Part shown: positions 1 through 64,000 of the stretch, one piece after another | Layout of the letters: each line of letters begins with the position of its first letter | Position numbering within the stretch: position 1 is the stretch's first letter | DNA from: Kitasatospora sp. Root107 | GTDB lineage: Bacteria > Actinomycetota > Actinomycetes > Streptomycetales > Streptomycetaceae | Direction: 5' to 3' | Assembly (NCBI RefSeq): GCF_001424875.1 | Contig: NZ_LMCT01000011.1 | Span: 78,713 to 142,712 of the forward strand | DNA: 64,000 nt | Translations under genes and position numbers: made by a program | Notes under the pieces: generated by a model | Databases searched by the model: none | Seen by the model: only the letters and a program-made list of their open reading frames with translations | What the model was told of the DNA's origin: nothing

Positions 1-1611
1 CGCGGCCGGGTCGACCGCCTTGCCCTCGTACGACAGGTTGACGATCCGCGAGCCGACCGGCTGCGAGATGTCGATGTCGTACGAAACCCCGTACACCGAG
101 TCGAAGTTGTAGTCCGGCGTGTTCGCCTGGTTGGTCAGCGTGTCCAGGTTGATCGCGTCACCGGGGGCGAGCTGGGCGAAGTACTTCGCCGAGTACTCCA
201 GGTACGCCTTGATCTGGGCGCCCGTCAGAACGCGCGCCTCCAGGGTGTTCTCGTAGATGTACAGACCCGCCGCGTCCCGCAGCTTGACCTCGCCCGCGGG
301 AATCCGCGCGGTCCGGTTGAACGGCGCGGCCTGAGCCAGCACCGGCAGGTTCGCGTACGAGGTGGAGGCCAGCGCCGCCTTCACGGTGTCCGCCTGGACC
401 CGGCCGATCAGGTCGATGATCGGCACGTCCTTGAAGCGGGCCTCACCGATCGACAGCTCGGCCTTGCAGGTGCCGATCACCTGGTTGACGTACTCCACGA
501 CCTTCTTGTGCTGGGCGCTGAGCAGCTCGACGATCGCCGGGTCCTCCGGCACCGTGTTCGAGTTCAGCACCCGCGAGGTCAGCGAGGTCACGTGCCACTG
601 GCCGCGCGAGAACTCCACCTCGAAGTCGAAGCAGGACAGCCGCTGCGCCCAGCAGAGCGGCTCGGAGAGCACGACCGTCTTCCCGGTCTCCTTGTTGACG
701 ATCAGACGCTGCGGCACCTCCTTGTGGGTGTGGCCCACCAGCACCGCGTCGATGCCGGGCACCGTCTCCGCCATCTCGCCCGAGGCGTCCTCGGGCCAGG
801 GCAGCTGGTCGCCGTAGGTGGTCGGCTCGTCGATGCCGGAGTGCGCCGAGACCACGATGACGTCCGCGCCCGCCGCCTTCATCCGCGGCACGTACTTCTT
901 GGCCATCTCCACGATGCCGGGGAAGATCATCTGGCCCGCCACGTTGGCCTTGTCCCAGATCGCGATGCCCGGGTTGGTCAGGCCCAGGATGCCCACCCGC
1001 AGCGGACGGCCGTGGCCGAGATGCAGCTCCTTGATCACGTACGGCGGGAAGGCGGGCTTCTCGTCCTTGGCGAACAGCGCGTTGGCGCCCAGCAGCGGGA
1101 AGTCCAGCTGCTCCTCGAAGGCACGGACGGTCGGGATGCCGTAGTTGAACTCGTGGTTGCCGAGGGCGGCGGCGTCGTAGCCGATGGCGTTCATCGCCGC
1201 GGCCATCGGGTGCTTGGGCGGACGCTTGCCGGTGATCGGCTCGACCCGGGCGTAGTAGTAGGTGAGCTGGGTGCCCTGGATGATGTCACCGGCGTCGATC
1301 AGCAGGGTGCGGTGGCAGCCCTTCTCCTCGCGGATCTGGTTCACCAGCGTGGAGATCTTGGCCAGGCCGACGTCGTTGTGCGCCTTGTCGTCGTACTCGG
1401 CGTCGGTGAAGTAGTCCCAGTTGAGCACCCGGCCGTGCAGGTCGGTAGTGCCCAGCACGGTGAACGTCTGCTTCTTCTGGGCCTTGCCGCGCTGCTCGGC
1501 GGGCGCGGCGGCGGCCGGGGCGGCCGTCAGCAGCGGCAGCCCGCCGGTCAGGGCCGCGCCGGCGGCGGTCACCGCGGAGCGGGCGACGAAGTCACGACGG
1601 TTCAGAGGCAT
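1..1611 (-). CDS. Bifunctional metallophosphatase / 5'-nucleotidase, Tat-exported (C-terminus outside window)
   Basis: Secreted phosphoesterase of the UshA/CpdB/YfkN group, which hydrolyses extracellular nucleotides or cyclic nucleotides to nucleoside and phosphate. The predicted start is an ATG followed by NRRDFV, a twin-arginine signal, then a hydrophobic stretch ending in an Ala-rich cleavage region near residue 38. The calcineurin-like metal-binding motifs follow in order: TDLHGR, GDIIQG, GNHEFNYG, SAHSG and GHTH. The C-terminal nucleotidase domain (SIGEARFKDVPIIDLIGR onward) runs off the left edge, so 537 residues are visible and the gene is partial only because of the window. A monocistronic unit is likely: the upstream gene ends 152 bp away. 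Substrate choice between 5'-nucleotides and 2',3'-cyclic nucleotides cannot be decided from sequence alone. Confidence 0.9.
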   Translation of the reverse strand, partial: MPLNRRDFVARSAVTAAGAALTGGLPLLTAAPAAAAPAEQRGKAQKKQTFTVLGTTDLHGRVLNWDYFTDAEYDDKAHNDVGLAKISTLVNQIREEKGCHRTLLIDAGDIIQGTQLTYYYARVEPITGKRPPKHPMAAAMNAIGYDAAALGNHEFNYGIPTVRAFEEQLDFPLLGANALFAKDEKPAFPPYVIKELHLGHGRPLRVGILGLTNPGIAIWDKANVAGQMIFPGIVEMAKKYVPRMKAAGADVIVVSAHSGIDEPTTYGDQLPWPEDASGEMAETVPGIDAVLVGHTHKEVPQRLIVNKETGKTVVLSEPLCWAQRLSCFDFEVEFSRGQWHVTSLTSRVLNSNTVPEDPAIVELLSAQHKKVVEYVNQVIGTCKAELSIGEARFKDVPIIDLIGRVQADTVKAALASTSYANLPVLAQAAPFNRTARIPAGEVKLRDAAGLYIYENTLEARVLTGAQIKAYLEYSAKYFAQLAPGDAINLDTLTNQANTPDYNFDSVYGVSYDIDISQPVGSRIVNLSYEGKAVDPAA

Positions 1612-1763
1612 GGACGACTCCAACGTGGGGCGGACGGTCCGTCAGCAGAGGTGTGACGCGCGTAGAAGTCTGCCTGCAAAAACCCGCGCCGAACAGCCCC
1701 CAGCACGTTTCCAGCAGGTGAGAAGTAGAAGACCCACACGTGACGCCCGCCCACAGGCAGGGT

Positions 1764-2423
1764 CTAGATGTACCCCTCGCGCAGTGCGTGGGCCACCGCG
1801 TGGGCCCGGTTGCGCAGGTTCAGACGGCTCGTCAGGCCGTGCAGCACGTTCTTGACGGTGCGCTCCGAGTACGAGAGCTTGCTCGCGATCTCGCCGGTGT
1901 CCCAGCCCTCGGCGACCAGTCGCAGGATGTCCGACTCGCGCTCCGAGATGCCCGGCGGCGTGAAGCCGGGCAGCCCCTGGACGCTCCGCTGCAGCCGTCC
2001 CATCTGGGTGATCAGCCGCCCGAGCAGGTCGCCCGGTAGGTCGCCCTCGCCGCGCGCGGCCGCCAGTACGGCCTGCTCCAGCCGCTCCGCCGTCGCCTCC
2101 CGCCGCCGCAGGATCGCCGAGACCCCGCACTCGACGGCCTCCAGCAGATCGGCCTCCCGGATCTGATCCACCACCAGCACCACCCGGTACTCCTCCAGGT
2201 GCACCAGCCGCCGCAGCGTCCCGGTCACGGCCCGGTCCACCGTCTCGGCCACCAGGACCGCCACCGACCCCGGGCCGCCCTCGCCGTTCTCGGCGAGCTC
2301 CAGACCGGCGCACAGCCGGAGCTGGCTGACCGCCCCGGCGTGCGAGATCGGATCGGTGGCCTGGATCAGGACCCGGACCACGGACGGCGCTCGGAGCGTC
2401 TCGGCGACGTACTCGATGGTCAC
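1764..2423 (-). CDS. LuxR-family DNA-binding regulator with degenerate receiver domain
   Basis: A 219-residue two-domain protein. The C-terminal 65 residues are a clear LuxR/NarL helix-turn-helix (ISERESDILRLVAEG, then ERTVKNVLHGL). The N-terminal 130 residues look like a CheY fold but lack its phosphorylation pocket: the usual acidic pair after the first strand is replaced by IQATD, and the usual phosphoacceptor strand reads VAVLVAE, with no Asp in place. Activity is therefore probably not controlled by classical phosphotransfer. I chose the GTG at 2423 because AGGGGGAAGCC lies directly upstream; an in-frame ATG 33 bp earlier has no such site. It is divergent from the large LuxR ATPase at 2649 across a 225-bp gap. 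Targets are unknown. Confidence 0.82.
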   Translation of the reverse strand: MTIEYVAETLRAPSVVRVLIQATDPISHAGAVSQLRLCAGLELAENGEGGPGSVAVLVAETVDRAVTGTLRRLVHLEEYRVVLVVDQIREADLLEAVECGVSAILRRREATAERLEQAVLAAARGEGDLPGDLLGRLITQMGRLQRSVQGLPGFTPPGISERESDILRLVAEGWDTGEIASKLSYSERTVKNVLHGLTSRLNLRNRAHAVAHALREGYI

Positions 2424-2648
2424 GGCTTCCCCCTGCTGTTCTCTGTGCCCGGACAACGGGGAGAACGGTCGTATCCACGCCCCACCCCGGCCCCATGCTC
2501 ACCGCGAGCGGTCCGGGCCTACCATCGTGGTTGACCACGAGATCGGCCGTTGAGAGCAAGCTCACAGCCATCGGCCGACGGTCCGGGTCACCGTTCCACC
2601 GGGTCGGCCCGTGGTACCGAACGGGCGCGAAGGGGAGGGCGAACAGAG

Positions 2649-5417
2649 ATGAACAGCAGTGCCGCGGCGGCGTGCACCGGCCAGTACGGGTTCGGACCCG
2701 ACCTGGTCGAACGACGCACCGTGCTGGACGAGGCGGCCCGGCTGGCGGACCGCGCCCGGCACGGCCAGGGCAGCCTGCTGCTGCTCACCGGCCCGGCCGG
2801 CGTCGGCCGCAGCGCCCTGCTGAACGCCCTGGCCCACTCCGAGGCCGCCCGCCCGATGACCGTCCTGCGCGCCAACTGCGCCGCCGACGAAGCCGCCCAC
2901 CCCTACGCCGCCGCCCGCCAACTGGCCGGAACCGGCATCGCGTTCAGCCCGGGACCGGACGGCGCCGCACCCTGGGAACTGCTCCGCGAACACGCCGCCC
3001 GCCGCCCGCTGCTGCTGCTCGTCGACGACATCCAGCACGCCGACGCCCCGTCCCTCGGCTGGCTCAGCCAGCTCGGCCGTCGGCTCGAACGCCTGCCCGT
3101 ACTGGCCGTGGTGACGGAACGTCGGCAACCCGGCCGGACCGGCCGCGCCCCGAGATTCGGCCAGGACCTCCCGGCCGGCACCGTCCACCCGCACCGGATC
3201 GGCCCGCTCACCCGCCGGGGAGTCGCCGAACTGCTGAGCACCCGGCTCGGCGGCCCGGCCCCCGACGACCTGGTCGACGACTGCCTGCGTGCCACCGGCG
3301 GCACCCCCCTGCTGCTGCACGCCCTGCTGTACGCGCTGCTCACCGAACTCGGCGGGCCAGGACACCCGCTCGGCGACACCCCGGGCGGAGCCTTCCAGGA
3401 CGCGGTCGGCCACTGGCTACGGGCCGCGGGCGAACCCGTCGCCGTCGCCGCCCGGATGCTCGCCCAGCTCTCCGGCCACCCCACCGGCAGCGCCGACCTG
3501 CCCACCCTGGCCGGCGACAGCACCGGCCGGGTCGCCGACTGGCTGCACGGACTGCGCGCCCACGGCATGCTCCAGGACGGCAGCGCAGGACACCTCGACG
3601 AGTTCGCCCACCCCTGGCTGCGCACCGCCGTCCTGGCCGACTGGAGCCAGGAACGCCGGGCCGAGGTGCACCACCGGCTCGCCGCACTGCTCTACGATCG
3701 GGGCGAGTCCGAGGACCTGATCGCCGACCACCTGCTGCACACCGAGGTCTGCGGCACCGAATGGGCCGCCGACGTCCTGATCGGCTCGGCCCGCACCGCC
3801 CAGCGCACCGGGCGGACCACCCACGCCGTCCGGCTGCTCCGCCGGGCCCTGCGCGAGCCGCTCACCGGCTACCGACGCGGCACCGTACTGGTCGAACTCG
3901 GCTGCCAGGAAGTCACGTTGGGTCCACCCGAATCAATCACCGGCACCCGGCACCTGGCCGAGGCGGTCCGCCTGCACCAGTCCGACGAGACGATCTTCGA
4001 AGCCGCCAACGCGCTCGGCTCGGCACTGGCAGGCCGCGGCGAGACCGCCGCCGCGCTCGAGGCGATGGAGGACCTGGCCGAACGGTTCGCCGACCGCCCC
4101 GAACTGGCCCGCGCCGTGCACGCCGCCGCCGCCCTGATCGCCTCGCACGACGGCGCCAGCTGGCTCCAGGTGGTCGAAGGGCTGCGCCGGATCGAGGCCC
4201 GCGCCCCCGACGGCCTGGCCCCGGCCGCCCTCGGCGTGCTGACCGAGTACGGCGCCACCAGCGGACTGCTGTCCGCCGCCGAAACCGCAGAGCGGATCGG
4301 GCAGTTGACCACCCGGGCGCTGGACACCTTCTCCCGCAGCTACGTCAACGCCACTGCCGCCACGCTGGCCCAGTGGGCCGACCTGCTCCCGCTCGCCGAC
4401 CGGCTGGTGGCCGACGGGCTGGCCGCCCACCGGGGCACCCCCTTGCACCCCGCCTACCAGTGCCTGCTCAGCGTCCGCGCCGAGAGCCGGATGATGCGCG
4501 GTCAGTACGCCCTGCTGCTCGCCGAGTTGACCTGTGCCGAGGACCCCCTGGGCGTGCTCGCCCTGAACAACTCGCACCTGACCTCGCAGGCCGTGCTCGC
4601 CCTGCTGGAGACCGGCCGCTTCGCCGAGGCCCGCCAACTCACCGACGCCGCCGTGGCGGAGACCCCCGAAGGCGGCGAGCGCTCGTGGGAGTGGAACGAA
4701 CTGCTCTACGCCCGCGGCCTGCTCCGGCTGGGCACCGGCAGCCCCGCCGCGGCCCTCGCCGACCTCCAGGAGTGCGGCCGACGGCAGGACGAACGCCGGG
4801 CGATCAGCCCGATCGTCACCCCCTGGCGGTCCGCCGCCGCCGACTGCCACCTGCTGCTCGGCCGGCCCGGCGCGGCCGCCGAACTCGCCACCGAGGAACT
4901 CCGGTTGGCCAGGATCTGGGACACGCCCCGCACCATCGGCCGCGCCCTGCGCGCACTCGGCGCCGCCACCGGCGGCCGACCGGGGCTGACCACCGCGGGT
5001 GAGGCGGTCGAACTGCTGCGCGTCGACGGCCTCGAGACGGAGCTGGTCCCCGCCCTGATCAGCCTCGGCCGGCTGCTGCTCGGCAGCGGCCGTCGGGCCG
5101 CCGCCCGGGACACCCTGCGCGAAGCGGTCACGCTGGCCGAACACATCGGCGCACTACGGCTGGTGGCGGTCGGCACCGAACTCCTGCTGGAGTCCGGGGC
5201 CCGCCCGGCCAAGCAGCGGCACACCGGCGCCCAGGCCCTCACCGACAGCGAGCAGCGGGTCTGCCGACTGGCCGCCGAAGGCCACTCCAACCCCGAGATC
5301 GCCGAACTGCTGCATCTCGCCCTGCGCACCGTGGAGACCCATCTGACCAACAGCTTCCGGAAGTTGGGCATCCGCCGCCGGGCCGAGATCGCCGCCCGGC
5401 TGTCCGACAGCGCCTGA
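2649..5417 (+). CDS. Large ATP-binding LuxR-family (LAL) transcriptional regulator
   Basis: A 922-residue regulator of the LAL/MalT-like type: N-terminal AAA-type ATPase, helical TPR-like middle, and C-terminal LuxR helix-turn-helix (about residues 855-915; SEQRVCRLAAEGHSNPEIAE then TVETHLTNSFRKLGI). The P-loop at residues 48-56 reads GPAGVGRSA, so the canonical Walker lysine is Arg. A Walker B strand LLLLVDDIQ follows at 121-129. The ATG at 2649 is preceded by a GGGGAGGG stretch about 12 bp upstream; longer in-frame starts back to 2550 lack a good site. LAL proteins often activate secondary-metabolite or sugar-uptake genes, but no biosynthetic cluster is seen here, so the target is unknown. 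Confidence 0.85.
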   Translation: MNSSAAAACTGQYGFGPDLVERRTVLDEAARLADRARHGQGSLLLLTGPAGVGRSALLNALAHSEAARPMTVLRANCAADEAAHPYAAARQLAGTGIAFSPGPDGAAPWELLREHAARRPLLLLVDDIQHADAPSLGWLSQLGRRLERLPVLAVVTERRQPGRTGRAPRFGQDLPAGTVHPHRIGPLTRRGVAELLSTRLGGPAPDDLVDDCLRATGGTPLLLHALLYALLTELGGPGHPLGDTPGGAFQDAVGHWLRAAGEPVAVAARMLAQLSGHPTGSADLPTLAGDSTGRVADWLHGLRAHGMLQDGSAGHLDEFAHPWLRTAVLADWSQERRAEVHHRLAALLYDRGESEDLIADHLLHTEVCGTEWAADVLIGSARTAQRTGRTTHAVRLLRRALREPLTGYRRGTVLVELGCQEVTLGPPESITGTRHLAEAVRLHQSDETIFEAANALGSALAGRGETAAALEAMEDLAERFADRPELARAVHAAAALIASHDGASWLQVVEGLRRIEARAPDGLAPAALGVLTEYGATSGLLSAAETAERIGQLTTRALDTFSRSYVNATAATLAQWADLLPLADRLVADGLAAHRGTPLHPAYQCLLSVRAESRMMRGQYALLLAELTCAEDPLGVLALNNSHLTSQAVLALLETGRFAEARQLTDAAVAETPEGGERSWEWNELLYARGLLRLGTGSPAAALADLQECGRRQDERRAISPIVTPWRSAAADCHLLLGRPGAAAELATEELRLARIWDTPRTIGRALRALGAATGGRPGLTTAGEAVELLRVDGLETELVPALISLGRLLLGSGRRAAARDTLREAVTLAEHIGALRLVAVGTELLLESGARPAKQRHTGAQALTDSEQRVCRLAAEGHSNPEIAELLHLALRTVETHLTNSFRKLGIRRRAEIAARLSDSA

Positions 5418-5435
5418 CCGATCCCGCCGGCTACC

Positions 5436-5873
5436 TCAGAGCAGCCCCGACAGCCGGTCCACCTCCGCCTTCAGCGTCGCCGTCGGGTCCACCCCGCCCG
5501 GCGCCAGCGCCTCCCAGCAGCGGGCCCGGACGTAACCGTCCAGTGCCACCGGCAGCTCCCAGCCCACGATCCGCTGCACCAGGCGCTGATCGGCCGCCCC
5601 GAGCGCCGCCAGCAGCGACTCCGCGCCCACCGAGGTCGGCAGCCCGATCGAGGCCACCCGCTCCGCCAGCGCGGCCAGCTCCGTGGCCGGTTTCGGCCCG
5701 GGGGGCGGCGGTGGCACCACGATCGCCCCCGCCAGGTACATCGCCACCACCACGGCCGGACCCCAACTGCCGGTCAGCCCGGCGAAGTAGAGCCCCAGCC
5801 CACCTGCTCCGCCCGCGCAGCCGACCAGGTTGCGCTTCGACTCCAGGTACGCCAGCACCCTACTGATAGCCAC
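5436..5873 (-). CDS. Small membrane-associated protein of unknown function
   Basis: A 145-residue protein I do not recognise. Residues about 17-33 and 37-53 are hydrophobic (GCAGGAGGLGLYFAGL; AVVVAMYLAGAIVV), followed by a Pro-rich linker (PPPPPGPKP) and a soluble helical C-terminal half. This suggests two membrane helices with a cytoplasmic domain. It is the last gene of a three-gene operon: its start lies inside the end of the upstream VWA gene (14-bp overlap), which implies translational coupling and a shared role with the two solute-binding-like proteins. Confidence 0.65.
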   Translation of the reverse strand: MAISRVLAYLESKRNLVGCAGGAGGLGLYFAGLTGSWGPAVVVAMYLAGAIVVPPPPPGPKPATELAALAERVASIGLPTSVGAESLLAALGAADQRLVQRIVGWELPVALDGYVRARCWEALAPGGVDPTATLKAEVDRLSGLL

Positions 5874-7479
5874 GGATCTCCTCGAACGCCCCGTCCAGGG
5901 AGCCCGTACCGTCGAACAGCTTGCCGCCGGTCAGCTCCGCGATGCCCTGCAGCTGCGCCTTGGCCGCGTCCCCGAACTGGATCGGGAAGACCGGCACGGC
6001 CCGCTGACGCTCGGTCAGGCCGCCGAACCAGCCGCGGAACTCCGCCTCCTTCATCCCCTCGTTGCTCTCCCCGTCGGTCATCAGCACGATCGAGGTGAAG
6101 CGGTCGTCGCCGGCCGCCGCCTGCTGCCGAGTGAGCAGCTCGTACGCCTCCCGCAGGGAGCTGTACACCGCCGTCCCCTCGTTCGCCTGCATGGCCCGGA
6201 CGTCCGACTCGATCCGGGCCAGCTCCGCCGCCGGTGCCTTGTCCGGCACCGTGTACGTCCGCTCCGACTTCACCTTCGAGGCGAACTCGATCAGGGTCAC
6301 CTCCTCCCGCTCCCGGAACCGCCGTACCCCGCGCGGATCCTGCAGACCGGTCAGCCGTGTCATCGCCGTCTTCAGGGCCTCCAGCCGGGGCCCCTTCATC
6401 GAGCCCGAGGTGTCCAGCACGTAGACCGTCCTGGACGGTCGGCGCAGATCGTTCTGGTAGGTCGACAGCAGCCCGTCGGCCACCGCCCGGCTGCCCGGGA
6501 AGGGCAGCTCCCGGCGCAGGTCGGTCGGCACCCCGGCGGCCGGGGTGACGTTGGGTGTCACCGGGCGGCGCAGCGTGGCCGCCGAGATCTTCTGCTGGGT
6601 CTCGGCCGTGGTCAGGTACTTGGCCAGCCGCTGGAAGGAGTCCTGTGCGGGCTGCCCGGCCGAGGCCAGCAGCGAGAGCGGGTAGTCCGCCGAGATCACC
6701 CCGTCCACCGGCCGGATCACGGTCAGCCGGTCGGCCTCGGGCAGCGTCCGGTTCATCGAGAGCAGCACCGACTCGTAGTTCACCAGCGCGCCGACCTTGT
6801 TCTGGCCGGGCTTCTGGTACGCCTCGGCCAGCCAGCCGGAGGAGCCCGAGGTGAGCCGCTGCCCCGAGAAGAACCGCTGGAGCGACGGTGCCGCCTTGCT
6901 GACGTCCGCGTCCGAGAGCGCCGAGCCGGCCCCGGAGAAGGCCGAGGCCAGCGCCACCAGGGCGGAGAACCCGGAGTTGGAGCGGGACGGGTCGGCCATC
7001 CCGTAGGACAGCTTCCCGGCCGCCGCCGCGTCCCCGAGCTGACCCCAGGTCACCTGCGAACCGTCGCCCCAGCCCAGCTCGCTGAGCATGCCCGAGCGGA
7101 CCCCGACCGCGACCGGCGTGGTCATCACCGGCGTCTCGGAGAGCAGCTTGCCCTTGGCGGCCGTGTCCAGCCGCAGGTAGCGGTTGGAGGGGAACCAGAC
7201 CGCGTCGTACTTGGCGTCCGCCTGACCGGCCGCGACGGTGTCGGCACCGTCCAGCGAACCGGTCCAGGTGAACTCCACGCTGACCCCGGTGACCTTCTTC
7301 GCCTCGGCCAGCACCGGTGCCATGTCCTGGAGTTCACTGCCCGCCAGTACCCGCAGCACACCGTCCTTGGACGGGTTCGGGGCCGGGTCCGGCGTGGCCG
7401 GCTCGCTGGTGCAGGCGGTCGCGGCCAAGGCCAAGGTCAGCAGGGCCGGAACGATCCTTCGGAGCATCGCTGTCCTCAT
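5860..7479 (-). CDS. Lipoprotein with solute-binding domain fused to VWA domain
   Basis: A 539-residue predicted lipoprotein: basic N-terminus, hydrophobic stretch and lipobox LAATAC with Cys at residue 23. Residues about 40-330 resemble a periplasmic-binding fold (VLRVLAGSELQDMAPVLAEA, then DAVWFPSNRY). Residues about 350-539 form a von Willebrand A domain with an intact MIDAS motif DTSGSM at 356-361 and a later MTDGES. This fusion is common in actinomycetes, often beside tellurite/toxic-anion genes; none is seen here. The start lies 1 bp after the stop of the gene at 7481-8560 (TGAGATG), so the two are surely co-translated. The role is unknown; metal-dependent ligand binding at the cell surface is the most that can be inferred. 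Confidence 0.8.
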   Translation of the reverse strand: MRTAMLRRIVPALLTLALAATACTSEPATPDPAPNPSKDGVLRVLAGSELQDMAPVLAEAKKVTGVSVEFTWTGSLDGADTVAAGQADAKYDAVWFPSNRYLRLDTAAKGKLLSETPVMTTPVAVGVRSGMLSELGWGDGSQVTWGQLGDAAAAGKLSYGMADPSRSNSGFSALVALASAFSGAGSALSDADVSKAAPSLQRFFSGQRLTSGSSGWLAEAYQKPGQNKVGALVNYESVLLSMNRTLPEADRLTVIRPVDGVISADYPLSLLASAGQPAQDSFQRLAKYLTTAETQQKISAATLRRPVTPNVTPAAGVPTDLRRELPFPGSRAVADGLLSTYQNDLRRPSRTVYVLDTSGSMKGPRLEALKTAMTRLTGLQDPRGVRRFREREEVTLIEFASKVKSERTYTVPDKAPAAELARIESDVRAMQANEGTAVYSSLREAYELLTRQQAAAGDDRFTSIVLMTDGESNEGMKEAEFRGWFGGLTERQRAVPVFPIQFGDAAKAQLQGIAELTGGKLFDGTGSLDGAFEEIRGYQ

Positions 7480-7480
7480 C

Positions 7481-8560
7481 TCACTTGCCTTTCGCCGCTT
7501 CGACCAGCCTGGCCAGCATCGGGACGGCTGCCACCTGGGCCTGCTTGATCTGCGCCACGGTCAGATCCGCCGCGAAGGTCGGCCCCTCGCGCCCCTCCAG
7601 GGCCTTGGCGAACGCCGCCTGGTCGGCCGTCGGCCGGAAGCCGTGCTGGGCTTCCAGTGCCCGCAGCTTCGGGCTGTCCCGGAGGAGTTCGGCCATCTTC
7701 CGGCCTTCCGGGGTCAAGCCGACGGCCGTGTGGTCACTCCATACGGTGGTGTCCGGGTAGAGCACCACCAGGTCACCCATCGGAATCCCGTGCGCCTTGA
7801 GCGAGGCCACCTGGGACTCGTAGACCAGCACCAGCGGGTTGCCGACACCGGACTTGAAGTCGCTGAACGGGCCGTCGGAGCTGGTCTTCTGGTCGCCCTG
7901 CTTGTCCGTCAGCTTCTTCAGCAGCGGCGCGACCCCGGCCACCGCCGCGTCGTCGGCCACCACCCGCTCACCGTTCGCCAGGTACGAGACGGCGGCCAGG
8001 TGCAGCGCCCCCGAGGAGGAGGTGCGCGGATCGGTGGTGGTCAGGTAGATCTCACCGGACAGATCGGCGTGTCCGGCGGTGTTCTTGAGGTCCGACCACT
8101 TCCGGTTGTTCTTGACCGCATCCAGGTACGGCCCCATCCGCAGCTTCCACGGGTTCGTCTCCGCGTGCTCGGCCAGGCCGTTGCTCTGGAGGACGTCGGC
8201 CACCGCCTTGTGCGCGATCACCACCAGCGGCGAGTAGAACGGCCGGACCGGCTCGGCGGTGATGCCCTTGCTCTTCGCGATCTCCTCGGCAGGGCCCCGG
8301 CTGGACGGAAAGGCCAGGTCGACGTCCTTCAGATCCGCGCTGGCCATCGACCAGGAGCCGATGGTCTGCGGCCGGACGTCCAACCCGTTCGCCTTGAACT
8401 CGGCAGCCACCGCCGGGTCGTCGAAGAACTCGGCCTTCTCCGAACCGATCAGCACCTGGACCCGCTTCGGGTCGGCCCCACCGTTGCTGTTCAGGAAGAC
8501 CACATAGCCCACCCCGCACAGCAGTCCCACGGCCACCAGCACGCCGATGACTCTTCTCAT
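7481..8560 (-). CDS. Extracellular solute-binding-like protein, first gene of VWA operon
   Basis: A 359-residue protein with one N-terminal membrane anchor or uncleaved signal (MRRVIGVLVAVGLLCGVGYV) followed by a domain resembling the solute-binding half of its neighbour (VQVLIGSEKAEFFDDP; DVDLAFPSSRGPAEEIA). It has no VWA domain and no lipobox. The ATG at 8560 is preceded by AAGGGGGAAGG, a strong ribosome site; upstream in-frame starts have none. It is the promoter-proximal gene of the 8560 to 5436 operon. No ABC permease or ATPase is nearby, so transport is unproven, and a paired surface-sensing or assembly role with the VWA lipoprotein is equally possible. Confidence 0.72.
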   Translation of the reverse strand: MRRVIGVLVAVGLLCGVGYVVFLNSNGGADPKRVQVLIGSEKAEFFDDPAVAAEFKANGLDVRPQTIGSWSMASADLKDVDLAFPSSRGPAEEIAKSKGITAEPVRPFYSPLVVIAHKAVADVLQSNGLAEHAETNPWKLRMGPYLDAVKNNRKWSDLKNTAGHADLSGEIYLTTTDPRTSSSGALHLAAVSYLANGERVVADDAAVAGVAPLLKKLTDKQGDQKTSSDGPFSDFKSGVGNPLVLVYESQVASLKAHGIPMGDLVVLYPDTTVWSDHTAVGLTPEGRKMAELLRDSPKLRALEAQHGFRPTADQAAFAKALEGREGPTFAADLTVAQIKQAQVAAVPMLARLVEAAKGK

Positions 8561-8808
8561 CGCCAACCCTTCCCCCTTGAGCGGCAGTTCAGGACCCTGA
8601 GCGTCCCGCCCGGCCGGGAGCGGAGTGCGAAGTGAGGATGAACCAGGGGTGAACAGGCCTTCACGGAACCGCATCAGAACCCCAATCAGGGCCTGGCCCA
8701 AGCGAACTCACGGCGTGTCACATCGTTCACCCAATCGTTCAACAATCGCCATGGTGAAGTCGGCCGGAACGTCGATGTTACGTCTCGGTAATGCCTAGGC
8801 TCGGTGCC

Positions 8809-10239
8809 ATGCGCCGAGCAAAAATCGTCTGTACTCTCGGGCCCGCCGCCGACTCGTACGACCAGATCAAGGCACTGGTCGAGGCCGGCATGGACGTCGC
8901 CCGCTTCAATCTCAGCCACGGCTCCCAGCTCGAACACGAGGAGCGTTACCGCCGGGTCCGCAAGGCCTCCGACGAGACCGGCCGCAGCGTCGGTGTCCTG
9001 GTGGACCTCCAAGGTCCGAAGATCCGACTCGACACCTTCGCCGAGGGGCCCGTACTCCTTGAACGCGGCGACGAGTTCACCATCTCGGTGGAGGACGGGG
9101 TGATCGGTGACCGCGACATCTGCGGCACCACCTACCGCGGCCTGGCCAACGACGTGTCCCGCGGTGAACGGATCCTGGTCGACGACGGCCGGGTCTGCCT
9201 CGAGGTCACCCACGTCGACGGCCCCCGGGTGCACTGCATCGTCACCGAGGGCGGGCTGATCTCCGACCACAAGGGCCTCAACCTGCCCGGCGTCGCCGTC
9301 TCGGTGCCCGCGCTCAGCGACAAGGACGTCGCCGACCTGCGCTGGGCCCTGCGGACCGGTGCCGACATCATCGCGCTCTCCTTCGTCCGCAGCGGCAAGG
9401 ACATCGAGGACGTCCGCCGGATCATGGCCGAGGAGGGCCGGTCCGTCCCGGTCATCGCCAAGATCGAGAAGCCGCAGGCGGTCGACAACCTGGAGTCGAT
9501 CGTCGACGCCTTCGACGGCATCATGGTCGCCCGTGGCGACCTGGGCGTCGAAATGCCGCTGGAGCAGGTGCCGTTGGTGCAGAAGCGGGCCATCAAGCTG
9601 GCCAAGCGGAACGCCAAGCCGGTGATCGTCGCCACCCAGATGCTGGACTCGATGATCAACGCCTCCCGCCCCACCAGGGCCGAGGCCTCCGACGTCGCCA
9701 ACGCGGTGCTGGACGGCACCGACGCGGTGATGCTCTCCGGCGAGACCTCGGTCGGCAAGTACCCGGTCGAGACCGTCAAGACGATGTCCCGGATCATCAC
9801 CGCGGTCGAGGAGGACACCCTGGCGGCCGGCCTGCCCCCGCTCACCGAGCGGAACAAGCCCCGGACCCAGGGCGGCGCAGTGGCCCGCGCGGCAGCCGAG
9901 ATCGGCGACTTCCTGAACGCCAAGTACCTGATCGCCTTCACCCAGTCCGGCGACACCGCCCGCCGCCTGACCCGCTACCGCTCACCCATCCCCGTGCTCG
10001 CCTTCACCTACGAGCCCGCCGTCCGCAGCCAGCTCTCGATCACCTGGGGCGCCGAGACCTTCCTGGGCCCGTTCGCTTCCACCACCGACGAGATGGTCGC
10101 CCAGGTCGACGCCCAGCTGCTCTCGCTCGGCCGCTGCCAGAAGGGGGACATCGTCGTCATCACGGCCGGCTCACCCCCCGGCCTGGCCGGCTCCACCAAC
10201 CTGGTCCGCGTCCACCACGTCGGCGAACTCGACAACTGA
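8809..10239 (+). CDS. pyk: Pyruvate kinase
   Basis: Cytoplasmic glycolytic enzyme converting phosphoenolpyruvate and ADP to pyruvate and ATP. The 476 residues match the family's usual length. Visible signatures are AKIVCTLGPA at the N-terminus, ARFNLSHG (cation and phosphate binding), DLQGPKIR, AKIEKPQAVDNL (catalytic Lys region), VARGDLGVEMP, and the C-terminal allosteric domain to the end. I chose ATG 8809 (MRRAKIV) over an in-frame ATG 18 bp upstream because family members begin at this point. A strong palindrome at 10253-10287 ends the transcript. In S. coelicolor the syntenic gene is, from memory, SCO2014. Confidence 0.96.
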   Translation: MRRAKIVCTLGPAADSYDQIKALVEAGMDVARFNLSHGSQLEHEERYRRVRKASDETGRSVGVLVDLQGPKIRLDTFAEGPVLLERGDEFTISVEDGVIGDRDICGTTYRGLANDVSRGERILVDDGRVCLEVTHVDGPRVHCIVTEGGLISDHKGLNLPGVAVSVPALSDKDVADLRWALRTGADIIALSFVRSGKDIEDVRRIMAEEGRSVPVIAKIEKPQAVDNLESIVDAFDGIMVARGDLGVEMPLEQVPLVQKRAIKLAKRNAKPVIVATQMLDSMINASRPTRAEASDVANAVLDGTDAVMLSGETSVGKYPVETVKTMSRIITAVEEDTLAAGLPPLTERNKPRTQGGAVARAAAEIGDFLNAKYLIAFTQSGDTARRLTRYRSPIPVLAFTYEPAVRSQLSITWGAETFLGPFASTTDEMVAQVDAQLLSLGRCQKGDIVVITAGSPPGLAGSTNLVRVHHVGELDN

Positions 10240-10252
10240 CGGATCGACGGCC

Positions 10253-10287
10253 GACGGTGCGGCACCCCTCAGGGGTGCCGCACCGTC
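10253..10287. terminator. Perfect 17-bp hairpin between pyk and tRNA
   Basis: A 35-nt perfect palindrome (arms GACGGTGCGGCACCCCT and its complement, one base between) lies 13 bp after the pyk stop. There is no long T-run, as is common in streptomycetes. It can serve pyk on the plus strand and the tRNA on the minus strand. Confidence 0.85.
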
Positions 10288-10391
10288 AGTAGTTGCGCCG
10301 GTCGTGCGCCGAGAGGGTCCGACAGGGATCGCGCCGCTCAGAAGAGTGAAGATCCGCGAACAGGTCAGCGACCTTGGAAATGAAGGAAAAG

Positions 10392-10464
10392 TGCCCCGGG
10401 TGGGATTCGAACCCACGCTGGATGGTGTTTGAGACCACTGCCTCTACCGCTGGGCTACCGGGGC
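10392..10464 (-). tRNA. tRNA-Leu (anticodon CAA), short variable loop
   Basis: A 73-nt cloverleaf read on the minus strand: 7-bp acceptor GCCCCGG/CCGGGGC, D-arm with GGT, anticodon stem GTGGT/ACCAT with loop CTCAAAC, variable loop CCAGC (5 nt), T-arm GTGGG-TTCGAAT-CCCAC, and A73. CCA is not encoded (CTT follows). The anticodon CAA would read the leucine codon TTG, rare in this GC-rich genome. Bacterial tRNA-Leu normally has a long variable arm; this one does not, so the aminoacyl identity rests on anticodon and discriminator only. It lies between pyk and the ANTAR regulator. Confidence 0.85.
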
Positions 10465-10562
10465 GCCCGCAGAATCGAAGGTGGCCCCCGACCCTGTGCG
10501 ACCAAACATACCGTGTCTAGGTAGGCTCGTGCATGCAGCACCCCGCCGGAACGAGGAGCCCC

Positions 10563-11216
10563 GTGAGCACCGCCGACGAGCAGGCCCAGCCGCTTGACAC
10601 CGACTTGCCCCAGATCACCCGCATTGTCATCGCCGAGGACGAGACCCTGATCCGTCTCGACCTCAAGGAGATGTTGGAAGAAGAGGGGTACACCGTCGTC
10701 GGCGAGGCCGGGGACGGCGAGACGGCGGTGAGGCTGGTCGAGGAGCTCAGGCCCGACCTGGCGATCCTGGACGTGAAGATGCCGATCCTGGACGGGTTGT
10801 CGGCGGCCGAGCGGATCCACGAGGCGAACCTCGCTCCCGTCCTGATGCTGACCGCGTTCTCGCAGCGTGAGCTGGTGGACCGGGCCCGGGACGCCGGGGC
10901 GATGGCGTACATCGTGAAGCCGTTCAGCAAGAGCGACCTGGTGCCCGCGATCGAGATGGCCGTCTCGCGGTACACCGAGATGCGCACACTGGAGGAGGAG
11001 ATCGCCGACCTCACCCAGCGCCTGGAGACCCGCAAGCTGGTCGACCGCGCGAAGAGCGTGCTGCAGACCAAGTTCGGGCTGAACGAGCCCGCCGCCTTCC
11101 GCTGGATCCAGAAGACCTCGATGGACCGCCGGATGACCATGGCCGCCGTCGCGGAGGCCGTGATCGAGGAGGGCGTCGCCCAGGACAAGAAGAAGGCCGA
11201 GCCCACCGAGGCCTGA
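10563..11216 (+). CDS. pdtaR: ANTAR-domain response regulator (PdtaR type)
   Basis: A 217-residue cytoplasmic response regulator: receiver domain at residues about 20-135 with acidic pair IAEDE and phosphoacceptor Asp70 in LAILDVKMP, then a coiled linker and a C-terminal ANTAR RNA-binding domain (about 150-205; LVDRAKSVLQTKFGLNEPAA). In mycobacteria PdtaR is phosphorylated by PdtaS and binds tandem hairpins in target mRNAs to overcome termination. I chose the GTG at 10563 because CGAGGAG lies just upstream; an earlier in-frame ATG at 10533 has no site. No partner kinase is adjacent, which is usual for streptomycetes. A strong terminator follows at 11223. Confidence 0.92.
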   Translation: MSTADEQAQPLDTDLPQITRIVIAEDETLIRLDLKEMLEEEGYTVVGEAGDGETAVRLVEELRPDLAILDVKMPILDGLSAAERIHEANLAPVLMLTAFSQRELVDRARDAGAMAYIVKPFSKSDLVPAIEMAVSRYTEMRTLEEEIADLTQRLETRKLVDRAKSVLQTKFGLNEPAAFRWIQKTSMDRRMTMAAVAEAVIEEGVAQDKKKAEPTEA

Positions 11217-11222
11217 CCGGAC

Positions 11223-11263
11223 AGCACGAAGGGCCCGGCCGAGACGGCCGGGCCCTTCGTGCT
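11223..11263. terminator. Perfect 19-bp hairpin between convergent pdtaR and livF
   Basis: Arms of 19 bp (AGCACGAAGGGCCCGGCCG and complement) flank a 3-nt loop. The element sits 6 bp after the pdtaR stop and 9 bp from the livF stop, so it can act as a bidirectional terminator for the two convergent units. Confidence 0.9.
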
Positions 11264-11272
11264 GACGGCGGG

Positions 11273-11989
11273 TCAGTCCTCGCCGAGGTAGGCCTTGCGG
11301 ACCGAGTCGTTGCCGAGCAGGTCGCGGCCGGTGCCGGTGAGCACGATCCGGCCGGTCTCCATCACGTAGCCCTGGTCGGAGAGCGAGAGCGCGGCCTGGG
11401 CGTTCTGCTCGACCAGCAGGATGGTGGTGCCGGCGGCCTTCAGTTCGACGATGGTCGCCATGATCTTCTGCATCATCAGCGGGGACAGGCCCATCGAGGG
11501 CTCGTCCAGCATCAGCAGCTTCGGACGGGACATCAGGGCCCGCCCCATGGCGAGCATCTGCTGCTCGCCGCCGGAGAGGGTGCCGGCCGCCTGCTTCCGG
11601 CGTTCGCCGAGGATCGGGAAGAGCGTGTAGGCCCGCTCCACGTCCTCGGCGATGCCGGCGGTGTCCTTCCGGAGGAAGGCGCCGAGCAGCAGGTTCTCCT
11701 CGATCGTCATCCGGGGGAAGATGTGCCGGCCCTCGGGGGAGTGCGCCAGCCCGAGCGAGACGATCTTGTGCGCGGGCACCGTGCCGAGCGGCTGTCCGTC
11801 GAAGGTCACCGTGCCGCCGGTCGGCTTGAGCAGACCGGAGAGGGTGCGCAGGGTGGTGGTCTTGCCCGCCCCGTTGGTGCCGATCAGGGTGGTCACCTCA
11901 CCCTGGTTGACGGTGAAGCTGATGCCCTTGACGGCCTCGATCTTGCCGTAGGCGACGCGGAGGTCCTTGACCTCAAGCAGCGCGGTCAT
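11273..11989 (-). CDS. livF: Branched-chain amino-acid ABC transporter ATPase LivF
   Basis: A 238-residue ABC ATPase that energises uptake of leucine, isoleucine and valine with LivG, LivM, LivH and the binding protein. Walker A reads GTNGAGKTTT near residue 35, the signature is LSGGEQQM near 140, and Walker B is LLMLDEPSMGL. SEGRHIFPRMTIEENL in the Q-loop region is typical of LivF. The start ATG overlaps the livG stop by 4 bp (ATGA), so it is translationally coupled. It is the last gene of the livKHMGF operon, ending at the 11223 hairpin. Confidence 0.95.
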   Translation of the reverse strand: MTALLEVKDLRVAYGKIEAVKGISFTVNQGEVTTLIGTNGAGKTTTLRTLSGLLKPTGGTVTFDGQPLGTVPAHKIVSLGLAHSPEGRHIFPRMTIEENLLLGAFLRKDTAGIAEDVERAYTLFPILGERRKQAAGTLSGGEQQMLAMGRALMSRPKLLMLDEPSMGLSPLMMQKIMATIVELKAAGTTILLVEQNAQAALSLSDQGYVMETGRIVLTGTGRDLLGNDSVRKAYLGED

Positions 11990-12840
11990 GTGGCGTCCTC
12001 CGCCTGCTCGTCGGTGCTGGTCGCGGTCTCCAGCGGCGCACCGAGGTACGCCGTGATGACCCGCTCGTCGTTCTGGACGGTCTCCTTGTCGCCCTCGACG
12101 ATCTTCTGGCCCTGGACCAGGACGGCGGTCCGGTCGCAGAGGTTGAAGATGAACTTCATGTCGTGCTCGATCACCAGGATCGCGATGCCCAGGTCGCGGA
12201 TCGCGAACACCAACTGCTCGGCGGCGTTGGTCTCCTGGGGGTTCATCCCGGCGGTCGGCTCGTCCAGCAGCAGCAGGCCGGGGTCGCTGGCCAGTGCCCG
12301 GGCGATCTCCAGCTTGCGCTGCTCGCCGTACGGGAGGTTCCGGGCCAGGTGCTCGGCCTTGGCGGCCAGGCCGGTGAACTCCAGGAGTTCCAGGGCTCGT
12401 TGACGGCTGGCCGCCTCGGCCCGGTGGAAGCCGGGGCCGCGCAGGATGGCCGAGAACAGGCCCTCCTTGGTGCGGGTGTGCCGGCCGACCAGGACGTTCT
12501 CCAGGACGGTCATGTTGCCGAACAGCCGGATGTTCTGGAAGGTCCGGGCGACGCCGGCCTGGGTGACCAGGTGCGGCTTGGGCGGCAGGACCTTCCCCTG
12601 GTAGCTGACGGTGCCCTCGGTCGGGACGTAGAGCCCGGTCAGGCAGTTGAAGAAGGTGGTCTTGCCGGCCCCGTTCGGGCCGATCAGGCCGACGATCTCG
12701 CCCTGGTTGACGGTCAGTGAGACGTCGTTGACGGCGGTCAGGCCGCCGAACCGCATGGTGACGCCTCGGACGTCGAGCAGGGGGGCACCGACGGTGGTGG
12801 CCGGGGCGGCGGCGGTGGTGGTGGTCATCTGGGTGTTCAC
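11986..12840 (-). CDS. livG: Branched-chain amino-acid ABC transporter ATPase LivG
   Basis: A 284-residue ABC ATPase, partner of LivF. Visible are Walker A GPNGAGKTTFFNCLTG, the LivG-specific insert (GLFSAILRGPGFHRAEAASR), a Q-loop GVARTFQNIRLF, Walker B LLLLDEPTAGMNP and the H-loop VIEHDM. I took the GTG at 12840, which overlaps the livM stop as GTGA, the coupling pattern used throughout this operon. An ATG 12 bp further on is an alternative start. The signature motif reads LPYGEQRKLEIARAL, as usual for LivG. Confidence 0.93.
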   Translation of the reverse strand: MNTQMTTTTAAAPATTVGAPLLDVRGVTMRFGGLTAVNDVSLTVNQGEIVGLIGPNGAGKTTFFNCLTGLYVPTEGTVSYQGKVLPPKPHLVTQAGVARTFQNIRLFGNMTVLENVLVGRHTRTKEGLFSAILRGPGFHRAEAASRQRALELLEFTGLAAKAEHLARNLPYGEQRKLEIARALASDPGLLLLDEPTAGMNPQETNAAEQLVFAIRDLGIAILVIEHDMKFIFNLCDRTAVLVQGQKIVEGDKETVQNDERVITAYLGAPLETATSTDEQAEDAT

Positions 12841-14597
12841 GCCCCCGTCTTGGTGAGTGCGCTCTCGCTGGGCGGCGAGGCCTGGGCGGGGATGTCCGCC
12901 TCGTGGAATTCCAGCTTGGCGCGCCGGTTGGCGATCATGCCCTCGGGGCGGACCCGCATCAGGATGATGAGCGTGATGCCGAAGGCCAACAGCTGGTAGT
13001 TGGAGAGGAATTCGAGCTTCTTCGGGACCAGGAAGAGCAGCGTCGCGCCGACCAGGGGCCCGCTGATGGTGCCCATGCCGCCGAGGATGACGGCGGCCAG
13101 CAGGAAGGCCGAGTTCGGCGGGAGCGCCTCGGCGAAGGTGTACTGGTCGGGGGTGACGGTGTAGCTGACGTGGGCCTGGACGGTACCGGCCAGACCTGCC
13201 AGGCAGGCGCCGAGGGCGAAGGCGAGCAGCTTGAGGCGGAAGCCGTTGATGCCCATGGCCTCGGCTGCGGTCTCGTCCTCGCGGATGGCGACCCAGGCGC
13301 GGCCGATCCGGGAGTTGCCGACCCGGGCGAAGACCAGGACGACGAACGCGGTGACGACCAGCATCAGCAGGTAGTAGTTGGAGAAGCGGCCGAGTTCGAC
13401 GCCGGCGATGAGGTGCTTCTGGCCCAGGTTGAAGCCGAGGATCTCCAGGTCCGGGATCCGCGGGATGCCGTTGGCGCCGTTGGTGATCTTCGGCCCGGTG
13501 GTCCCGTTGAGGTTGTTCATGGTGATGCGGAAGATCTCGCCGAAGCCCAGGGTGACGATGGCGAGGTAGTCGCCGCGCAGCCGCAGGGTGGGGGCGCCGA
13601 TCAGTACACCGAAGACCATGGAGGCCGCCGCGCCGGTCAGCATGGCTGCCCAGAACGGGAACTGGACGTGGATCGGGGAGGCGGGGGAGCCGGAGACCAG
13701 GGCGGCGGCGTACGCGCCGACGCCGAGGAAGGCGACGTACCCGAGGTCGAGCAGACCGGCCAGGCCGACCACGATGTTCAGGCCCAGGGCGACGGTGGCG
13801 AAGATCAGGATGTTCGCCGCGACCGAGGTGTACTGGTCGCTGGTCTGGGTGAACGGGAATCCGGCGGCGGCGGCGAAGGCGGCGCCGGTGGCGATCGGGC
13901 GGTGCTTGATCGTCAGGGCCCGCAGCCGGGGCAGCAGCCCGGACTTGGAGAGGGCGGCGATGACGAACCCGGCCAGGATCAGGTACCCGGTGAACAGCTC
14001 GCCGTACTCGGTGTCGATGCCGAAGGTGATCGCGAACAGGCCGATCGCGAAGGCCACGACGATGAGCAGCACCTCGACGGTGGAGGGCAGCTGACGGGCC
14101 GTCGGAAGCGGCTGGTCGGTCTTGGCGAGGCGCAGGCCCCAGCTGGTGCCCTTGGGGTGGCGGTCGACCGGCAGGCCGAGCGCGCCGACCAGGGCGACCA
14201 GGGAGGCGACGCCGGCGATCCAGCCGCCGGGTTCGAGGTTGGCCAGGCCGTTGAGGTCGATGGCGATGGCGATGATGGTGAACCAGGTGACGGCGGCGCC
14301 GCCGAACGCGGCATACAGCAGGCCGTTGTCGCTGCCGCTCGGGCTGGTCCAGCGCAGGCCCGGGACGCCGTAGGAGGCGAGGGCGAGGACCAGGGTGAGC
14401 AGGCCGGCGGTGAGGGTCAGCCACTGGAGGCCGCCCGGGTAGCCGGTGACGGTGAGGTCGCCGGGGAAGTCGGCGGTCCAGGTCCAGGCGAGGAAGGCGG
14501 AGGCGGTGGTGGCCAGCGCACCGACGGCGGTGACGGCGCGGGCGGCGCCGAGCGGGAGGGGGATGACCGGGGTGGTCTCAGTGCTCATGGTGGTCAC
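12837..14597 (-). CDS. livM: Branched-chain amino-acid ABC transporter permease LivM (N-terminally extended)
   Basis: A 586-residue polytopic inner-membrane permease. The C-terminal 330 residues are the conserved LivM core (ALGLNIVVGLAGLLDLGYVA; GAPTLRLRGDYLAIVTLGFG; the EAA-like VAIREDETAAEAMGIN). The N-terminal roughly 250 residues add further hydrophobic segments, longer than most LivM proteins but usual for streptomycete homologues. The GTG at 14597 overlaps the livH stop (GTGA); ATG at 14588 is also possible. It forms the channel with LivH. Confidence 0.92.
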   Translation of the reverse strand: MTTMSTETTPVIPLPLGAARAVTAVGALATTASAFLAWTWTADFPGDLTVTGYPGGLQWLTLTAGLLTLVLALASYGVPGLRWTSPSGSDNGLLYAAFGGAAVTWFTIIAIAIDLNGLANLEPGGWIAGVASLVALVGALGLPVDRHPKGTSWGLRLAKTDQPLPTARQLPSTVEVLLIVVAFAIGLFAITFGIDTEYGELFTGYLILAGFVIAALSKSGLLPRLRALTIKHRPIATGAAFAAAAGFPFTQTSDQYTSVAANILIFATVALGLNIVVGLAGLLDLGYVAFLGVGAYAAALVSGSPASPIHVQFPFWAAMLTGAAASMVFGVLIGAPTLRLRGDYLAIVTLGFGEIFRITMNNLNGTTGPKITNGANGIPRIPDLEILGFNLGQKHLIAGVELGRFSNYYLLMLVVTAFVVLVFARVGNSRIGRAWVAIREDETAAEAMGINGFRLKLLAFALGACLAGLAGTVQAHVSYTVTPDQYTFAEALPPNSAFLLAAVILGGMGTISGPLVGATLLFLVPKKLEFLSNYQLLAFGITLIILMRVRPEGMIANRRAKLEFHEADIPAQASPPSESALTKTGA

Positions 14598-15523
14598 GCC
14601 CTGTCCGCGACGCGCTCGCCGAGCAAGCCTTGTGGCCGGACGAGCAGTACGACGATGAGGAGTACGAAGGCCCAGACGTCCTTCCAGGCGGCGCCGCCGA
14701 AGAGGTCCATACCGGGGACGTGCTGGATGTAGCCGGTGGCGAGTCCTTCGGTGAGGCCGAGGGCGAGACCGCCGAGCATGGCGCCGTAGATGTTGCCGAT
14801 GCCGCCGAGGACGGCGGCGGTGAACGCCTTGAGACCGAGCAGGATGCCCATCCGGGAGTCCACCTGGCCGGTGCGCAGACCGTAGGCGACGGCGGCGACG
14901 GCGGCGAACGCGGCACCGATGGCGAAGGCCATCACGATGATGCGGTCGGTGTCGATGCCCATCAGCTTGGCGGTGTCCGGGTCCTGGCTGGTGGCCTGCA
15001 TGGCCCGGCCGGAGCGGGTCTTGGCGACGAACCAGCCGAGGATCATCATGCAGAGCGGGGCCGCGATGATCAGGAAGATGTCGCTGCGCTGGATGGTGAT
15101 GCCCGCCAGCTCGAAGGGGTCACCGGGGATCTTCGGGAAGACCCGGGCCTTCTTGGCGTCCGGGTAGAAGGAGAAGACCAGCTGCTGCAGCACGATCGAG
15201 AGACCGATGGCGGTGATCAGTGGGGCGAGCCTGGGGGCGCCGCGCAGAGGCCGGTAGGCGAACCGCTCGGCGCCGACGGCGACCAGGGTGGAGACCAGGA
15301 TGCCGGCCAGCAGCATGAGGGGGATGGCGATCCACAGGCTGGTGCCACCGGGCAGAGCGAGGAAGGCGGTGAGGGCTCCGAAGCCGCCGACCATGAAGAT
15401 CTCGCCGTGGGCGAAGTTGATGAGCTGGACGATGCCGTAGACCATCGTGTAGCCGATCGCGACGAGCCCGTAGAGGGCTCCCAGGATCAGGCCGTTGGCC
15501 AGCTGCTGCGGTAGTTCGTGCAC
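14594..15523 (-). CDS. livH: Branched-chain amino-acid ABC transporter permease LivH
   Basis: A 309-residue integral membrane permease with about eight hydrophobic helices and the LivH hallmarks NGLILGALYGLVAIGYTMVY and INFAHGEIFMVGGF near the N-terminus, plus GGIGNIYGAMLGGLALG near the C-terminus. The start is a GTG preceded by ACGGAGGCC. It begins 131 bp after livK across a stable hairpin that probably lowers expression of the membrane genes relative to the binding protein. Confidence 0.94.
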   Translation of the reverse strand: MHELPQQLANGLILGALYGLVAIGYTMVYGIVQLINFAHGEIFMVGGFGALTAFLALPGGTSLWIAIPLMLLAGILVSTLVAVGAERFAYRPLRGAPRLAPLITAIGLSIVLQQLVFSFYPDAKKARVFPKIPGDPFELAGITIQRSDIFLIIAAPLCMMILGWFVAKTRSGRAMQATSQDPDTAKLMGIDTDRIIVMAFAIGAAFAAVAAVAYGLRTGQVDSRMGILLGLKAFTAAVLGGIGNIYGAMLGGLALGLTEGLATGYIQHVPGMDLFGGAAWKDVWAFVLLIVVLLVRPQGLLGERVADRA

Positions 15524-15574
15524 CGCTCGGCCTCCGTAGTGCGCGCGTGGTACGCGTGTGGGGTGGATGTGGGT

Positions 15575-15603
15575 GCGCGGGGGCGCTCGTGGCGCCCCCG
15601 CGC
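15575..15603 (-). terminator. Intra-operon hairpin between livK and livH
   Basis: A perfect 12-bp GC-only stem (GCGCGGGGGCGC) with a 5-nt loop in the livK-livH gap. There is no T-run downstream. In binding-protein operons such structures stabilise the upstream mRNA or partly terminate, giving excess binding protein; that role is inferred from position. Confidence 0.7.
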
Positions 15604-15654
15604 GGGTTGATCAGGAGTTGACGGCTGGTCGGCCGGTTGCCCGGCCGGTCAGAT

Positions 15655-16881
15655 TCAGCCGCTGAAGGTGCCGGTCTTCTCCACGGCCCACTTGCCGTCC
15701 TTGACGGCGTACACGGTGAGCTGCTTGTTGGTGGTGTCGCCGTACTGGTCGAAGGAGACCTTGCCGGTCACACCCTCGAAGGAGATCGCCTGGACGGCGG
15801 CGACGACCTTGGCGCGGGCGTCCGCGGGGAGCTTGCCGTTGTTGGCGGCGGCGACGGTCTTGACGGCCTGGATGATGGCCCAGGCGCTGTCGTAGGAGTA
15901 GCCGCCGTAGGTCTCGTAGGCGTCCTTGTAGGCGGCGGCCTTGTAGTCCGCGATGAACTTCGCGGCGGAGGGCAGCTGCTCGACCGGGAGGCCGACCGCG
16001 GTGGCGACGTCGCCCTGGCTCTTCGGGTTGAGCTTGATGAAGTCACCGCTCTGGATGCCGTCGCCGCCCATCAGCGGGATGTTGACGCCACCCTCCTTGA
16101 GCTGGAGCGAGAGCGGACCGGCGGCCGGGTACTCGCCGCCGTAGTAGATCGCCTCGGCGCCGGAGGACTTGACCTTGGTGACGATCGCGTTGAAGTCGCG
16201 GTCGTCGGGGTTGACGTGCTCCTCGCCGACGATGGAGCCGCCGAGCTTGGTGAACTCGCCCTTGAAGGTAGCGGCGAGGCCGGCGCCGTAGGCCTTCTGG
16301 TCGTCGATCAGGAAGACCTTCTTCTTCTTCGCCTCGTTCACCAGGTACTGGGCCGCGAACGGGCCCTGCACGGCGTCGGTGGTGGAGGTGCGGAAGTAGG
16401 ACTTGAACGGGCGGGCCTTCGTGCCGGAGGCCCACGCCTCACCCTGGCTGAGCGCGACACCGGTGTTGGCCGGGGAGATCTGCACCAGGTTGGCGTCGTT
16501 GAAGATCTGCTGCATCGACTGGGCGACGCTGGAGTTGAGCGGGCCGACCACGCCGATGACGGTCTTGTCGGCGACCAGGTTGGTGGCGTTCTGCTGGCCG
16601 GGGGCCGGCTTGGCGGTGTCGTCCAGGGCCTTGATCTCGAACTTGACGCCCGGGACCTCGTTCTTGGCGTTGGCCTGCTTGACGGCCAGGTCCACCGAGT
16701 TCTTGATGCCGAGGCCGAGGGCGGAGAGGTCACCGGTGAGCGGGGCGTCGACGCCGATGGTCACGGTGGTGGAACCGGCCGCACCGTCTTCGGCCTTCTT
16801 CTCGCCGCGCGAGCCGCAGGCGGAGAGGGAGAGCGCGCCGGCGACTGCGATGCTCACGACAATCAGTGAACGATTACGCAC
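15655..16881 (-). CDS. livK: Branched-chain amino-acid binding lipoprotein
   Basis: A 408-residue type I periplasmic-binding lipoprotein. The GTG start (MRNRSLIVV) is followed by a hydrophobic signal and lipobox LSLSAC (Cys22). The mature part begins with an acidic/Lys linker and TVTIGVDAPLTGDLSALG, the usual first strand, and later has GVVGPLNSSVAQSM. It captures leucine, isoleucine or valine outside the membrane for LivHMGF. It is the first gene of the operon, and AAAGGGAA lies upstream of the start. The family also binds other amides and amino acids, so substrate range is inferred. Confidence 0.94.
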   Translation of the reverse strand: MRNRSLIVVSIAVAGALSLSACGSRGEKKAEDGAAGSTTVTIGVDAPLTGDLSALGLGIKNSVDLAVKQANAKNEVPGVKFEIKALDDTAKPAPGQQNATNLVADKTVIGVVGPLNSSVAQSMQQIFNDANLVQISPANTGVALSQGEAWASGTKARPFKSYFRTSTTDAVQGPFAAQYLVNEAKKKKVFLIDDQKAYGAGLAATFKGEFTKLGGSIVGEEHVNPDDRDFNAIVTKVKSSGAEAIYYGGEYPAAGPLSLQLKEGGVNIPLMGGDGIQSGDFIKLNPKSQGDVATAVGLPVEQLPSAAKFIADYKAAAYKDAYETYGGYSYDSAWAIIQAVKTVAAANNGKLPADARAKVVAAVQAISFEGVTGKVSFDQYGDTTNKQLTVYAVKDGKWAVEKTGTFSG

Positions 16882-17170
16882 GAGGGTTCCCTTTCTGAGG
16901 AAAAGCACCGGGCCGGAAGTGCCTTGGTGCTCGGTCGCGCGCTGGGGCCAGGCCCGATTGTGTGGCGCGGTGACTGGCCGTGACTCTAGAACGCATTCGG
17001 CCAGTCGGGCAGGGGTGCGGGCATGCTGTGATTCTCTTGTTATGAGGACCCGCCGAAGTAATCTCACAATGTGGTCGTTCGGGCCGGATCTGACGGGGCG
17101 TGACAGGAGCCTCAGAGGGTGGTTGACCTGAACGAGCCCGAGAAATGCAGGTGGTCGGCGATCCGTCCGA

Positions 17171-17842
17171 CTATCGGACGCCAGTGTCCGCAGGCGTGCC
17201 ATCGGCCGGAGGTGTCCGGATATCGGATTCTGGACAGGCAATGTGGAGCTGCCGGGAAAGTGCTAGCGCATATCCGTCACCCGGGATCTGGCTGATGGTC
17301 TGGATTGCGCGGGTGTTACGCAGCGTTACATCCAGGTAGGGGAGGCCGGCGTCCAGCGGGAGACCGGCGCAGTCCTGCACCCGGTAGTCCAGGGTCAGGG
17401 GCGCGCTCTGACCAGCCGTCACCTCGTACGGGAGGCCGCGGTGCGCCGACACTCGTAACCCCGGGTAGGGCTGGGTGAGCCCGATCAGCTCCACCGGGTA
17501 CGAACCGGCCACCTCGACGCTCATCAGGATGCTGAAGCTGCCCGGCTCGCCGGCCGAGACCGAACGGTAGGTCAGTCTGGTCACCTGGGCGGGGAACGGT
17601 GCCAGCGGCGGGGGAGCGTCGGCCGGAGGCGCGGGCCGGTCCAGCGCGCGGAGCGCGACCAGGGTGATCCCGGCGATCGACAGTGCGGCCAGCACGAAGC
17701 GCTGACGATCCGTCAGCCGGTTCGGCTGCCGGTGTGCGGGCGGTGTCGGCCTGGCCGAGAAGGTGCCCTCCCCCGCCTCGATCGGCCCGAGATCCCCGAC
17801 CCCGCTGCCGTCCCGCCTGCCGCCGCGCTGCTCGCCCGACAT
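17171..17842 (-). CDS. Single-pass membrane protein with extracytoplasmic domain, unknown function
   Basis: A 223-residue protein I do not recognise. A Gly/Arg-rich cytoplasmic N-terminus (about 45 residues) is followed by one membrane helix (FVLAALSIAGITLVALRAL, about 49-67), a Pro/Ala linker (PAPPADAPPPLAPFP), and a beta-rich outer domain (about 85-223) with two Cys (QDCAGL, HIACPE) that could form a disulfide. It lies upstream of livK in the same orientation but 289 bp away, so a shared operon is doubtful. A similar small gene is common near this locus in streptomycetes, from memory. Confidence 0.65.
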   Translation of the reverse strand: MSGEQRGGRRDGSGVGDLGPIEAGEGTFSARPTPPAHRQPNRLTDRQRFVLAALSIAGITLVALRALDRPAPPADAPPPLAPFPAQVTRLTYRSVSAGEPGSFSILMSVEVAGSYPVELIGLTQPYPGLRVSAHRGLPYEVTAGQSAPLTLDYRVQDCAGLPLDAGLPYLDVTLRNTRAIQTISQIPGDGYALALSRQLHIACPESDIRTPPADGTPADTGVR

Positions 17843-17916
17843 GCCGCCGCCCCCTTGTCCGGCCGACTACCTGCCCGGCCCGGGCGGAGGCCAAACAAGG
17901 GGGCGGGACCGGGAGG

Positions 17917-18369
17917 CTAGAGGTCGCGCAGCATGCAGGTCAGCCGGCAGCTGGTGATCCGCTTGCCGGTGTCGTCGGTGATGGCGATCTCGAAGGTGGC
18001 GGCGGTCCGGCCCTTGAACACCGCGGTGGCCACCCCGGTCACCAACCCCGAGGTGGCGGACCGGTGGTGGGTCGCGTTCAGGTCCACGCCGACCGCGTAC
18101 CGGCCGGGTCCGGCGTGCAGCATCGCACCGATCGAGCCCAGCGTCTCCGCCAGGGCGGCCGAGGCCCCGCCGTGCAGCAGCCCGTACGGCTGCTGGTTGC
18201 CCTCCACCGGCATGGTGCCGACCACCCGGTCCGCGCTGGCCTCCACCACCTTGATGCCGAGCCGGTCACCGAGGTGGCCGCCGGAGAAGGTGGCGGGGTC
18301 GACGCCCAGCTTGGCGAAGTGATCGAGGACGTCCTGCGGGACGTTCAGGATCGGGGCCGCGTCGGTCAT
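17917..18369 (-). CDS. PaaI-family hotdog-fold thioesterase
   Basis: A 150-residue single hotdog domain of the PaaI/YdiI acyl-CoA thioesterase family. Conserved features are the active-site HGGASAALAETLGSIGA stretch and the DLNATHHRSATSG strand that lines the CoA site. The reaction is hydrolysis of an acyl- or aryl-CoA; the natural substrate is unknown. The ATG at 18369 has AGGAGCACC upstream, and longer in-frame starts lack a site. It is divergent from polA with a 135-bp shared promoter region. Confidence 0.9.
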   Translation of the reverse strand: MTDAAPILNVPQDVLDHFAKLGVDPATFSGGHLGDRLGIKVVEASADRVVGTMPVEGNQQPYGLLHGGASAALAETLGSIGAMLHAGPGRYAVGVDLNATHHRSATSGLVTGVATAVFKGRTAATFEIAITDDTGKRITSCRLTCMLRDL

Positions 18370-18504
18370 GGTGCTCCTGCCGGTCGAGGGTCTCTGCTCG
18401 TGCTCCCGTGATCGTACGACCGTCGCTCGCGGCGGCAAGAGGTTGTCGGCGGCGGGCCATAGGATCGGTCATCGGCAGAGCAATCGGCAGGAACGGACGT
18501 TGAC

Positions 18505-21249
18505 GTGGCTACGCAGAGTGCAGACAAGAGCGCGCCGGGTGGCGCCGGTTCGGGCGGCCGGCCCCGGCTGATGCTGCTCGACGGGCATTCGATGGCCTAC
18601 CGGGCCTGGTTCGCGCTGCCCGCGGAGAACTTCTCGACCGTCACCGGTCAGACCACCAACGCGATCTACGGCTTCGCCTCGATGCTCGCCAACACCGTGC
18701 GGGACGAGCAGCCCACCCACCTCGCGGTCGCCTTCGACCTCTCCCGGAAGACCTTCCGGTCCGAGGAGTTCCCCGACTACAAGGCCAACCGGGCCAAGAC
18801 GCCGGACGAGTTCAAGAGCCAGATCGGCCTGATCCACGAGCTGCTCGACGCGATGCACATCGCCCGGATGTCCGTCGAGGGCTTCGAGGCGGACGACATC
18901 ATCGCCACCCTGGCCACCGCCGCCGCGGCCGAGGGCTTCGACGTGCTGATCGTCACCGGCGACCGGGACGCGCTCCAGCTGGTCACCGAGCACGTCACGG
19001 TGCTCTACCCGACCAAGGGCGTCTCCGAGCTCACCCGGTACACCCCGGAGAAGGTCGCCGAGAAGTACGGCGTGACGCCCAACCAGTACCCCGACCTGGC
19101 GGCGCTGCGCGGTGACCCGTCGGACAACCTCCCCGGCATCCCCGGGGTCGGCGAGAAGACCGCCGCCAAGTGGGTCAACCAGTTCGGCTCCTTCGACGAG
19201 CTGGTCTCCCGGGCCGACGAGGTCAAGGGCAAGATCGGCGAGAAGCTCCGTGAGCACCTCGACTCGGTCAAGCGCAACCGGGTGCTCACCGAGCTGGTCC
19301 GCACCGTCGAACTCCCGCTCGGTGTGGCCGAGTTGGCCCGTATCCCGTTCGACCGCGAGGCGGTCGGCCAGCTGCTGGAGTCGCTGGAGTTCCGCAACTC
19401 CAACTTCCGCGAGCGGGTCTACGGCGTCGACCCGGCCGGTGCCGAGCTGGCCGAGGAGGTCGCCGCCGCCCCCGGCATCGCGGTCGAGGGCACGCTGCTG
19501 ACCGAGCCCGGCGCGCTGGCCGGCTGGCTGGCCGAGCGGCCCGACGGCCTGATCGCGGTCGCCGCCGTCCACCAGTGGTCGCTCGGCACCGGCGAGGTCG
19601 GCGAGATCGCGCTGGCCGCCGGTGAGACGGCCGCCTGGTTCGACCCGACCCAGCTCGCCGAGCAGGACGAGCGCGCCTTCGCCGACTGGCTCGCCGACGC
19701 CGACCGGCCCAAGGCGCTGCACATCGCCAAGCAGGTCATCCGGGCCTTCGCCGAGCGCAGTTGGACGATCCGCGGCATCGTCGCCGACACCGCACTGGCC
19801 GCCTACCTGGACAAGCCGGGCCGCCGCACCTTCACCCTGGACGTGCTGGCCGAGGAGTACCTGGCCCGCTCGCTCGCCCCCGCCGAGGTGGCCGAGAGCG
19901 GCCAGCTCTCCTTCGACGCCCCCGAGCACGACCCGACGGCCGGCGCGCAGGCGCTGATGGCCCAGGCCCGGGCGGTCCTCGACCTGGCCGCCTTCTTCGA
20001 GACCCGGCTCGCCCAGGTCGGCGCGACCAAGCTGCTGCACGAGATGGAGCTGCCGATCGCCGAGCTGCTGGCCCGGATGGAGCGCACCGGCATCGCCGCT
20101 GACGGCGAGTGGCTCACCACCATCGAGTCGCAGTTCGCCGCCGAGATCCAGCGGGTGGTCGGGGAGGCGCACGCCGCCGCCGGGCACGAGTTCAACCTCG
20201 GCTCGCCCAAGCAGCTCCAGGAGATCCTGTTCGGCGAGCTGGCCCTGCCCAAGACCAAGAAGATCAAGACCGGTTACACCACGGATGCCGACGCGCTGAC
20301 CTGGCTGGCCGGCCAGACCACCAACGAGCTGCCGGTCATCCTGCTCCGCCACCGTGACCAGGCCAAGCTGCGGACGACGGTCGAGGGCCTGCTCAAGACG
20401 GTCTCGCCGAAGGGCCGGATCCACACGACCTTCAACCAGATGGTCGCCGCCACCGGCCGGCTGTCCTCCCAGGACCCGAACCTGCAGAACATCCCGGTCC
20501 GGACGGAGGAGGGCCGGCAGATCCGCCGCGCCTTCGTGGTCGGCGAGGGCTACGAGGCGCTGCTCACCGCCGACTACTCGCAGATCGAGCTCCGGATCAT
20601 GGCCCACCTCTCCGAGGACGCCGCCCTGATCGAGGCCTTCGAGTCCGGCGAGGACCTGCACACCACGGTCGCCTCCCAGGTCTTCGACGTCGAGCCGGAG
20701 GCGGTCGACGCGGAGATGCGGCGCAAGATCAAGGCGATGTCGTACGGGCTGGCGTACGGCCTGTCGGCGTACGGGCTCTCGCAGCAGCTCGGCATCAAGC
20801 CTGGTGAGGCGCAGGGTCTGATGGACACCTACTTCGAGCGCTTCGGCGGGGTCCGCGACTACCTGCACCGGGTGGTCGAGGAGGCCCGTGCGGTCGGCTA
20901 CACCGAGACGCTGCTCGGGCGGCGGCGCTACCTGCCCGACCTCACCAGCGACAACCGGCAGCGGCGGGAGATGGCGGAGCGGATGGCACTCAACGCGCCG
21001 ATCCAGGGCTCCGCGGCGGACATCGTCAAGATCGCGATGCTGAACGTCGACAAGGCGCTGGTGGCGGCCGGGCTTAAGACCCGGATGCTGCTCCAGGTCC
21101 ACGACGAAATCGTGCTCGAACTCGCGCCGGGGGAGCGGAAGCAGGTCGAGGCACTGGTCCGGGAGCAGATGGCCGGGGCCTACCCGCTCCGCGCCCCGCT
21201 CGACGTCTCGGTCGGCGTGGGCGCCAACTGGGAAGAGGCCGCGCACTAG
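18505..21249 (+). CDS. polA: DNA polymerase I
   Basis: A 914-residue polymerase for Okazaki-fragment maturation and repair. The N-terminal 5' nuclease has LDGHSMAYRAW, YKANRAKTPDEF and the helix-hairpin-helix GDPSDNLPGIPGVG. The middle exonuclease-like domain (about 330-490) lacks the DxE catalytic motif, as in other actinobacterial PolA, so proofreading is probably absent. The polymerase domain has motif A DYSQIELRIMAHL, motif B RRKIKAMSYGLAYGLSAYG and motif C QVHDEIVLE. The start is a GTG with AGGAACGG upstream. The transcript runs into the inverted repeat at 21265-21380. Confidence 0.97.
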   Translation: MATQSADKSAPGGAGSGGRPRLMLLDGHSMAYRAWFALPAENFSTVTGQTTNAIYGFASMLANTVRDEQPTHLAVAFDLSRKTFRSEEFPDYKANRAKTPDEFKSQIGLIHELLDAMHIARMSVEGFEADDIIATLATAAAAEGFDVLIVTGDRDALQLVTEHVTVLYPTKGVSELTRYTPEKVAEKYGVTPNQYPDLAALRGDPSDNLPGIPGVGEKTAAKWVNQFGSFDELVSRADEVKGKIGEKLREHLDSVKRNRVLTELVRTVELPLGVAELARIPFDREAVGQLLESLEFRNSNFRERVYGVDPAGAELAEEVAAAPGIAVEGTLLTEPGALAGWLAERPDGLIAVAAVHQWSLGTGEVGEIALAAGETAAWFDPTQLAEQDERAFADWLADADRPKALHIAKQVIRAFAERSWTIRGIVADTALAAYLDKPGRRTFTLDVLAEEYLARSLAPAEVAESGQLSFDAPEHDPTAGAQALMAQARAVLDLAAFFETRLAQVGATKLLHEMELPIAELLARMERTGIAADGEWLTTIESQFAAEIQRVVGEAHAAAGHEFNLGSPKQLQEILFGELALPKTKKIKTGYTTDADALTWLAGQTTNELPVILLRHRDQAKLRTTVEGLLKTVSPKGRIHTTFNQMVAATGRLSSQDPNLQNIPVRTEEGRQIRRAFVVGEGYEALLTADYSQIELRIMAHLSEDAALIEAFESGEDLHTTVASQVFDVEPEAVDAEMRRKIKAMSYGLAYGLSAYGLSQQLGIKPGEAQGLMDTYFERFGGVRDYLHRVVEEARAVGYTETLLGRRRYLPDLTSDNRQRREMAERMALNAPIQGSAADIVKIAMLNVDKALVAAGLKTRMLLQVHDEIVLELAPGERKQVEALVREQMAGAYPLRAPLDVSVGVGANWEEAAH

Positions 21250-21264
21250 GTGAGTCGGCACACG

Positions 21265-21380
21265 CCAGGGGCTCGGGGAACTGCGACGCCGACCCGTGCA
21301 AGGTGATCGTCGCGTAAGTGGTCAGGCACTTTTGCAGTGACCCGCACGCCAGATCTCCTCGCAGTTCCCCGAGCCCCTGG
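21265..21380. repeat. 22-bp inverted repeat (72 bp apart) between polA and hrpB
   Basis: Two perfect 22-bp arms, CCAGGGGCTCGGGGAACTGCGA at 21265-21286 and its reverse complement at 21359-21380, enclose 72 bp. The arms resemble the GGGGCGCGGGGAACTGCGC motif that, from memory, recurs in many streptomycete intergenic regions between convergent genes. As RNA it would form a long stem closing a large loop and may act as a bidirectional terminator. Confidence 0.85.
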
Positions 21381-21403
21381 ACCGTAGATGCTCAAGCGCC
21401 TGC

Positions 21404-23899
21404 CTACTTTCTGGGGTTGGCGCGACGCGTCGGTGCTGCGGTGGTGGGGTCCTCGGGCCAGGGGTGGCGGGGGTAGCGGCCGCGGAGGTCGGCTCGGACG
21501 GCCTTGTAGCCCTCGCGCCAGAAGGTGGCGAGGTCGCCGGTGACGGCGGCCGGGCGGCCGGCGGGGGAGAGCAGATGGACCGTCAGCGGCACCCGCCCGC
21601 CCGCCAGGGCCGGTGCGGCCTGCCAGCCGAAGAGTTCCTGGAGCTTCACCGCGAGCACCGGCCGGTCCCCGGAGTAGTCCACCCGGATCTTCGAGCCGGT
21701 CGGCACCGTGATCCGCTCAGGCGCCAGCTCCTCCAGTCGGCCGGCCTCGCCGGTCGCCCAGGGCAGCAGCCGCTGCAACGCCCCGGCCACGTCGATCCGT
21801 TCGAGGTCGGCCCGGCGGCGGGCCCGGGACAACTCGGGCTCCAGCCAGTCGCCCGACGCCAGTGCGACATCGCTCACGTCCGGCCAGGCTCCACCCAACT
21901 CCCGGTGCAGGAAGGCAAGTCGGGCCCGCAGTGCGGCCGCGTCCGGCGTCCAGCGGAGCAGTGCGCCGACTCCCTCCCGGGCCAGCCCGTCCAGCAGGGC
22001 CGCCCGCACCAGCGAGCGGTCGGGCTTGGCCAGTGGCGCCGCCGCCAGCTCGATCGCGCCGAGCGAGGCAACCCGACGGGCCGTCAACTCCCCCTGCCGG
22101 ACCGACCATTCGACCTCCTCGCGCTCCGTCAGCAGGGCCGCGCCGGCCTGTCGGGCGGTCGCCTCGTCCAACGCCACCGCCAGCCGGATCCGCGCCGACG
22201 GCGAACCGGCGGGGCGGTCCGCGACGGCCACCGCGATCCACTCCGACCCGGCCAGGCGTGAGCCCGTACCCAGCTCGGCGGCGGTCCCGGCGGCCATCAG
22301 GTAAGGGCCGTCGGTGCTGCGGGCCCTGGCCACCCGCTCGGGGTAGGCCAGCGCCACTACAAGGCCTGCTGCCCGGGCGTCCGGCGGGCCGGTGTCGGGG
22401 ACGTCCACCAGTCGCCGCAGGCGCCGGGTCTCGTCCTTCCAGCGCCGCGCGTACGGGTCGTCGGAGGCGGACCTGACCCGGCGCCAGACCTCCGACAGGT
22501 CGTCACCGAAGGCCCGGGGCGGCTCCTCCGAGAGCAGCGCGACCACCTCGGCGGCCCGGCGCGCGCCGACCAGCTCGGCGCCGTCCAGCAGGGCGCGCGC
22601 CAGCCGGGGGTGCAGCCCGCTCCGGACGATCCGCTGCCCGCGTGCGGTGGCCCGGCCGTCCTGGTCCACCGCGCCGAGGCCGGTCAGCACCCGCCGGGCG
22701 GCGGCCATCGCCCCGCCCGGCGGCCGGTCCGGCAGGGCGAGTCCGGTCGCGTCCGGATCGCCCCAGCAGGCGGCCTGGAGGGCGAAGGAGGTCAGCTCGG
22801 CCTGGGCGATCTCCGGGGTCGGGAAGGGGGCGGTGAGGGCGTCCTCGGCCTCGGCCCAGCACCGGTAGACCACCCCGGGCGCCTCCCGCCCGGCCCGCCC
22901 GGCGCGCTGCCGGGCAGCCGCCAGCGAGGCCCGTACAGTGACCAACCCGGCCAGTCCGCGGGCATGGTCGGTGCGCGGCTCGCGGGCCAGCCCGGAGTCC
23001 ACCACCACCCGGACGCCCGGCACGGTCAGCGAGGACTCGGCGACCGAGGTGGCCAGGATCACCCGCCGTCCGGTGCCGGGCGAGAGGGCGGCGTCCTGGA
23101 CCGCCTGCGGAGCCTGCCCGTGCAGCTGCAGCACCTCCACCGAGGTCCCCAACTGCCCGGCCACCCAGGCGATTTCGCCGACCCCGGGCAGGAAGCAGAG
23201 CACGTCCCCGGCCCGCTCGGCCAGCGCCCGTCGCACCGTGCCGGCCACGTGCTCCAGCAGCAGCGGGTCGGTCCTGGTGCCCTGCGGCGGCTTGACCCCG
23301 CGCGGCGGCGGGGCCCAGACCACCTCGACCGGATGGGCGACGCCGTGCGCCTCCACCACCGGTGCACCGCCCAGCAGTTCGGCCCAGGCGGCGGTGTCCG
23401 AGGTGGCCGAGGCGCAGACGATCTGGAGCTCGGGCCGCAGGGTGGCCCGGACGTCCAGCAGGAAGGCGAGCGCGGTGTCGGCGTCCAGGTGGCGTTCGTG
23501 GCACTCGTCCAGCACCACCACGTCCACGCCCGTCAACTCCTGGTCGCGCTGCAGGCGTTGCAGCAGCACACCGGTGGTGACCACCTCGACCACGGTGCCG
23601 GGACCGGCCCGTCGCTCCCCACGCACCGTCAGGCCGACCTGCTCGCCGACCGCCGTACCGAGCAGCCAGGCCATCCGCCGCGCGGCGGCCCGCACCGCGA
23701 GCCGTCGGGGCTCGGCCACCAGCACCCGCCGGGCCGGGCCCGGCAGGGCGTCCACCAGCCCGGCCAGGGCGAGCGGCACCAGGGTGGTCTTGCCCGTCCC
23801 GGGCGGCGCCGCGAGCACGGCGACGCCCTCATTGGCCAGCGCCCGCTGCAGGGCGGGTACGGCGGTGCGGACCGGCAGTTCGAGCCCGACGGAGCGCAC
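21404..23899 (-). CDS. hrpB: ATP-dependent helicase HrpB
   Basis: An 831-residue DEAH/RHA-type helicase. Motif I is APPGTGKTTLVPLA near residue 35, motif II is DECHERH, motif III is ASATSD, and motif VI is QRAGRAGREAPGVVYRCW. The HrpB C-terminal domain is recognisable by WLEPELSRARRRADLERIDV and IRVDYSGDRPVLAVKLQELFGW. The cellular role of HrpB in actinobacteria is unclear, RNA or ribosome remodelling being likely. It starts at a GTG 3 bp after the upstream methyltransferase stop, so the two form an operon. Confidence 0.94.
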   Translation of the reverse strand: MRSVGLELPVRTAVPALQRALANEGVAVLAAPPGTGKTTLVPLALAGLVDALPGPARRVLVAEPRRLAVRAAARRMAWLLGTAVGEQVGLTVRGERRAGPGTVVEVVTTGVLLQRLQRDQELTGVDVVVLDECHERHLDADTALAFLLDVRATLRPELQIVCASATSDTAAWAELLGGAPVVEAHGVAHPVEVVWAPPPRGVKPPQGTRTDPLLLEHVAGTVRRALAERAGDVLCFLPGVGEIAWVAGQLGTSVEVLQLHGQAPQAVQDAALSPGTGRRVILATSVAESSLTVPGVRVVVDSGLAREPRTDHARGLAGLVTVRASLAAARQRAGRAGREAPGVVYRCWAEAEDALTAPFPTPEIAQAELTSFALQAACWGDPDATGLALPDRPPGGAMAAARRVLTGLGAVDQDGRATARGQRIVRSGLHPRLARALLDGAELVGARRAAEVVALLSEEPPRAFGDDLSEVWRRVRSASDDPYARRWKDETRRLRRLVDVPDTGPPDARAAGLVVALAYPERVARARSTDGPYLMAAGTAAELGTGSRLAGSEWIAVAVADRPAGSPSARIRLAVALDEATARQAGAALLTEREEVEWSVRQGELTARRVASLGAIELAAAPLAKPDRSLVRAALLDGLAREGVGALLRWTPDAAALRARLAFLHRELGGAWPDVSDVALASGDWLEPELSRARRRADLERIDVAGALQRLLPWATGEAGRLEELAPERITVPTGSKIRVDYSGDRPVLAVKLQELFGWQAAPALAGGRVPLTVHLLSPAGRPAAVTGDLATFWREGYKAVRADLRGRYPRHPWPEDPTTAAPTRRANPRK

Positions 23900-23902
23900 C
23901 GG

Positions 23903-24775
23903 TCAGCCCCGTTCCGCCACGAAGATCGCGGTCCCGGGGAACAGCTCGCCGCGCAGCGGGCTCCAGCCGCCCCAGGTCTGCTCCAGCCCCTCGGGCCACT
24001 CCGGCTCGACCAGGTCCAGCAGCCGGAAGCCGGCCCCGACCAGCTCGCGCACCCGGTCCCCGAGCGTGCGGTGGTGCTCGACGTAGGTGGCCCGCCCCTC
24101 GGCGTCCTGCTCGACGTACGGCGTGCGGTCGAAGTACGAGGAGCCCGCGGTCAGCCCCTCCTCGCCCGGCTCGTCCGGGAAGGCCCAGCGGATCGGGTGG
24201 GTGACCGAGAAGACCCAGCGCGCCCCCGGGCGCAGCACCCGGTGCACCTCGCGCATCAGCGCGGCGGTGTCGGCGCTGAACGGCACCGCCCCGTACGCCG
24301 AGCAGGCCAGGTCGAAGGAGCCGTCCGCGAACGGCAGCACCGCCCCGTCGGCCTGCACCACCGCGATCGGCTCGTTGCCCCGGCCGAGGTCGATCCGGCG
24401 GGAGTGCTGGAGCTGGCGGTAGGAGATGTCCAGCGCGACCGGGCGGGCGCCCTGGGCGGCCAGCCAGCGCGAGCACTGGGCGGCCCCGGACCCGATCTCC
24501 AGCACCTGGGCACCCGGCAGCGACGCGGCCGGGCCGAGCAGCCGGACCTCGGCCTCGTCCACGCCCTCGGGGCACCAGGTGAAGCGGTCGTCGCCGAGGA
24601 ACTCGCCGTGCTCGTCCTGGTAGTCGTCGGCGTTCCGGTCCCACCAGAGCCGGCTGGCCCGGCTGGACTCACCGGCCTCGGCGTCCCGGCGGAGGGCGTC
24701 GTCCTCGTCCTCCTCGGGCAGGTCGGCGGGAGCAAGATCGTCCGGGTCGAAGGCGGGGGTGGTGGCCAAGGTCAT
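23903..24775 (-). CDS. SAM-dependent class I methyltransferase
   Basis: A 290-residue methyltransferase. The N-terminus is acidic (LPEEDEDDALRRD), then the SAM-binding motif I LEIGSGAAQCSRWLA, motif II around ALDISYRQLQ, acidic VQADGAVLPFADGSFDLA and HRVLRPGARWVFSVTHPI. The substrate is unknown; proteins of this group are broadly conserved beside rpsA in streptomycetes (from memory). The ATG has no strong ribosome site, and TACCCT lies 14 bp upstream as a possible -10, giving a very short leader. It is the first gene of an operon with hrpB. Confidence 0.9.
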   Translation of the reverse strand: MTLATTPAFDPDDLAPADLPEEDEDDALRRDAEAGESSRASRLWWDRNADDYQDEHGEFLGDDRFTWCPEGVDEAEVRLLGPAASLPGAQVLEIGSGAAQCSRWLAAQGARPVALDISYRQLQHSRRIDLGRGNEPIAVVQADGAVLPFADGSFDLACSAYGAVPFSADTAALMREVHRVLRPGARWVFSVTHPIRWAFPDEPGEEGLTAGSSYFDRTPYVEQDAEGRATYVEHHRTLGDRVRELVGAGFRLLDLVEPEWPEGLEQTWGGWSPLRGELFPGTAIFVAERG

Positions 24776-25190
24776 AGAGCCCGTCGCGTAGGGTATGGAC
24801 TGCGGAAGCGCTGCTGTCGCGAAACCGGAGCCGCAAGGTACCGGGTCGTGACCGTGGCATCCGGGGAGAGGCCCCTGCGGCTGCCATCGCGAGATGCGCA
24901 GTCGGAGGATATGGCCTGATCCATCCCGATCTCCACCGTCTCGCCCTCTTCGGCGTTGACCGTGCCGGGCTGGCCCCGTATGCTACAAGTTGCGCTGCGG
25001 GCCTGCGCGCCTCGGACGGAGCAGGTCGCGCTCGCATCTGTCGAAGACCCCACGGTCGCAAGACGGACACCTTCTGGCTAGCCGGAATGGTGAGCCGTGT
25101 TCTTGGCTGTCCGGCTTTCGGTGGGAGCGATACGGGCCCTCCGCGTGGCAGTACCTACGATTTCTTGTCCGCACCGGAGCCCTTTTCCTA
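24776..25190 (+). promoter_or_regulatory. rpsA upstream region and long 5' leader
   Basis: 415 bp without a gene. The left part holds the start region of the methyltransferase gene on the minus strand. The right part carries the rpsA promoter at 24956 and about 200 nt of predicted leader. An imperfect hairpin around CACCTTCTGGCT and AGCCGGAATGGTG lies in the leader, and GGAG at 25176-25179 is the likely ribosome site. The leader could be read in frame into rpsA, but homologous proteins begin at 25191. Confidence 0.6.
24956..24984 (+). promoter_or_regulatory. Strong sigma-A/HrdB-type promoter for rpsA
   Basis: TTGACC at 24956-24961, a 17-bp spacer and TATGCT at 24979-24984, close to consensus for housekeeping sigma factor. 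The predicted transcript would start near 24991, leaving about 200 nt of leader. Confidence 0.8.
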
Positions 25191-26684
25191 ATGACGACCC
25201 CCATCACCGACACCTCTGTCAGCACCACCCCGCAGGTCGCGATCAACGACATCGGCGACGCGGCAGCTTTCCTCGCGGCGATCGACGAGACCATCAAGTA
25301 CTTCAACGATGGCGACATCGTCGAGGGCATCATCGTGAAGGTCGACCGTGACGAGGTCCTCCTCGACATCGGTTACAAGACCGAGGGTGTCATCCCCTCC
25401 CGCGAGCTCTCGATCAAGCACGACGTCGACCCGCACGAGGTCGTCAAGGTCGGTGACGAGATCGAGGCCCTGGTTCTCCAGAAGGAGGACAAGGAGGGTC
25501 GTCTGATCCTGTCCAAGAAGCGCGCACAGTACGAGCGCGCCTGGGGCACGATCGAGAAGATCAAGGAAGAGGACGGGATCGTCACCGGTACCGTCATCGA
25601 GGTCGTCAAGGGTGGTCTCATCCTCGACATCGGCCTCCGTGGCTTCCTGCCGGCCTCGCTCGTCGAGATGCGCCGCGTCCGCGACCTCCAGCCCTACGTG
25701 GGCAAGGAGCTCGAGGCCAAGATCATCGAGCTGGACAAGAACCGCAACAACGTGGTCCTGTCCCGCCGTGCCTGGCTGGAGCAGACCCAGAGCGAGGTCC
25801 GTCAGACCTTCCTCACCACCCTGCAGAAGGGTCAGGTGCGCTCCGGCGTCGTCTCCTCGATCGTCAACTTCGGTGCCTTCGTGGACCTGGGTGGCGTCGA
25901 CGGTCTCGTTCACGTCTCCGAGCTGTCCTGGAAGCACATCGACCACCCGTCCGAGGTTGTCGAGGTCGGCCAGGAGGTCACCGTCGAGGTTCTCGACGTT
26001 GACATGGACCGCGAGCGCGTCTCCCTGTCGCTGAAGGCGACCCAGGAGGACCCGTGGCAGCAGTTCGCCCGGACGCACCAGATCGGTCAGGTCGTCCCCG
26101 GTAAGGTCACCAAGCTCGTTCCGTTCGGTGCGTTCGTGCGCGTCGACGAGGGCATCGAGGGCCTGGTCCACATCTCCGAGCTGGCCGAGCGCCACGTGGA
26201 GATCCCGGAGCAGGTCGTCCAGGTCGGCGACGAGATCTTCGTCAAGGTCATCGACATCGACCTCGAGCGTCGCCGGATCAGCCTGTCGCTGAAGCAGGCC
26301 AACGAGGCCCTCGGTGCGGACGCGGCCACGGCCGAGTTCGACCCGACCCTCTACGGCATGGCTGCCTCGTACGACGACGCGGGCAACTACATCTACCCGG
26401 AGGGCTTCGACCCCGAGGCCAACGACTGGCTCGAGGGCTTCGAGAAGCAGCGTGAGGCCTGGGAGGCCCAGTACGCCGAGGCGCAGTCGCGCTTCGAGTC
26501 GCACCAGGCCCAGGTCATCAAGAGCCGTGAGGCCGACGCCGAGGCCGCTGCCGAGAGTGGCGAGGCCGTTGTCGCCGCCGCCGGTGGCTCGTACTCCTCC
26601 AGCAGCGACGAGGGCTCCGGCGCTCTCGCTTCGGACGAGGCGCTCGCCGCGCTGCGCGAGAAGCTGGCCGGTGGCCAGAGCTGA
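25191..26684 (+). CDS. rpsA: 30S ribosomal protein S1
   Basis: A 497-residue S1 protein that binds mRNA on the small ribosomal subunit. Four S1/OB domains are visible: about 36-105 (GDIVEGIIVKVDRDEVLLDI), 120-188, 209-277 (GQVRSGVVSSIVNFGAFVDL) and 294-363 (GQVVPGKVTKLVPFGAFVRV). This is the actinobacterial four-domain form with an acidic, Ala/Ser-rich C-terminal tail. The start MTTPITDTS matches family members. Codon use is strongly biased, as expected for high expression. The transcript ends at the hairpin at 26717. Confidence 0.97.
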   Translation: MTTPITDTSVSTTPQVAINDIGDAAAFLAAIDETIKYFNDGDIVEGIIVKVDRDEVLLDIGYKTEGVIPSRELSIKHDVDPHEVVKVGDEIEALVLQKEDKEGRLILSKKRAQYERAWGTIEKIKEEDGIVTGTVIEVVKGGLILDIGLRGFLPASLVEMRRVRDLQPYVGKELEAKIIELDKNRNNVVLSRRAWLEQTQSEVRQTFLTTLQKGQVRSGVVSSIVNFGAFVDLGGVDGLVHVSELSWKHIDHPSEVVEVGQEVTVEVLDVDMDRERVSLSLKATQEDPWQQFARTHQIGQVVPGKVTKLVPFGAFVRVDEGIEGLVHISELAERHVEIPEQVVQVGDEIFVKVIDIDLERRRISLSLKQANEALGADAATAEFDPTLYGMAASYDDAGNYIYPEGFDPEANDWLEGFEKQREAWEAQYAEAQSRFESHQAQVIKSREADAEAAAESGEAVVAAAGGSYSSSSDEGSGALASDEALAALREKLAGGQS

Positions 26685-26716
26685 TCTCATCCTCATCACT
26701 GAGGGTTAGTCACTGA

Positions 26717-26753
26717 CGAACCCCCCGTCCCGGTTCCCGGGACGGGGGGTTCG
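26717..26753 (+). terminator. Rho-independent-type terminator after rpsA
   Basis: A perfect 17-bp stem (CGAACCCCCCGTCCCGG and complement) with a TTC loop, 32 bp after the rpsA stop, followed by TTCGTGT. Confidence 0.9.
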
Positions 26754-26844
26754 TTCGTGTGAGATGGAACTCCGGCTGCGGGTATAGGGCATTGGTGCGT
26801 TTACGCCTAGCTTTGAGGGGAACTGCCCGAAAGGCTACGCACAT

Positions 26845-29124
26845 ATGCGCACCACCCTCACTGCGGCATCTCCCACCCGTCAGCCCGCCGGACCTCAGGT
26901 CGGCGGGCGGCTCGCGGCCATCGGCCGGTTCTGCCATCGCCACCGGCGCTGGGTACTCGGCCTGTGGGCCGTGGTGCTGCTGCTCGGTGTGCTGATCGGC
27001 GGGCGGGTGTTCGAGAGCAGTGTGTCGACCACCTCGGCGGGCGGTTCGGAGTCAGCCGCCGGTACGGCCGCGGTGGCTGCGGCCGACCCGGCGCGGGGCA
27101 CGGTGACCGCCGTGGTGGACGGTGCACCGGTGAGCGATCCGGCGGTCAAGGCCGCCGTGACGGCCGCCACCGCCGAGATCGGCGGGCTGCCCGGAGTGGT
27201 CTCGGCCTCCGACACGTACAGCACCGGCGGTGCGCTCACCTCGACCGACGGCAATGCCGGGCTGGTCTCGGTGCGGATGGCCGACGGCAGTACCGACGCC
27301 CAGCTGAAGGCCGTGACGGCCGAGCTGGCCGCGATCCAGGCCCCTGGTACGCACGTCACGGTCGGCGGGGACCTGGTGACCCAGCAGGAGGTCAAGGACC
27401 AGACCGAGCGGGACACCAAGTTCGGCGAGATCGTCACGCTGCCGCTGACCCTGCTGGTGATGGTGCTGGTCTTCGGTGGTTTCGCCGCCGCGAGCCTGCC
27501 GGTGATCGGCGCGGTCGCGTCGGTGGGCGGGGCCCTGCTGGCGATGTTCGGCTTCAGCCGGCTGATGGACATCGACACCAGCGTGCTGCCGATCGCCACC
27601 GTGCTCGGCCTCGGACTCTCGATCGACTACGCGCTGCTGATGGTCAACCGGTTCCGTGAGGAACGCGGGCACGGGGCCGCGATCGCGGCCGCCGTCGAGC
27701 GGACCGCCGCCACGGCGGGACGGACGGTCGCCTTCTCCGGGCTGACCGTCGCCGTCGCGCTCTCCGGACTCTTCGTCTTCACCAGCCCGGTCTTCCGGGC
27801 CGTCGCGGTGGCCGGCGTGAGCGTGGTGGTGATCGCCGTCGCGGCGGCGCTCACGCTGATCCCCGCGCTCCTCGGCTTCGTCGGACACCGGGTCAGGACA
27901 CCCAGCGGACCGGTCTCGGACGACGGCTTCTTCGCCCGGACGGCGCGCCGGGTGCAGCGGCGCGCGGTGCCGGTGGTGCTGATCTGCGTCGCGCTGCTGA
28001 TGGCGGCGGGCGCTCCCTTCCTCAGCTCTGACTGGCGCAGCTCCGGCGCCGGGGTGCTGCCCACCTCCTCGGCGGGTCGGCAGGTGGCCGAGACGATCGA
28101 GCAGCGCTTCCCGCAGCTGGCCCCCGCACCGGTCACCGTGGTGGTCGAGGGCGGCCAGGCGGCCGCGCAGCAGTACGCCGATCAGGTGGTTTCCAAGCTC
28201 CCCGGGGTGACCGGCGTACGGGCCGTCACGGCGGTCTCGCCGGAGCTGAGCACAGTGGAGGTGCTGGTCGCCGGGGACCCGCAGGGTGCCGGGGCCAAGC
28301 ATGTGGTCGGTGAACTGCGCGACCAGCGGGGCGGGCTGACCACGTACGTGACGGGGGACGCCGCCTCGGTGGTCGACTTCCAGCACGAGATCGCCACCCG
28401 GGGGCCCTGGGCGCTCGGGCTGGTCGCGGTCGGCACGCTGGTGCTGCTGTTCCTGATGACCGGCTCGGTGGTGATGCCGGTCAAGGCGCTGCTGATGAAC
28501 GTGCTCTCGCTGGGCGCCTCGCTCGGCGCGCTGACCCTGGTCTTCCAGCACGGGTACTTCAGCGGGTTGCTGGGCTTCACCCCGACCGGCGGGCTCGAGA
28601 CCTTCATACCCGTGCTGGTCTTCGCCTTCGCCTTCGGCCTCTCGATGGACTACGAGGTCTTCCTGCTGGCCCGGATCAAGGAGCTGCGGGACGAGGGGTA
28701 CAGCAGCGCCCGCTCGGTGGAGCTCGGGCTGCAGCGGAGCGGACGGATCATCACCTCGGCCGGGCTGCTGATGGTGATCGTCTTCGCCGGGTTCGCGGCC
28801 GGGCAGATGCTGATGGTCAAGGAGATGGGCGTCGCGTTGGCGGTGGCCGTCGCGGTGGACGCGACGCTGGTGCGCTGTCTGCTGGTGCCGGCCGCCATGA
28901 CGCTGTTCGGCGAGTTCAACTGGTGGGCGCCCGCTCCGCTGCGGCGGCTGCACCGGCGGATCGGGCTGACCGAGCACGTCGCGCTGCCGCCGATCCCGGC
29001 AGCGGTGCTGCCGGTGCAGCGGGACTCGGCGGTGCCCGAGTCGATGGAGTTGGAGCTGGAGCTGGAGCTGGCTTCGGTGGAGCGCGAGCCGTTGGAGCGG
29101 GAACCGGTCGCGGTCAGCGGCTGA
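26845..29124 (+). CDS. MMPL/RND-family membrane exporter
   Basis: A 759-residue polytopic protein of the MmpL-like family, proton-driven exporters of lipids or small molecules. One helix near residues 35-52 is followed by an extracytoplasmic loop, five helices (about 180-350), a second loop and five more helices. Both halves carry the family Asp-Tyr signature (GLSIDYALLMVNRFREE; GLSMDYEVFLLARIKE). The C-terminus has a short Glu/Leu repeat (ELELELEL). No adjacent TetR regulator is seen, although one is common for this family. The cargo is unknown. Confidence 0.9.
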   Translation: MRTTLTAASPTRQPAGPQVGGRLAAIGRFCHRHRRWVLGLWAVVLLLGVLIGGRVFESSVSTTSAGGSESAAGTAAVAAADPARGTVTAVVDGAPVSDPAVKAAVTAATAEIGGLPGVVSASDTYSTGGALTSTDGNAGLVSVRMADGSTDAQLKAVTAELAAIQAPGTHVTVGGDLVTQQEVKDQTERDTKFGEIVTLPLTLLVMVLVFGGFAAASLPVIGAVASVGGALLAMFGFSRLMDIDTSVLPIATVLGLGLSIDYALLMVNRFREERGHGAAIAAAVERTAATAGRTVAFSGLTVAVALSGLFVFTSPVFRAVAVAGVSVVVIAVAAALTLIPALLGFVGHRVRTPSGPVSDDGFFARTARRVQRRAVPVVLICVALLMAAGAPFLSSDWRSSGAGVLPTSSAGRQVAETIEQRFPQLAPAPVTVVVEGGQAAAQQYADQVVSKLPGVTGVRAVTAVSPELSTVEVLVAGDPQGAGAKHVVGELRDQRGGLTTYVTGDAASVVDFQHEIATRGPWALGLVAVGTLVLLFLMTGSVVMPVKALLMNVLSLGASLGALTLVFQHGYFSGLLGFTPTGGLETFIPVLVFAFAFGLSMDYEVFLLARIKELRDEGYSSARSVELGLQRSGRIITSAGLLMVIVFAGFAAGQMLMVKEMGVALAVAVAVDATLVRCLLVPAAMTLFGEFNWWAPAPLRRLHRRIGLTEHVALPPIPAAVLPVQRDSAVPESMELELELELASVEREPLEREPVAVSG

Positions 29125-29266
29125 GGCAGCTGTTGGCGAAGTCGCCGTTGAGCGCGGCCAGTCCGCCGAGCGCGTCGCAGGCGGCCGCCGGACCGGCGCC
29201 GGCCAGCAGCAGACCGCCGGCGGCGGTGATCAGCAGGACGGCGAGCCTGGTCTTGGTGAGCTTCAT
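29114..29266 (-). CDS. Small secreted peptide with two cysteines
   Basis: A 50-residue peptide: a basic N-terminus (MKLTKTR), a hydrophobic core and an Ala-rich cleavage region ending GPAAA, leaving a mature part of about 21 residues, CDALGGLAALNGDFANSCLSR minus any trimming. Cys30 and Cys47 could form a disulfide or be modified. The -3 residue is Ala, so it is a poor lipobox. The ATG has GAAGGGATG upstream. Its 3' end overlaps the convergent MMPL gene by 11 bp. I do not recognise the family; small surface peptides of aerial growth such as chaplins are larger and differ in pattern. Confidence 0.6.
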   Translation of the reverse strand: MKLTKTRLAVLLITAAGGLLLAGAGPAAACDALGGLAALNGDFANSCLSR

Positions 29267-29353
29267 GACGGGCATCCCTTCGGGGCGGTACGGAGCGACC
29301 TGCTCAACGCGCCCGGAGCCGGGAGGGCATGGCCGGGTCACCCGGACGGCGGA

Positions 29354-29770
29354 TCAGCCGAGCCTGCCGAGCAGCGCGATGCCGTCCCGCAGCCGGTGCT
29401 GTTCGGCCGGGGTGAGCCGCTCCGCGATGGCGGTGGCCAAGTCCCCCTCGCGGCGGCTGCGCTGGGCGTGCAGGGCGGCGGTGCCGTCGGTGGTGGCGGC
29501 GTGCAGCACCTTGCGGCCGTCGGTGGCGTGGCGTTGTTGCTCGACCAGCCCGGCCTCGGTGAGCAGGGCGACGGTGCGGGCCATCGACTGGTGCCGGACG
29601 CGCTGACGCTCCGCCAGCTCGGCGGTGGTGTGCGGGCCCTCGCGGACCAGCCAGCCGAGCACGGCGGCCTGGTTCTGCGGTAGCTCGTCGCCGACCCGCA
29701 GATGGCGGACCAGGGTGCCGATGGTGGTGCGCAGCTCGGCAGCGAGTTCCAAGGGGTCGAGATTCTCCAT
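29354..29770 (-). CDS. MarR-family transcriptional regulator
   Basis: A 138-residue winged-helix regulator: helices for dimerisation at each end and a central wHTH (TAELAERQRVRHQSMARTVALLTEAGLVEQ, here given in parts: TAELAERQRV, then SMARTVALL) followed by the wing RHATDGRKVLHA. Proteins of this type repress their own gene and a neighbour until a small aromatic or oxidised ligand binds. It is divergent from a metallo-hydrolase gene, with a perfect 26-bp palindrome between them that is very probably its operator. Confidence 0.9.
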   Translation of the reverse strand: MENLDPLELAAELRTTIGTLVRHLRVGDELPQNQAAVLGWLVREGPHTTAELAERQRVRHQSMARTVALLTEAGLVEQQRHATDGRKVLHAATTDGTAALHAQRSRREGDLATAIAERLTPAEQHRLRDGIALLGRLG

Positions 29771-29794
29771 GGGGTCAGTCTACCGAGATTCTAC

Positions 29795-29820
29795 ACAGCA
29801 GAACTGTACAGTTCTGCTGT
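29795..29820. promoter_or_regulatory. 26-bp perfect palindrome, probable MarR operator
   Basis: ACAGCAGAACTGT followed by its exact complement. It lies in the 62-bp gap between the MarR gene and the divergent hydrolase gene and overlaps or abuts the candidate -10 elements of both (TAGAAT on minus at 29789-29784; TAGTGT on plus at 29820-29825). Binding would block both promoters. Confidence 0.85.
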
Positions 29821-29832
29821 AGTGTTTCTGGC

Positions 29833-30477
29833 ATGCGACTCACCAAGTTCGGACATGCCTGCGTACGCGTCGAGACCGAGCGGGCCACCGTGGTCATCGA
29901 CCCGGGAGCGTTCACCGAGGAGGACGCCCTGCGGGGTGCCGACGCGGTGCTGATCACCCATGAGCACTTCGACCACTTCGTGGAGGACCGCCTGCGCGCG
30001 GCCGTCGAGGCCGACCCCGGGCTGCGGATCTGGACCAACGGATCGGTCGCCCGGCAGCTGACCGGGCTGGGCAGCCGGGTCCGGGTGGTGGGGGAGGGCG
30101 ACGCGTTCGAGATCAACGGCCTCGACGTCAGCGTGCACGGCGAGTGGCACGCCCTGATCCACCCGGACATCCCCCGGGTGGGGAACGTCGGCTTCCTGTT
30201 GGACGGCCGGCTGTTCCACCCCGGCGACGCGCTGACCCTGCCGCCGCAGCCGGTGGAGACGCTGCTGCTGCCGCTGGCCGCGCCCTGGGCGCGGATCGCC
30301 GACCTGATCGAATACGTCCGCGAGGTCGCGCCCCGGCGGGCGCTCGCCGTGCACGAGGCAGTGCTCAGTGAGGCCGGGCAGGCGGTCCACGTGCGGCTGA
30401 TCGGCGGGACGGCGGGGGTGGAGTTCGGACAGCCGAAGGCCGGCGAGCAGCTCGATCTCGACGGGGCGGTAGCCTGA
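29833..30477 (+). CDS. MBL-fold metal-dependent hydrolase (UlaG-like)
   Basis: A 214-residue metallo-beta-lactamase-fold protein of the UlaG/YtnP-like group. Metal ligands are visible in [29 protein letters not shown] and FHPGDAL, with a late His in AVHEAVL. The ring-opening or lactone hydrolysis of a small ligand is plausible, but the substrate is unknown. No Shine-Dalgarno precedes the ATG; TAGTGT at 29820-29825 would put the transcript start at or next to the ATG, so the message may be leaderless. It is probably repressed by the divergent MarR protein. Confidence 0.85.
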
Positions 30478-30481
30478 CGCC

Positions 30482-31075
30482 ATGCTGAGGATCGGACTGA
30501 CGGGCGGGATCGGCGCGGGCAAGAGCGAGGTCTCCAGGCAACTGGCCGCGCTGGGCGCGCTGATCGTGGACTCCGACCTGATCGCCCGTGAGGTGGTCGC
30601 ACCGGGGACGGACGGACTGCGCGCCGTGGTGGCCGAGTTCGGCCCCTCGGTGCTGCGGGCCGACGGTTCGCTGGACCGGCCCGCGCTGGGCGCGCTGGTC
30701 TTCGCCGACCCGGAGCGCCTGGCGGCGCTGAACGCGATCGTGCACCCGCTGGTCCGCGCCCGGTCCGCCGAGCTGGAGGCCGCGGCGGGGGAGCGGGACG
30801 TGGTGGTGCACGACGTCCCGCTGCTCGCGGAGAACGGGCTCGCGCCGCTCTACGACCAGGTGGTCGTGGTGGACGCGAGCGACGAGGCCAGGATCGACCG
30901 GCTGGTCCGCCTGCGCGGGATGACCGAGGCCGAGGCCCGGGCTCGGATGGCCGCCCAGGCCGACCGGGAGACCCGGCTGGCGATCGCCGACCTGGTGATC
31001 GACAACAGTGGCACGCTGGCCGAACTGGCACCCCGGGTCCAGGAGTTGTGGGAGACCCTGCAGAAGCGGGCTTAG
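30482..31075 (+). CDS. coaE: Dephospho-CoA kinase
   Basis: A 197-residue P-loop kinase that performs the last step of coenzyme A synthesis, phosphorylating the ribose 3'-OH of dephospho-CoA. Walker A is GGIGAGKS at residues 8-15, followed by the conserved [11 protein letters not shown], then [20 protein letters not shown] and the lid region [16 protein letters not shown]. Length matches the single-domain form. It begins 4 bp after the hydrolase stop, so the two may be co-transcribed, although coaE is also conserved near rpsA without that gene. Confidence 0.95.
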
Positions 31076-31458
31076 CCTCCCAGGATGCCCTGGACGGCGC
31101 CGGTCAGTTCGGCGACCGCGACGGCCAGCGGGGCGACCGGGGCGGCGATCGCGGTCAGCCGGTCCAGGGCGCGGCGGAGCACGCCGGGCTCGGGGCTCTG
31201 CTCGGCCAACTCCTCGCGCAGGCGGCGTACTTCGACCTGCGGGGTGTCGCCGTCGGGGAGCTCGGCCCGGTGCTCGGCGAGCAACCGCTCGACGGTGGCC
31301 AGTAGTTCGACGGCCAGCGCCCGGTGGTCGACGGCCAGGTTCTGGAAGCCGACCGGGCCGCTGACCGCGCGGGCGTGCTGCCCGATCGCCTGGTTGCCGA
31401 CCTGGCTCTGGCCGCCGAACTGCTGCACGCCGTGGTTGGTCACCGGTTCGTTCGCCAT
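31072..31458 (-). CDS. Small protein with GNQAIGQ motif and DUF5955-like helical domain
   Basis: A 128-residue protein. Residues 6-30 carry a Gly/Gln-rich tag ([20 protein letters not shown]), followed by a helical region with [20 protein letters not shown] and [19 protein letters not shown] that resembles DUF5955 from memory. No catalytic motif is seen. GGAGGAG precedes the ATG. The last 4 bp overlap the convergent coaE stop. The upstream gene (31473-33740) ends in nearly the same tag, so the two products probably share a binding partner or assemble together. Confidence 0.65.
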
Positions 31459-31472
31459 CAACTGCTCCTCCG

Positions 31473-33740
31473 TCACAGGGTCTTGTCGAGATCAGGGGTC
31501 TGCTGGTTGGCAGTCGCGCCCTGGCCGATCGCCTGGTTGCCGACCACGCTGATACCGCCCTGCTGGATCACCCCGTGGTTCAGGATGGTCTGCTGCTGCT
31601 GCCGCAGGTCTCTGGTGTCCACGCCGTGCTCGTCCAGGAACTCCACGATCGCCGCGAAGGCGTGCCGGTCGAGGGTGTCGAAGGCCCGGTTGGCGTCGAT
31701 GTGCTGGAAGTAGTTCTGGTAGTGCCCGCTGTCGGCCGCCTCCCGCACGCTCGGTGCGGCTCCGTAGTCGAAGCCCGGGCTCTGTTCGATCGTCAGCAGC
31801 TCGTGCAACCTGCGCCGTTGCCGCCGTCGGCCCGCCGTCGCCTGGTGGTAGGCGGCCCGGGGTGCGCCGAACAGGGCGCGGGCGGTGCCGCCGACGCCGG
31901 CCAGCCGCAGGATGCGCAGGCGGGTCGCGGTCGCGGTGGCCGGCAGCAGGTCGATCTCGTGGTACCAGGCGTGCACCGGGGACAGGATGCGCCGTTCGGC
32001 CTGGATGTGCATGGTCCGGCCGTCGGTGGACATGTGCAGGAACAGGCTCGGCACCACGTCGCCGCCCCAGAGCGGCAGGTGCGCGGCCAGGTAGTGCCGC
32101 ACCACACCGGTGGGGTTGAGGGCGATCTCCCGGACCCGGTCCTCCGGCAGCGAGCTGGCCGGGGAGAGCTGGTCGGGCGGCAGTAGTTCGTCGTTCCCGG
32201 CCAGGGCGGCGCCGTTGGCGAAGACCCGGTCCTGGAGCTGGAGCACCGACAGGTCGGTCTCGTCCTTCCCGGGCTTGTCGGCCGCGTGCCGGGCGGAGGT
32301 CTCCTGCAACCGCCGCCGGACCGCGCTGACCAGCTGCCAGACGTCGAACTCCTGCAGACCGCGCGCCGGTTGACCCGGCCCGGCGGGAGCGGGCAGCAGG
32401 GCCACGGCGGTCGTCCAGCTGCCGCGCGTCCCGGAGTAGCCGACGAACGGGTTGTAGCCGCTGTAGATGGTGAGATTTCCGCGCTGGGCCTTGGCGATGG
32501 CGGCCAGCCGCAGTTGGGTCTCGCGGGTGCCGGACGGTGAGACCGGCAGGTCGGGGCGGAACACCTCGCGACGGAACTGGCCGCGCAACCTGGCGTCCAC
32601 GTCCAGAGTGTGACGGAGCGTCAGGAGGTAGGCGGTCAGCAGCCCGCCGGTGGTGACGACCAGGGCCGGGATGCCCAGCAGCCAGCTGCCGAGCAGCCAG
32701 CTCAGCTGCCCGTCCACGTCGATCGAGCCGAGCAGCAGCGCCAGCGCCAGCCCGGCGCCGAAGACCGGGACGGCGACCGCGACCAGCCGCAGCACCGCGT
32801 ACGGGGTGGTGAACAGGCTGCGGCCCCGGGCCGTCCAGGCCGTGCTGGTGTCGAAGGACGAGCGGCTGAGCGCCTGCAGTGCCAGCCAGGCGAACACCAG
32901 CCACAGGGGCGCGAACAGCAGGATCACCCCGAACACCACGGCGAGGGCCGAGTCCCGTCGTCGGCGCAGACCCTGGGCGGCGATGCTGTGCCGGGCCACC
33001 GGGACCAGGTCGAAGGCGGGCGAGGTTGCGACGGCGCCGAACTCGTCGTACACCAAGTGCTCGACGACCGAGTCGGCGAGCAGGTCGTGGGTGTACACGG
33101 CCGCGCTGACGTACCGGGTCACGTCGCCCGGCACGCTGCCCAGCGGGGTGGAGTTCGGTCGCTGGTACTCGGCCATGACGGTGCTCCGTTCACGCTTGCG
33201 GGTGGGCCGCCGGGTGGCCGCCGCCGAGGCGTCCTCCGGCCGGGCTGCCAGGGAGAGGAGGACGAGGGTGAGGAGCAGGCCGACGAACAGGCCGAAGGTC
33301 AGGGCGGCGGTGATCTGCTCCACGAAGGCCAGGTCGGCGCGGAGATAGCCGTGCAGCCGGTCACCCTGCCAGAGGATGACCCAGATCGGCAGCGCCGACA
33401 GCAGGCCCGCCAGCCCCCCGGCGCCCAGGCAGCCGACCAGCAGGGCGGCCCACCCCTGGCGTAGTGGCACGTACCGGGGCACCAGAAGCAGCAGCACGGC
33501 CAGGAAGACGGCGGTCCCGACCAGTTGGCTGAACGCCCAGACCAGGTCGGGATCGTCGCCGACGACCCACCAGCCGGCCGACATGAGCTGACGCCGCAGC
33601 CAGTCCAGCGTCTGGTTCTCGAGCCTGTCCTGGTCCAGTAACCACGGTTGCACCAACGGGCTGCCCAGCACGATCAGGGCCAGGCAGACCGCCAGCAGTC
33701 GGCGTCGGGCCAACTTCGTTACGGCGAACCCCAGTTCCAT
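31473..33740 (-). CDS. Polytopic membrane protein ending in GNQAIGQ motif, unknown function
   Basis: A 755-residue protein I do not recognise. An N-terminal block (about 1-170) has four hydrophobic helices, then a basic linker (RRPTRKRERSTV), a soluble stretch, another four helices (about 265-385), and a 350-residue cytoplasmic domain ending in [20 protein letters not shown]. The join at linker residue Met188 (MAEYQRPNS) has its own ribosome site (GGAGCACC), so the second part could also be made alone or this may be a fusion of two genes. It lies 14 bp upstream of the small GNQAIGQ protein, forming a two-gene operon. Confidence 0.7.
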   Translation of the reverse strand: MELGFAVTKLARRRLLAVCLALIVLGSPLVQPWLLDQDRLENQTLDWLRRQLMSAGWWVVGDDPDLVWAFSQLVGTAVFLAVLLLLVPRYVPLRQGWAALLVGCLGAGGLAGLLSALPIWVILWQGDRLHGYLRADLAFVEQITAALTFGLFVGLLLTLVLLSLAARPEDASAAATRRPTRKRERSTVMAEYQRPNSTPLGSVPGDVTRYVSAAVYTHDLLADSVVEHLVYDEFGAVATSPAFDLVPVARHSIAAQGLRRRRDSALAVVFGVILLFAPLWLVFAWLALQALSRSSFDTSTAWTARGRSLFTTPYAVLRLVAVAVPVFGAGLALALLLGSIDVDGQLSWLLGSWLLGIPALVVTTGGLLTAYLLTLRHTLDVDARLRGQFRREVFRPDLPVSPSGTRETQLRLAAIAKAQRGNLTIYSGYNPFVGYSGTRGSWTTAVALLPAPAGPGQPARGLQEFDVWQLVSAVRRRLQETSARHAADKPGKDETDLSVLQLQDRVFANGAALAGNDELLPPDQLSPASSLPEDRVREIALNPTGVVRHYLAAHLPLWGGDVVPSLFLHMSTDGRTMHIQAERRILSPVHAWYHEIDLLPATATATRLRILRLAGVGGTARALFGAPRAAYHQATAGRRRQRRRLHELLTIEQSPGFDYGAAPSVREAADSGHYQNYFQHIDANRAFDTLDRHAFAAIVEFLDEHGVDTRDLRQQQQTILNHGVIQQGGISVVGNQAIGQGATANQQTPDLDKTL

Positions 33741-33812
33741 TGCACCCCCCAGCGCGTCCGGTGCCGAGCACCCTACGCCGCAGGGGGGTGACTGTCAGGG
33801 ATATGCCGAGTC

Positions 33813-34667
33813 TCAGGGCTTGCGGGCGACCCCGGCCCAGATGCCGACGGTCGCGTCGGTGTCGGCCGGCGGCTGGTCCGGGTGCCAGCTCGGGGCGGTG
33901 ACCAGGCCGGGCTCGAGCAGTTCGAGGCCGTCGAAGAAGCGCAGCACCTCGGCCTTGGTGCGCATGCTCAGCTGGGCGGTGGCGCTCCGGTAGACGGCGG
34001 GGCCCTTGGTGGCCGCCTCCGGGGTGGAGAAGTCGGCGGTGCCGTGCGAGATCGCCAGGAAGCTGCCGGACGGGAGGGCGTCGACCAGGGTGCGGACGAT
34101 GGCCCGCGGGTCGTCGGCGTCGTCGACGAAGTGCAGGACCGCGAAGAGCAGCAGGGCGACCGGCTCACCCAGGTCGATCACCTTGCGGACCTCGGGGTTG
34201 TCCAGGATCGCCGCGGGGTCGCGCAGGTCGGCCTGGACCACGGTGGCGTTGCCGACCCCGGCACCGGCCAGCAGCGCGCGGCTGTGCACCAGCACGATCG
34301 GGTCGTTGTCCAGGTAGGCGACCTTGGCGTCGGGGATCACCTGCTGCGCGATCTCGTGGGTGTTGCCCGCGGTCGGAATGCCGGTGCCGATGTCCAGGAA
34401 CTGCCGGATGCCGTACTCGGCGGCGAGTCTGCGGACGGCGCGCTGCAGGAAGGACCGGTTGGCGAGCGCGCTGATCCGCACCAGCGGGCTGAGCGAGAGC
34501 ACCTTCTCGGCGGCCTCCCGGTCGGCCGGGAAGTTGTCCTTGCCACCCAGGTAGTAGTCGTACATCCGGGCCGGGTGCGGTATTTCCGGGCGCAGGTCGG
34601 TCGGCGGGCGGAGTTCGTCCTGGTCACCCGACATCCAGTCCAGCGAGACGTCCTGATGATCGGTCAT
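33813..34667 (-). CDS. SAM-dependent methyltransferase (DUF574 / Methyltransf_19 type)
   Basis: A 284-residue protein of the actinobacteria-specific family, expanded in streptomycetes, whose members begin with a PARMYDYYLGGKDNFPADRE motif; that stretch is seen here near residue 30. SAM-binding elements follow: QFLDIGTGIPTAGNTHE, VAYLDNDPIVL and VVQADLRDP. The target is unknown; many members sit beside DUF397/XRE pairs, none of which is adjacent here. The ATG at 34667 has GGGGGAGA upstream. Confidence 0.9.
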   Translation of the reverse strand: MTDHQDVSLDWMSGDQDELRPPTDLRPEIPHPARMYDYYLGGKDNFPADREAAEKVLSLSPLVRISALANRSFLQRAVRRLAAEYGIRQFLDIGTGIPTAGNTHEIAQQVIPDAKVAYLDNDPIVLVHSRALLAGAGVGNATVVQADLRDPAAILDNPEVRKVIDLGEPVALLLFAVLHFVDDADDPRAIVRTLVDALPSGSFLAISHGTADFSTPEAATKGPAVYRSATAQLSMRTKAEVLRFFDGLELLEPGLVTAPSWHPDQPPADTDATVGIWAGVARKP

Positions 34668-34735
34668 GTCTGTTCTCCCCCGTGGCTGTTCGAGTCGGCC
34701 GGGTGCCGAGGTGCGTCGAGGGCAGCATAGTTGGA

Positions 34736-35224
34736 TCAGATCTCGGCGGTGTGCGGCTCCGGACCTCCGGACGGATCGCGGGTGAGCAGATAGCGGGCAC
34801 CGGGCCCGGCGGCCGCGGCGCGGTCGTCGGCGTTGTAGAGCGCGCAGCGGGAGAGGGACAGGCAGCCGCAGCCGATGCAGCCGGTGAGCTTCTGCTTGAG
34901 ACGTTCCAGCTCGGCGATCTGCTCGTCGATCCTGGACTGCCACGACTCGGCCACCGTGCTCCACTCCTGGCTGCTCGGTGCCCGGTCGCCGGGGAGCCGG
35001 TCGAGCGCGGTGCGGGCCTCGTCGAGGGAGAGGCCGACCCGCTGGGCGGCCCGGACGAAGGCGACCCGGCGGAGGGTGGCGCGCGGGTAGCGGCGCTGCC
35101 CCCCGGCCGTGCGCTCGGAGCCGATCAGGCCGAGCTTCTCGTAGTAGCGCAGCGCGGAGGTGGCCATCCCGCTGCGCTCGGAGAGCTGACCGATGGTGAG
35201 CAGATCGTGCCGGGAGAGTGTCAC
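34736..35224 (-). CDS. soxR: SoxR, redox-sensing MerR-family regulator
   Basis: A 162-residue MerR-type regulator: winged helix with LTIGQLSERSGMATSALRYYEKLGL, a long dimerisation helix, and a [2Fe-2S] cluster site C-x2-C-x-C-x5-C (Cys116, 119, 121, 127; CIGCGCLSLSRC). In actinomycetes SoxR answers redox-cycling metabolites by twisting over-spaced promoters. It is divergent from a split transketolase across 58 bp that hold a 20-bp palindrome. I chose the GTG at 35224; the family starts at about this point. Confidence 0.92.
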   Translation of the reverse strand: MTLSRHDLLTIGQLSERSGMATSALRYYEKLGLIGSERTAGGQRRYPRATLRRVAFVRAAQRVGLSLDEARTALDRLPGDRAPSSQEWSTVAESWQSRIDEQIAELERLKQKLTGCIGCGCLSLSRCALYNADDRAAAAGPGARYLLTRDPSGGPEPHTAEI

Positions 35225-35247
35225 GGTCGGGAACGATACCGGGCTTG

Positions 35248-35267
35248 ACTTGAAGTCGACTTCAAGT
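35248..35267. promoter_or_regulatory. 20-bp palindrome inside over-spaced promoter, probable SoxR box
   Basis: ACTTGAAGTC and its exact complement. On the plus strand it overlaps a -35 (TTGACT, 35245-35250) and fills a 19-bp spacer to CACGAT (35270-35275), the long spacer typical of MerR-family targets. The predicted transcript start coincides with the transketolase ATG at 35283. Confidence 0.8.
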
Positions 35268-35282
35268 TGCACGATCTCATCC

Positions 35283-35987
35283 ATGACCACCGCAGCGATC
35301 ACCCCGCAGCAGTACGGCTTCGACGACCTCGCCGGGCTGATGGCCCTGATGACCGGCGCCGAGAAGCACGGCCCGGCCGCCACCTCCACCCTGGACGCGC
35401 TCTGGGTGCTCTACCACCGGGTGCTCCGGGTCGGCCCGGAGACCGTCACGGCGGCCGACCGGGACCGCTTTCTGCTCTCCAAGGGCCACGGCCCGATGGC
35501 CTACTACGCGGTGCTGGCCGCCAAGGGCTTCCTGGACCCGGCGGTGCTGCCGAGCTTCGGCGCCTACGACTCGCCGCTCGGCCACCACCCGGACCGCCTG
35601 CTGGTGCCCGGCGCCGAGATCGGCTCGGGATCGCTCGGCCACGGCCTGCCGCTGGCGGTCGGCACCGCGCTCGGGCTGCGCGCCCAGGGCCTGCCGGACC
35701 CGGCGGTCTGGGTGCTGATCGGTGACGCCGAGTTCGACGAGGGCAGCAACCATGAGGCGGTCGCCTTCGCCGGGGCCTACGGTCTTGACCGGCTGCACAC
35801 CGTGGTGATCGACAACTCCTCGGCCAGCCTGGGCTGGCAGGGCGGGATCGCGGCCCGGTTCGAGGGTGCGGGCTGGTCGGCTGTCACGGTGGACGGCCGG
35901 GATCACGAGGCGCTGTACCAGGCGTTCACCGCGCCGCACGAGGGCCGGCCGCATGTCGTGGTCGCCCAGGTCGAGTCCAAGTACTAA
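35283..35987 (+). CDS. Transketolase, N-terminal (TPP-binding) subunit
   Basis: A 234-residue protein matching the first third of transketolase, as in split archaeal-type enzymes. Visible motifs are FLLSKGHGPMAYYAVLA, GSLGHGLPLAVG and the TPP region IGDAEFDEGSNHEAVAFAG followed by VVIDN. The third residue of the usual GDG is Ala here. With the next gene it should form a complete enzyme transferring two-carbon ketol units. There is no ribosome site; the message may be leaderless. The SoxR box upstream suggests redox control. Confidence 0.88.
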   Translation: MTTAAITPQQYGFDDLAGLMALMTGAEKHGPAATSTLDALWVLYHRVLRVGPETVTAADRDRFLLSKGHGPMAYYAVLAAKGFLDPAVLPSFGAYDSPLGHHPDRLLVPGAEIGSGSLGHGLPLAVGTALGLRAQGLPDPAVWVLIGDAEFDEGSNHEAVAFAGAYGLDRLHTVVIDNSSASLGWQGGIAARFEGAGWSAVTVDGRDHEALYQAFTAPHEGRPHVVVAQVESKY

Positions 35988-36007
35988 GAGGGGAAACGGA
36001 AGACATC

Positions 36008-36904
36008 ATGGACACCATGCGCGAGCGCTTCGCGGCTGTCAGCACCGAACTGCTGGACCAGGACCCGAGGTTGGCCGTCGTGCTGGCCGACATCGGCGCC
36101 GACGCCTTCGCGGCCGCCCGGAGCGCGCACCCCGACCGGGTGATCAACGTCGGCATCAGGGAGCAGCTGCTGATCGGCGTGGCCGGCGGCCTGGCGCTGG
36201 CCGGGATGCGGCCGATCGCCCACACCTTCGCCAGCTTCCTGGTGGAACGCCCCTTCGAGCAGGTCAAGTTGGACCTCGGCCATCAGGGCGTCGGCGCGGT
36301 GCTGGTCAGTGCGGCCGGTTCGTACGACTGGCCGGCCGGCGGCCGTACCCACATGGCGCCAGGCGACGTGGCGCTGCTGGACACCCTGCCCGGCTGGACG
36401 GTGCACGTGCCCGGGCACCCGGACGAGGCCGAGCGGCTGCTGCGGCACGCGGTGGCGGACGGCGACGAGAAGGCGTACGTCCGGCTGTCGGTACACCAGA
36501 ACGCCACCGCTCGGCCGGTCGCGCCGGGACGGTTCCTGACGATCCGTCAGGGCAGGCGCGGCGTGGTGCTGGCGGTCGGCCCGATGCTCGACGCCGTACT
36601 GGCGGCCACCGAGGGGCTGGACCTGACGGTGCAGTACGCGGCCACGGTGCGCCCGTTCGACCGGGACGGTCTCCGGGCCGCGATCGGGGACGGCCCGGCG
36701 AGCGTGGTGCTGGTCGAGCCCTACCTGGCGGGCACCTCGGTCGGCGAGGTCAACGAGGCACTGAACGACCTCCCGCACCGGGTGCTCGGCCTGGGCGTCC
36801 CGAAGGAGGAGCACCGTCAGTACGGCTCGATCCCCGAGCACCTGGCCGCCTACGGCCTGGACGCGGCCGGCCTGCGCGAGCGGATCGCCTCCTACCTCTG
36901 GTGA
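36008..36904 (+). CDS. Transketolase, C-terminal subunit
   Basis: A 298-residue protein containing the pyrimidine-binding and C-terminal domains of transketolase (RVINVGIREQLLIGVAGGLAL; THMAPGDVALLD; VLVEPYLAGTSVGEVNEAL). It lies 20 bp after the N-terminal subunit with AGGGGAAACGGAAG upstream, so it forms a two-gene operon. The Glu of VGIREQ is the catalytic acid that activates TPP. The split pair is separate from any full-length tkt elsewhere, so it may serve a special sugar or secondary-metabolic substrate. Confidence 0.88.
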   Translation: MDTMRERFAAVSTELLDQDPRLAVVLADIGADAFAAARSAHPDRVINVGIREQLLIGVAGGLALAGMRPIAHTFASFLVERPFEQVKLDLGHQGVGAVLVSAAGSYDWPAGGRTHMAPGDVALLDTLPGWTVHVPGHPDEAERLLRHAVADGDEKAYVRLSVHQNATARPVAPGRFLTIRQGRRGVVLAVGPMLDAVLAATEGLDLTVQYAATVRPFDRDGLRAAIGDGPASVVLVEPYLAGTSVGEVNEALNDLPHRVLGLGVPKEEHRQYGSIPEHLAAYGLDAAGLRERIASYLW

Positions 36905-36915
36905 GGCTGGAGCCG

Positions 36916-37353
36916 TCAGGCGAGTTTCCGGAAGTCGGCGAGTGAGAGCAGGAGATCGGCTCGTGCGGGATCGGACTCCGGCAGCTTGTCGAGCTCCCGG
37001 TCGGCGAAGTCGTCTGTGGCGGCCAGCAGAGCCGTGATGAAGTCCTGGACCGGCAGCTTCTCGATCTCCCGACCGCTTTCGGCGGCCGTGATCTCACCCT
37101 TCCTCACCGTGAAGCGCACCTGGAACGACGAGTCGACACCGCAGTACGCCACGGAGCCGCGGCCGGCCGAGAGCAGTTGCCGGATCTGGTCGAGGAGGAG
37201 GGCAACCGAAAGGAAGATCATCATTCCCTGGTCGGGTTGCCGGCCGGCCGAGCTCGCGCTGCCGCCTGCGCCGGAGATCTCCATGTCCCCGAGGTCGAAC
37301 CCGCTGGGCGTCCCCTGGTCGGCTCTCCTGGAGAAGCTGAATCCGATCGCCAC
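36916..37353 (-). CDS. Hypothetical protein, partner of WXG-type gene
   Basis: A 145-residue protein I do not recognise. It has a disordered Gly/Ser N-terminus, a hydrophobic helix (MMIFLSVALLLDQIRQLL, about 44-61), a beta-strand region (VAYCGVDSSFQVRFTVRKGEI) and an acidic helical C-terminus. The start is a GTG without a clear ribosome site. It is the last gene in a row of three reading from the WXG-type gene at 37984, so an immunity or chaperone role is possible but unproven. It is convergent with the transketolase (11-bp gap). Confidence 0.55.
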   Translation of the reverse strand: MAIGFSFSRRADQGTPSGFDLGDMEISGAGGSASSAGRQPDQGMMIFLSVALLLDQIRQLLSAGRGSVAYCGVDSSFQVRFTVRKGEITAAESGREIEKLPVQDFITALLAATDDFADRELDKLPESDPARADLLLSLADFRKLA

Positions 37354-37362
37354 CTATGTTGC

Positions 37363-37467
37363 TCAGATCTCGTTCTCCCGCCAGCGGTGGAACGGTGGCA
37401 ACTCAGCCACCTGCGGAGCTGCCACCGTCAGGCCGGATGCGAAGGTGGTGCAGAAGTCCCTGATCAT
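37363..37467 (-). CDS. Possible 34-residue peptide between the WXG-type gene and its partner
   Basis: Open frame from ATG 37467 to TGA 37363, product begins MIRDFCTTFASG and ends HRWRENEI. It begins 4 bp after the WXG-type stop and ends 9 bp before the next start. GAGG is only 2 bp upstream of the ATG, so initiation would depend on coupling. It fills the otherwise empty gap, but without homologues it could be chance or a remnant of a longer protein. Confidence 0.3.
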   Translation of the reverse strand: MIRDFCTTFASGLTVAAPQVAELPPFHRWRENEI

Positions 37468-37471
37468 CGCC

Positions 37472-37984
37472 TCAAGGCTCGATCGCGGCCTCGATGACCT
37501 GGGCGATGATGTACTGCTCCAGCTGCTGCTCAAGGAAGTTGATCAGTCGCTTCGCGGTCTCCTCGATCAGGATCACCGCCGCCTCGGCGGCCCCGAGGGT
37601 CGCCACCGCCGCCGCCTGGTCCGCGATGAACGCGGCTGCCAGCACGACCAGTTCGGCGATCGTCTCGATCTTCATCGCCACGATCACTTCCGCCGCCACG
37701 TCCAACGCGGTCGCCACCACGTGACAGGCCTGCACCAGGTCGTTCAGGTGACTGTCCGACAGTGCGGCCCACTTGGCCAGCAGTGCCTCGTACGAGGCGC
37801 CCTGGTACGCCTCGCCGAGACCGTGGATCGTCGCGGTGGAGTCCCGGTGGGACGCCTCCACGTTCTCCGCGAACTCCCGCACATGTGACGCGAATTCGCG
37901 GACCTTGTCCTCGTTCACGGTGGGCCAGTTGATCCCGATGAACGACAGGAACGTGACTACCTCGTCGGGCAGTTCGATAGCCAT
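37472..37984 (-). CDS. WXG100-like helical protein, type VII secretion related
   Basis: A 170-residue mostly helical protein resembling the N-terminal targeting module of actinobacterial polymorphic toxins. Residues about 35-75 form a helix-turn-helix with a YQGASYEALLAKWAAL segment where W-x-G is usual, then hydrophobic Ala-rich helices (AELVVLAAAFIADQ; TLGAAEAAVILIEE) follow, and the product ends at AIEP with no toxin domain. GGGGAGG precedes the ATG at 37984. No ESX ATPase or EccD is nearby, so the export route would lie elsewhere in the genome. Confidence 0.65.
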   Translation of the reverse strand: MAIELPDEVVTFLSFIGINWPTVNEDKVREFASHVREFAENVEASHRDSTATIHGLGEAYQGASYEALLAKWAALSDSHLNDLVQACHVVATALDVAAEVIVAMKIETIAELVVLAAAFIADQAAAVATLGAAEAAVILIEETAKRLINFLEQQLEQYIIAQVIEAAIEP

Positions 37985-38095
37985 GCGGCACCTCCCCCGT
38001 AGCAGCATGCGTCGGCGAATGTAGCCGGTGACTGCCGTGGAGGGGCGGGATATTGCGCATCCTTGACCGAACTCGACCAAGCGGTGGACGGTCGG

Positions 38096-39770
38096 TCAGA
38101 TCCGGAGCAGCGCGGTCGAGTCGGGGCCGAGCAGGAGCCCCTGCTCGGAGGGTTCGACCCGGCCGAAGGTGGCCAGCGGCTTGGCGCAGCTGAGCGGCAG
38201 GAGTTGCTCGGCGGGGCCGAGGTTGACCGCGAGGCGGTAGGGGCCGCGGTGGACCACCAGCCAGCGGGCGGCTTCGTCGTAGTCGACCAGGACCCGGGCC
38301 AGGTCGGGGTCGGTGAGCTCCGGGTGTTCGCGCCGCAGCCGGATCAACCGGCGGTACCAGGAGAGCAGTTCGGCGTGTGGGGCGGCGGTGGGCTCGGTCC
38401 AGTCCAGGGTCGAGGTGAGCACGGTGGCCGGGGCCTGCGGGTCGGGGATGGCCTCGGCGGGCCAGCCGTGGGCGGTGAACTCCCGGCGGCGGCCCTGCCG
38501 GACGGCCTCGGCCAGCGCGGGGTCGGGGTGGCTGGTGAAGTACTGCCAGGGTGTCCCGGCGCCCCACTCCTCGCCCATGAAGAGCATCGGGGTGAACGGC
38601 GAGGTGAGCACCAGGGCGGCCCCGGCGGCGAGCCGGCCGGGGGAGAGGATGGCGGAGAGCCGGTCGCCGGTGGCGCGGTTGCCGATCTGGTCGTGGGTCT
38701 GGGCGTAGCCGAGCAGCCGGTGGCCGAAGTCGGTGGGGAACGGGCGGCCGTGACTGCGGTCCCGGAACGAGGACCAGCTGCCGTCGTGGAAGAAGCCCTG
38801 GGTGAGGGTCTTGGCCAGCCCGGCCAGCGGCTGCCGGGCGAAGTCGGCGTAGTAGCCCTGGGATTCGCCGGTCAGTGCGGCGTGCAGGGCGTGGTGGAAG
38901 TCGTCGCTCCACTGCGCGGTCAGCCCGAGACCGCCGGTCTGGCGCGGGTTGGTGGTGCGCGGGTCGTTCAGGTCGGACTCGCCGATCAGGAACAGCGGCC
39001 GCCCGGTGGCGGCGGCCAAGTGGTCGACGGAGGTGGAGAGTTCCTCCAGGAAGTGCACGGCGCGGTCGTCCGCCAGGGTGTGCACGGCGTCCAGCCGGAG
39101 TCCGTCGATCCGGTAGTCGCGCAGCCAGCCGAGCGCACTGCCGATCAGATAGGCCCTGACCTGGTCGGAGCCGGGGGCGTCCAGGTTGACCGCCGAGCCC
39201 CAGGGGGTCTGGTGCCGGTCGGTGAAGTACGGGCCGTACGCGGGCAGGTAGTTGCCGGACGGGCCGAGGTGGTTGTGCACCACGTCCAGGATCACGCCGA
39301 GACCCTTGCGGTGCGCGGCGTCGACGAAGCGCTTGAGACCGTCGGGACCGCCGTACGGCTCGTGCACGGCCCAGAGCGAGACGCCGTCGTAGCCCCAGCC
39401 GTGCCGACCGGGGAACGGGCAGACGGGCAGCAACTCCACGAAGTCCACGCCCAGTTCGACCAGGTGGTCGAGGCGGGAGATCGCCGCTTTGAAGGTGCCG
39501 CCGGGGGTGAAGGTGCCGATGTGCAGCTCGTACACCACGGCGCCGGGCAGCGGCCGGCCCTGCCACGGGGTGTCGGACCAGCGGAAGGCGGCGTGGTCGA
39601 CGGGGCGGCTCAGCCCGTCCGGGCCGTACGGCTGGCGGGGGGAGCGCGGGTCGGGCAGCGGCGGGCCGCCGTCCAGCCGGAAGGGGCAGCGGCGCCATCG
39701 GGTGCGCCGAGCCGTCCACCTCGACCTCGACCCGGGACGCCTCGGGGGCCCAGACCTGGTACTCCGTCAC
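38096..39770 (-). pseudogene. treZ: Maltooligosyltrehalose trehalohydrolase TreZ, apparent frame break near 39683
   Basis: TreZ cleaves trehalose from maltooligosyl-trehalose made by TreY. The start GTG at 39770, with GGAGGCAGCAGC upstream, begins the usual TreZ N-terminus (MTEYQVWAPEASRVEVEVDG, HPM), but after about 28 codons the match moves to another frame at FRLDGG and PLPDPRSPRQP. About 20-25 family residues seem absent at the join, so a small out-of-frame deletion or an assembly error is likely. The remaining 480 residues (from 39538) are an intact GH13 barrel: DVVHNHLG, GLRLDAVHT, IGESDLND. The N-terminal carbohydrate-binding domain would be lost if the break is real. Confidence 0.75.
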
Positions 39771-39789
39771 GCTGCTGCCTCCATACTCG

Positions 39790-42210
39790 TCAGACTTCGG
39801 AGTCTCGCACCAGCAGAGCCACCGGATGGTGCGTCAGCAGCTCGGCCACCGACACTTCGCCACCTTCGACCGGATGCCCGGTCAGCTGGTCCGTCCAGCG
39901 CCCGGCGGGAAGGCCGAGCACGGTGTCGCGCCAGCCGCCGTGGTGCGCCAGACCGTACGGGAGCCGGGTGACCGCGCTGACCGTCCGCTCGCCGCGGGCG
40001 AAGGCGAGCAGGTGACCGGCGGCCGGGCCGGTCGCCGACAGCGGCCGGTAGGGGCCCAGCTCGCCCGCCCGGCGCAGCCGCAGGGCGGTCGCGGTCAGGT
40101 GCAGCTTCTCCCGGGCCAGGTCGCCGGGGCGGTCGGTGGGGGAGTCGGTCAGCCGGACGGCGAGCGAGCCGAGGTCGACCGGGGCCCGGTTGTCCGGGTC
40201 GACCAGGGTGTAGAGCGGCTCCTCGCTGCCCTGGAACAGGTCGGGCACGCCCGGCATGGTCAGGTGCAGCAGGGCGGCCGCGAGCGAGTTGCTCCGGGCG
40301 TGCGGGGCGATCGAGTGCACGAAGCCGTCGATCCGGGGGGACAGGCCCGGGTTGGCGAGTGCCGCGCGGGCGTACTCGACCAGGCGGCGTTCGTACTGCT
40401 CGTCCGGGGTGGTCCAGGAGGTCGCGCGCTTGGCCTCGCGGACCGACTTGAGCAGTATCCCGACCAGCCGGTCGGGCTCGACCGGCCAGGCGGCGATCAG
40501 GGTCTGCCAGAGCAGCCAGGCGGTCGGGCGGTCCGGGCAGCGCCCGGCGGCGGTGGTCCAGGCGGCGCACTCGGCGGCCCAGCGCTCCGGGAGTTCGGCC
40601 AGCACGGTCAGCCGGGCCCGGGCGTCGGCGCTGCGCTTGGTGTCGTGGGTGGAGAGCGCCGTCATGGTGTGCGGCCAGTGTTCGGCGAGGTAGCCGCACC
40701 AGTCGTGGAACTCGGCCGGGCGCAGGCCGGGGTGAGCGGGGAACCCACCCACCTCGTTCAGGCTGAGCAGGGCGTTGAACCGGTAGAACGCGGTGTCCTC
40801 GACCCCCTTGGCCGCCACCGCCGAGGCGGTCTGGCCGAGCCGGGCGCAGAACTCGTCCTTGGCCGGGCTGCGGCCGAGCTGACCGAGGGTCAGGCCGCGG
40901 ACCAGCGTGGCGGTGGCGACGAGCTCCGGCGGCACCGCGGCCAGTGCGGCGGTGACGTCGGTGACCGCCTCGGGCGGGGCGGGCTCGCCCGGCACCACGT
41001 ACGGGCGGTAGACCGGATACGCCGTCAGCAGCTGGGCCAGCACCGCCCGGACGGCCGGGGCCGGGTGGTCGGCGAGGGCGGGCTCGGCGGCGCAGATCCG
41101 CTCCACCAGCCGGACCAGCCGGGCCACTTCGGCGGCCAGCTCGCCGCCCGGAGCGGTCAGCTCGGCCCGGCCCCGGCGGGCCTCCTCGGCGGGGGCGGCG
41201 AGGGTGCCGCAGTCCAGCCGGTAGGCGTGCACCAGCCGCTCGGCACCGGCATGGTCGGTGAGCACGCCGTCGATCCGGCGCAGCGCGTCGTACCCGGTGG
41301 TGCCCGCGCAGGCCCAGTCGGCGGGCAGCCGCTCCGGGCCGGTGAGGATCTTCTCCACCACGGTGTACGCCCCGCCGGTGGCCTCGGCCAGCCTGCGCAG
41401 GTAGCCGCGCGGGTCGGCCAGGCCGTCGGGGTGGTCGATCCGGAAGCCGTCCAGCACGCCGTCGGCGTGCAGGCGCAGCAGGGTGCGGTGGGTCGCCTCG
41501 AAGACCTCGGGCACCTCGACCCGGACCGCGATCAGTTGGTTCACGGTGAAGAACCGACGGTAGTTCAGCTCGCCGTCGGCCAGCCGCCACCAGGCCGGCC
41601 GGTACCACTGACGGCTGAGCAGCTCGGCGATCGGCAGCCCGGCGGTGCCGGGGCGGAGCGGGAAGGCGTGCTCGAAGTACCGCAGGGTGTCGCCGTCCAC
41701 GGTGAACCGGTCGAGCTCGGCGCCGAGCCGGTCACCGAGCAGCGGCAGCAGCAGCCGGCCCCGCCCGGGCGCGTCCGCCGGGCCCGGCTGGGCCGTCCAG
41801 TCGATGTCGAACCAGTGCGCGTACCGGGAGTCGGGCCCGTCCCTGAGCACCTCCCAGAGTGGCTGGTTGAGCTGCTCGGGCACGGGCACGGCCATGTGGT
41901 TGGGGACCACGTCGGCGATCAGCCGCAGCTGGTGGCGGTGGGCCTCGGCGGCGAGCTCGCGCAGTGCGGGCTCGCCGCCGAGCTGCTCGCTGATCCGGCC
42001 GTGGTCGACGGTGTCGTAGCCGTGGGTGGAGCCGGGGGTGGCTTCGAGGAGCGGGGAGAGGTGCAGGTGCGAGACGCCCAGGGCCGCCAGGTAGGGGACG
42101 GCGTGCCGGGCGTCGTGCAGGGTGAAGGCGGGCTGGAGCTGGAGCCGGTAGCTGGAGGTGGGCGGACCGACGGCACCCGCCGCCGCCGGCCGTGGCTGCT
42201 CGGAGGTCAT
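39790..42210 (-). CDS. treY: Maltooligosyl trehalose synthase TreY
   Basis: An 806-residue GH13 enzyme converting the reducing end of maltodextrins to an alpha-1,1 linked trehalosyl unit. Family marks are SYRLQLQPAFTLHDARHAVPYL at the N-terminus (in parts), GVSHLHLSPLLEA, SIHGYD-like STHGYDTVDH, region I DVVPNHMAV, region II GFRIDHPDGLADP, region III VEKILTGPERLP, and ALSTHDTKRSAD. Length is typical. It lies between glgX (93 bp) and treZ (19 bp) in one orientation, giving the glycogen-to-trehalose order. Confidence 0.95.
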   Translation of the reverse strand: MTSEQPRPAAAGAVGPPTSSYRLQLQPAFTLHDARHAVPYLAALGVSHLHLSPLLEATPGSTHGYDTVDHGRISEQLGGEPALRELAAEAHRHQLRLIADVVPNHMAVPVPEQLNQPLWEVLRDGPDSRYAHWFDIDWTAQPGPADAPGRGRLLLPLLGDRLGAELDRFTVDGDTLRYFEHAFPLRPGTAGLPIAELLSRQWYRPAWWRLADGELNYRRFFTVNQLIAVRVEVPEVFEATHRTLLRLHADGVLDGFRIDHPDGLADPRGYLRRLAEATGGAYTVVEKILTGPERLPADWACAGTTGYDALRRIDGVLTDHAGAERLVHAYRLDCGTLAAPAEEARRGRAELTAPGGELAAEVARLVRLVERICAAEPALADHPAPAVRAVLAQLLTAYPVYRPYVVPGEPAPPEAVTDVTAALAAVPPELVATATLVRGLTLGQLGRSPAKDEFCARLGQTASAVAAKGVEDTAFYRFNALLSLNEVGGFPAHPGLRPAEFHDWCGYLAEHWPHTMTALSTHDTKRSADARARLTVLAELPERWAAECAAWTTAAGRCPDRPTAWLLWQTLIAAWPVEPDRLVGILLKSVREAKRATSWTTPDEQYERRLVEYARAALANPGLSPRIDGFVHSIAPHARSNSLAAALLHLTMPGVPDLFQGSEEPLYTLVDPDNRAPVDLGSLAVRLTDSPTDRPGDLAREKLHLTATALRLRRAGELGPYRPLSATGPAAGHLLAFARGERTVSAVTRLPYGLAHHGGWRDTVLGLPAGRWTDQLTGHPVEGGEVSVAELLTHHPVALLVRDSEV

Positions 42211-42303
42211 GGCTGATGACTACCCGGACGCTTGGTGCGCCAACGCGGTGTTGGTGCGAACGGCCTAATCACGGCGGTCGATGGGGCGGAGTGGGCGGGT
42301 GGG

Positions 42304-44421
<2,118 letters not shown>

Positions 44422-44809
44422 ATCGCCTCAACTTCCCTGGTGCCAACCGAAATTGGCGCTGTACAGGATCTGCCCGGCTGGCTGCCGAACCATGTACGGA
44501 CCATGCGTACCGTGATGCACGGCATACCGGAATCCTCCCCAACCCGAGGCCGTCAGGGCGAGCAATCGGCTGCGACTTCGCCCGAACGAGTGTCCGCCCA
44601 CTGGCTAATCCACCTTCTCCGAACGGATGGTTGTGCGGACAAGGGGCTGCGCCCCCGCCGACCCGGGCAGTACCCTTGATCGTCCGGCACGCGCTCCGGG
44701 CACCGTGCGGACTCAGGCCAGGCCCTCTCCGCCATGGTTGAGACAGGGTCAGCGGACGGTCCGTCATCTCGCCGGTCCGCCGGGGGTGGGCCGAGAGGTG
44801 AGGTAGCGC
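44422..44809. promoter_or_regulatory. Divergent intergenic region between glgX and HEPN-type gene
   Basis: 388 bp without a gene. It should hold the glgX promoter on the minus strand and that of the gene at 44810 on the plus strand. I see a short inverted repeat GCCAA-N6-TTGGC about 20-30 bp before glgX and a small GGGGC/GCCCC hairpin near 44645, but no close-to-consensus promoter. No RNA gene is recognisable. Confidence 0.45.
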
Positions 44810-46057
44810 ATGGTGGTCCCCGCCGACGGCCGGGACGGCCCGGAGAACCCCGGCCGGAGCGAGGCGCCGACGGTGGTGATGCGAGGCCGGCCGCCGAAGC
44901 GCGCCACCGTCCCGGCCCAGGGCGGTCCGGCCGAGCCCGCGCCACTGGCCTGGTCCGCCGACCAGTGGGGGCTGGCCGACCACCGGGTCCGGCTGGCCGG
45001 CCGGGCGTACGTCTGGCTCAACCTGGTCGAACAGCGGCTGCGCGCCCTGGTGGACGAGGTGCTCCGGCCGGTCTACGCGCCCGCGCACGGCGAGGACTGG
45101 GTGACCGCCGCCGCCGGCCCAGCCGGCGAGGAGTGGGTGCACCGGGCCGGTGCGGTCCGCGAGGTCAGCCGCCGCAAGGGCTACCTGCTCGACCCGGCCG
45201 ACGACGACCCGCTGGTCTTCCTCACCCTGCCGCAGCTGCGCGAGCTGATGGTGCAGCACTGGCCGTGCTTCGAGCCCTATCTGATCGACCGTCGGGAGAT
45301 CGAGCTCGCGCTGGACGAGCTGGAGGTCGCCCGGCACGTGGTCTCCCGCAACCGCAGCCTCTCCGGGACGGTGCTGGCGCAGACCGAGCGGGCCGCCGCC
45401 CGGCTGCTCACCCTGCTGGACGGCGGCTCCGGCGGGGTGCCCGCCGACGTGGTCGAGGAGCTGGTCGGCGGCCGGTTCGCGGACGTGGTCTCGGTGCACG
45501 CCGACCGGGTCAGGCTGCAGCGCGAGCTGCCGGTGGAGGACCTGCTGGAGGGCGCCAGGCGGCTGGACGCGGTCGGCATCGCGCTCGGCATGCTCTGCCA
45601 GAACTACACCGGCAAGCGGCTGGTGCGGCTGGCCTCCGAGGGCTGCCGGGTCCGGCTGCTCTTCCTCAACCCGGCCAGCAGCGCGGTCCGCCGCCGGGAG
45701 CGGGAGCTCGGGCTCGGGCGGGGCGAGCTGGCCCGCTCGATCGAGATGAACATCATGCACGTCCGCCGGGTCCGGGCCCGGCTACGCGACCAGGGCGGCT
45801 TCGAGATTCGGGTGTTCGACGAGATGCCGCGCTTCACGGCGTACCTGGTGGAGGGCGCCCGGCCGCCCGGCCGACGGCGCTCGGGCGATCTCGGCGTGGT
45901 GCAGCCGTACCTGCGGCGGGCACGCGGGATCGAGTCTCCCGCGCTGGTGCTGCGCGGCGGTGCCGGGCAGGAGCCGGGCGGGCAGGAACCCGGGCTGCTG
46001 GAGGTCTACCGCGAGGAGTTCGAGGGGGTCTGGGTGGACTCCAGGGCGGTGTCCTGA
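44810..46057 (+). CDS. SAV2148-family HEPN domain protein
   Basis: A 415-residue cytoplasmic protein conserved in streptomycetes. The N-terminal 45 residues are disordered; residues about 50-210 form a helical HEPN-like domain (YVWLNLVEQRLRALVDEVL; DELEVARHVVSRNRSLS); residues about 250-380 form an alpha/beta domain (TGKRLVRLASEGCRVRLLFL; MNIMHVRRVRARL) resembling the DUF5919/phospholipase-D-like effector-associated fold. HEPN domains often are RNases, but I do not see a convincing R-x4-6-H motif. GAGGTGAGG lies before the ATG. No partner nucleotidyltransferase is adjacent. The family name is from memory. Confidence 0.72.
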   Translation: MVVPADGRDGPENPGRSEAPTVVMRGRPPKRATVPAQGGPAEPAPLAWSADQWGLADHRVRLAGRAYVWLNLVEQRLRALVDEVLRPVYAPAHGEDWVTAAAGPAGEEWVHRAGAVREVSRRKGYLLDPADDDPLVFLTLPQLRELMVQHWPCFEPYLIDRREIELALDELEVARHVVSRNRSLSGTVLAQTERAAARLLTLLDGGSGGVPADVVEELVGGRFADVVSVHADRVRLQRELPVEDLLEGARRLDAVGIALGMLCQNYTGKRLVRLASEGCRVRLLFLNPASSAVRRRERELGLGRGELARSIEMNIMHVRRVRARLRDQGGFEIRVFDEMPRFTAYLVEGARPPGRRRSGDLGVVQPYLRRARGIESPALVLRGGAGQEPGGQEPGLLEVYREEFEGVWVDSRAVS

Positions 46058-46261
46058 GGGGGCCTGACCTGCGGGCCGACAGTCGTACCGGAACGGGGGG
46101 CGGCTGACCGAGTGTCGGCGGGCCTCGCCGGACGAGCCGGGGGACGGGCCCGGTGTCAGGATGTTGATCATCGGCGGCGGGCAGCGGGGTCACAGTGCGC
46201 CCGGGAACCCTCCAGGTGCCGATGACCGACACTCGCTCCCGAGCCCCAGGAAGTCCGCCTG

Positions 46262-47500
46262 ATGACCGATCAGACCTGCCCGGCCGGATTCGGCCGCCGC
46301 AGCTTCGTCAAGGCCACCGCCCTCGCCTCCGGTGCCCTCGCCATCGGGGCCGGGGTGGGGGCCGCGCCCGCCGCCGCCAGGACCGGGCGGCCCCGCGCGG
46401 TGATCCCGTTCCACGGCCCGCACCAGGCCGGGATCGTCACCCCCGCTCAGGGTTACGCGACGTTCGCCTCGTTCGCGGTCACCGTGCCCGACCGGGCCGG
46501 ACTGGCGGAGCTGCTGCGCGACCTGACGGGCCGGATCCGCTTTCTCACCGCGGGCGGCACCCCGCCGGCCGACGCCCCGGGTGCCCCGACCGGCGACAGC
46601 GGCACACTCGGCCCGGTGGTCCCCGCCGACGGCCTCACCGTCACGGTCGGCGTCGGCGCCACGCTGTTCGACCGCCGCTACGGCCTGGCCGGGGTGCAAC
46701 CGGCCCGGATCCGTCAGATGCCGGCGTTCCGCGGCGACCGGCTGCGCGCCGGCGAGCTGCACGGCGACCTCTCGCTCCAGCTCTGCGCCGACAGCCGGGA
46801 CGTGGTCAGCCACGCGCTGCGCGACCTCGGCCGCCGCACCCGGGGCAGGCTGCAGCCGCTCTGGCGGATCGACGGCCAGCTCAACCCGGCCCGGCCGGAC
46901 GGTGCCCAGCGCAACGTGATGGGTTTCAAGGACGGCATCGCCAACCCGGACCCGAGCTCGGCCCGGGAGCTGGACCGGCTGGTCTGGGTGCAGCCGGGCA
47001 GCGGCGAACCGGCCTGGGCCGAGGGCGGCAGCTACCAGGTGCTGCGCACCGTCCGGGTGCTCTGCGAGGCCTGGGAGGAGCTGCCGTTGGAGCGTCAGGA
47101 ACGGCTGATCGGCCGCCGCCGCGACACCGGCGCCCCGCTCGACGGGACCACCGAGACCGATCTGCCGGACTACACCAAGGACCCGACCGGCGCCGTCATC
47201 CCGCTCGACTCGCACATCCGGCTGGCCAACCCGCGTACCCCCGAGACCGACGACTCGCGAGTGCTGCGGCGGGGCTACACCTACGACCGGGGCCTGGCCG
47301 GGGACGGGCGGCTCGACACCGGGCTGGCGTTCTGCTGCTACCAGCAGGACCTGGTCCGGCAGTTCGAGGCGGTCCAGCGGCGGCTGGAGGGCGAGCCGCT
47401 GGGCGACTTCCTGGTCTGCACCGGCGGCGGCTACTTCTTCGCGCTGCCCGGGGTCAGGGACGGGAACGACTGGCTCGGCCGGGGAATGCTGGCGGAGTGA
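46262..47500 (+). CDS. Dyp-type heme peroxidase, Tat-exported (EfeB/DyP)
   Basis: A 412-residue peroxidase with an N-terminal twin-arginine signal (FGRRSFVKATALASGAL) and Ala-rich cleavage site near residue 40. The DyP hallmark GFKDGIANP (GxxDG) is present near residue 220, a distal Arg in NPRTPETDDSRVLRRG, and the heme-ligand His probably in IPLDSHIRLANP. EfeB-type enzymes act outside the membrane with EfeU and EfeO in ferrous-iron uptake; those genes are not adjacent here, so a dye- or lignin-oxidising role is equally possible. AGGAAG precedes the ATG. Confidence 0.9.
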   Translation: MTDQTCPAGFGRRSFVKATALASGALAIGAGVGAAPAAARTGRPRAVIPFHGPHQAGIVTPAQGYATFASFAVTVPDRAGLAELLRDLTGRIRFLTAGGTPPADAPGAPTGDSGTLGPVVPADGLTVTVGVGATLFDRRYGLAGVQPARIRQMPAFRGDRLRAGELHGDLSLQLCADSRDVVSHALRDLGRRTRGRLQPLWRIDGQLNPARPDGAQRNVMGFKDGIANPDPSSARELDRLVWVQPGSGEPAWAEGGSYQVLRTVRVLCEAWEELPLERQERLIGRRRDTGAPLDGTTETDLPDYTKDPTGAVIPLDSHIRLANPRTPETDDSRVLRRGYTYDRGLAGDGRLDTGLAFCCYQQDLVRQFEAVQRRLEGEPLGDFLVCTGGGYFFALPGVRDGNDWLGRGMLAE

Positions 47501-47658
47501 GCCGCCGTGCCGGCCGCGCGGGCCGACCCGTCGGCCGACTGAGCCGACGACTGAGCCGGCCCGTCCGAAGGCTGTTATCCGGTACCCGGCGGTTCCTGCT
47601 GTCACTGGTGCGCGCGATGATGGGCACCTCGCGACGGACCGACGGAAGGACATCTCGG

Positions 47659-48360
47659 ATGAGCTGGTGGAAGGAGCCTCTGGTCGGCTTCGACCTGGAG
47701 ACCACGGGCACCGACCCGGCGACCTCCCGGATCGTCACCGCGGCACTGGTGGACACCTTCGGGCCACGGCCCGAGCGGGTGCTGAACTGGCTGCTCGACC
47801 CCGGCGTGCCGGTGCCCGCCGAGGCGACGGCGATCCACGGCATCAGCGACGAGCAGGCCCGCCGGGACGGCCGCCCCGCCGCGATGGCGGTGGAGGAGAT
47901 AGCCGGCGCGCTGTGCGAGCGGCTGCTGGCGGGCCGCCCGGTGGTGGCCTTCAACGCGCCGTTCGACCTCTCCCTGCTGGACGCCGAGCTCGCCAGGTAC
48001 GGCCTGCGCTCGCTGGCCGACCGGCTCGGCGGCAGCGTCGGCCCGGTGGTCGACGCCCTGGTGATCGACCGTGCCGTCGACAAGTACCGGCGCGGCTCGC
48101 GCACCCTGCAGCACGTCTGCGCCGTCTACGGCGTCGAGCTGATAGACGCTCACGAGGCGGGCAGCGACGCGCTGGCCGCGGTCCGGGTCGCCGTCGCCCT
48201 CGGTGAGCGCTACCCCGCCGAGGTCGGCGGCCTGACACCGGAGCAGCTGCACACCCGTCAGATCGGCTGGTACCGGGGCTGGGCCGAGGAGCTGCAGTCC
48301 TGGCTGCGCCGGGAGAAGGACCCGGCCGCCGAGGTCGACAGCACCTGGCCGCTCCGGTAG
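47659..48360 (+). CDS. DnaQ-like 3'-5' exonuclease (DEDDh)
   Basis: A 233-residue exonuclease of the DEDDh family. Exo I is GFDLETTGTDP, exo II is AFNAPFDLSLLDAEL, and exo III is HEAGSDALAAVRVA, giving all catalytic acids and the His. The C-terminal 35 residues are a basic/acidic tail specific to this actinobacterial subgroup. It acts on DNA or RNA 3' ends in repair or processing; no polymerase partner is encoded nearby. GGAAGG lies 9 bp before the ATG. Confidence 0.92.
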   Translation: MSWWKEPLVGFDLETTGTDPATSRIVTAALVDTFGPRPERVLNWLLDPGVPVPAEATAIHGISDEQARRDGRPAAMAVEEIAGALCERLLAGRPVVAFNAPFDLSLLDAELARYGLRSLADRLGGSVGPVVDALVIDRAVDKYRRGSRTLQHVCAVYGVELIDAHEAGSDALAAVRVAVALGERYPAEVGGLTPEQLHTRQIGWYRGWAEELQSWLRREKDPAAEVDSTWPLR

Positions 48361-48385
48361 CCGACCTCCGTAGCCGACCCCCCGG

Positions 48386-49309
48386 TCAGACCGCCGGGAA
48401 GTCGAAGGTGTACCCCTGGGCGGCCAGCCAGGGCAGCAACTGCCGTAGGGCGGTGACGGTCTGGGAGCGGTCGCCGCCCGCGTCGTGCAGCAGCACCACC
48501 CCGCCCGGGCGCAGGTCGCGCTGGACGGTGCCGACGATGGCGGCGACGCCGGGGCGGCTCCAGTCGCGCGGGTCGACCGACCAGCCGAGCGGGCGCAGGC
48601 CGTTGGCCGCGGCGACCATCTGGTTGTCGGGGGTGAACGCGCCGCCCGGCGCCCGGAACCAGGGGACCTTGGTGCCCGCGCCACCTGCTTTGACGATCAT
48701 GTCCTTGGCGGCGACGATCTCGTACGCCTGTTGGTGGTGCGAGAGCGCCGCGAAGGGCTGTGGGTGGCTCACGCTGTGGTCGCAGAGCCGGTGCCCCTCG
48801 GCCCGGATCCGCTGGACGACGGCCGGGTAGGCCGTGGCGTTCAGGCCGGTCACGCAGAAGGTGGCCCGGGCGCCGTACCGGGAGAGCAGGTCGAGCACCT
48901 GGCCGGTGGCGGCGCCGGGACCGTCGTCGAAGGTGAGTGCCACGGTCCGCCCGCCGGAGGCGGTGCTGCGCACCACCGAGCTCGAAGTCCCGGGCGGTGG
49001 CGGGGGTTTGGGGGTTGTTGAGGGCTTGGGCGTAGTGGGCCTGCTGGTCGGCGGCGCCGGGGGCGGCGGCTCGGTGCTCGCCGACGGGCTGGTGGCGGGC
49101 CGGGGCGGCAGGGACGGCGAAGCGGACGGGGACGGGCTGGGAGTCGGCGTGGCGGAGGCCGGAGTGGAGGACGGGGTGGAGGACGGGGTGGAGGTCGTGG
49201 CAGCCGAACTCGGTTCGGGCTTGGGCGAGTTGGTGCAGGAGACCAGCAGTGCGGCGGCGAGCAGGCCGGTGAGGCCGTACCGGGTCTGCTGGGCGAAGGG
49301 GGTCCGCAT
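48386..49309 (-). CDS. Polysaccharide deacetylase lipoprotein (NodB domain)
   Basis: A 307-residue surface lipoprotein: lipobox LLVSC (Cys25), then an 80-residue Ser/Thr/Pro linker that can span the cell wall, and a C-terminal NodB domain (about 120-305). Catalytic motifs are TFDDGPG (Asp pair), DHSVSHPQPF (metal His), FRAPGG and LLHDAGGD. It probably removes acetyl groups from peptidoglycan or another extracellular glycan. It is convergent with the exonuclease with a 25-bp gap. Confidence 0.92.
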   Translation of the reverse strand: MRTPFAQQTRYGLTGLLAAALLVSCTNSPKPEPSSAATTSTPSSTPSSTPASATPTPSPSPSASPSLPPRPATSPSASTEPPPPAPPTSRPTTPKPSTTPKPPPPPGTSSSVVRSTASGGRTVALTFDDGPGAATGQVLDLLSRYGARATFCVTGLNATAYPAVVQRIRAEGHRLCDHSVSHPQPFAALSHHQQAYEIVAAKDMIVKAGGAGTKVPWFRAPGGAFTPDNQMVAAANGLRPLGWSVDPRDWSRPGVAAIVGTVQRDLRPGGVVLLHDAGGDRSQTVTALRQLLPWLAAQGYTFDFPAV

Positions 49310-49414
49310 GGCGACGACTCCTGACGTCGTACCGGCCGCCCGTCCAGGGCGCCTGCCCGATGAGACGTCAGGAGCGTACGCGCCGGTTCCGAAGGTGCGT
49401 ACGAACGGACGGCC

Positions 49415-50299
49415 TCAGAACGAGTGCCAGCGCACCGCCGTGGCCCCGTCCCGCAGCGAACCGACCCGGCGGGTGAACTCGGCCAGTGCGGCCGGGTTTT
49501 CGGGTGCCTGCTGGGCGACCCAGGAGGCGCTCGCGGTCTCCCTGGCCCCACGCAGCACCGCGAAGCCGGGCCAGTCCCGGACGTCCCAGCCGTACGCCCC
49601 GGTGAAGGCCAGGTAGTCCTCGGCGGGGACGCCGTACCGGTCGTGGCTGAGCGCGAGCACCACCAGGTCGTGTTCGCGCAGGTCGTCGGAGAGGGTCTCC
49701 AGGTCGAGCAGGACGGGGCCGTCCGGGCCGACCCGGACGTTGCGCGGCAGGGCGTCGCCGTGGATCACCCCGGGGGTCAACTCCGGGACCAGCTCGGCGA
49801 TCGCGGCCTGGTGGTCGGCCCGGCGGGCCCGCAGGAAGGCGACGTCCGCCGGGTCCACGTGCCCGTCCGCGCTCGCCAGCCAGCGGTCCACCGGGGCGAG
49901 CAGCTCGCGCCGGGGGAGCGCGAACGGCGGGGCCGGCAACGCGTGCAGCGCGCGCAGCAGTGGCGCCAGGTCGGCGGGCCCGGCCGGGCGGACGGCGGGG
50001 GCCAGGCGGTGCCAGAAGGTGACGGGGTGTCCGTCCACCAGAACCGGCTCCGGCAGGTATGGACGGACCACCGGGATGCCCTGCCCGGCGAGCCAGCCGG
50101 AGACGGCCAGTTCGCGGCGGGCCCGCTCGGCCACCGCAGGGCCGCGGCCGACCTTGGCCACCACCGCCGGATCGCCGAGATCGAAGGCGGCGTTCTCGCC
50201 GAACGCCAGCAGTTCCGCCGCCGCCGGGTCCGGGATACCGGCGGTCGCGCAGGCGCGGGTCAGCAGGGCCAGGGCGGTGGCGGCGTCGAAAGTGCTCAT
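49415..50299 (-). CDS. Aminoglycoside phosphotransferase (APH)-family kinase
   Basis: A 294-residue kinase-like protein. The N-lobe has AFGENAAFDLGDPAVVAKVGR (ATP-binding Lys) and the C-lobe the Brenner motif VIHGDALPRNVRV, then VLLDLETLSDD as the metal-binding Asp. The family phosphorylates aminoglycosides, choline, homoserine or other small alcohols; which one is unknown, and resistance should not be assumed. The ATG at 50299 is chosen because the protein alignment begins there; no strong ribosome site is seen. Confidence 0.88.
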   Translation of the reverse strand: MSTFDAATALALLTRACATAGIPDPAAAELLAFGENAAFDLGDPAVVAKVGRGPAVAERARRELAVSGWLAGQGIPVVRPYLPEPVLVDGHPVTFWHRLAPAVRPAGPADLAPLLRALHALPAPPFALPRRELLAPVDRWLASADGHVDPADVAFLRARRADHQAAIAELVPELTPGVIHGDALPRNVRVGPDGPVLLDLETLSDDLREHDLVVLALSHDRYGVPAEDYLAFTGAYGWDVRDWPGFAVLRGARETASASWVAQQAPENPAALAEFTRRVGSLRDGATAVRWHSF

Positions 50300-50629
50300 C
50301 CGGGCATCATCGCGCAGGCCGGCCCGGTGGCACCGGTCTCCTCCTCCAGGGCAGCGCCACTCCACCCTGAGGGGGAGGGGCCTCCGTCTGGAGCAGGAGG
50401 TGAGCGGGGTCCGGCCCGGGTCAGGATGGGGGCAGGGCCGGTTCCATGGCCCGGGGGGTGCACCGACCGGAGCCCGCCTGCCCGGTCGCGGGGCGGCTCA
50501 CGTACGATGCTCACACTTACTTACCTGCCGACCGGCTAGGAGCCTCCGGGCCCGGCCGCTCACAGCCGTCGCCCCAGTGTCCCGTCCCCCAAGGGCTGCG
50601 GTGAACCATGCCCAGGAGGCACAACGAGC
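50300..50629. promoter_or_regulatory. Divergent intergenic region between kinase and MMPL exporter
   Basis: 330 bp without a gene. On the plus strand TACGAT at 50503-50508 could be a -10 for the exporter, followed by an AT-richer stretch CACTTACTTACCTGCCGACCGG, partly symmetric with GCTAGGAG and faintly like the TetR operators often found before MMPL genes. No clear -35 was seen. AGGAGG lies before the exporter start. Confidence 0.4.
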
Positions 50630-52789
50630 ATGTTCCACCGGATCGGACAATTCGTCGTCAAGCGCGCCTGGTGGGTGATCCTCGCCTGGATCATCGCCGC
50701 AGTCGCCATCGTCTCGACCGCGCCCAAGCTGACCGCCCAGAGCGACGCGAGCGACTTCCTGCCGCGGCACTACGAGTCCATCCGGGCCTCGGTCGTGCAG
50801 CAGCAGGCGTTCCCCGCCAACTTCACCCCGTCGGCCATGGTGCTCTTCGAGCGCACCGACGGCGCGCCGCTGGACGAGGCGGACAAGGCGACCATGACCA
50901 AGGTCGTCCAGGGCCTGACCGACAAGAAGATCAAGTTTGTCGAGCAGGTCACCCCGGTCACCGCGCAGAGCACCTCGAAGGACGGCAAGTACGCCCTCTC
51001 GATGGTCGGGATGGAGAAGGACGCGGCCTACAAGCCCGAGGCCGCCGACTCCGCCAAGGAACTGCGCGAGGACGCCAAGAAGCTGGCCGAAGGCAGTGCC
51101 CTCAAGGTCCAGCTCGGTGGCCAGGCGGCGCAGAACCTGGACCAGAAGGACTCGGGCGAGCTGGCCAACCTGCTGATCGGCGTCGGCACGATCGTGATCA
51201 TCATGCTCACGCTCGGCATCATCTTCCGTAGCCCGATCATCGCGCTGCTGCCGGTCATCTCGGTCTTCGTCTACTCGATGGTGGCCAACGGCCTGATCGG
51301 GTACGCGGTGAAGGCCTTCGGCCTGAAGGCCGACAACTCGGTCTCGGCAATCCTGATCATCGTGTTGTTCGGCGTGGGCACCGACTACTTCCTGTTCCTG
51401 ATGTTCCGTTACCGCGAGCGGTTGCGGGCCGGGGACAGCCGTAAGGACGCCGTGGCCAACGCGGTCGGCCGGGTCGGCGAGGCGATCACCTCCGCCGCCG
51501 GCGCCGTGATCGTGGCGTTCAGCGTGCTGCTGCTCTCCAGCCTCGGCATGTTCAAGGCGATGGGCCCCTCGCTGGCCATCGCGGTCGGCGTCACCGCGCT
51601 CGCCTCGGTCACCCTGGTGCCCGCGATCCTGTCGCTGATCCCGGAGAGGGTGCTGTTCTGGCCCTCGAAGGCGTGGCAGAACGAGCCGAAGAACGCCCGC
51701 TTCGCCGTCTTCGGCGAGACCGTCAAGCGTCGTCCGCTGATGGTCGCGCTGGTCTCCGGCGGGCTGCTGCTGGCCTTCTCGGCGGCCGCGTTCGGCTACA
51801 AGGGCACCTTCGACCTGGCGGCCGGCTCGATGCCGAAGACCAAGGAGTCGATGGTCGTCCAGGACACCCTGATGACGGCGTTCTCGGCCGGTGCCGCCGA
51901 CCCGAGCCACGTCTACCTGACCGGTAAGGACGGCGCCAAGCTCGACCCGGCCTCGTTCGCGGGCTATGCGGCCGCGCTCGGCAAGGTCGACGGGGTGGCC
52001 CAGGCCTTCGACAAGCCCAGCATCAGCAAGGACGGCGGCACCGCCGACTTCACCGTCATGCTGAAGGACGGCCCGGCCACCAACGAGGCGATCGACACCG
52101 TCACCGACCTGCGCAAGGTGGCCCACGCCTCCGCCCCGGCCGGGACCGAGGCCTACGTCGGCGGTCTGACCTCCGTCTACAAGGACATCAACTCCGCGAT
52201 GTCCCGCGACTACTCGCTGGTCTTCCCGATCGCGGCCGTGCTGATCATGCTGATCCTCGGCCTGCTGCTGCGCAGCGCGGTCGCCCCCTGGTACCTGATG
52301 GTGGCCGTCGGCCTCGGCTTCACCGCCACCATCGGTGCCACCAGCCTGATGTTCCAGCACGTCCAGGGCGAGAGCGGCCTGATGTTCATGCTGCCGATGC
52401 TGATCTACCTGTTCGTGGTGGCGATCGGCACCGACTACAACATCCTGATGATCGCCCGGCTCCGCGAGGAGGCGGCCGAGGGCCACAGCCCGCGCGAGGC
52501 CGCCGCACTGGCGGTCAAGCACGGCGGCCCGACCGTCGCGGCGGCCGGCTTCATCCTGGCCGGCACCTTCGGCACGATGCTGCTCGCGGGCAACATCTTC
52601 TTCAGTGAGATCGGCTTCTCGGTGGCCTTCGGCATCATCGTGTCGGCCTTCGTGATGGCGCTGTTCTTCACCCCGGCGCTCACCGCGCTGCTCGGCAAGG
52701 CCGCCTGGTGGCCCGGCCACGCGGCGCTGCCCGGGCACGAGGCGGAGCTCTCGCTCGGCAAGGAGCCGGAGCCGGCCGGACGGCACTGA
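50630..52789 (+). CDS. MMPL/RND-family membrane exporter
   Basis: A 719-residue polytopic exporter, distinct from that at 26845. One N-terminal helix (AWWVILAWIIAAVAIVSTAP), a first extracytoplasmic loop, five helices with GVGTDYFLFLMFRYRERL, a second loop (about 385-530) and five helices with AIGTDYNILMIARLREE. Asp-Tyr pairs in helices 4 and 10 are the proton-relay signature of the family. The cargo is unknown. AGGAGG precedes the ATG by 11 bp, and a hairpin follows the stop. No regulator is adjacent. Confidence 0.92.
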   Translation: MFHRIGQFVVKRAWWVILAWIIAAVAIVSTAPKLTAQSDASDFLPRHYESIRASVVQQQAFPANFTPSAMVLFERTDGAPLDEADKATMTKVVQGLTDKKIKFVEQVTPVTAQSTSKDGKYALSMVGMEKDAAYKPEAADSAKELREDAKKLAEGSALKVQLGGQAAQNLDQKDSGELANLLIGVGTIVIIMLTLGIIFRSPIIALLPVISVFVYSMVANGLIGYAVKAFGLKADNSVSAILIIVLFGVGTDYFLFLMFRYRERLRAGDSRKDAVANAVGRVGEAITSAAGAVIVAFSVLLLSSLGMFKAMGPSLAIAVGVTALASVTLVPAILSLIPERVLFWPSKAWQNEPKNARFAVFGETVKRRPLMVALVSGGLLLAFSAAAFGYKGTFDLAAGSMPKTKESMVVQDTLMTAFSAGAADPSHVYLTGKDGAKLDPASFAGYAAALGKVDGVAQAFDKPSISKDGGTADFTVMLKDGPATNEAIDTVTDLRKVAHASAPAGTEAYVGGLTSVYKDINSAMSRDYSLVFPIAAVLIMLILGLLLRSAVAPWYLMVAVGLGFTATIGATSLMFQHVQGESGLMFMLPMLIYLFVVAIGTDYNILMIARLREEAAEGHSPREAAALAVKHGGPTVAAAGFILAGTFGTMLLAGNIFFSEIGFSVAFGIIVSAFVMALFFTPALTALLGKAAWWPGHAALPGHEAELSLGKEPEPAGRH

Positions 52790-52797
52790 CCCGGTGT

Positions 52798-52837
52798 CCG
52801 GAGCGGTGGACGGTGATCATGCCGTCCGCCGCTCCGG
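52798..52837 (+). terminator. 16-bp hairpin after MMPL gene
   Basis: CCGGAGCGGTGGACGG pairs with CCGTCCGCCGCTCCGG (one G-U pair) around an 8-nt loop TGATCATG, 9 bp after the stop. It separates the exporter from the cold-shock leader. Confidence 0.85.
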
Positions 52838-52918
52838 CGCAGGTGAGCGGGCTTGATGAACGGCGTGTGTCAGGGGGGCCGATCGGGGGAAATTCTCCGA
52901 TCATCTCGGGTGCCACCG

Positions 52919-52927
52919 TGCTACAGT
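52919..52927 (+). promoter_or_regulatory. Extended -10 promoter for csp leader
   Basis: TGCTACAGT: a TACAGT -10 with the extended TGn. The -35 position (near GATCAT) is poor. Predicted start near 52934, about 155 nt before the csp start codon. Confidence 0.55.
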
Positions 52928-52965
52928 CGAGGCAGTTGCAGTTTTGGTTCCCATGAACGTACGTG

Positions 52966-53004
52966 TGCGCCTGCTGGTACCAACCAACAGGCGCATTTGT
53001 TTTG
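52966..53004 (+). ncRNA. Hairpin plus T-run in csp leader (attenuator or short-RNA terminator)
   Basis: TGCGCCTGCTGGT pairs with ACCAACAGGCGCA (13 bp, one mismatch) around loop ACCA, followed by TTTGTTTTG. A T-run is unusual in this GC-rich genome and gives an intrinsic-terminator look. It stands between the predicted promoter and csp, so it could end a roughly 70-nt RNA or control read-through into csp by temperature. Confidence 0.6.
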
Positions 53005-53036
53005 TCCGGTGTTCAACCTCCGGATGGGGATCGCGG

Positions 53037-53077
53037 CTACTTGGGTCCTACGAGGTGTGGGTCCCTTGCCCCAGTAG
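53037..53077 (+). promoter_or_regulatory. Hairpin abutting the csp ribosome site
   Basis: CTACTTGGG pairs with CCCCAGTAG (one internal mismatch), ending immediately before AAGGAGA at 53078. It may modulate access to the Shine-Dalgarno. Confidence 0.45.
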
Positions 53078-53089
53078 AAGGAGACGGTT

Positions 53090-53293
53090 ATGGCTACCGG
53101 CACCGTGAAGTGGTTCAACAGCGAAAAGGGCTTCGGCTTCATCGAGCAGGAGGGTGGCGGCCCGGACGTGTTCGCCCACTACTCCAACATCCAGGCCAAT
53201 GGCTTCCGTGAGCTCGTTGAGGGCCAGCACGTGGAGTTCGACGTCACGCAGGGCCAGAAGGGCCCGCAGGCCGAGAACATCCGCCTCGTCTGA
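53090..53293 (+). CDS. cspA: Cold-shock domain protein
   Basis: A 67-residue single cold-shock domain that binds single-stranded RNA and DNA and melts mRNA structure. RNP1 is KGFGFIE and RNP2 is VFAHY, with [13 protein letters not shown] at the N-terminus. The length is the family standard. AAGGAGA lies 7 bp before the ATG. It has an unusually long, structured 5' leader with a hairpin/T-run, like cspA genes of other bacteria. The DEAD-box helicase that follows is its usual partner. Confidence 0.96.
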
Positions 53294-53310
53294 ACCTGAA
53301 CAAAGCGTAG

Positions 53311-53342
53311 CGAGGGCCCGCACCGCACGGTGCGGGCCCTCG
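53311..53342 (+). terminator. Hairpin after csp
   Basis: CGAGGGCCCGCACCG pairs with its exact complement around a 2-nt loop, 17 bp after the csp stop, so csp is mostly monocistronic. Confidence 0.9.
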
Positions 53343-53479
53343 TTCATGCCGCCGAACGGCCGGGGCGGTGCAACGACTCCTGACGGCCGACCTCCCCCAG
53401 CTCCATGCCGGGGGTGCCACTTTCTGGTCCTTCGCCACGCGTACAACCGTGGCCATCGGCCGCCCAGGACGGAGAACAC

Positions 53480-55156
53480 ATGACCACCCCTGCCCGCCCG
53501 CCGCGCAACCGTCGCAGCCCGCAGCAGTCCACCGGCCGCCCGCAGCAGCAGCGCACCGGCACCAGCAGTGGCGGCCTCAGCCGCAGCGGTGGCGGCAACC
53601 GCCGCCCGCAGCGTGCTGCCGCCCAGCAGCAGCCGCCCGCCGACTTCACCGTGGTCGAGGGCACCCCGGCCCGGCCGCCGGCCGCCACCTTCGCCGAGCT
53701 GGAGATGCCCAAGGGCCTGCTCTCCGCCCTCGGCAAGGAGGGTGTCGTCGAGCCCTTCCCGATCCAGTCCGCCACCCTGCCGGACGCGCTGGCCGGCCGT
53801 GACGTGCTCGGCCGTGGCCGGACCGGCTCCGGCAAGACCCTCGCCTTCGGCCTCTCGCTGCTCGCCCGCACCGCCGGGAAGCGGGCCGACGCCCGCTGCC
53901 CGCTGGCCCTGGTGCTGGTGCCGACCCGCGAGCTGGCCCAGCAGGTCACCGACGCGCTCACCCCGTACGCCACCGCGGTCAACCTGCGGATCGCCACCGT
54001 GGTCGGCGGTATGTCGATCACCCGGCAGGCGAACGCCGTCCGCCGTGGCGCCGAGGTCCTGGTCGCCACCCCCGGCCGCCTGGACGACCTGATCAACCGT
54101 CAGGACGTCCGGCTGGACGACGTGCAGATCACCGTCCTGGACGAGGCCGACCAGATGGCCGACATGGGCTTCCTGCCCCAGGTCACCAAGCTGCTGGAGC
54201 AGGTCGCCGTGGGCGGCCAGACGATGCTCTTCTCGGCCACCCTGGACCGGAACGTGGACCGCCTGGTGCGCCGCTTCCTGACCGACCCGGTGACCCACTC
54301 GGTCGACCCGTCGGCCGGCGCGGTCACCACCATGGACCACCACGTGCTGCAGCTGGATGCCGCCGACAAGGTCTCGGCCACCGCGCACATCGCCTCCCGC
54401 GAGGGCCGGCTGATCATGTTCGTGCACACCAAGCACGGTGCCGACCGACTGGCCAAGCAGCTGCTCGCCGCCGGGGTCAAGGCGGCCGCGCTGCACGGCG
54501 GCAAGTCGCAGCCGCAGCGCAACCGGGTGCTGGACCAGTTCCGGGACGGTCAGATCACCGCGCTGATCGCCACCAACGTGGCGGCTCGCGGTATCCACAT
54601 CGACGGTCTCGACATGGTGGTCAACGTGGACCCGCCGGTCGACCACAAGGACTACCTGCACCGTGGCGGCCGGACCGCCCGGGCCGGCGAGTCCGGCACC
54701 GTGGTGACCCTGGTGCTGCCCGAGCAGCGCCGCGAGGTGAGCCGCCTGATGACCACCGCGGGCATCCGGCCGACCACCACCAAGATCCGCCCCGGCGACG
54801 CCGAGCTGGCCCGGATCACCGGCGCCCGGACGCCCACCGGCGTGGCGGTCACGCTGACCCCGGTGGTCGCCCCCGGTGCGGACCCGGCAGCCCCGGCCCA
54901 GCCGCGTCGGCGCGCCGCCCCCAAGCGCTCCGGACTGCCCGCGGACGTGGACATGAACGGCAACGCCCGTCGTCCGCGGACCAAGCAGCGGATGGGCGCG
55001 GGTGCCTCCGCGGGTGGCGGCTCCGGCCGGGCCAACGGCGGCAACGGTCGGACGGCTGCCGGGTTCATCGGCAAGTCGGCCGGGAGCAAGCCGGGTTCGG
55101 GCTCGAAGACCGGCTCCAACTACGGCACCGGCCGGCAGCGGCGCAAGTCGGACTGA
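53480..55156 (+). CDS. DEAD-box RNA helicase
   Basis: A 558-residue ATP-dependent RNA helicase. A 60-residue basic, Gln/Arg-rich N-terminus precedes the core: Q-motif PFPIQSATL, motif I GRTGSGKT (113-120), Ia PTRELAQQV, Ib TPGR, motif II DEAD (221-224), motif III SAT (252-254), motif V ATNVAARGIHIDG and motif VI HRGGRTARAGESG (HRxGRxxR). The C-terminal tail is Gly/Arg/Lys-rich and may bind RNA. The pair csp-helicase is known from S. coelicolor (SCO3731-SCO3732, from memory) and suits cold adaptation and ribosome assembly. GGAG lies 6 bp before the ATG. Confidence 0.94.
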   Translation: MTTPARPPRNRRSPQQSTGRPQQQRTGTSSGGLSRSGGGNRRPQRAAAQQQPPADFTVVEGTPARPPAATFAELEMPKGLLSALGKEGVVEPFPIQSATLPDALAGRDVLGRGRTGSGKTLAFGLSLLARTAGKRADARCPLALVLVPTRELAQQVTDALTPYATAVNLRIATVVGGMSITRQANAVRRGAEVLVATPGRLDDLINRQDVRLDDVQITVLDEADQMADMGFLPQVTKLLEQVAVGGQTMLFSATLDRNVDRLVRRFLTDPVTHSVDPSAGAVTTMDHHVLQLDAADKVSATAHIASREGRLIMFVHTKHGADRLAKQLLAAGVKAAALHGGKSQPQRNRVLDQFRDGQITALIATNVAARGIHIDGLDMVVNVDPPVDHKDYLHRGGRTARAGESGTVVTLVLPEQRREVSRLMTTAGIRPTTTKIRPGDAELARITGARTPTGVAVTLTPVVAPGADPAAPAQPRRRAAPKRSGLPADVDMNGNARRPRTKQRMGAGASAGGGSGRANGGNGRTAAGFIGKSAGSKPGSGSKTGSNYGTGRQRRKSD

Positions 55157-55181
55157 CCTCGCAGGTCGGACTGACCTCGCG
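55147..55181 (+). repeat. Two tandem 18-bp copies at the helicase 3' end
   Basis: The unit GTCGGACTGACCTCGCAG occurs at 55147-55164 and again at 55165-55181 (last base missing or changed). The stop codon lies inside the first copy, so the duplication added non-coding bases only. A recent slippage event is the simplest reading. Confidence 0.8.
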
Positions 55182-55187
55182 AATCGG

Positions 55188-55226
55188 CACTGGGGCAACG
55201 GACGTGACAAGTCTGTTGCCCCAGTG
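55188..55226 (+). terminator. Terminator after DEAD-box helicase
   Basis: CACTGGGGCAAC pairs exactly with GTTGCCCCAGTG, the stem extends with GAC/GTC after a one-base bulge, and GCGTTTTC follows. Confidence 0.85.
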
Positions 55227-55334
55227 GCGTTTTCGGGACCGGACTGGCACAGAGTCGGTGGTGGGGCGTGTGCTAGCTTTTTTTCGGCCTCATGATGTCG
55301 GAGTGAGGGCGGTCACGGGGGAGGAGTACCTGCC

Positions 55335-55661
55335 ATGGCGGGTGAGTATCAGGTCGATCCGGAGGCGATACGGCGGTTCGGCCGTACCTCGGAGGAGCGT
55401 TCGACCCGAGTGCGGGAGATCCGGAGCCAGTTGGGCGAGCACCGGCTGCCGTCCGGGGCCTTCGGCAAGCTGCCGGAGGCGGACGAGATCGAGCGGGACT
55501 ACCAGGAGCGGCACGAGGCCGCCGTGGTCAACCTGATCTCCGTCGCGGACACCATGGAGCGGATCTCCGGGCACTCGGAGGACCTGGCCCGATCCTATGA
55601 GGCCGCCGAGCGCGGACTCGCCGAGAACATGCAGGTGATGGCCAGGGGGCTCGGGGCATGA
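55335..55661 (+). CDS. WXG100-like small helical protein
   Basis: A 108-residue all-helical protein resembling ESX-type secreted partners: helix (DPEAIRRFGRTSEERSTRVREIRSQLG), a turn with LPSGAFGKLPEADEIERDY (short parts), then a second long helix to the end. The usual W-x-G is replaced by F-G. GGGGGAGGAG lies before the ATG. Its stop overlaps the next start by 4 bp (ATGA), so the two are translated together, as EsxA/EsxB-type pairs are. No ESX membrane genes lie in the window. Confidence 0.65.
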   Translation: MAGEYQVDPEAIRRFGRTSEERSTRVREIRSQLGEHRLPSGAFGKLPEADEIERDYQERHEAAVVNLISVADTMERISGHSEDLARSYEAAERGLAENMQVMARGLGA

Positions 55662-56551
55662 GCAGTCCGGCGTCCGAGGCGGTCAACGCCTATGTGAAGA
55701 TCGACAATTGGCTCAGTCCGTTGGGCAGCGTGGTGGACGCCATCCTGCGCCCGATCGTCGAGCCGTTCGCCGAGATGCTGGAGTTCGTCACCGGTGACCC
55801 GGAGGGGCTGCTGGACGCGGCCAAGCTCTGGAAGGCACAGGCCGAGGCACTCCGTGAGGTGATCGCCGACCAGCGGCGGGACCGGGCCGCGCTGACCAAC
55901 GACTGGCAGGGCGAGGCCGCCGACAAGCTCCAGCAGGAACTCGCCGAGTACGAGACGGCGCTGGAGGAGGAGGCGGACGACATGGAGAACACCGCCTACC
56001 GCCTGGAGGAGGCCGCCGAGGAGTGCCGGGTCGCCCAGGAGCTGGTGGAGACGGTGATCCGTGAGCTGATCGAGTGGGCGATCATCACCTTCGCCGCCTC
56101 GCTCGCCTTCAGCGTGATCACGGCCGGTGTGTCGCTGGCCGCGGAGGCCGCCGCCGCAGCTGCCGAGGGCACCATCGCCAGCGCCCGGATCGCCATGCTG
56201 GTACGGAAGTTGGCCTCGGCGCTGACGAAGGTCGCGGACGCCATGAAGGCGATCAAGGCGGCCTCCGCCCGGCCGCACCTGAGCCCGAAGAAGCCGTGGA
56301 CCTGGACCAAGCAGTTCGACCCCGAGGCGCTCGCCGCCAGCATGATCAAGAAGGGCGTCGGCAAGGCCGCCCTGGGTGCCATCGGCCTGACCGGTGACCC
56401 GGTGGGCGAGACCGCCAAGACCGCGATCCAGCAGGGTCTGATCTTCGGCGCCGACGAGGCGGACAAGAAGATCAACCCGCAGAACCTGCCGCCGACCGTA
56501 GAGTTGAGCCCGGAGGAGCGCAAGCAGCGCTTCGACCAGGCCTTCGGCTGA
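55658..56551 (+). CDS. WXG-domain protein, putative type VII secretion substrate
   Basis: A 297-residue protein. An N-terminal helical segment has VDAILRPIVEPFAEMLEF and then a W-x-G turn (NDWQGEAADKLQQEL, near residue 90) within long acidic helices, followed by a hydrophobic Ala-rich pair of helices (about 140-175) and a soluble tail with PKKPWTWTKQFDPEALAASMI. The layout matches targeting modules of actinobacterial polymorphic toxins, but no recognised toxin domain is present at the C-terminus. Start overlaps the previous gene. Confidence 0.7.
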   Translation: MSSPASEAVNAYVKIDNWLSPLGSVVDAILRPIVEPFAEMLEFVTGDPEGLLDAAKLWKAQAEALREVIADQRRDRAALTNDWQGEAADKLQQELAEYETALEEEADDMENTAYRLEEAAEECRVAQELVETVIRELIEWAIITFAASLAFSVITAGVSLAAEAAAAAAEGTIASARIAMLVRKLASALTKVADAMKAIKAASARPHLSPKKPWTWTKQFDPEALAASMIKKGVGKAALGAIGLTGDPVGETAKTAIQQGLIFGADEADKKINPQNLPPTVELSPEERKQRFDQAFG

Positions 56552-56577
56552 GACCGACGAGGAAGGGCGGGCACGCG

Positions 56578-57177
56578 ATGCTCAACGCCGACCGCGAGAT
56601 CGTCCAGCCGTTGCTGGAGCCGGGCGAGCGCCTGATCGAGGCGGCCAAGGTGAGCCTGGCTCCGGGTATCGCGCGCCCGCCCGAGGAGCTGCTCACGCCC
56701 CGTCAGCCCAGCCAGCTCGAACAGAAGTTGGCCAGGCCGTTCAACGTGCTGCGCCGGGCCTACGCCGTGGTGAACCCGGTCTCGGCGGCGGTCGGCGCGG
56801 TCGAGGACCGGGTGGCGTCGGCCGCGCCCGAACGGGCGCTGCACGGCACCGGGATGGGCGGGGACTGGGCCAGTGCCGCCGGGCGCTTCGTGATCCGGAT
56901 GTACGAGGACGGCGCGTACGCCTCGGGCCTGCTCACCGTCACCGACCGGCGGGTGCTGATGGTGGTGGACCGCTCCGCGATCTGGCAGCTGCTCAGCGAG
57001 CAGCACGCCGTGCAGTGGGCGGTGCAGCGTGGCGAGTTGGCCGAGTTCCGGCGCAACGCCAAGGGTGTGCTGCAGCGCGGCCGAATCGACCTGGTCTTCC
57101 GGGACGGCTCCTGGGCGGGTGTGTCGGCAGACCTGCCGCGTAACGCCGATCCGTTGGTGGCCGCGTTCAGCGGGTGA
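56578..57177 (+). CDS. Hypothetical protein of the WXG gene cluster
   Basis: A 199-residue protein I do not recognise. A PH-like beta fold is suggested by alternating strands in the C-terminal half (ASGLLTVTDRRVLMVVDRS; GRIDLVFRDGSWAGVSAD). No signal or membrane segment. It begins 26 bp after the WXG-domain gene, in one operon, and could be its chaperone or immunity partner. Its 3' end overlaps the convergent XRE regulator by 11 bp. Confidence 0.6.
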   Translation: MLNADREIVQPLLEPGERLIEAAKVSLAPGIARPPEELLTPRQPSQLEQKLARPFNVLRRAYAVVNPVSAAVGAVEDRVASAAPERALHGTGMGGDWASAAGRFVIRMYEDGAYASGLLTVTDRRVLMVVDRSAIWQLLSEQHAVQWAVQRGELAEFRRNAKGVLQRGRIDLVFRDGSWAGVSADLPRNADPLVAAFSG

Positions 57178-57970
57178 GCCGGCGTAGGCGATCGGTGGTC
57201 TCGGGATCGCGTGGGGAGAACACGACCAGCTGGAACCCGTCGGACGCCTGGAGTACCAGCTGGTCGATCCGCAGCAGGCCGACCGCCTCGTGTGACAAGT
57301 CCTTGGCGGTGCCGGCCCGTTCGAGCACCTGATGCTCGTCCAGCCAGCGGTCCGCCTCCGGGAAGTGGGTGCGCAGCCGGGTGATCACCTCGGCCAGTGC
57401 GGGGCGCTCCCCGGCGGCGGTGCGGAGTTGGGCCAGCAGCCGGCGGGCGTGCCGCTCCCAGTCCACGGTGCGGCGCCGGTTGGCCTGGTTGGCGAAGGCC
57501 AGCCAGGCCAGGTTGCGGTCGGCCGGGTCGCAGGCGGTGTAGTCGAACAGCGCGTCGGCCTCCGGGTTCCACGCCCGGACCTCCCAGTCGGCGTCCATCA
57601 GAAAGGCCGGGGCCGGGGACTGGCCGGACATCAACCGCAGTAGTGGGGCCGGGAGTTCGGCCGGCGCAGGTTCGGTGGTGGTACCGCCGCCGGCCAGTTG
57701 GAAGAGATAGGCGGTCTCGGTCCGGTCCAGCCGCAGGGTACGGGCCAGGCTGCCCAGCACCTCGGGGGAGGGGTTGATCCGGCGCCCCTGCTCCAGCCAG
57801 GTGTACCAGGTCACTCCGACCCCGGCGAGCAGCGCCAGCTCCTCCCGGCGCAGCCCCGGCGTCCGGCGGCGGACGCCCGGGGCCAGGCCGACCTGCTCCG
57901 GGGACAGCCGGGCCCGGCGAGTGCGCAGGAAGTCGGACAGCTCGGTGCGCTGCAGTTCGGTGGTGGTCAT
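57167..57970 (-). CDS. XRE-family regulator with MmyB-like ligand domain
   Basis: A 267-residue repressor type common in streptomycetes: N-terminal helix-turn-helix (RRTPGLRREELALLAGVGVTWY, given partly: LRREELALLAGVG, then WYTWLEQGR) and a C-terminal MmyB-like PAS-type domain (FLMDADWEVRAWNPEADALF; ADRNLAWLAFAN). Such proteins often regulate a divergent neighbour; here that is the secreted beta-propeller gene at 58084. GGGGGAGCG lies before the ATG at 57970. Ligand unknown. Confidence 0.9.
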   Translation of the reverse strand: MTTTELQRTELSDFLRTRRARLSPEQVGLAPGVRRRTPGLRREELALLAGVGVTWYTWLEQGRRINPSPEVLGSLARTLRLDRTETAYLFQLAGGGTTTEPAPAELPAPLLRLMSGQSPAPAFLMDADWEVRAWNPEADALFDYTACDPADRNLAWLAFANQANRRRTVDWERHARRLLAQLRTAAGERPALAEVITRLRTHFPEADRWLDEHQVLERAGTAKDLSHEAVGLLRIDQLVLQASDGFQLVVFSPRDPETTDRLRRLTR

Positions 57971-58083
57971 CGCTCCCCCTGTGGTGCTGGTACTCCCACT
58001 ACCAGTATCGCTGGGCACTGCCGGGGCCCGGCGCCGGGCGGGAGGGTGGAGGCACGTACCACCGCTCCTGAAGGAGAACCGAG

Positions 58084-59076
58084 ATGACGATCCGTCCGTT
58101 CCGCACCGCCGCCGTGGCGGCGCTGGCCGCCGTCCTGCTGGGCGCGGGGGCGCTGCCCGCAGCCGCCGCCCGTCCGTACCCGCCGTCGGTGCTGGCCGGG
58201 CACGCCGACAGCCTGCACCCGGAGGACGCGGTCTGGGACGCCGCGCACGGCCGTTTCCTGGTCGGCTCGCTGCGGCACGGCACCGTGTCGGTGGTCCGCC
58301 CCGACGGCTCGGTGCGCACGTTGGTGGACGACCCGGAGCACCTGGTGTCGGTGGTCGGCATCCAGATCGACCGGGCCCGGGGCCGGGTGCTGGTGGCCAA
58401 CGCCGACCCCGGGGTGGGCCTGCGGCACGACCCGGCCCGGGTGGTGGCGGGCATCGGGGCGTACGACCTGGAGAGCGGGCGGCGGATCTTCTACACCGAC
58501 CTGGCGGCCGTCGCGGCGGACGGTGGGCGGCACTTCGCCAACGATCTGGTGCTGGGGCCGGACGGCGAAGCGTACGTGACGGACTCGTTCGCGCCGGTGA
58601 TGTACCGGGTGCGGCCGGACGGATCCGCCACGGTGCTGGTGCGGGACGCCCGGCTGGCGGCGCCGGTGGGCGGGTTCGGGCTGAACGGGATCGTCCGGGT
58701 CGGGCGCACGCTGCTGGTCGGCAAGTACGACGACGGCACGCTGTGGCGGGTGTCGATCGACCGGCCGGGGGAGCTGCGGCAGGTGGCGGTCACGGGCGGG
58801 GACCGTCCGGTCGGCCTGGACGGGCTGCTGCGGACCCGGGACGGTGTGCTGCACGGCGTCACCAACCGGCTGGGTGGCGGGGGTTCGGACACGGTGGTCG
58901 AACTGCGCTCGGCGGACGGCTGGCGGAGTGCGGTGCTGACGGCCCGTCCGGCTCCCGATCCGGCACTGACGGCGGTGGTGGCCGGTCCTGGCGAGGCGGC
59001 GTACACGCTGTCGGGGCGGATGGACCTGCTGTTCGCGGGCGTGCTGGACGACAGGTTCACGCTGCGTAGGCTGTGA
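58084..59076 (+). CDS. Secreted beta-propeller protein (SMP-30/gluconolactonase-like)
   Basis: A 330-residue exported protein: signal peptide (VAALAAVLLGAGALPAAAA) with cleavage near residue 30, then repeating blades with PEDAVWD, GIQIDRARGRVLVANADPG, FANDLVLGPDGEAYVTDSF and GLNGIVRVGRTLLVG, the pattern of SMP-30/strictosidine-synthase-like propellers. Enzymatic activity is not certain; calcium-dependent lactonase is possible. GAAGGAGAA precedes the ATG. It is divergent from, and probably regulated by, the XRE protein. Confidence 0.88.
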   Translation: MTIRPFRTAAVAALAAVLLGAGALPAAAARPYPPSVLAGHADSLHPEDAVWDAAHGRFLVGSLRHGTVSVVRPDGSVRTLVDDPEHLVSVVGIQIDRARGRVLVANADPGVGLRHDPARVVAGIGAYDLESGRRIFYTDLAAVAADGGRHFANDLVLGPDGEAYVTDSFAPVMYRVRPDGSATVLVRDARLAAPVGGFGLNGIVRVGRTLLVGKYDDGTLWRVSIDRPGELRQVAVTGGDRPVGLDGLLRTRDGVLHGVTNRLGGGGSDTVVELRSADGWRSAVLTARPAPDPALTAVVAGPGEAAYTLSGRMDLLFAGVLDDRFTLRRL

Positions 59077-59079
59077 GGC

Positions 59080-59454
59080 ATGGAACGACTCGACGCGCGG
59101 GATCTCGCGGAGCAGGAGCGGTGTCTGGACGAGCTGCTCGAGGTGCTCGAGCTGGTCTTCGACGAGCCGGTGGACCCGCGTGTCGAGGCGTTGGCGGCGC
59201 GGCAGCCGCTGTATCCGCAGTACCACCGGGTCGGCCACAAGCGGCAGTTGGTGCGCCTGGCGCTGGAGGATGAGCGGCGGTTGGTACGGGAGCACTACGA
59301 CGCGGTGCTGCGAGCGGTGCTGGCCGACCCGGACGTGAACTCGCCGCGCTGGCTGATCGCCGTCCTGGTGGGCGCGGTGGGGCGGCGCAGGGTGGAGCAG
59401 GATCTGCTGACGGCGGGCGCCTCGGCGGACGTACTGCGCTGGGCGGGCCGGTAG
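59080..59454 (+). CDS. Small hypothetical protein downstream of propeller gene
   Basis: A 124-residue helical, charged protein I do not recognise (EQERCLDELLEVLELVFDEP; LALEDERRLVREHYDAVL). No signal or membrane segment. It starts 3 bp after the propeller stop, so translation is probably coupled although one product is secreted and the other cytoplasmic. It is convergent with the chelatase. Confidence 0.6.
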   Translation: MERLDARDLAEQERCLDELLEVLELVFDEPVDPRVEALAARQPLYPQYHRVGHKRQLVRLALEDERRLVREHYDAVLRAVLADPDVNSPRWLIAVLVGAVGRRRVEQDLLTAGASADVLRWAGR

Positions 59455-59455
59455 G

Positions 59456-60217
59456 TCAGGCGGCGACGGCGGTGCTCTGCCGGGCCCGGTCGTAGCGCTG
59501 GAGCAGCAGTTCGGCGATCTCCGGGGCGGCGCCGAGGACCGGTGCGACCAGATCGACCCCGGCGGTTTGGGCGGCCGCGGTGATCCGGTCCGGCAGCAGG
59601 CCCGGTGCCAGCAGGTAGGGGGCGACGGCGAGTTGGCGCAGCCCTCGGGCCCGCAGCGCGGCGACCGCGTCTGCGAGCTGCGGCGGTGCGGCGGAGGCGT
59701 GCGCGACCTCGACGGCGGCGAAGCCGCGGGTGCGGCGGTACTCCGCGGCGACCGCGCGGGTGGCGGCGTTGGCGGCTCGGTCGGAGGAGCCGGCGGCGGC
59801 CAGTACCAGCCCGGTGCGGTGGGCTTCGGCCGGGTCGAACCCGGCCTCGGCCAGACGGCGGTCCAGGGCGGCCAGCAGCAGCGGGGACGGGCCGAGCACG
59901 TCGGCGAGCGGCACGTCAGCCCCGGCCTCGCGGAGCGCGGCCGGGATGTCGGTGCGCGCGTGGAAGGCCCGGTTGAGCAGCAGTGGGACGGCGACGGCGG
60001 TGCTGAACCGGTCGGCCACCTGGGTCAGCCGGGGCGCGCAGTGGTCCAGGTAGGCGGTGCCGACCTGGAGCCCGGGGCGCACCGAACGGACCTGCCGGAC
60101 CAGCTCGTTGACGGTGGCGGCGTGCCGGGGGTCGCGGCTGCCGTGGGCGATCAGCAGGAGTGCGGGGCTGCCCGCACCAGGAGTGTGGGGCAGTGCGGGC
60201 AGCTGGCCGAGGTACAT
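59456..60217 (-). CDS. Sirohydrochlorin chelatase (CbiX/SirB family)
   Basis: A 253-residue two-repeat chelatase that inserts iron (or cobalt) into sirohydrochlorin. Metal-binding positions are in LLLIAHGSRDPRH near the N-terminus and NRAFHARTDIP near residue 85; the second half has VLAAAGSSDRAANAA. Siroheme is the cofactor of sulfite reductase, which fits its place at the end of the sulfonate/sulfate block, 9 bp after the permease. S. coelicolor has the same order (SCO6093 onward, from memory). Confidence 0.9.
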   Translation of the reverse strand: MYLGQLPALPHTPGAGSPALLLIAHGSRDPRHAATVNELVRQVRSVRPGLQVGTAYLDHCAPRLTQVADRFSTAVAVPLLLNRAFHARTDIPAALREAGADVPLADVLGPSPLLLAALDRRLAEAGFDPAEAHRTGLVLAAAGSSDRAANAATRAVAAEYRRTRGFAAVEVAHASAAPPQLADAVAALRARGLRQLAVAPYLLAPGLLPDRITAAAQTAGVDLVAPVLGAAPEIAELLLQRYDRARQSTAVAA

Positions 60218-60226
60218 GGTGCGGTC

Positions 60227-61126
60227 CTATCGGTTGCTGACCAGCAGGCCGCGGTTGCGCAGCACGCGGCGCTCCAGCGGGCTGAAGAACAGCAGGTCGA
60301 TGGCGACGCCGACGATCAGGATCAGGATGATGCCGAGCAGTACGCCGGACATGTCGTTGAACTCGCGCTGGTTCTCCAGGAACCGGCCGAGGCCGACGCC
60401 GAGGTCGGGGGAGGCGGCGATGAGTTCGGCGGCCATCAGGGAGCGCCAGGAGAAGGCCCAGCCCTGCTTGAGCCCGGCCAGGTAGCCGGGCAGCGCGCCG
60501 GGGAGCAGTACGTGCCGGGCGCGGGCGAGGCCGGTGGCACCCATGGTGCGGCCGGAGCGCAGCAGCAGCGGCGGGACCTGGTCGATGCCGGCGACGAGGC
60601 CGTTGGCGACCGAGGGGACGGCGCCGAGCAGGATGACCGCGTACATGGTCGAGCTGTTGACGCCGAGCCAGATCACCGCGGCGGGGACCCAGGCGACCGA
60701 GGGCAGCGACTGGAGGCCGGAGAGGATCGGGCCGATGGCGGCGCGGACCGGCTTGACCTGGGCGACCAGCAGGCCGATCGGGGTGCCGATGATCACGGCG
60801 GCGACGAAGCCGGACAGGCCGCGCCAGAGGCTGGTCCAGATGATGCTGAACAGGGTGCCCTGGGCCCACAGGTCGGCCAGCGCGGCCCAGACCATGCCGG
60901 GGCTGGGCAGCTTGTACTCGTCGGTCAGCTCCAGGCTGAAGGCGAGCTGCCAGACGCCGAGCACCAGCGCGACCGCGACCAGCGGCGGCAGGGCCTTCTG
61001 CCGGAGCACGGTGGTCAACGGGGTCCGCTGGGTGACCACGGCGTCCAGGGCGTCCAGGCCGGCGCCGACGTCGGCAGCGGTGGTCTTCTCCAGGACGGGG
61101 GAGGGGGTGGTGTCAGTGCTGGCCAT
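60227..61126 (-). CDS. ssuC: Sulfonate-type ABC transporter permease
   Basis: A 299-residue inner-membrane permease with about six helices and the EAA loop around QVPPLLLRSGRTMGATGLARARHVLLPG. It is of the SsuC/TauC group that imports organosulfonates with SsuA and SsuB. I chose ATG 61126, which overlaps the ssuB stop and has GGGGAG upstream; a GTG 18 bp earlier is possible. Confidence 0.92.
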   Translation of the reverse strand: MASTDTTPSPVLEKTTAADVGAGLDALDAVVTQRTPLTTVLRQKALPPLVAVALVLGVWQLAFSLELTDEYKLPSPGMVWAALADLWAQGTLFSIIWTSLWRGLSGFVAAVIIGTPIGLLVAQVKPVRAAIGPILSGLQSLPSVAWVPAAVIWLGVNSSTMYAVILLGAVPSVANGLVAGIDQVPPLLLRSGRTMGATGLARARHVLLPGALPGYLAGLKQGWAFSWRSLMAAELIAASPDLGVGLGRFLENQREFNDMSGVLLGIILILIVGVAIDLLFFSPLERRVLRNRGLLVSNR

Positions 61127-61916
61127 GGCGGCGGATCTCCCCACGCAGTTCGTCAGTGATCTCGATGGACAGGTCGGCCACGCCGGCGGATTCGATCCGG
61201 CGGGGCTGCGGCAGGTCGATCCGCCACTCCTTGGCGACCCGGCCGGGGCGCGAGGAGAGCAGGACGACCCGCTGGGCGAGGCGGACGGCCTCGCGGACGT
61301 TGTGGGTGACGAACAGCACGGTGAGCTTCTGCTCGGCCCAGATCCGGGTGAGCTCGTCGTGCAGCACGTCCCGGGTGATCGCGTCCAGGGCGGCGAACGG
61401 CTCGTCCATCAGCAGCACGTCGCTGCCCTGGGCGAGCGCGCGGGCCAGCGCGACGCGCTGGCGCATGCCACCGGAGAGTTCGTGGACGCGCTTGCCGTGG
61501 GCGCCGTTCAGGCGGACCAGGTCGAGCAGACGCTCCGCCTCGGCGCGCCGCTCGGCCTTCGGGGTGCCGCCGAGCCGCAGCGCCAGCTCGATGTTCTTGC
61601 CGGCCGTCAGCCAGGGGAAGAGCGCGTGCTCCTGGAACATCAACGCCGGGCGGTGGCCGGGGAGTTCGATGCTTCCGGCCGAGGGCTTGTCGAGGCCGGC
61701 GACCAGGTTGAGCAGGGTCGACTTGCCGCAGCCGGAGGCACCGAGCAGGGTGACGAACTCGCCGGGTGCGACGTCGAGGGTGATGTCGTCCAGCACGTGG
61801 GTGGCGGCGCCGGGGCGGCCGAAGGACTTGTGGACGTGCGAGATCCGGACGGCGGGGGCGCGGTCGAGGACCCCGACGCTCGCGGCGCTCTCCGAGGTGG
61901 TCAGTGCCGTGGTCAT
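61113..61916 (-). CDS. ssuB: Sulfonate-type ABC transporter ATPase
   Basis: A 267-residue ABC ATPase: Walker A LLGASGCGKSTLLNLVAGL, Q-loop LMFQEHALFPWLTAGKN, signature LSGGMRQRVALARAL, Walker B VLLMDEPFAALDAIT, H-loop FVTHNVREA. It powers SsuC. The ATG at 61916 has AGGAGGTG upstream. Nitrate and taurine transporters share this subfamily, so the sulfur role rests on the neighbours (cysN, chelatase). Confidence 0.93.
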   Translation of the reverse strand: MTTALTTSESAASVGVLDRAPAVRISHVHKSFGRPGAATHVLDDITLDVAPGEFVTLLGASGCGKSTLLNLVAGLDKPSAGSIELPGHRPALMFQEHALFPWLTAGKNIELALRLGGTPKAERRAEAERLLDLVRLNGAHGKRVHELSGGMRQRVALARALAQGSDVLLMDEPFAALDAITRDVLHDELTRIWAEQKLTVLFVTHNVREAVRLAQRVVLLSSRPGRVAKEWRIDLPQPRRIESAGVADLSIEITDELRGEIRRHGQH

Positions 61917-62043
61917 CCGGACACCTCCTGGGTGCGTGGTCTGGCGAGGGAAAGTTCGGAGCCGGGGTCCGGCCCCGCCCGGCCCGGCGACGGGCATCGA
62001 CTGGGCTGGGCGGGGGCACGGACCACGGAGCTTGGGAGGACTG

Positions 62044-63171
62044 CTACTTGGTGCCGAGCCCGGCATCCGCCACGGCGGCCTGGCTCTTCGCCTTGAGCAC
62101 CTTGTTGAGCAGGGTGAGGTCGTAGATCCCGTTCAGGCTGGGCTTCTTGAGCAGACCTGCGGTCACCGCGTTGTCAGCCTCCTTCTGGAGGGTGACGGCC
62201 AGCGGGTCGTCGATGAACTCGATGTCGGCCCAGGCCGGGTCGAGGACGGCCGGCTCCAGGGCGTTGCCCGCAGCCTCCTTGATCGCGGCGTTGGCGGCTT
62301 CCTTGGCCTTGGCCGGGTTGGCCTTGATGTAGGCGTTGGTGTTCACCGAGCCGCGCAGCACGGCCTCCACCACGTCCGGGTGCTCCTTGAGGAACTTCTG
62401 CGAGACGATGATGTTGGTGATCACGAACTTGTTGTCCGGCCAGAGCGACTTCTCGTTCAGCAGTTCCTTGGCGCCCAGCGTGACCAGCTTGGAGGCGGTC
62501 GGCTCGGGCACCCAGGCGCCGTCGATCGAGCCGGACTTGTAGGCGTCCGGGGTGACCTTGTTGTCCGAGCGGACCACCGAGACGTCACCGGCGCCGGAGT
62601 TGGCGTCGACCTTCCAGCCCTTGCCGGCCAGGAAGCTGAGCAGCGCCACGTCCTGGGTGTTGCCGATCTGCGGGGTGGCGATCTTCTTGCCCTTGAGGTC
62701 GTCCACCGACTTGATCTTGTCGGGGTTGACGACCAGTCGGACGCCGCCCGAGGCCGAGCCGCCGATGATCTTCAGCGCCTCGCCGTTGGACTTGGTGTAG
62801 CCGTTGATCGCGGGGGAGGGGCCGATCCAGCCGATGTCGATCGAGCCGGCGTTCAGCGCCTCGATCTCCGCCGGACCCGCGTTGAATATCTGGGTCTTGA
62901 CCTGGGTGGCGCCCAGCTCCTTCTGGATCAGGCCCTCCTTGAGGCCGACCAGCGGGGTGCCATGGGTCAGGTTGGCGAAGTAGCCGATCTTCACCGTGTC
63001 GGCGGAGAGCTTGGCCCCGCCGGCCGAGGAGGCGGCGGCCGGAGCGGCCTTGTCCTCGCTCTTGGAGGAGCCGTAGCCGCAGGCGGTCAGCAGGCCGAGG
63101 GCGGTCAGGGTGGCCACCGCGGCGACAGCGGTCCGTCTGGTGCGACCGGGCAGGAACTGGTGCGAAGTCAT
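62044..63171 (-). CDS. ssuA: Sulfonate-type ABC transporter substrate-binding lipoprotein
   Basis: A 375-residue lipoprotein: signal with lipobox LLTAC (Cys31), then the SsuA/TauA fold KIGYFANLTHGTPLVGLKEGL, NAGPAEIEALNAGSIDIGWIG and GSIDGAWVPEPTASKLV. It binds an organosulfonate or similar anion for SsuBC. GAGGACG precedes the ATG. First gene of the ssuABC-chelatase operon, with 228 bp to cysN, so a promoter of its own is possible. Confidence 0.92.
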   Translation of the reverse strand: MTSHQFLPGRTRRTAVAAVATLTALGLLTACGYGSSKSEDKAAPAAASSAGGAKLSADTVKIGYFANLTHGTPLVGLKEGLIQKELGATQVKTQIFNAGPAEIEALNAGSIDIGWIGPSPAINGYTKSNGEALKIIGGSASGGVRLVVNPDKIKSVDDLKGKKIATPQIGNTQDVALLSFLAGKGWKVDANSGAGDVSVVRSDNKVTPDAYKSGSIDGAWVPEPTASKLVTLGAKELLNEKSLWPDNKFVITNIIVSQKFLKEHPDVVEAVLRGSVNTNAYIKANPAKAKEAANAAIKEAAGNALEPAVLDPAWADIEFIDDPLAVTLQKEADNAVTAGLLKKPSLNGIYDLTLLNKVLKAKSQAAVADAGLGTK

Positions 63172-63286
63172 CGAAGTCGTCCTCTTCGTGCAGGAAAGAA
63201 AGTAAGTCGGACAGCGGCACGGATGGTGCCGGACAAGCCGGGGGCGGCGTCTGCTGTGGGAAGCGGCCACCCCCGGTGACAGGGGG

Positions 63287-63400
63287 TCAGTGCCCCTGTC
63301 CGCCCGCACATCGCGTCAGTCCGCCCTGGCCACTGCCGAGGACGCCGCTGCCGATGCGGCCGCCTTCCTTGTCCATCCCCGAGAACGCTTCGCTGGGCAT
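63287..63400 (-). CDS. Possible 37-residue peptide overlapping the cysN stop
   Basis: An open frame starts at an ATG sharing one base with the cysN stop (TGATG), product begins MPSEAFSGMDKEGG and ends GQGH. There is no similarity I know and no ribosome site. It contains one Cys, so it is not an obvious cysteine-attenuation leader. Reported because the tight overlap could mean coupling; chance is as likely. Confidence 0.25.
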   Translation of the reverse strand: MPSEAFSGMDKEGGRIGSGVLGSGQGGLTRCAGGQGH

Positions 63401-64000
63401 CAGACCCAGTCCTCCCCATCAGCGTCGGTACGTACGGTGTCGAACGCCTCGCCCACCATACCGGCGGTGAGGGTGGTGCCGTCGGCCGGGTCGATCAGCA
63501 GGAACGAGCCGGTCCGGCGGTTGTCGGAGTAGCTGTCCAGGGCGAGCGGCTCGGCGGTGCGCAGCACCACGTGGCCGATCTCGTTGACCGCCAACCCCTC
63601 GGCGCCGGAGCGCTGTTCGAGAGTGTCGATGTCGATCCGGTAGGAGATCTCCTTGACCAGTGCGCGCACCGTCCGGGTGGTGTGCTTGAGCAGCACCTTC
63701 GCCCCGACGTGCAGCGGACGGTCGCTCAGGTGGCAGACGGTGGCCTCGACGTCCTTGGTGGGAACGGGAGTTGCGCCGGCCGCGATCAGGTCGCCACGCG
63801 AGATGTCGATGTCCTCGGCCAGACGGACCGTCACCGACTGGGGGGCCCAGGCGATGTCGGTCTCCACGCCGAGCGCGTCGATACCCGCGACGGTCGTGGT
63901 GTGACCGCTCGGCAGCACCGTCACCGGGTCGCCGACCCGGAGCACGCCGGAGGCCAACTGGCCTGCGTAGCCACGGTAGTCGCGGTGCTCTCCGCTCTGC
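63400..64000 (-). CDS. cysN: Sulfate adenylyltransferase subunit 1 (C-terminal part; gene continues past window)
   Basis: The C-terminal roughly 200 residues of CysN, the GTPase subunit of ATP sulfurylase, which with CysD activates sulfate to adenylyl sulfate. Visible are DYRGYAGQLASGVLRVGDPV at the window edge, the domain-2/3 beta barrel SVTVRLAEDIDISRGDLIAA and IGHVVLRTAEPLALDSYSDN, ending NRRTGSFLLIDP and EDWV. The GTP-binding domain lies outside the window. It is co-oriented with ssuA. Confidence 0.93.
   Translation of the reverse strand, partial: QSGEHRDYRGYAGQLASGVLRVGDPVTVLPSGHTTTVAGIDALGVETDIAWAPQSVTVRLAEDIDISRGDLIAAGATPVPTKDVEATVCHLSDRPLHVGAKVLLKHTTRTVRALVKEISYRIDIDTLEQRSGAEGLAVNEIGHVVLRTAEPLALDSYSDNRRTGSFLLIDPADGTTLTAGMVGEAFDTVRTDADGEDWV

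Follow-up and report, generated by a model that had tools for sequence, protein, structure and literature searches.

Two adjacent genes in a 64,000-nucleotide stretch of DNA from Kitasatospora sp. Root107 (the window, meaning the whole stretch analysed) encode a large membrane protein and a small helical protein that carry closely similar copies of a Gly/Asn-rich tag of about 20 residues. We propose that the two genes are a receptor and an effector (or effector-adaptor) wired together by a private homotypic tag, working in the manner of bacterial amyloid signalling pairs but free of an NLR, and we give this reading a probability of roughly 60%. The roles of receptor and effector, and the seeding of the partner's tag by the receptor tail, are suggested by the pattern of paired tags and by analogy with those systems.

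The proposed receptor is an open reading frame of 755 aa on the minus strand (31473..33740), and the small partner is the next open reading frame on that strand (31072..31458, stop codon included, with the stop at 31074-31072). The list of open reading frames starts the small gene at a GTG at 31476, which overlaps the stop of the large gene and gives a protein of 134 aa, but the ATG at 31458, which has GGAGG upstream and yields 128 aa, appears to be the likelier start. The tag of the large protein occupies aa 721-740 of 755 (31521..31580, minus strand) and that of the small protein aa 8-27 of 128, numbered from the ATG at 31458 (31378..31437, minus strand). A first-pass annotation of this DNA had noted two adjacent proteins with a common tag, and this was confirmed: the two copies are identical at 16 of 20 residues, and the tail of the large protein scored 82 against the small protein, compared with a maximum of 56 among 20,000 shuffled tails. 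The same annotation had the large protein ending in the tag, which does lie near the C-terminus but is followed by 15 further residues. Among 11,557 other combinations of tail and N-terminus in the window, drawn from 109 open reading frames of at least 100 aa on both strands with spurious frames included, the highest score was 74. Exact matches to the degenerate pattern GNQA[I/V/M]G occurred in these two genes only in the 8.17 Mb genome, and a genome search with the stricter pattern GNQAIGQ likewise returned just the two window genes.

Five residues of the large-protein tag (N721, G723, G728, N735 and G739) were invariant across 39 aligned rows. In the small protein, for which 33 of 39 sequences were aligned after six look-alikes had been excluded by eye, seven columns were invariant, and six of these were inside the tag (N8, G10, G15, N22, A24 and G26). 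The residues G, A, S, N, V, Q and T predominate in the tags of the family, which contain almost no K, W or C. We considered a chance likeness of G/N-rich linkers, which was ruled out by the shuffled tails and by the comparison with non-cognate partners described below.

The large protein matched no Pfam family below E 0.1, and neither window protein had an NCBIfam match at E 0.01. Hydropathy analysis located seven hydrophobic segments in the large protein (aa 15-33, 69-87, 99-117, 146-164, 265-283, 319-337 and 354-372), and its AlphaFold2 model, with a mean pLDDT of 81.5, contains long membrane helices. With a cytosolic N-terminus, this odd number of segments would put the tag of the window protein outside the cell, which counts against the receptor-effector reading; hydropathy of the comparable region in 118 family members gave one to four segments, versus the seven found here. 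An NLR was rejected as the identity of this partner: the window protein has no Walker A motif and no Pfam match to an NTPase or NLR domain, and Pfam likewise found no NTPase in 12 family members, where its only matches were DUF6594 and DUF6232, each in one member.

The model also contains an alpha/beta domain at about aa 436-708 (31617..32435, minus strand). VIA-align repeatedly matched this domain to StARkin, PR-10 and PRELI-type chains, with 113-139 aligned residues, rmsd 3.5-4.8 and Z up to 6.4, which is under the level of a reliable match. Other rows were SAD-kinase fragments (Z 6.6-6.9) and de novo proteins, and Foldseek returned nothing under E 0.001 for the fold of the large protein. 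The models weakly suggest a START/StARkin helix-grip fold for this domain, and ligand binding by it is only a lead.

The small protein belongs to DUF5955 (Pfam PF19380), with 33.9 bits against a gathering cut-off of 27.1 over aa 59-129 of the 134 aa reading, and its gene is the single match to that model in the source genome. AlphaFold2 predicts the DUF5955 domain as a four-helix bundle at aa 38-127 (31078..31347, minus strand), with helices at 38-62, 72-85, 91-105 and 109-127 and block pLDDT of 86-97 from residue 41. Single-chain models of the annotated pair were confident for the bundle and of low confidence for both tags: that of the small protein is drawn as a short, weak beta hairpin with block pLDDT of 41-43, and that of the large protein has block pLDDT of 50 and 41 in a tail that stays below 50 from residue 725. 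Foldseek found nothing under E 0.001 for the small protein, and no specific fold was assigned, as VIA-align rows up to Z 11.4 were a mix of unrelated four-helix bundles. PADLOC gave only weak PDC-M14B rows (E 0.0065 and 0.011), which we did not use. DUF5955 is frequent in the order, with matches in 163 of 197 genomes, and the term itself did not occur in the literature searched. In contrast to the window member, none of 29 loci carried such a tag before the DUF5955 domain when inspected by eye; these were the readable ones of the 30 fetched as top-scoring for this domain in the order.

In the first-pass annotation the tag joined a membrane protein and a small helical one, and this pairing recurs across a large family. 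Relatives of the large protein were found by protein search in 22 of 61 genomes, the source genome included. A model built from 12 members of the family (A1) matched 45 of 70 genomes in the genus at E 1e-10, 158 of 245 in the order at E 1e-25 and, with the source genome included, 10 of 246 in a draw from the phylum at E 1e-15; these genome counts take in some tagless relatives, for example at loci L045 and L193. We fetched 118 loci from the order and kept the 113 with a full-length member, a set made up of best-scoring matches rather than a random draw. Loci L045-L049 were dropped before counting for their low model scores; when read by eye, L046 had a paired tag and L045 and L047-L049 had no pair.

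A neighbourhood check of the close subfamily bore out the annotated arrangement. In a scan with alignment A2, taking one genome per species, all 38 loci found had a matching downstream tag, the lowest score being 56. These loci are spread over Streptomyces, Actinomadura, Micromonospora, Pseudonocardiaceae, Motilibacter and a Solirubrobacterales assembly. Two of them, L228 and L229, have a tag whose text departs from that of the window but agrees between the two genes of the locus; the small proteins encoded there resemble the window's only weakly. In 34 of the 38 loci the small gene, whose start was chosen heuristically, began -4 to 46 bases past the stop of the large gene. We also read by eye seven of nine new loci from the phylum draw and saw pairs in four, two from other families (L185 and L189) and two from the same family (L191 and L192). 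L186 and L190 showed a tag-like tail with no visible partner and L193 showed no tag, and these three loci count against a strict pairing rule.

The C-terminal tags of the family differ widely, and in the loci first viewed, 15 of 18 by their downstream frames, the next gene tended to open with a matching tag. At L041, FNGNISQSVIGGANNVQNNQG in the large protein is paired with FNGNVSQSVIGGHHNVQNNHG in the next gene; the corresponding pairs are HHGSGHISSRNSGTQTQGDQSPVNA with HHGTGNISVGNSGTLSQGDHSPVNA at L042 and VTGNVQSGSHARADY with VTGVVQSGSHARADY at L037. No gene was picked in advance: the DNA surrounding and following each large-gene stop was translated in three frames, and every C-terminal tail was scored against the translation from its own locus and against those from all others. 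Over the 113 loci, the median tag score was 73 for cognate and 35 for non-cognate comparisons. When the competing partners came from loci whose tails were unlike, the cognate partner ranked first in 92 of 113 loci and in the top 5% in 107; when every other locus competed, close relatives among them, it ranked first in only 31. One locus, L095, scored just 33 with its own downstream DNA.

The difference persisted when relatives were clustered. The cognate mean was 75.2 versus 36.8 with one representative for each of 18 tail clusters and 77.3 versus 37.8 with representatives of 10 body clusters, values reached in 0 of 20,000 permutations in either case. At thresholds of 40 to 60%, the cognate score was the row maximum in 9 of 10, 16 of 22 and 24 of 43 body clusters, and the cognate tag outscored all remaining large tails in 7 of 10 clusters at 40% identity, in 8 of the 22 at 50% and in 9 of the 43 at 60%. 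The low win rate at 50-60% arises because near relatives share tags, and cross-talk would therefore be expected within subfamilies and not between them. An ortholog comparison gave 24 of 25, a result that is partly circular, the representatives having been picked by tail dissimilarity. When the whole large protein was compared with the whole partner, the best match was inside the C-tail in 112 of 113 loci, and in 110 it also fell within the partner's N-terminal 90 residues (the exceptions were L095, L159 and L165); since similarity to the tail had been used to choose the partner frame, this test shows where the match lies and not that it exists.

Behind the tag, the partner domains vary between loci. 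Pfam searches at E 0.001 identified DUF5955 in 28 of 113 partners and a CAP12/Pycsar-type TIR domain, by match to PF10137, in 21, which leaves 64 if no protein matches both. When TIR partners were defined by a regular expression, 21 of 22 had the motif N-[VI]-L-[IVL]-E-L-G, the remaining row having a masked stretch, and we take the Glu of this motif to be catalytic. All three TIR partners that were scanned matched PADLOC PDC-S35 models. A second copy of the tag, at a score of at least 50, was present in 16 of 113 partners, a count made with no control. The membrane partner is thus the constant element of the family, and the soluble domains behind the tag are exchangeable. Further downstream, a vWA-type motif was seen in 5 of the 113 loci and a YWxxxxQRW-like motif in 10.

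According to excerpts of three papers, a short motif common to adjacent receptor and effector genes marks amyloid signalling in both fungi and bacteria (PMC7889193, PMC8086366, PMC12261475). The available part of PMC7889193 describes BASS motifs (bacterial amyloid signalling sequences) as C-terminal in one gene product and N-terminal in that of the adjacent gene, and BASS is reported there and in part of PMC8086366 to occur mainly in filamentous actinobacteria and cyanobacteria, also with TIR or CHAT. Passages on BASS4 describe motifs relatively often repeated on the Bell side. The NLR and Bell pairs of BASS resemble the present pair in having adjacent genes with a short motif that is C-terminal in one product and N-terminal in its neighbour, in having many motif families and, in some, in having repeats on the Bell side. 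They differ in that an NLR stands where we find a membrane protein, and in that the partner is Bell, whereas the partners here, where they match anything, match DUF5955 or TIR. With the membrane protein as the receptor, the polarity would also be reversed, the receptor tag here being C-terminal and the effector tag N-terminal.

Compared with 226 tags, the one BASS peptide used, from BASS3, gave 17 matches at p<=0.05 (about 11 would be expected) and 2 at p<=0.01, with p values of 0.19 and 0.30 for the window tags. RHIM and fungal PP motifs resemble the tags in being about 20 residues long and common to receptor and effector, and there the assembly is like-with-like. The RHIM core tetrad, given in an excerpt of PMC9444067 as (V/I)-Q-(V/I/L/C)-G, is absent from the window tags, which have S-V-V-G and S-Q-V-G instead, and across the family it was found in one of 113 large tags and one of 113 small tags, at different loci. 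By sequence, the window tags were recognised neither as RHIM nor as resembling that one BASS3 peptide. The effector-associated domains (EADs) of NTP-dependent conflict systems, as described in part of PMC7159879, are small, mostly helical domains that recruit diverse effectors and whose copies in neighbouring genes are closest to each other. The tags differ from these in being about 20-30 residues and poorly predicted or weakly beta, and at pLDDT of about 50 or less the AlphaFold2 models of the window tags neither show nor exclude a folded EAD-like domain. From these sequence features we would place the pair as a variant close to BASS and not as a BASS member, since it has no NLR and amyloid is unproven. 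We found no description of a tag-paired system of membrane and small proteins in the literature searched, whose reach did not extend to the original BASS paper (Dyrka 2020), and nothing within that reach contradicted the annotation's view of the assembly as undescribed.

The paired tags, their position, their locus-specific matching, the close gene order and the swapping of partner domains are demonstrated features of these loci, and a mechanism may be sketched from them. The membrane protein would sense a signal; a hydrophobic ligand bound by the alpha/beta domain is one weakly suggested possibility. Clustering or a conformational change might then expose several copies of the disordered C-terminal tag, which would convert to a beta form. 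As in NLR-HET-s or BASS amyloid signalling, the beta form would then serve as a template for the matching tag at the N-terminus of the small protein, a step suggested by the paired tags, and the domain attached to the templated tag would be concentrated and switched on. Excerpted literature ties bacterial TIR proteins to phage defence, either through NAD loss or through the products of that loss, and the CAP12-type TIR of related loci is probably an NAD-consuming death effector; the DUF5955 four-helix bundle of the window might target the membrane or serve as an adaptor. A broader claim is that this is a widespread NLR-independent form of actinobacterial amyloid signalling, in which hypervariable prion-like receptor tags seed only the matching tag of a co-encoded TIR or helical death effector, giving a single family some ten or more mutually blind channels. 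We hold it as tentative, its odds falling somewhat short of even.

The main rival is that the tags are stoichiometric docking strands without amyloid, in which beta strands or a small beta-solenoid recruit the partner to the membrane. The present data fit both docking and templating: cognate matching, the conserved G and N residues and domain swapping are explained equally well by either, and docking could draw on the short hairpin predicted for the small tag, although those residues have pLDDT below 50. The tags are, however, alike rather than complementary, and this, together with the repeats on the partner side, suits self-templating better. We consider docking without amyloid rather unlikely, but it carries more weight than any other alternative. 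A second possibility is that the roles are reversed, so that the membrane protein is the effector, a pore for example, and the small tagged protein is its activator or an antitoxin-like restraint. The membrane protein is indeed the constant part and has many hydrophobic segments, and the window partner has no enzymatic Pfam domain, but a TIR domain at the partner position in about a fifth of the loci makes the partner the natural effector there, and we regard reversed roles as improbable.

We also compared codon use between the paired tags. Identical residues shared the same codon in 66% of cases, against 61% expected from codon usage and at most 63% in shuffles; by locus, the same codon was used at 17 of 18 identical residues in L090, 13 of 19 in the window and 7 of 19 in L042. 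Matching is thus mostly at the protein level, although some gene conversion would be compatible with the small excess in codon agreement. A recent copy confined to one lineage, the outcome that the first-pass annotation had named as refuting its proposal, does not fit the locus-specific tags or the presence of the pair in other genera of Actinomycetota, and these codon values mostly speak against it as well. A further reading is that the tag merely arose when adjacent genes underwent duplication or gene conversion, and that it plays no part in signalling. It draws on the codon excess and on the high agreement in L090 and the window but is very improbable, since codon usage alone gives most of the agreement, nearly all invariant columns of the small protein sit in the tag, diverged loci differ in the tag of both genes at once, and L042 combines many identical residues with few identical codons.

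Whether signalling amyloids also occur in NLR-independent pathways is posed as an open question in the available part of a 2021 review (PMC7889193). The receptor-effector family proposed here is a concrete and common candidate in Streptomyces, a genus open to laboratory work, and it brings its own controls in the form of numerous cognate and non-cognate tag combinations and two or more partner types. If the tags merely dock, the family would still be a natural set of specific short pairing tags; if they template, prion-like signalling would extend to bacterial membrane receptors.

The small gene, which encodes the partner of the membrane protein, converges with a plus-strand gene at 30482-31075, and the stop codons of the two genes overlap, sharing 4 bases (31072-31075 of the window). 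We take this neighbor to be coaE-like from an 11-residue stretch at the start of its protein. Because the coaE motif was found in the fetched flanks of 0 of the 38 related loci, the coaE-like neighbor is not conserved.

The large protein contains an in-frame ATG at residue 189 (33174-33176) with a GGAG upstream of it. Some of its relatives have a methionine at roughly the same position, and in others, such as that of locus L222, an open frame starts nearby. A shorter product, lacking the first four hydrophobic segments, is therefore possible.

Shortly downstream of the tagged pair in the fetched loci L033, L034, L035, and L089 were vWA proteins with a YVLADES motif, a motif present at 5 of the 113 full-length loci. 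That these proteins are encoded so soon after the pair hints at a third component. A regex search found a YWxxxxQRW-like motif at 10 of the 113 loci; in L169, L172, L173, and L177 the pair was followed by a protein carrying it at its start, and variants of it were seen in L043 and L165.

On reading by eye, the family members at L186 and L190 had tag-like tails, yet an adjoining tagged partner was not visible; in L190, where no small partner was seen, a YWxxxxQRW-like protein came directly after the tag. The relatives of the membrane protein at L045 and L193 had no tag at all, ending instead in PFKADAYDA or PFKADVYDA, and provide a natural comparison without the tag.
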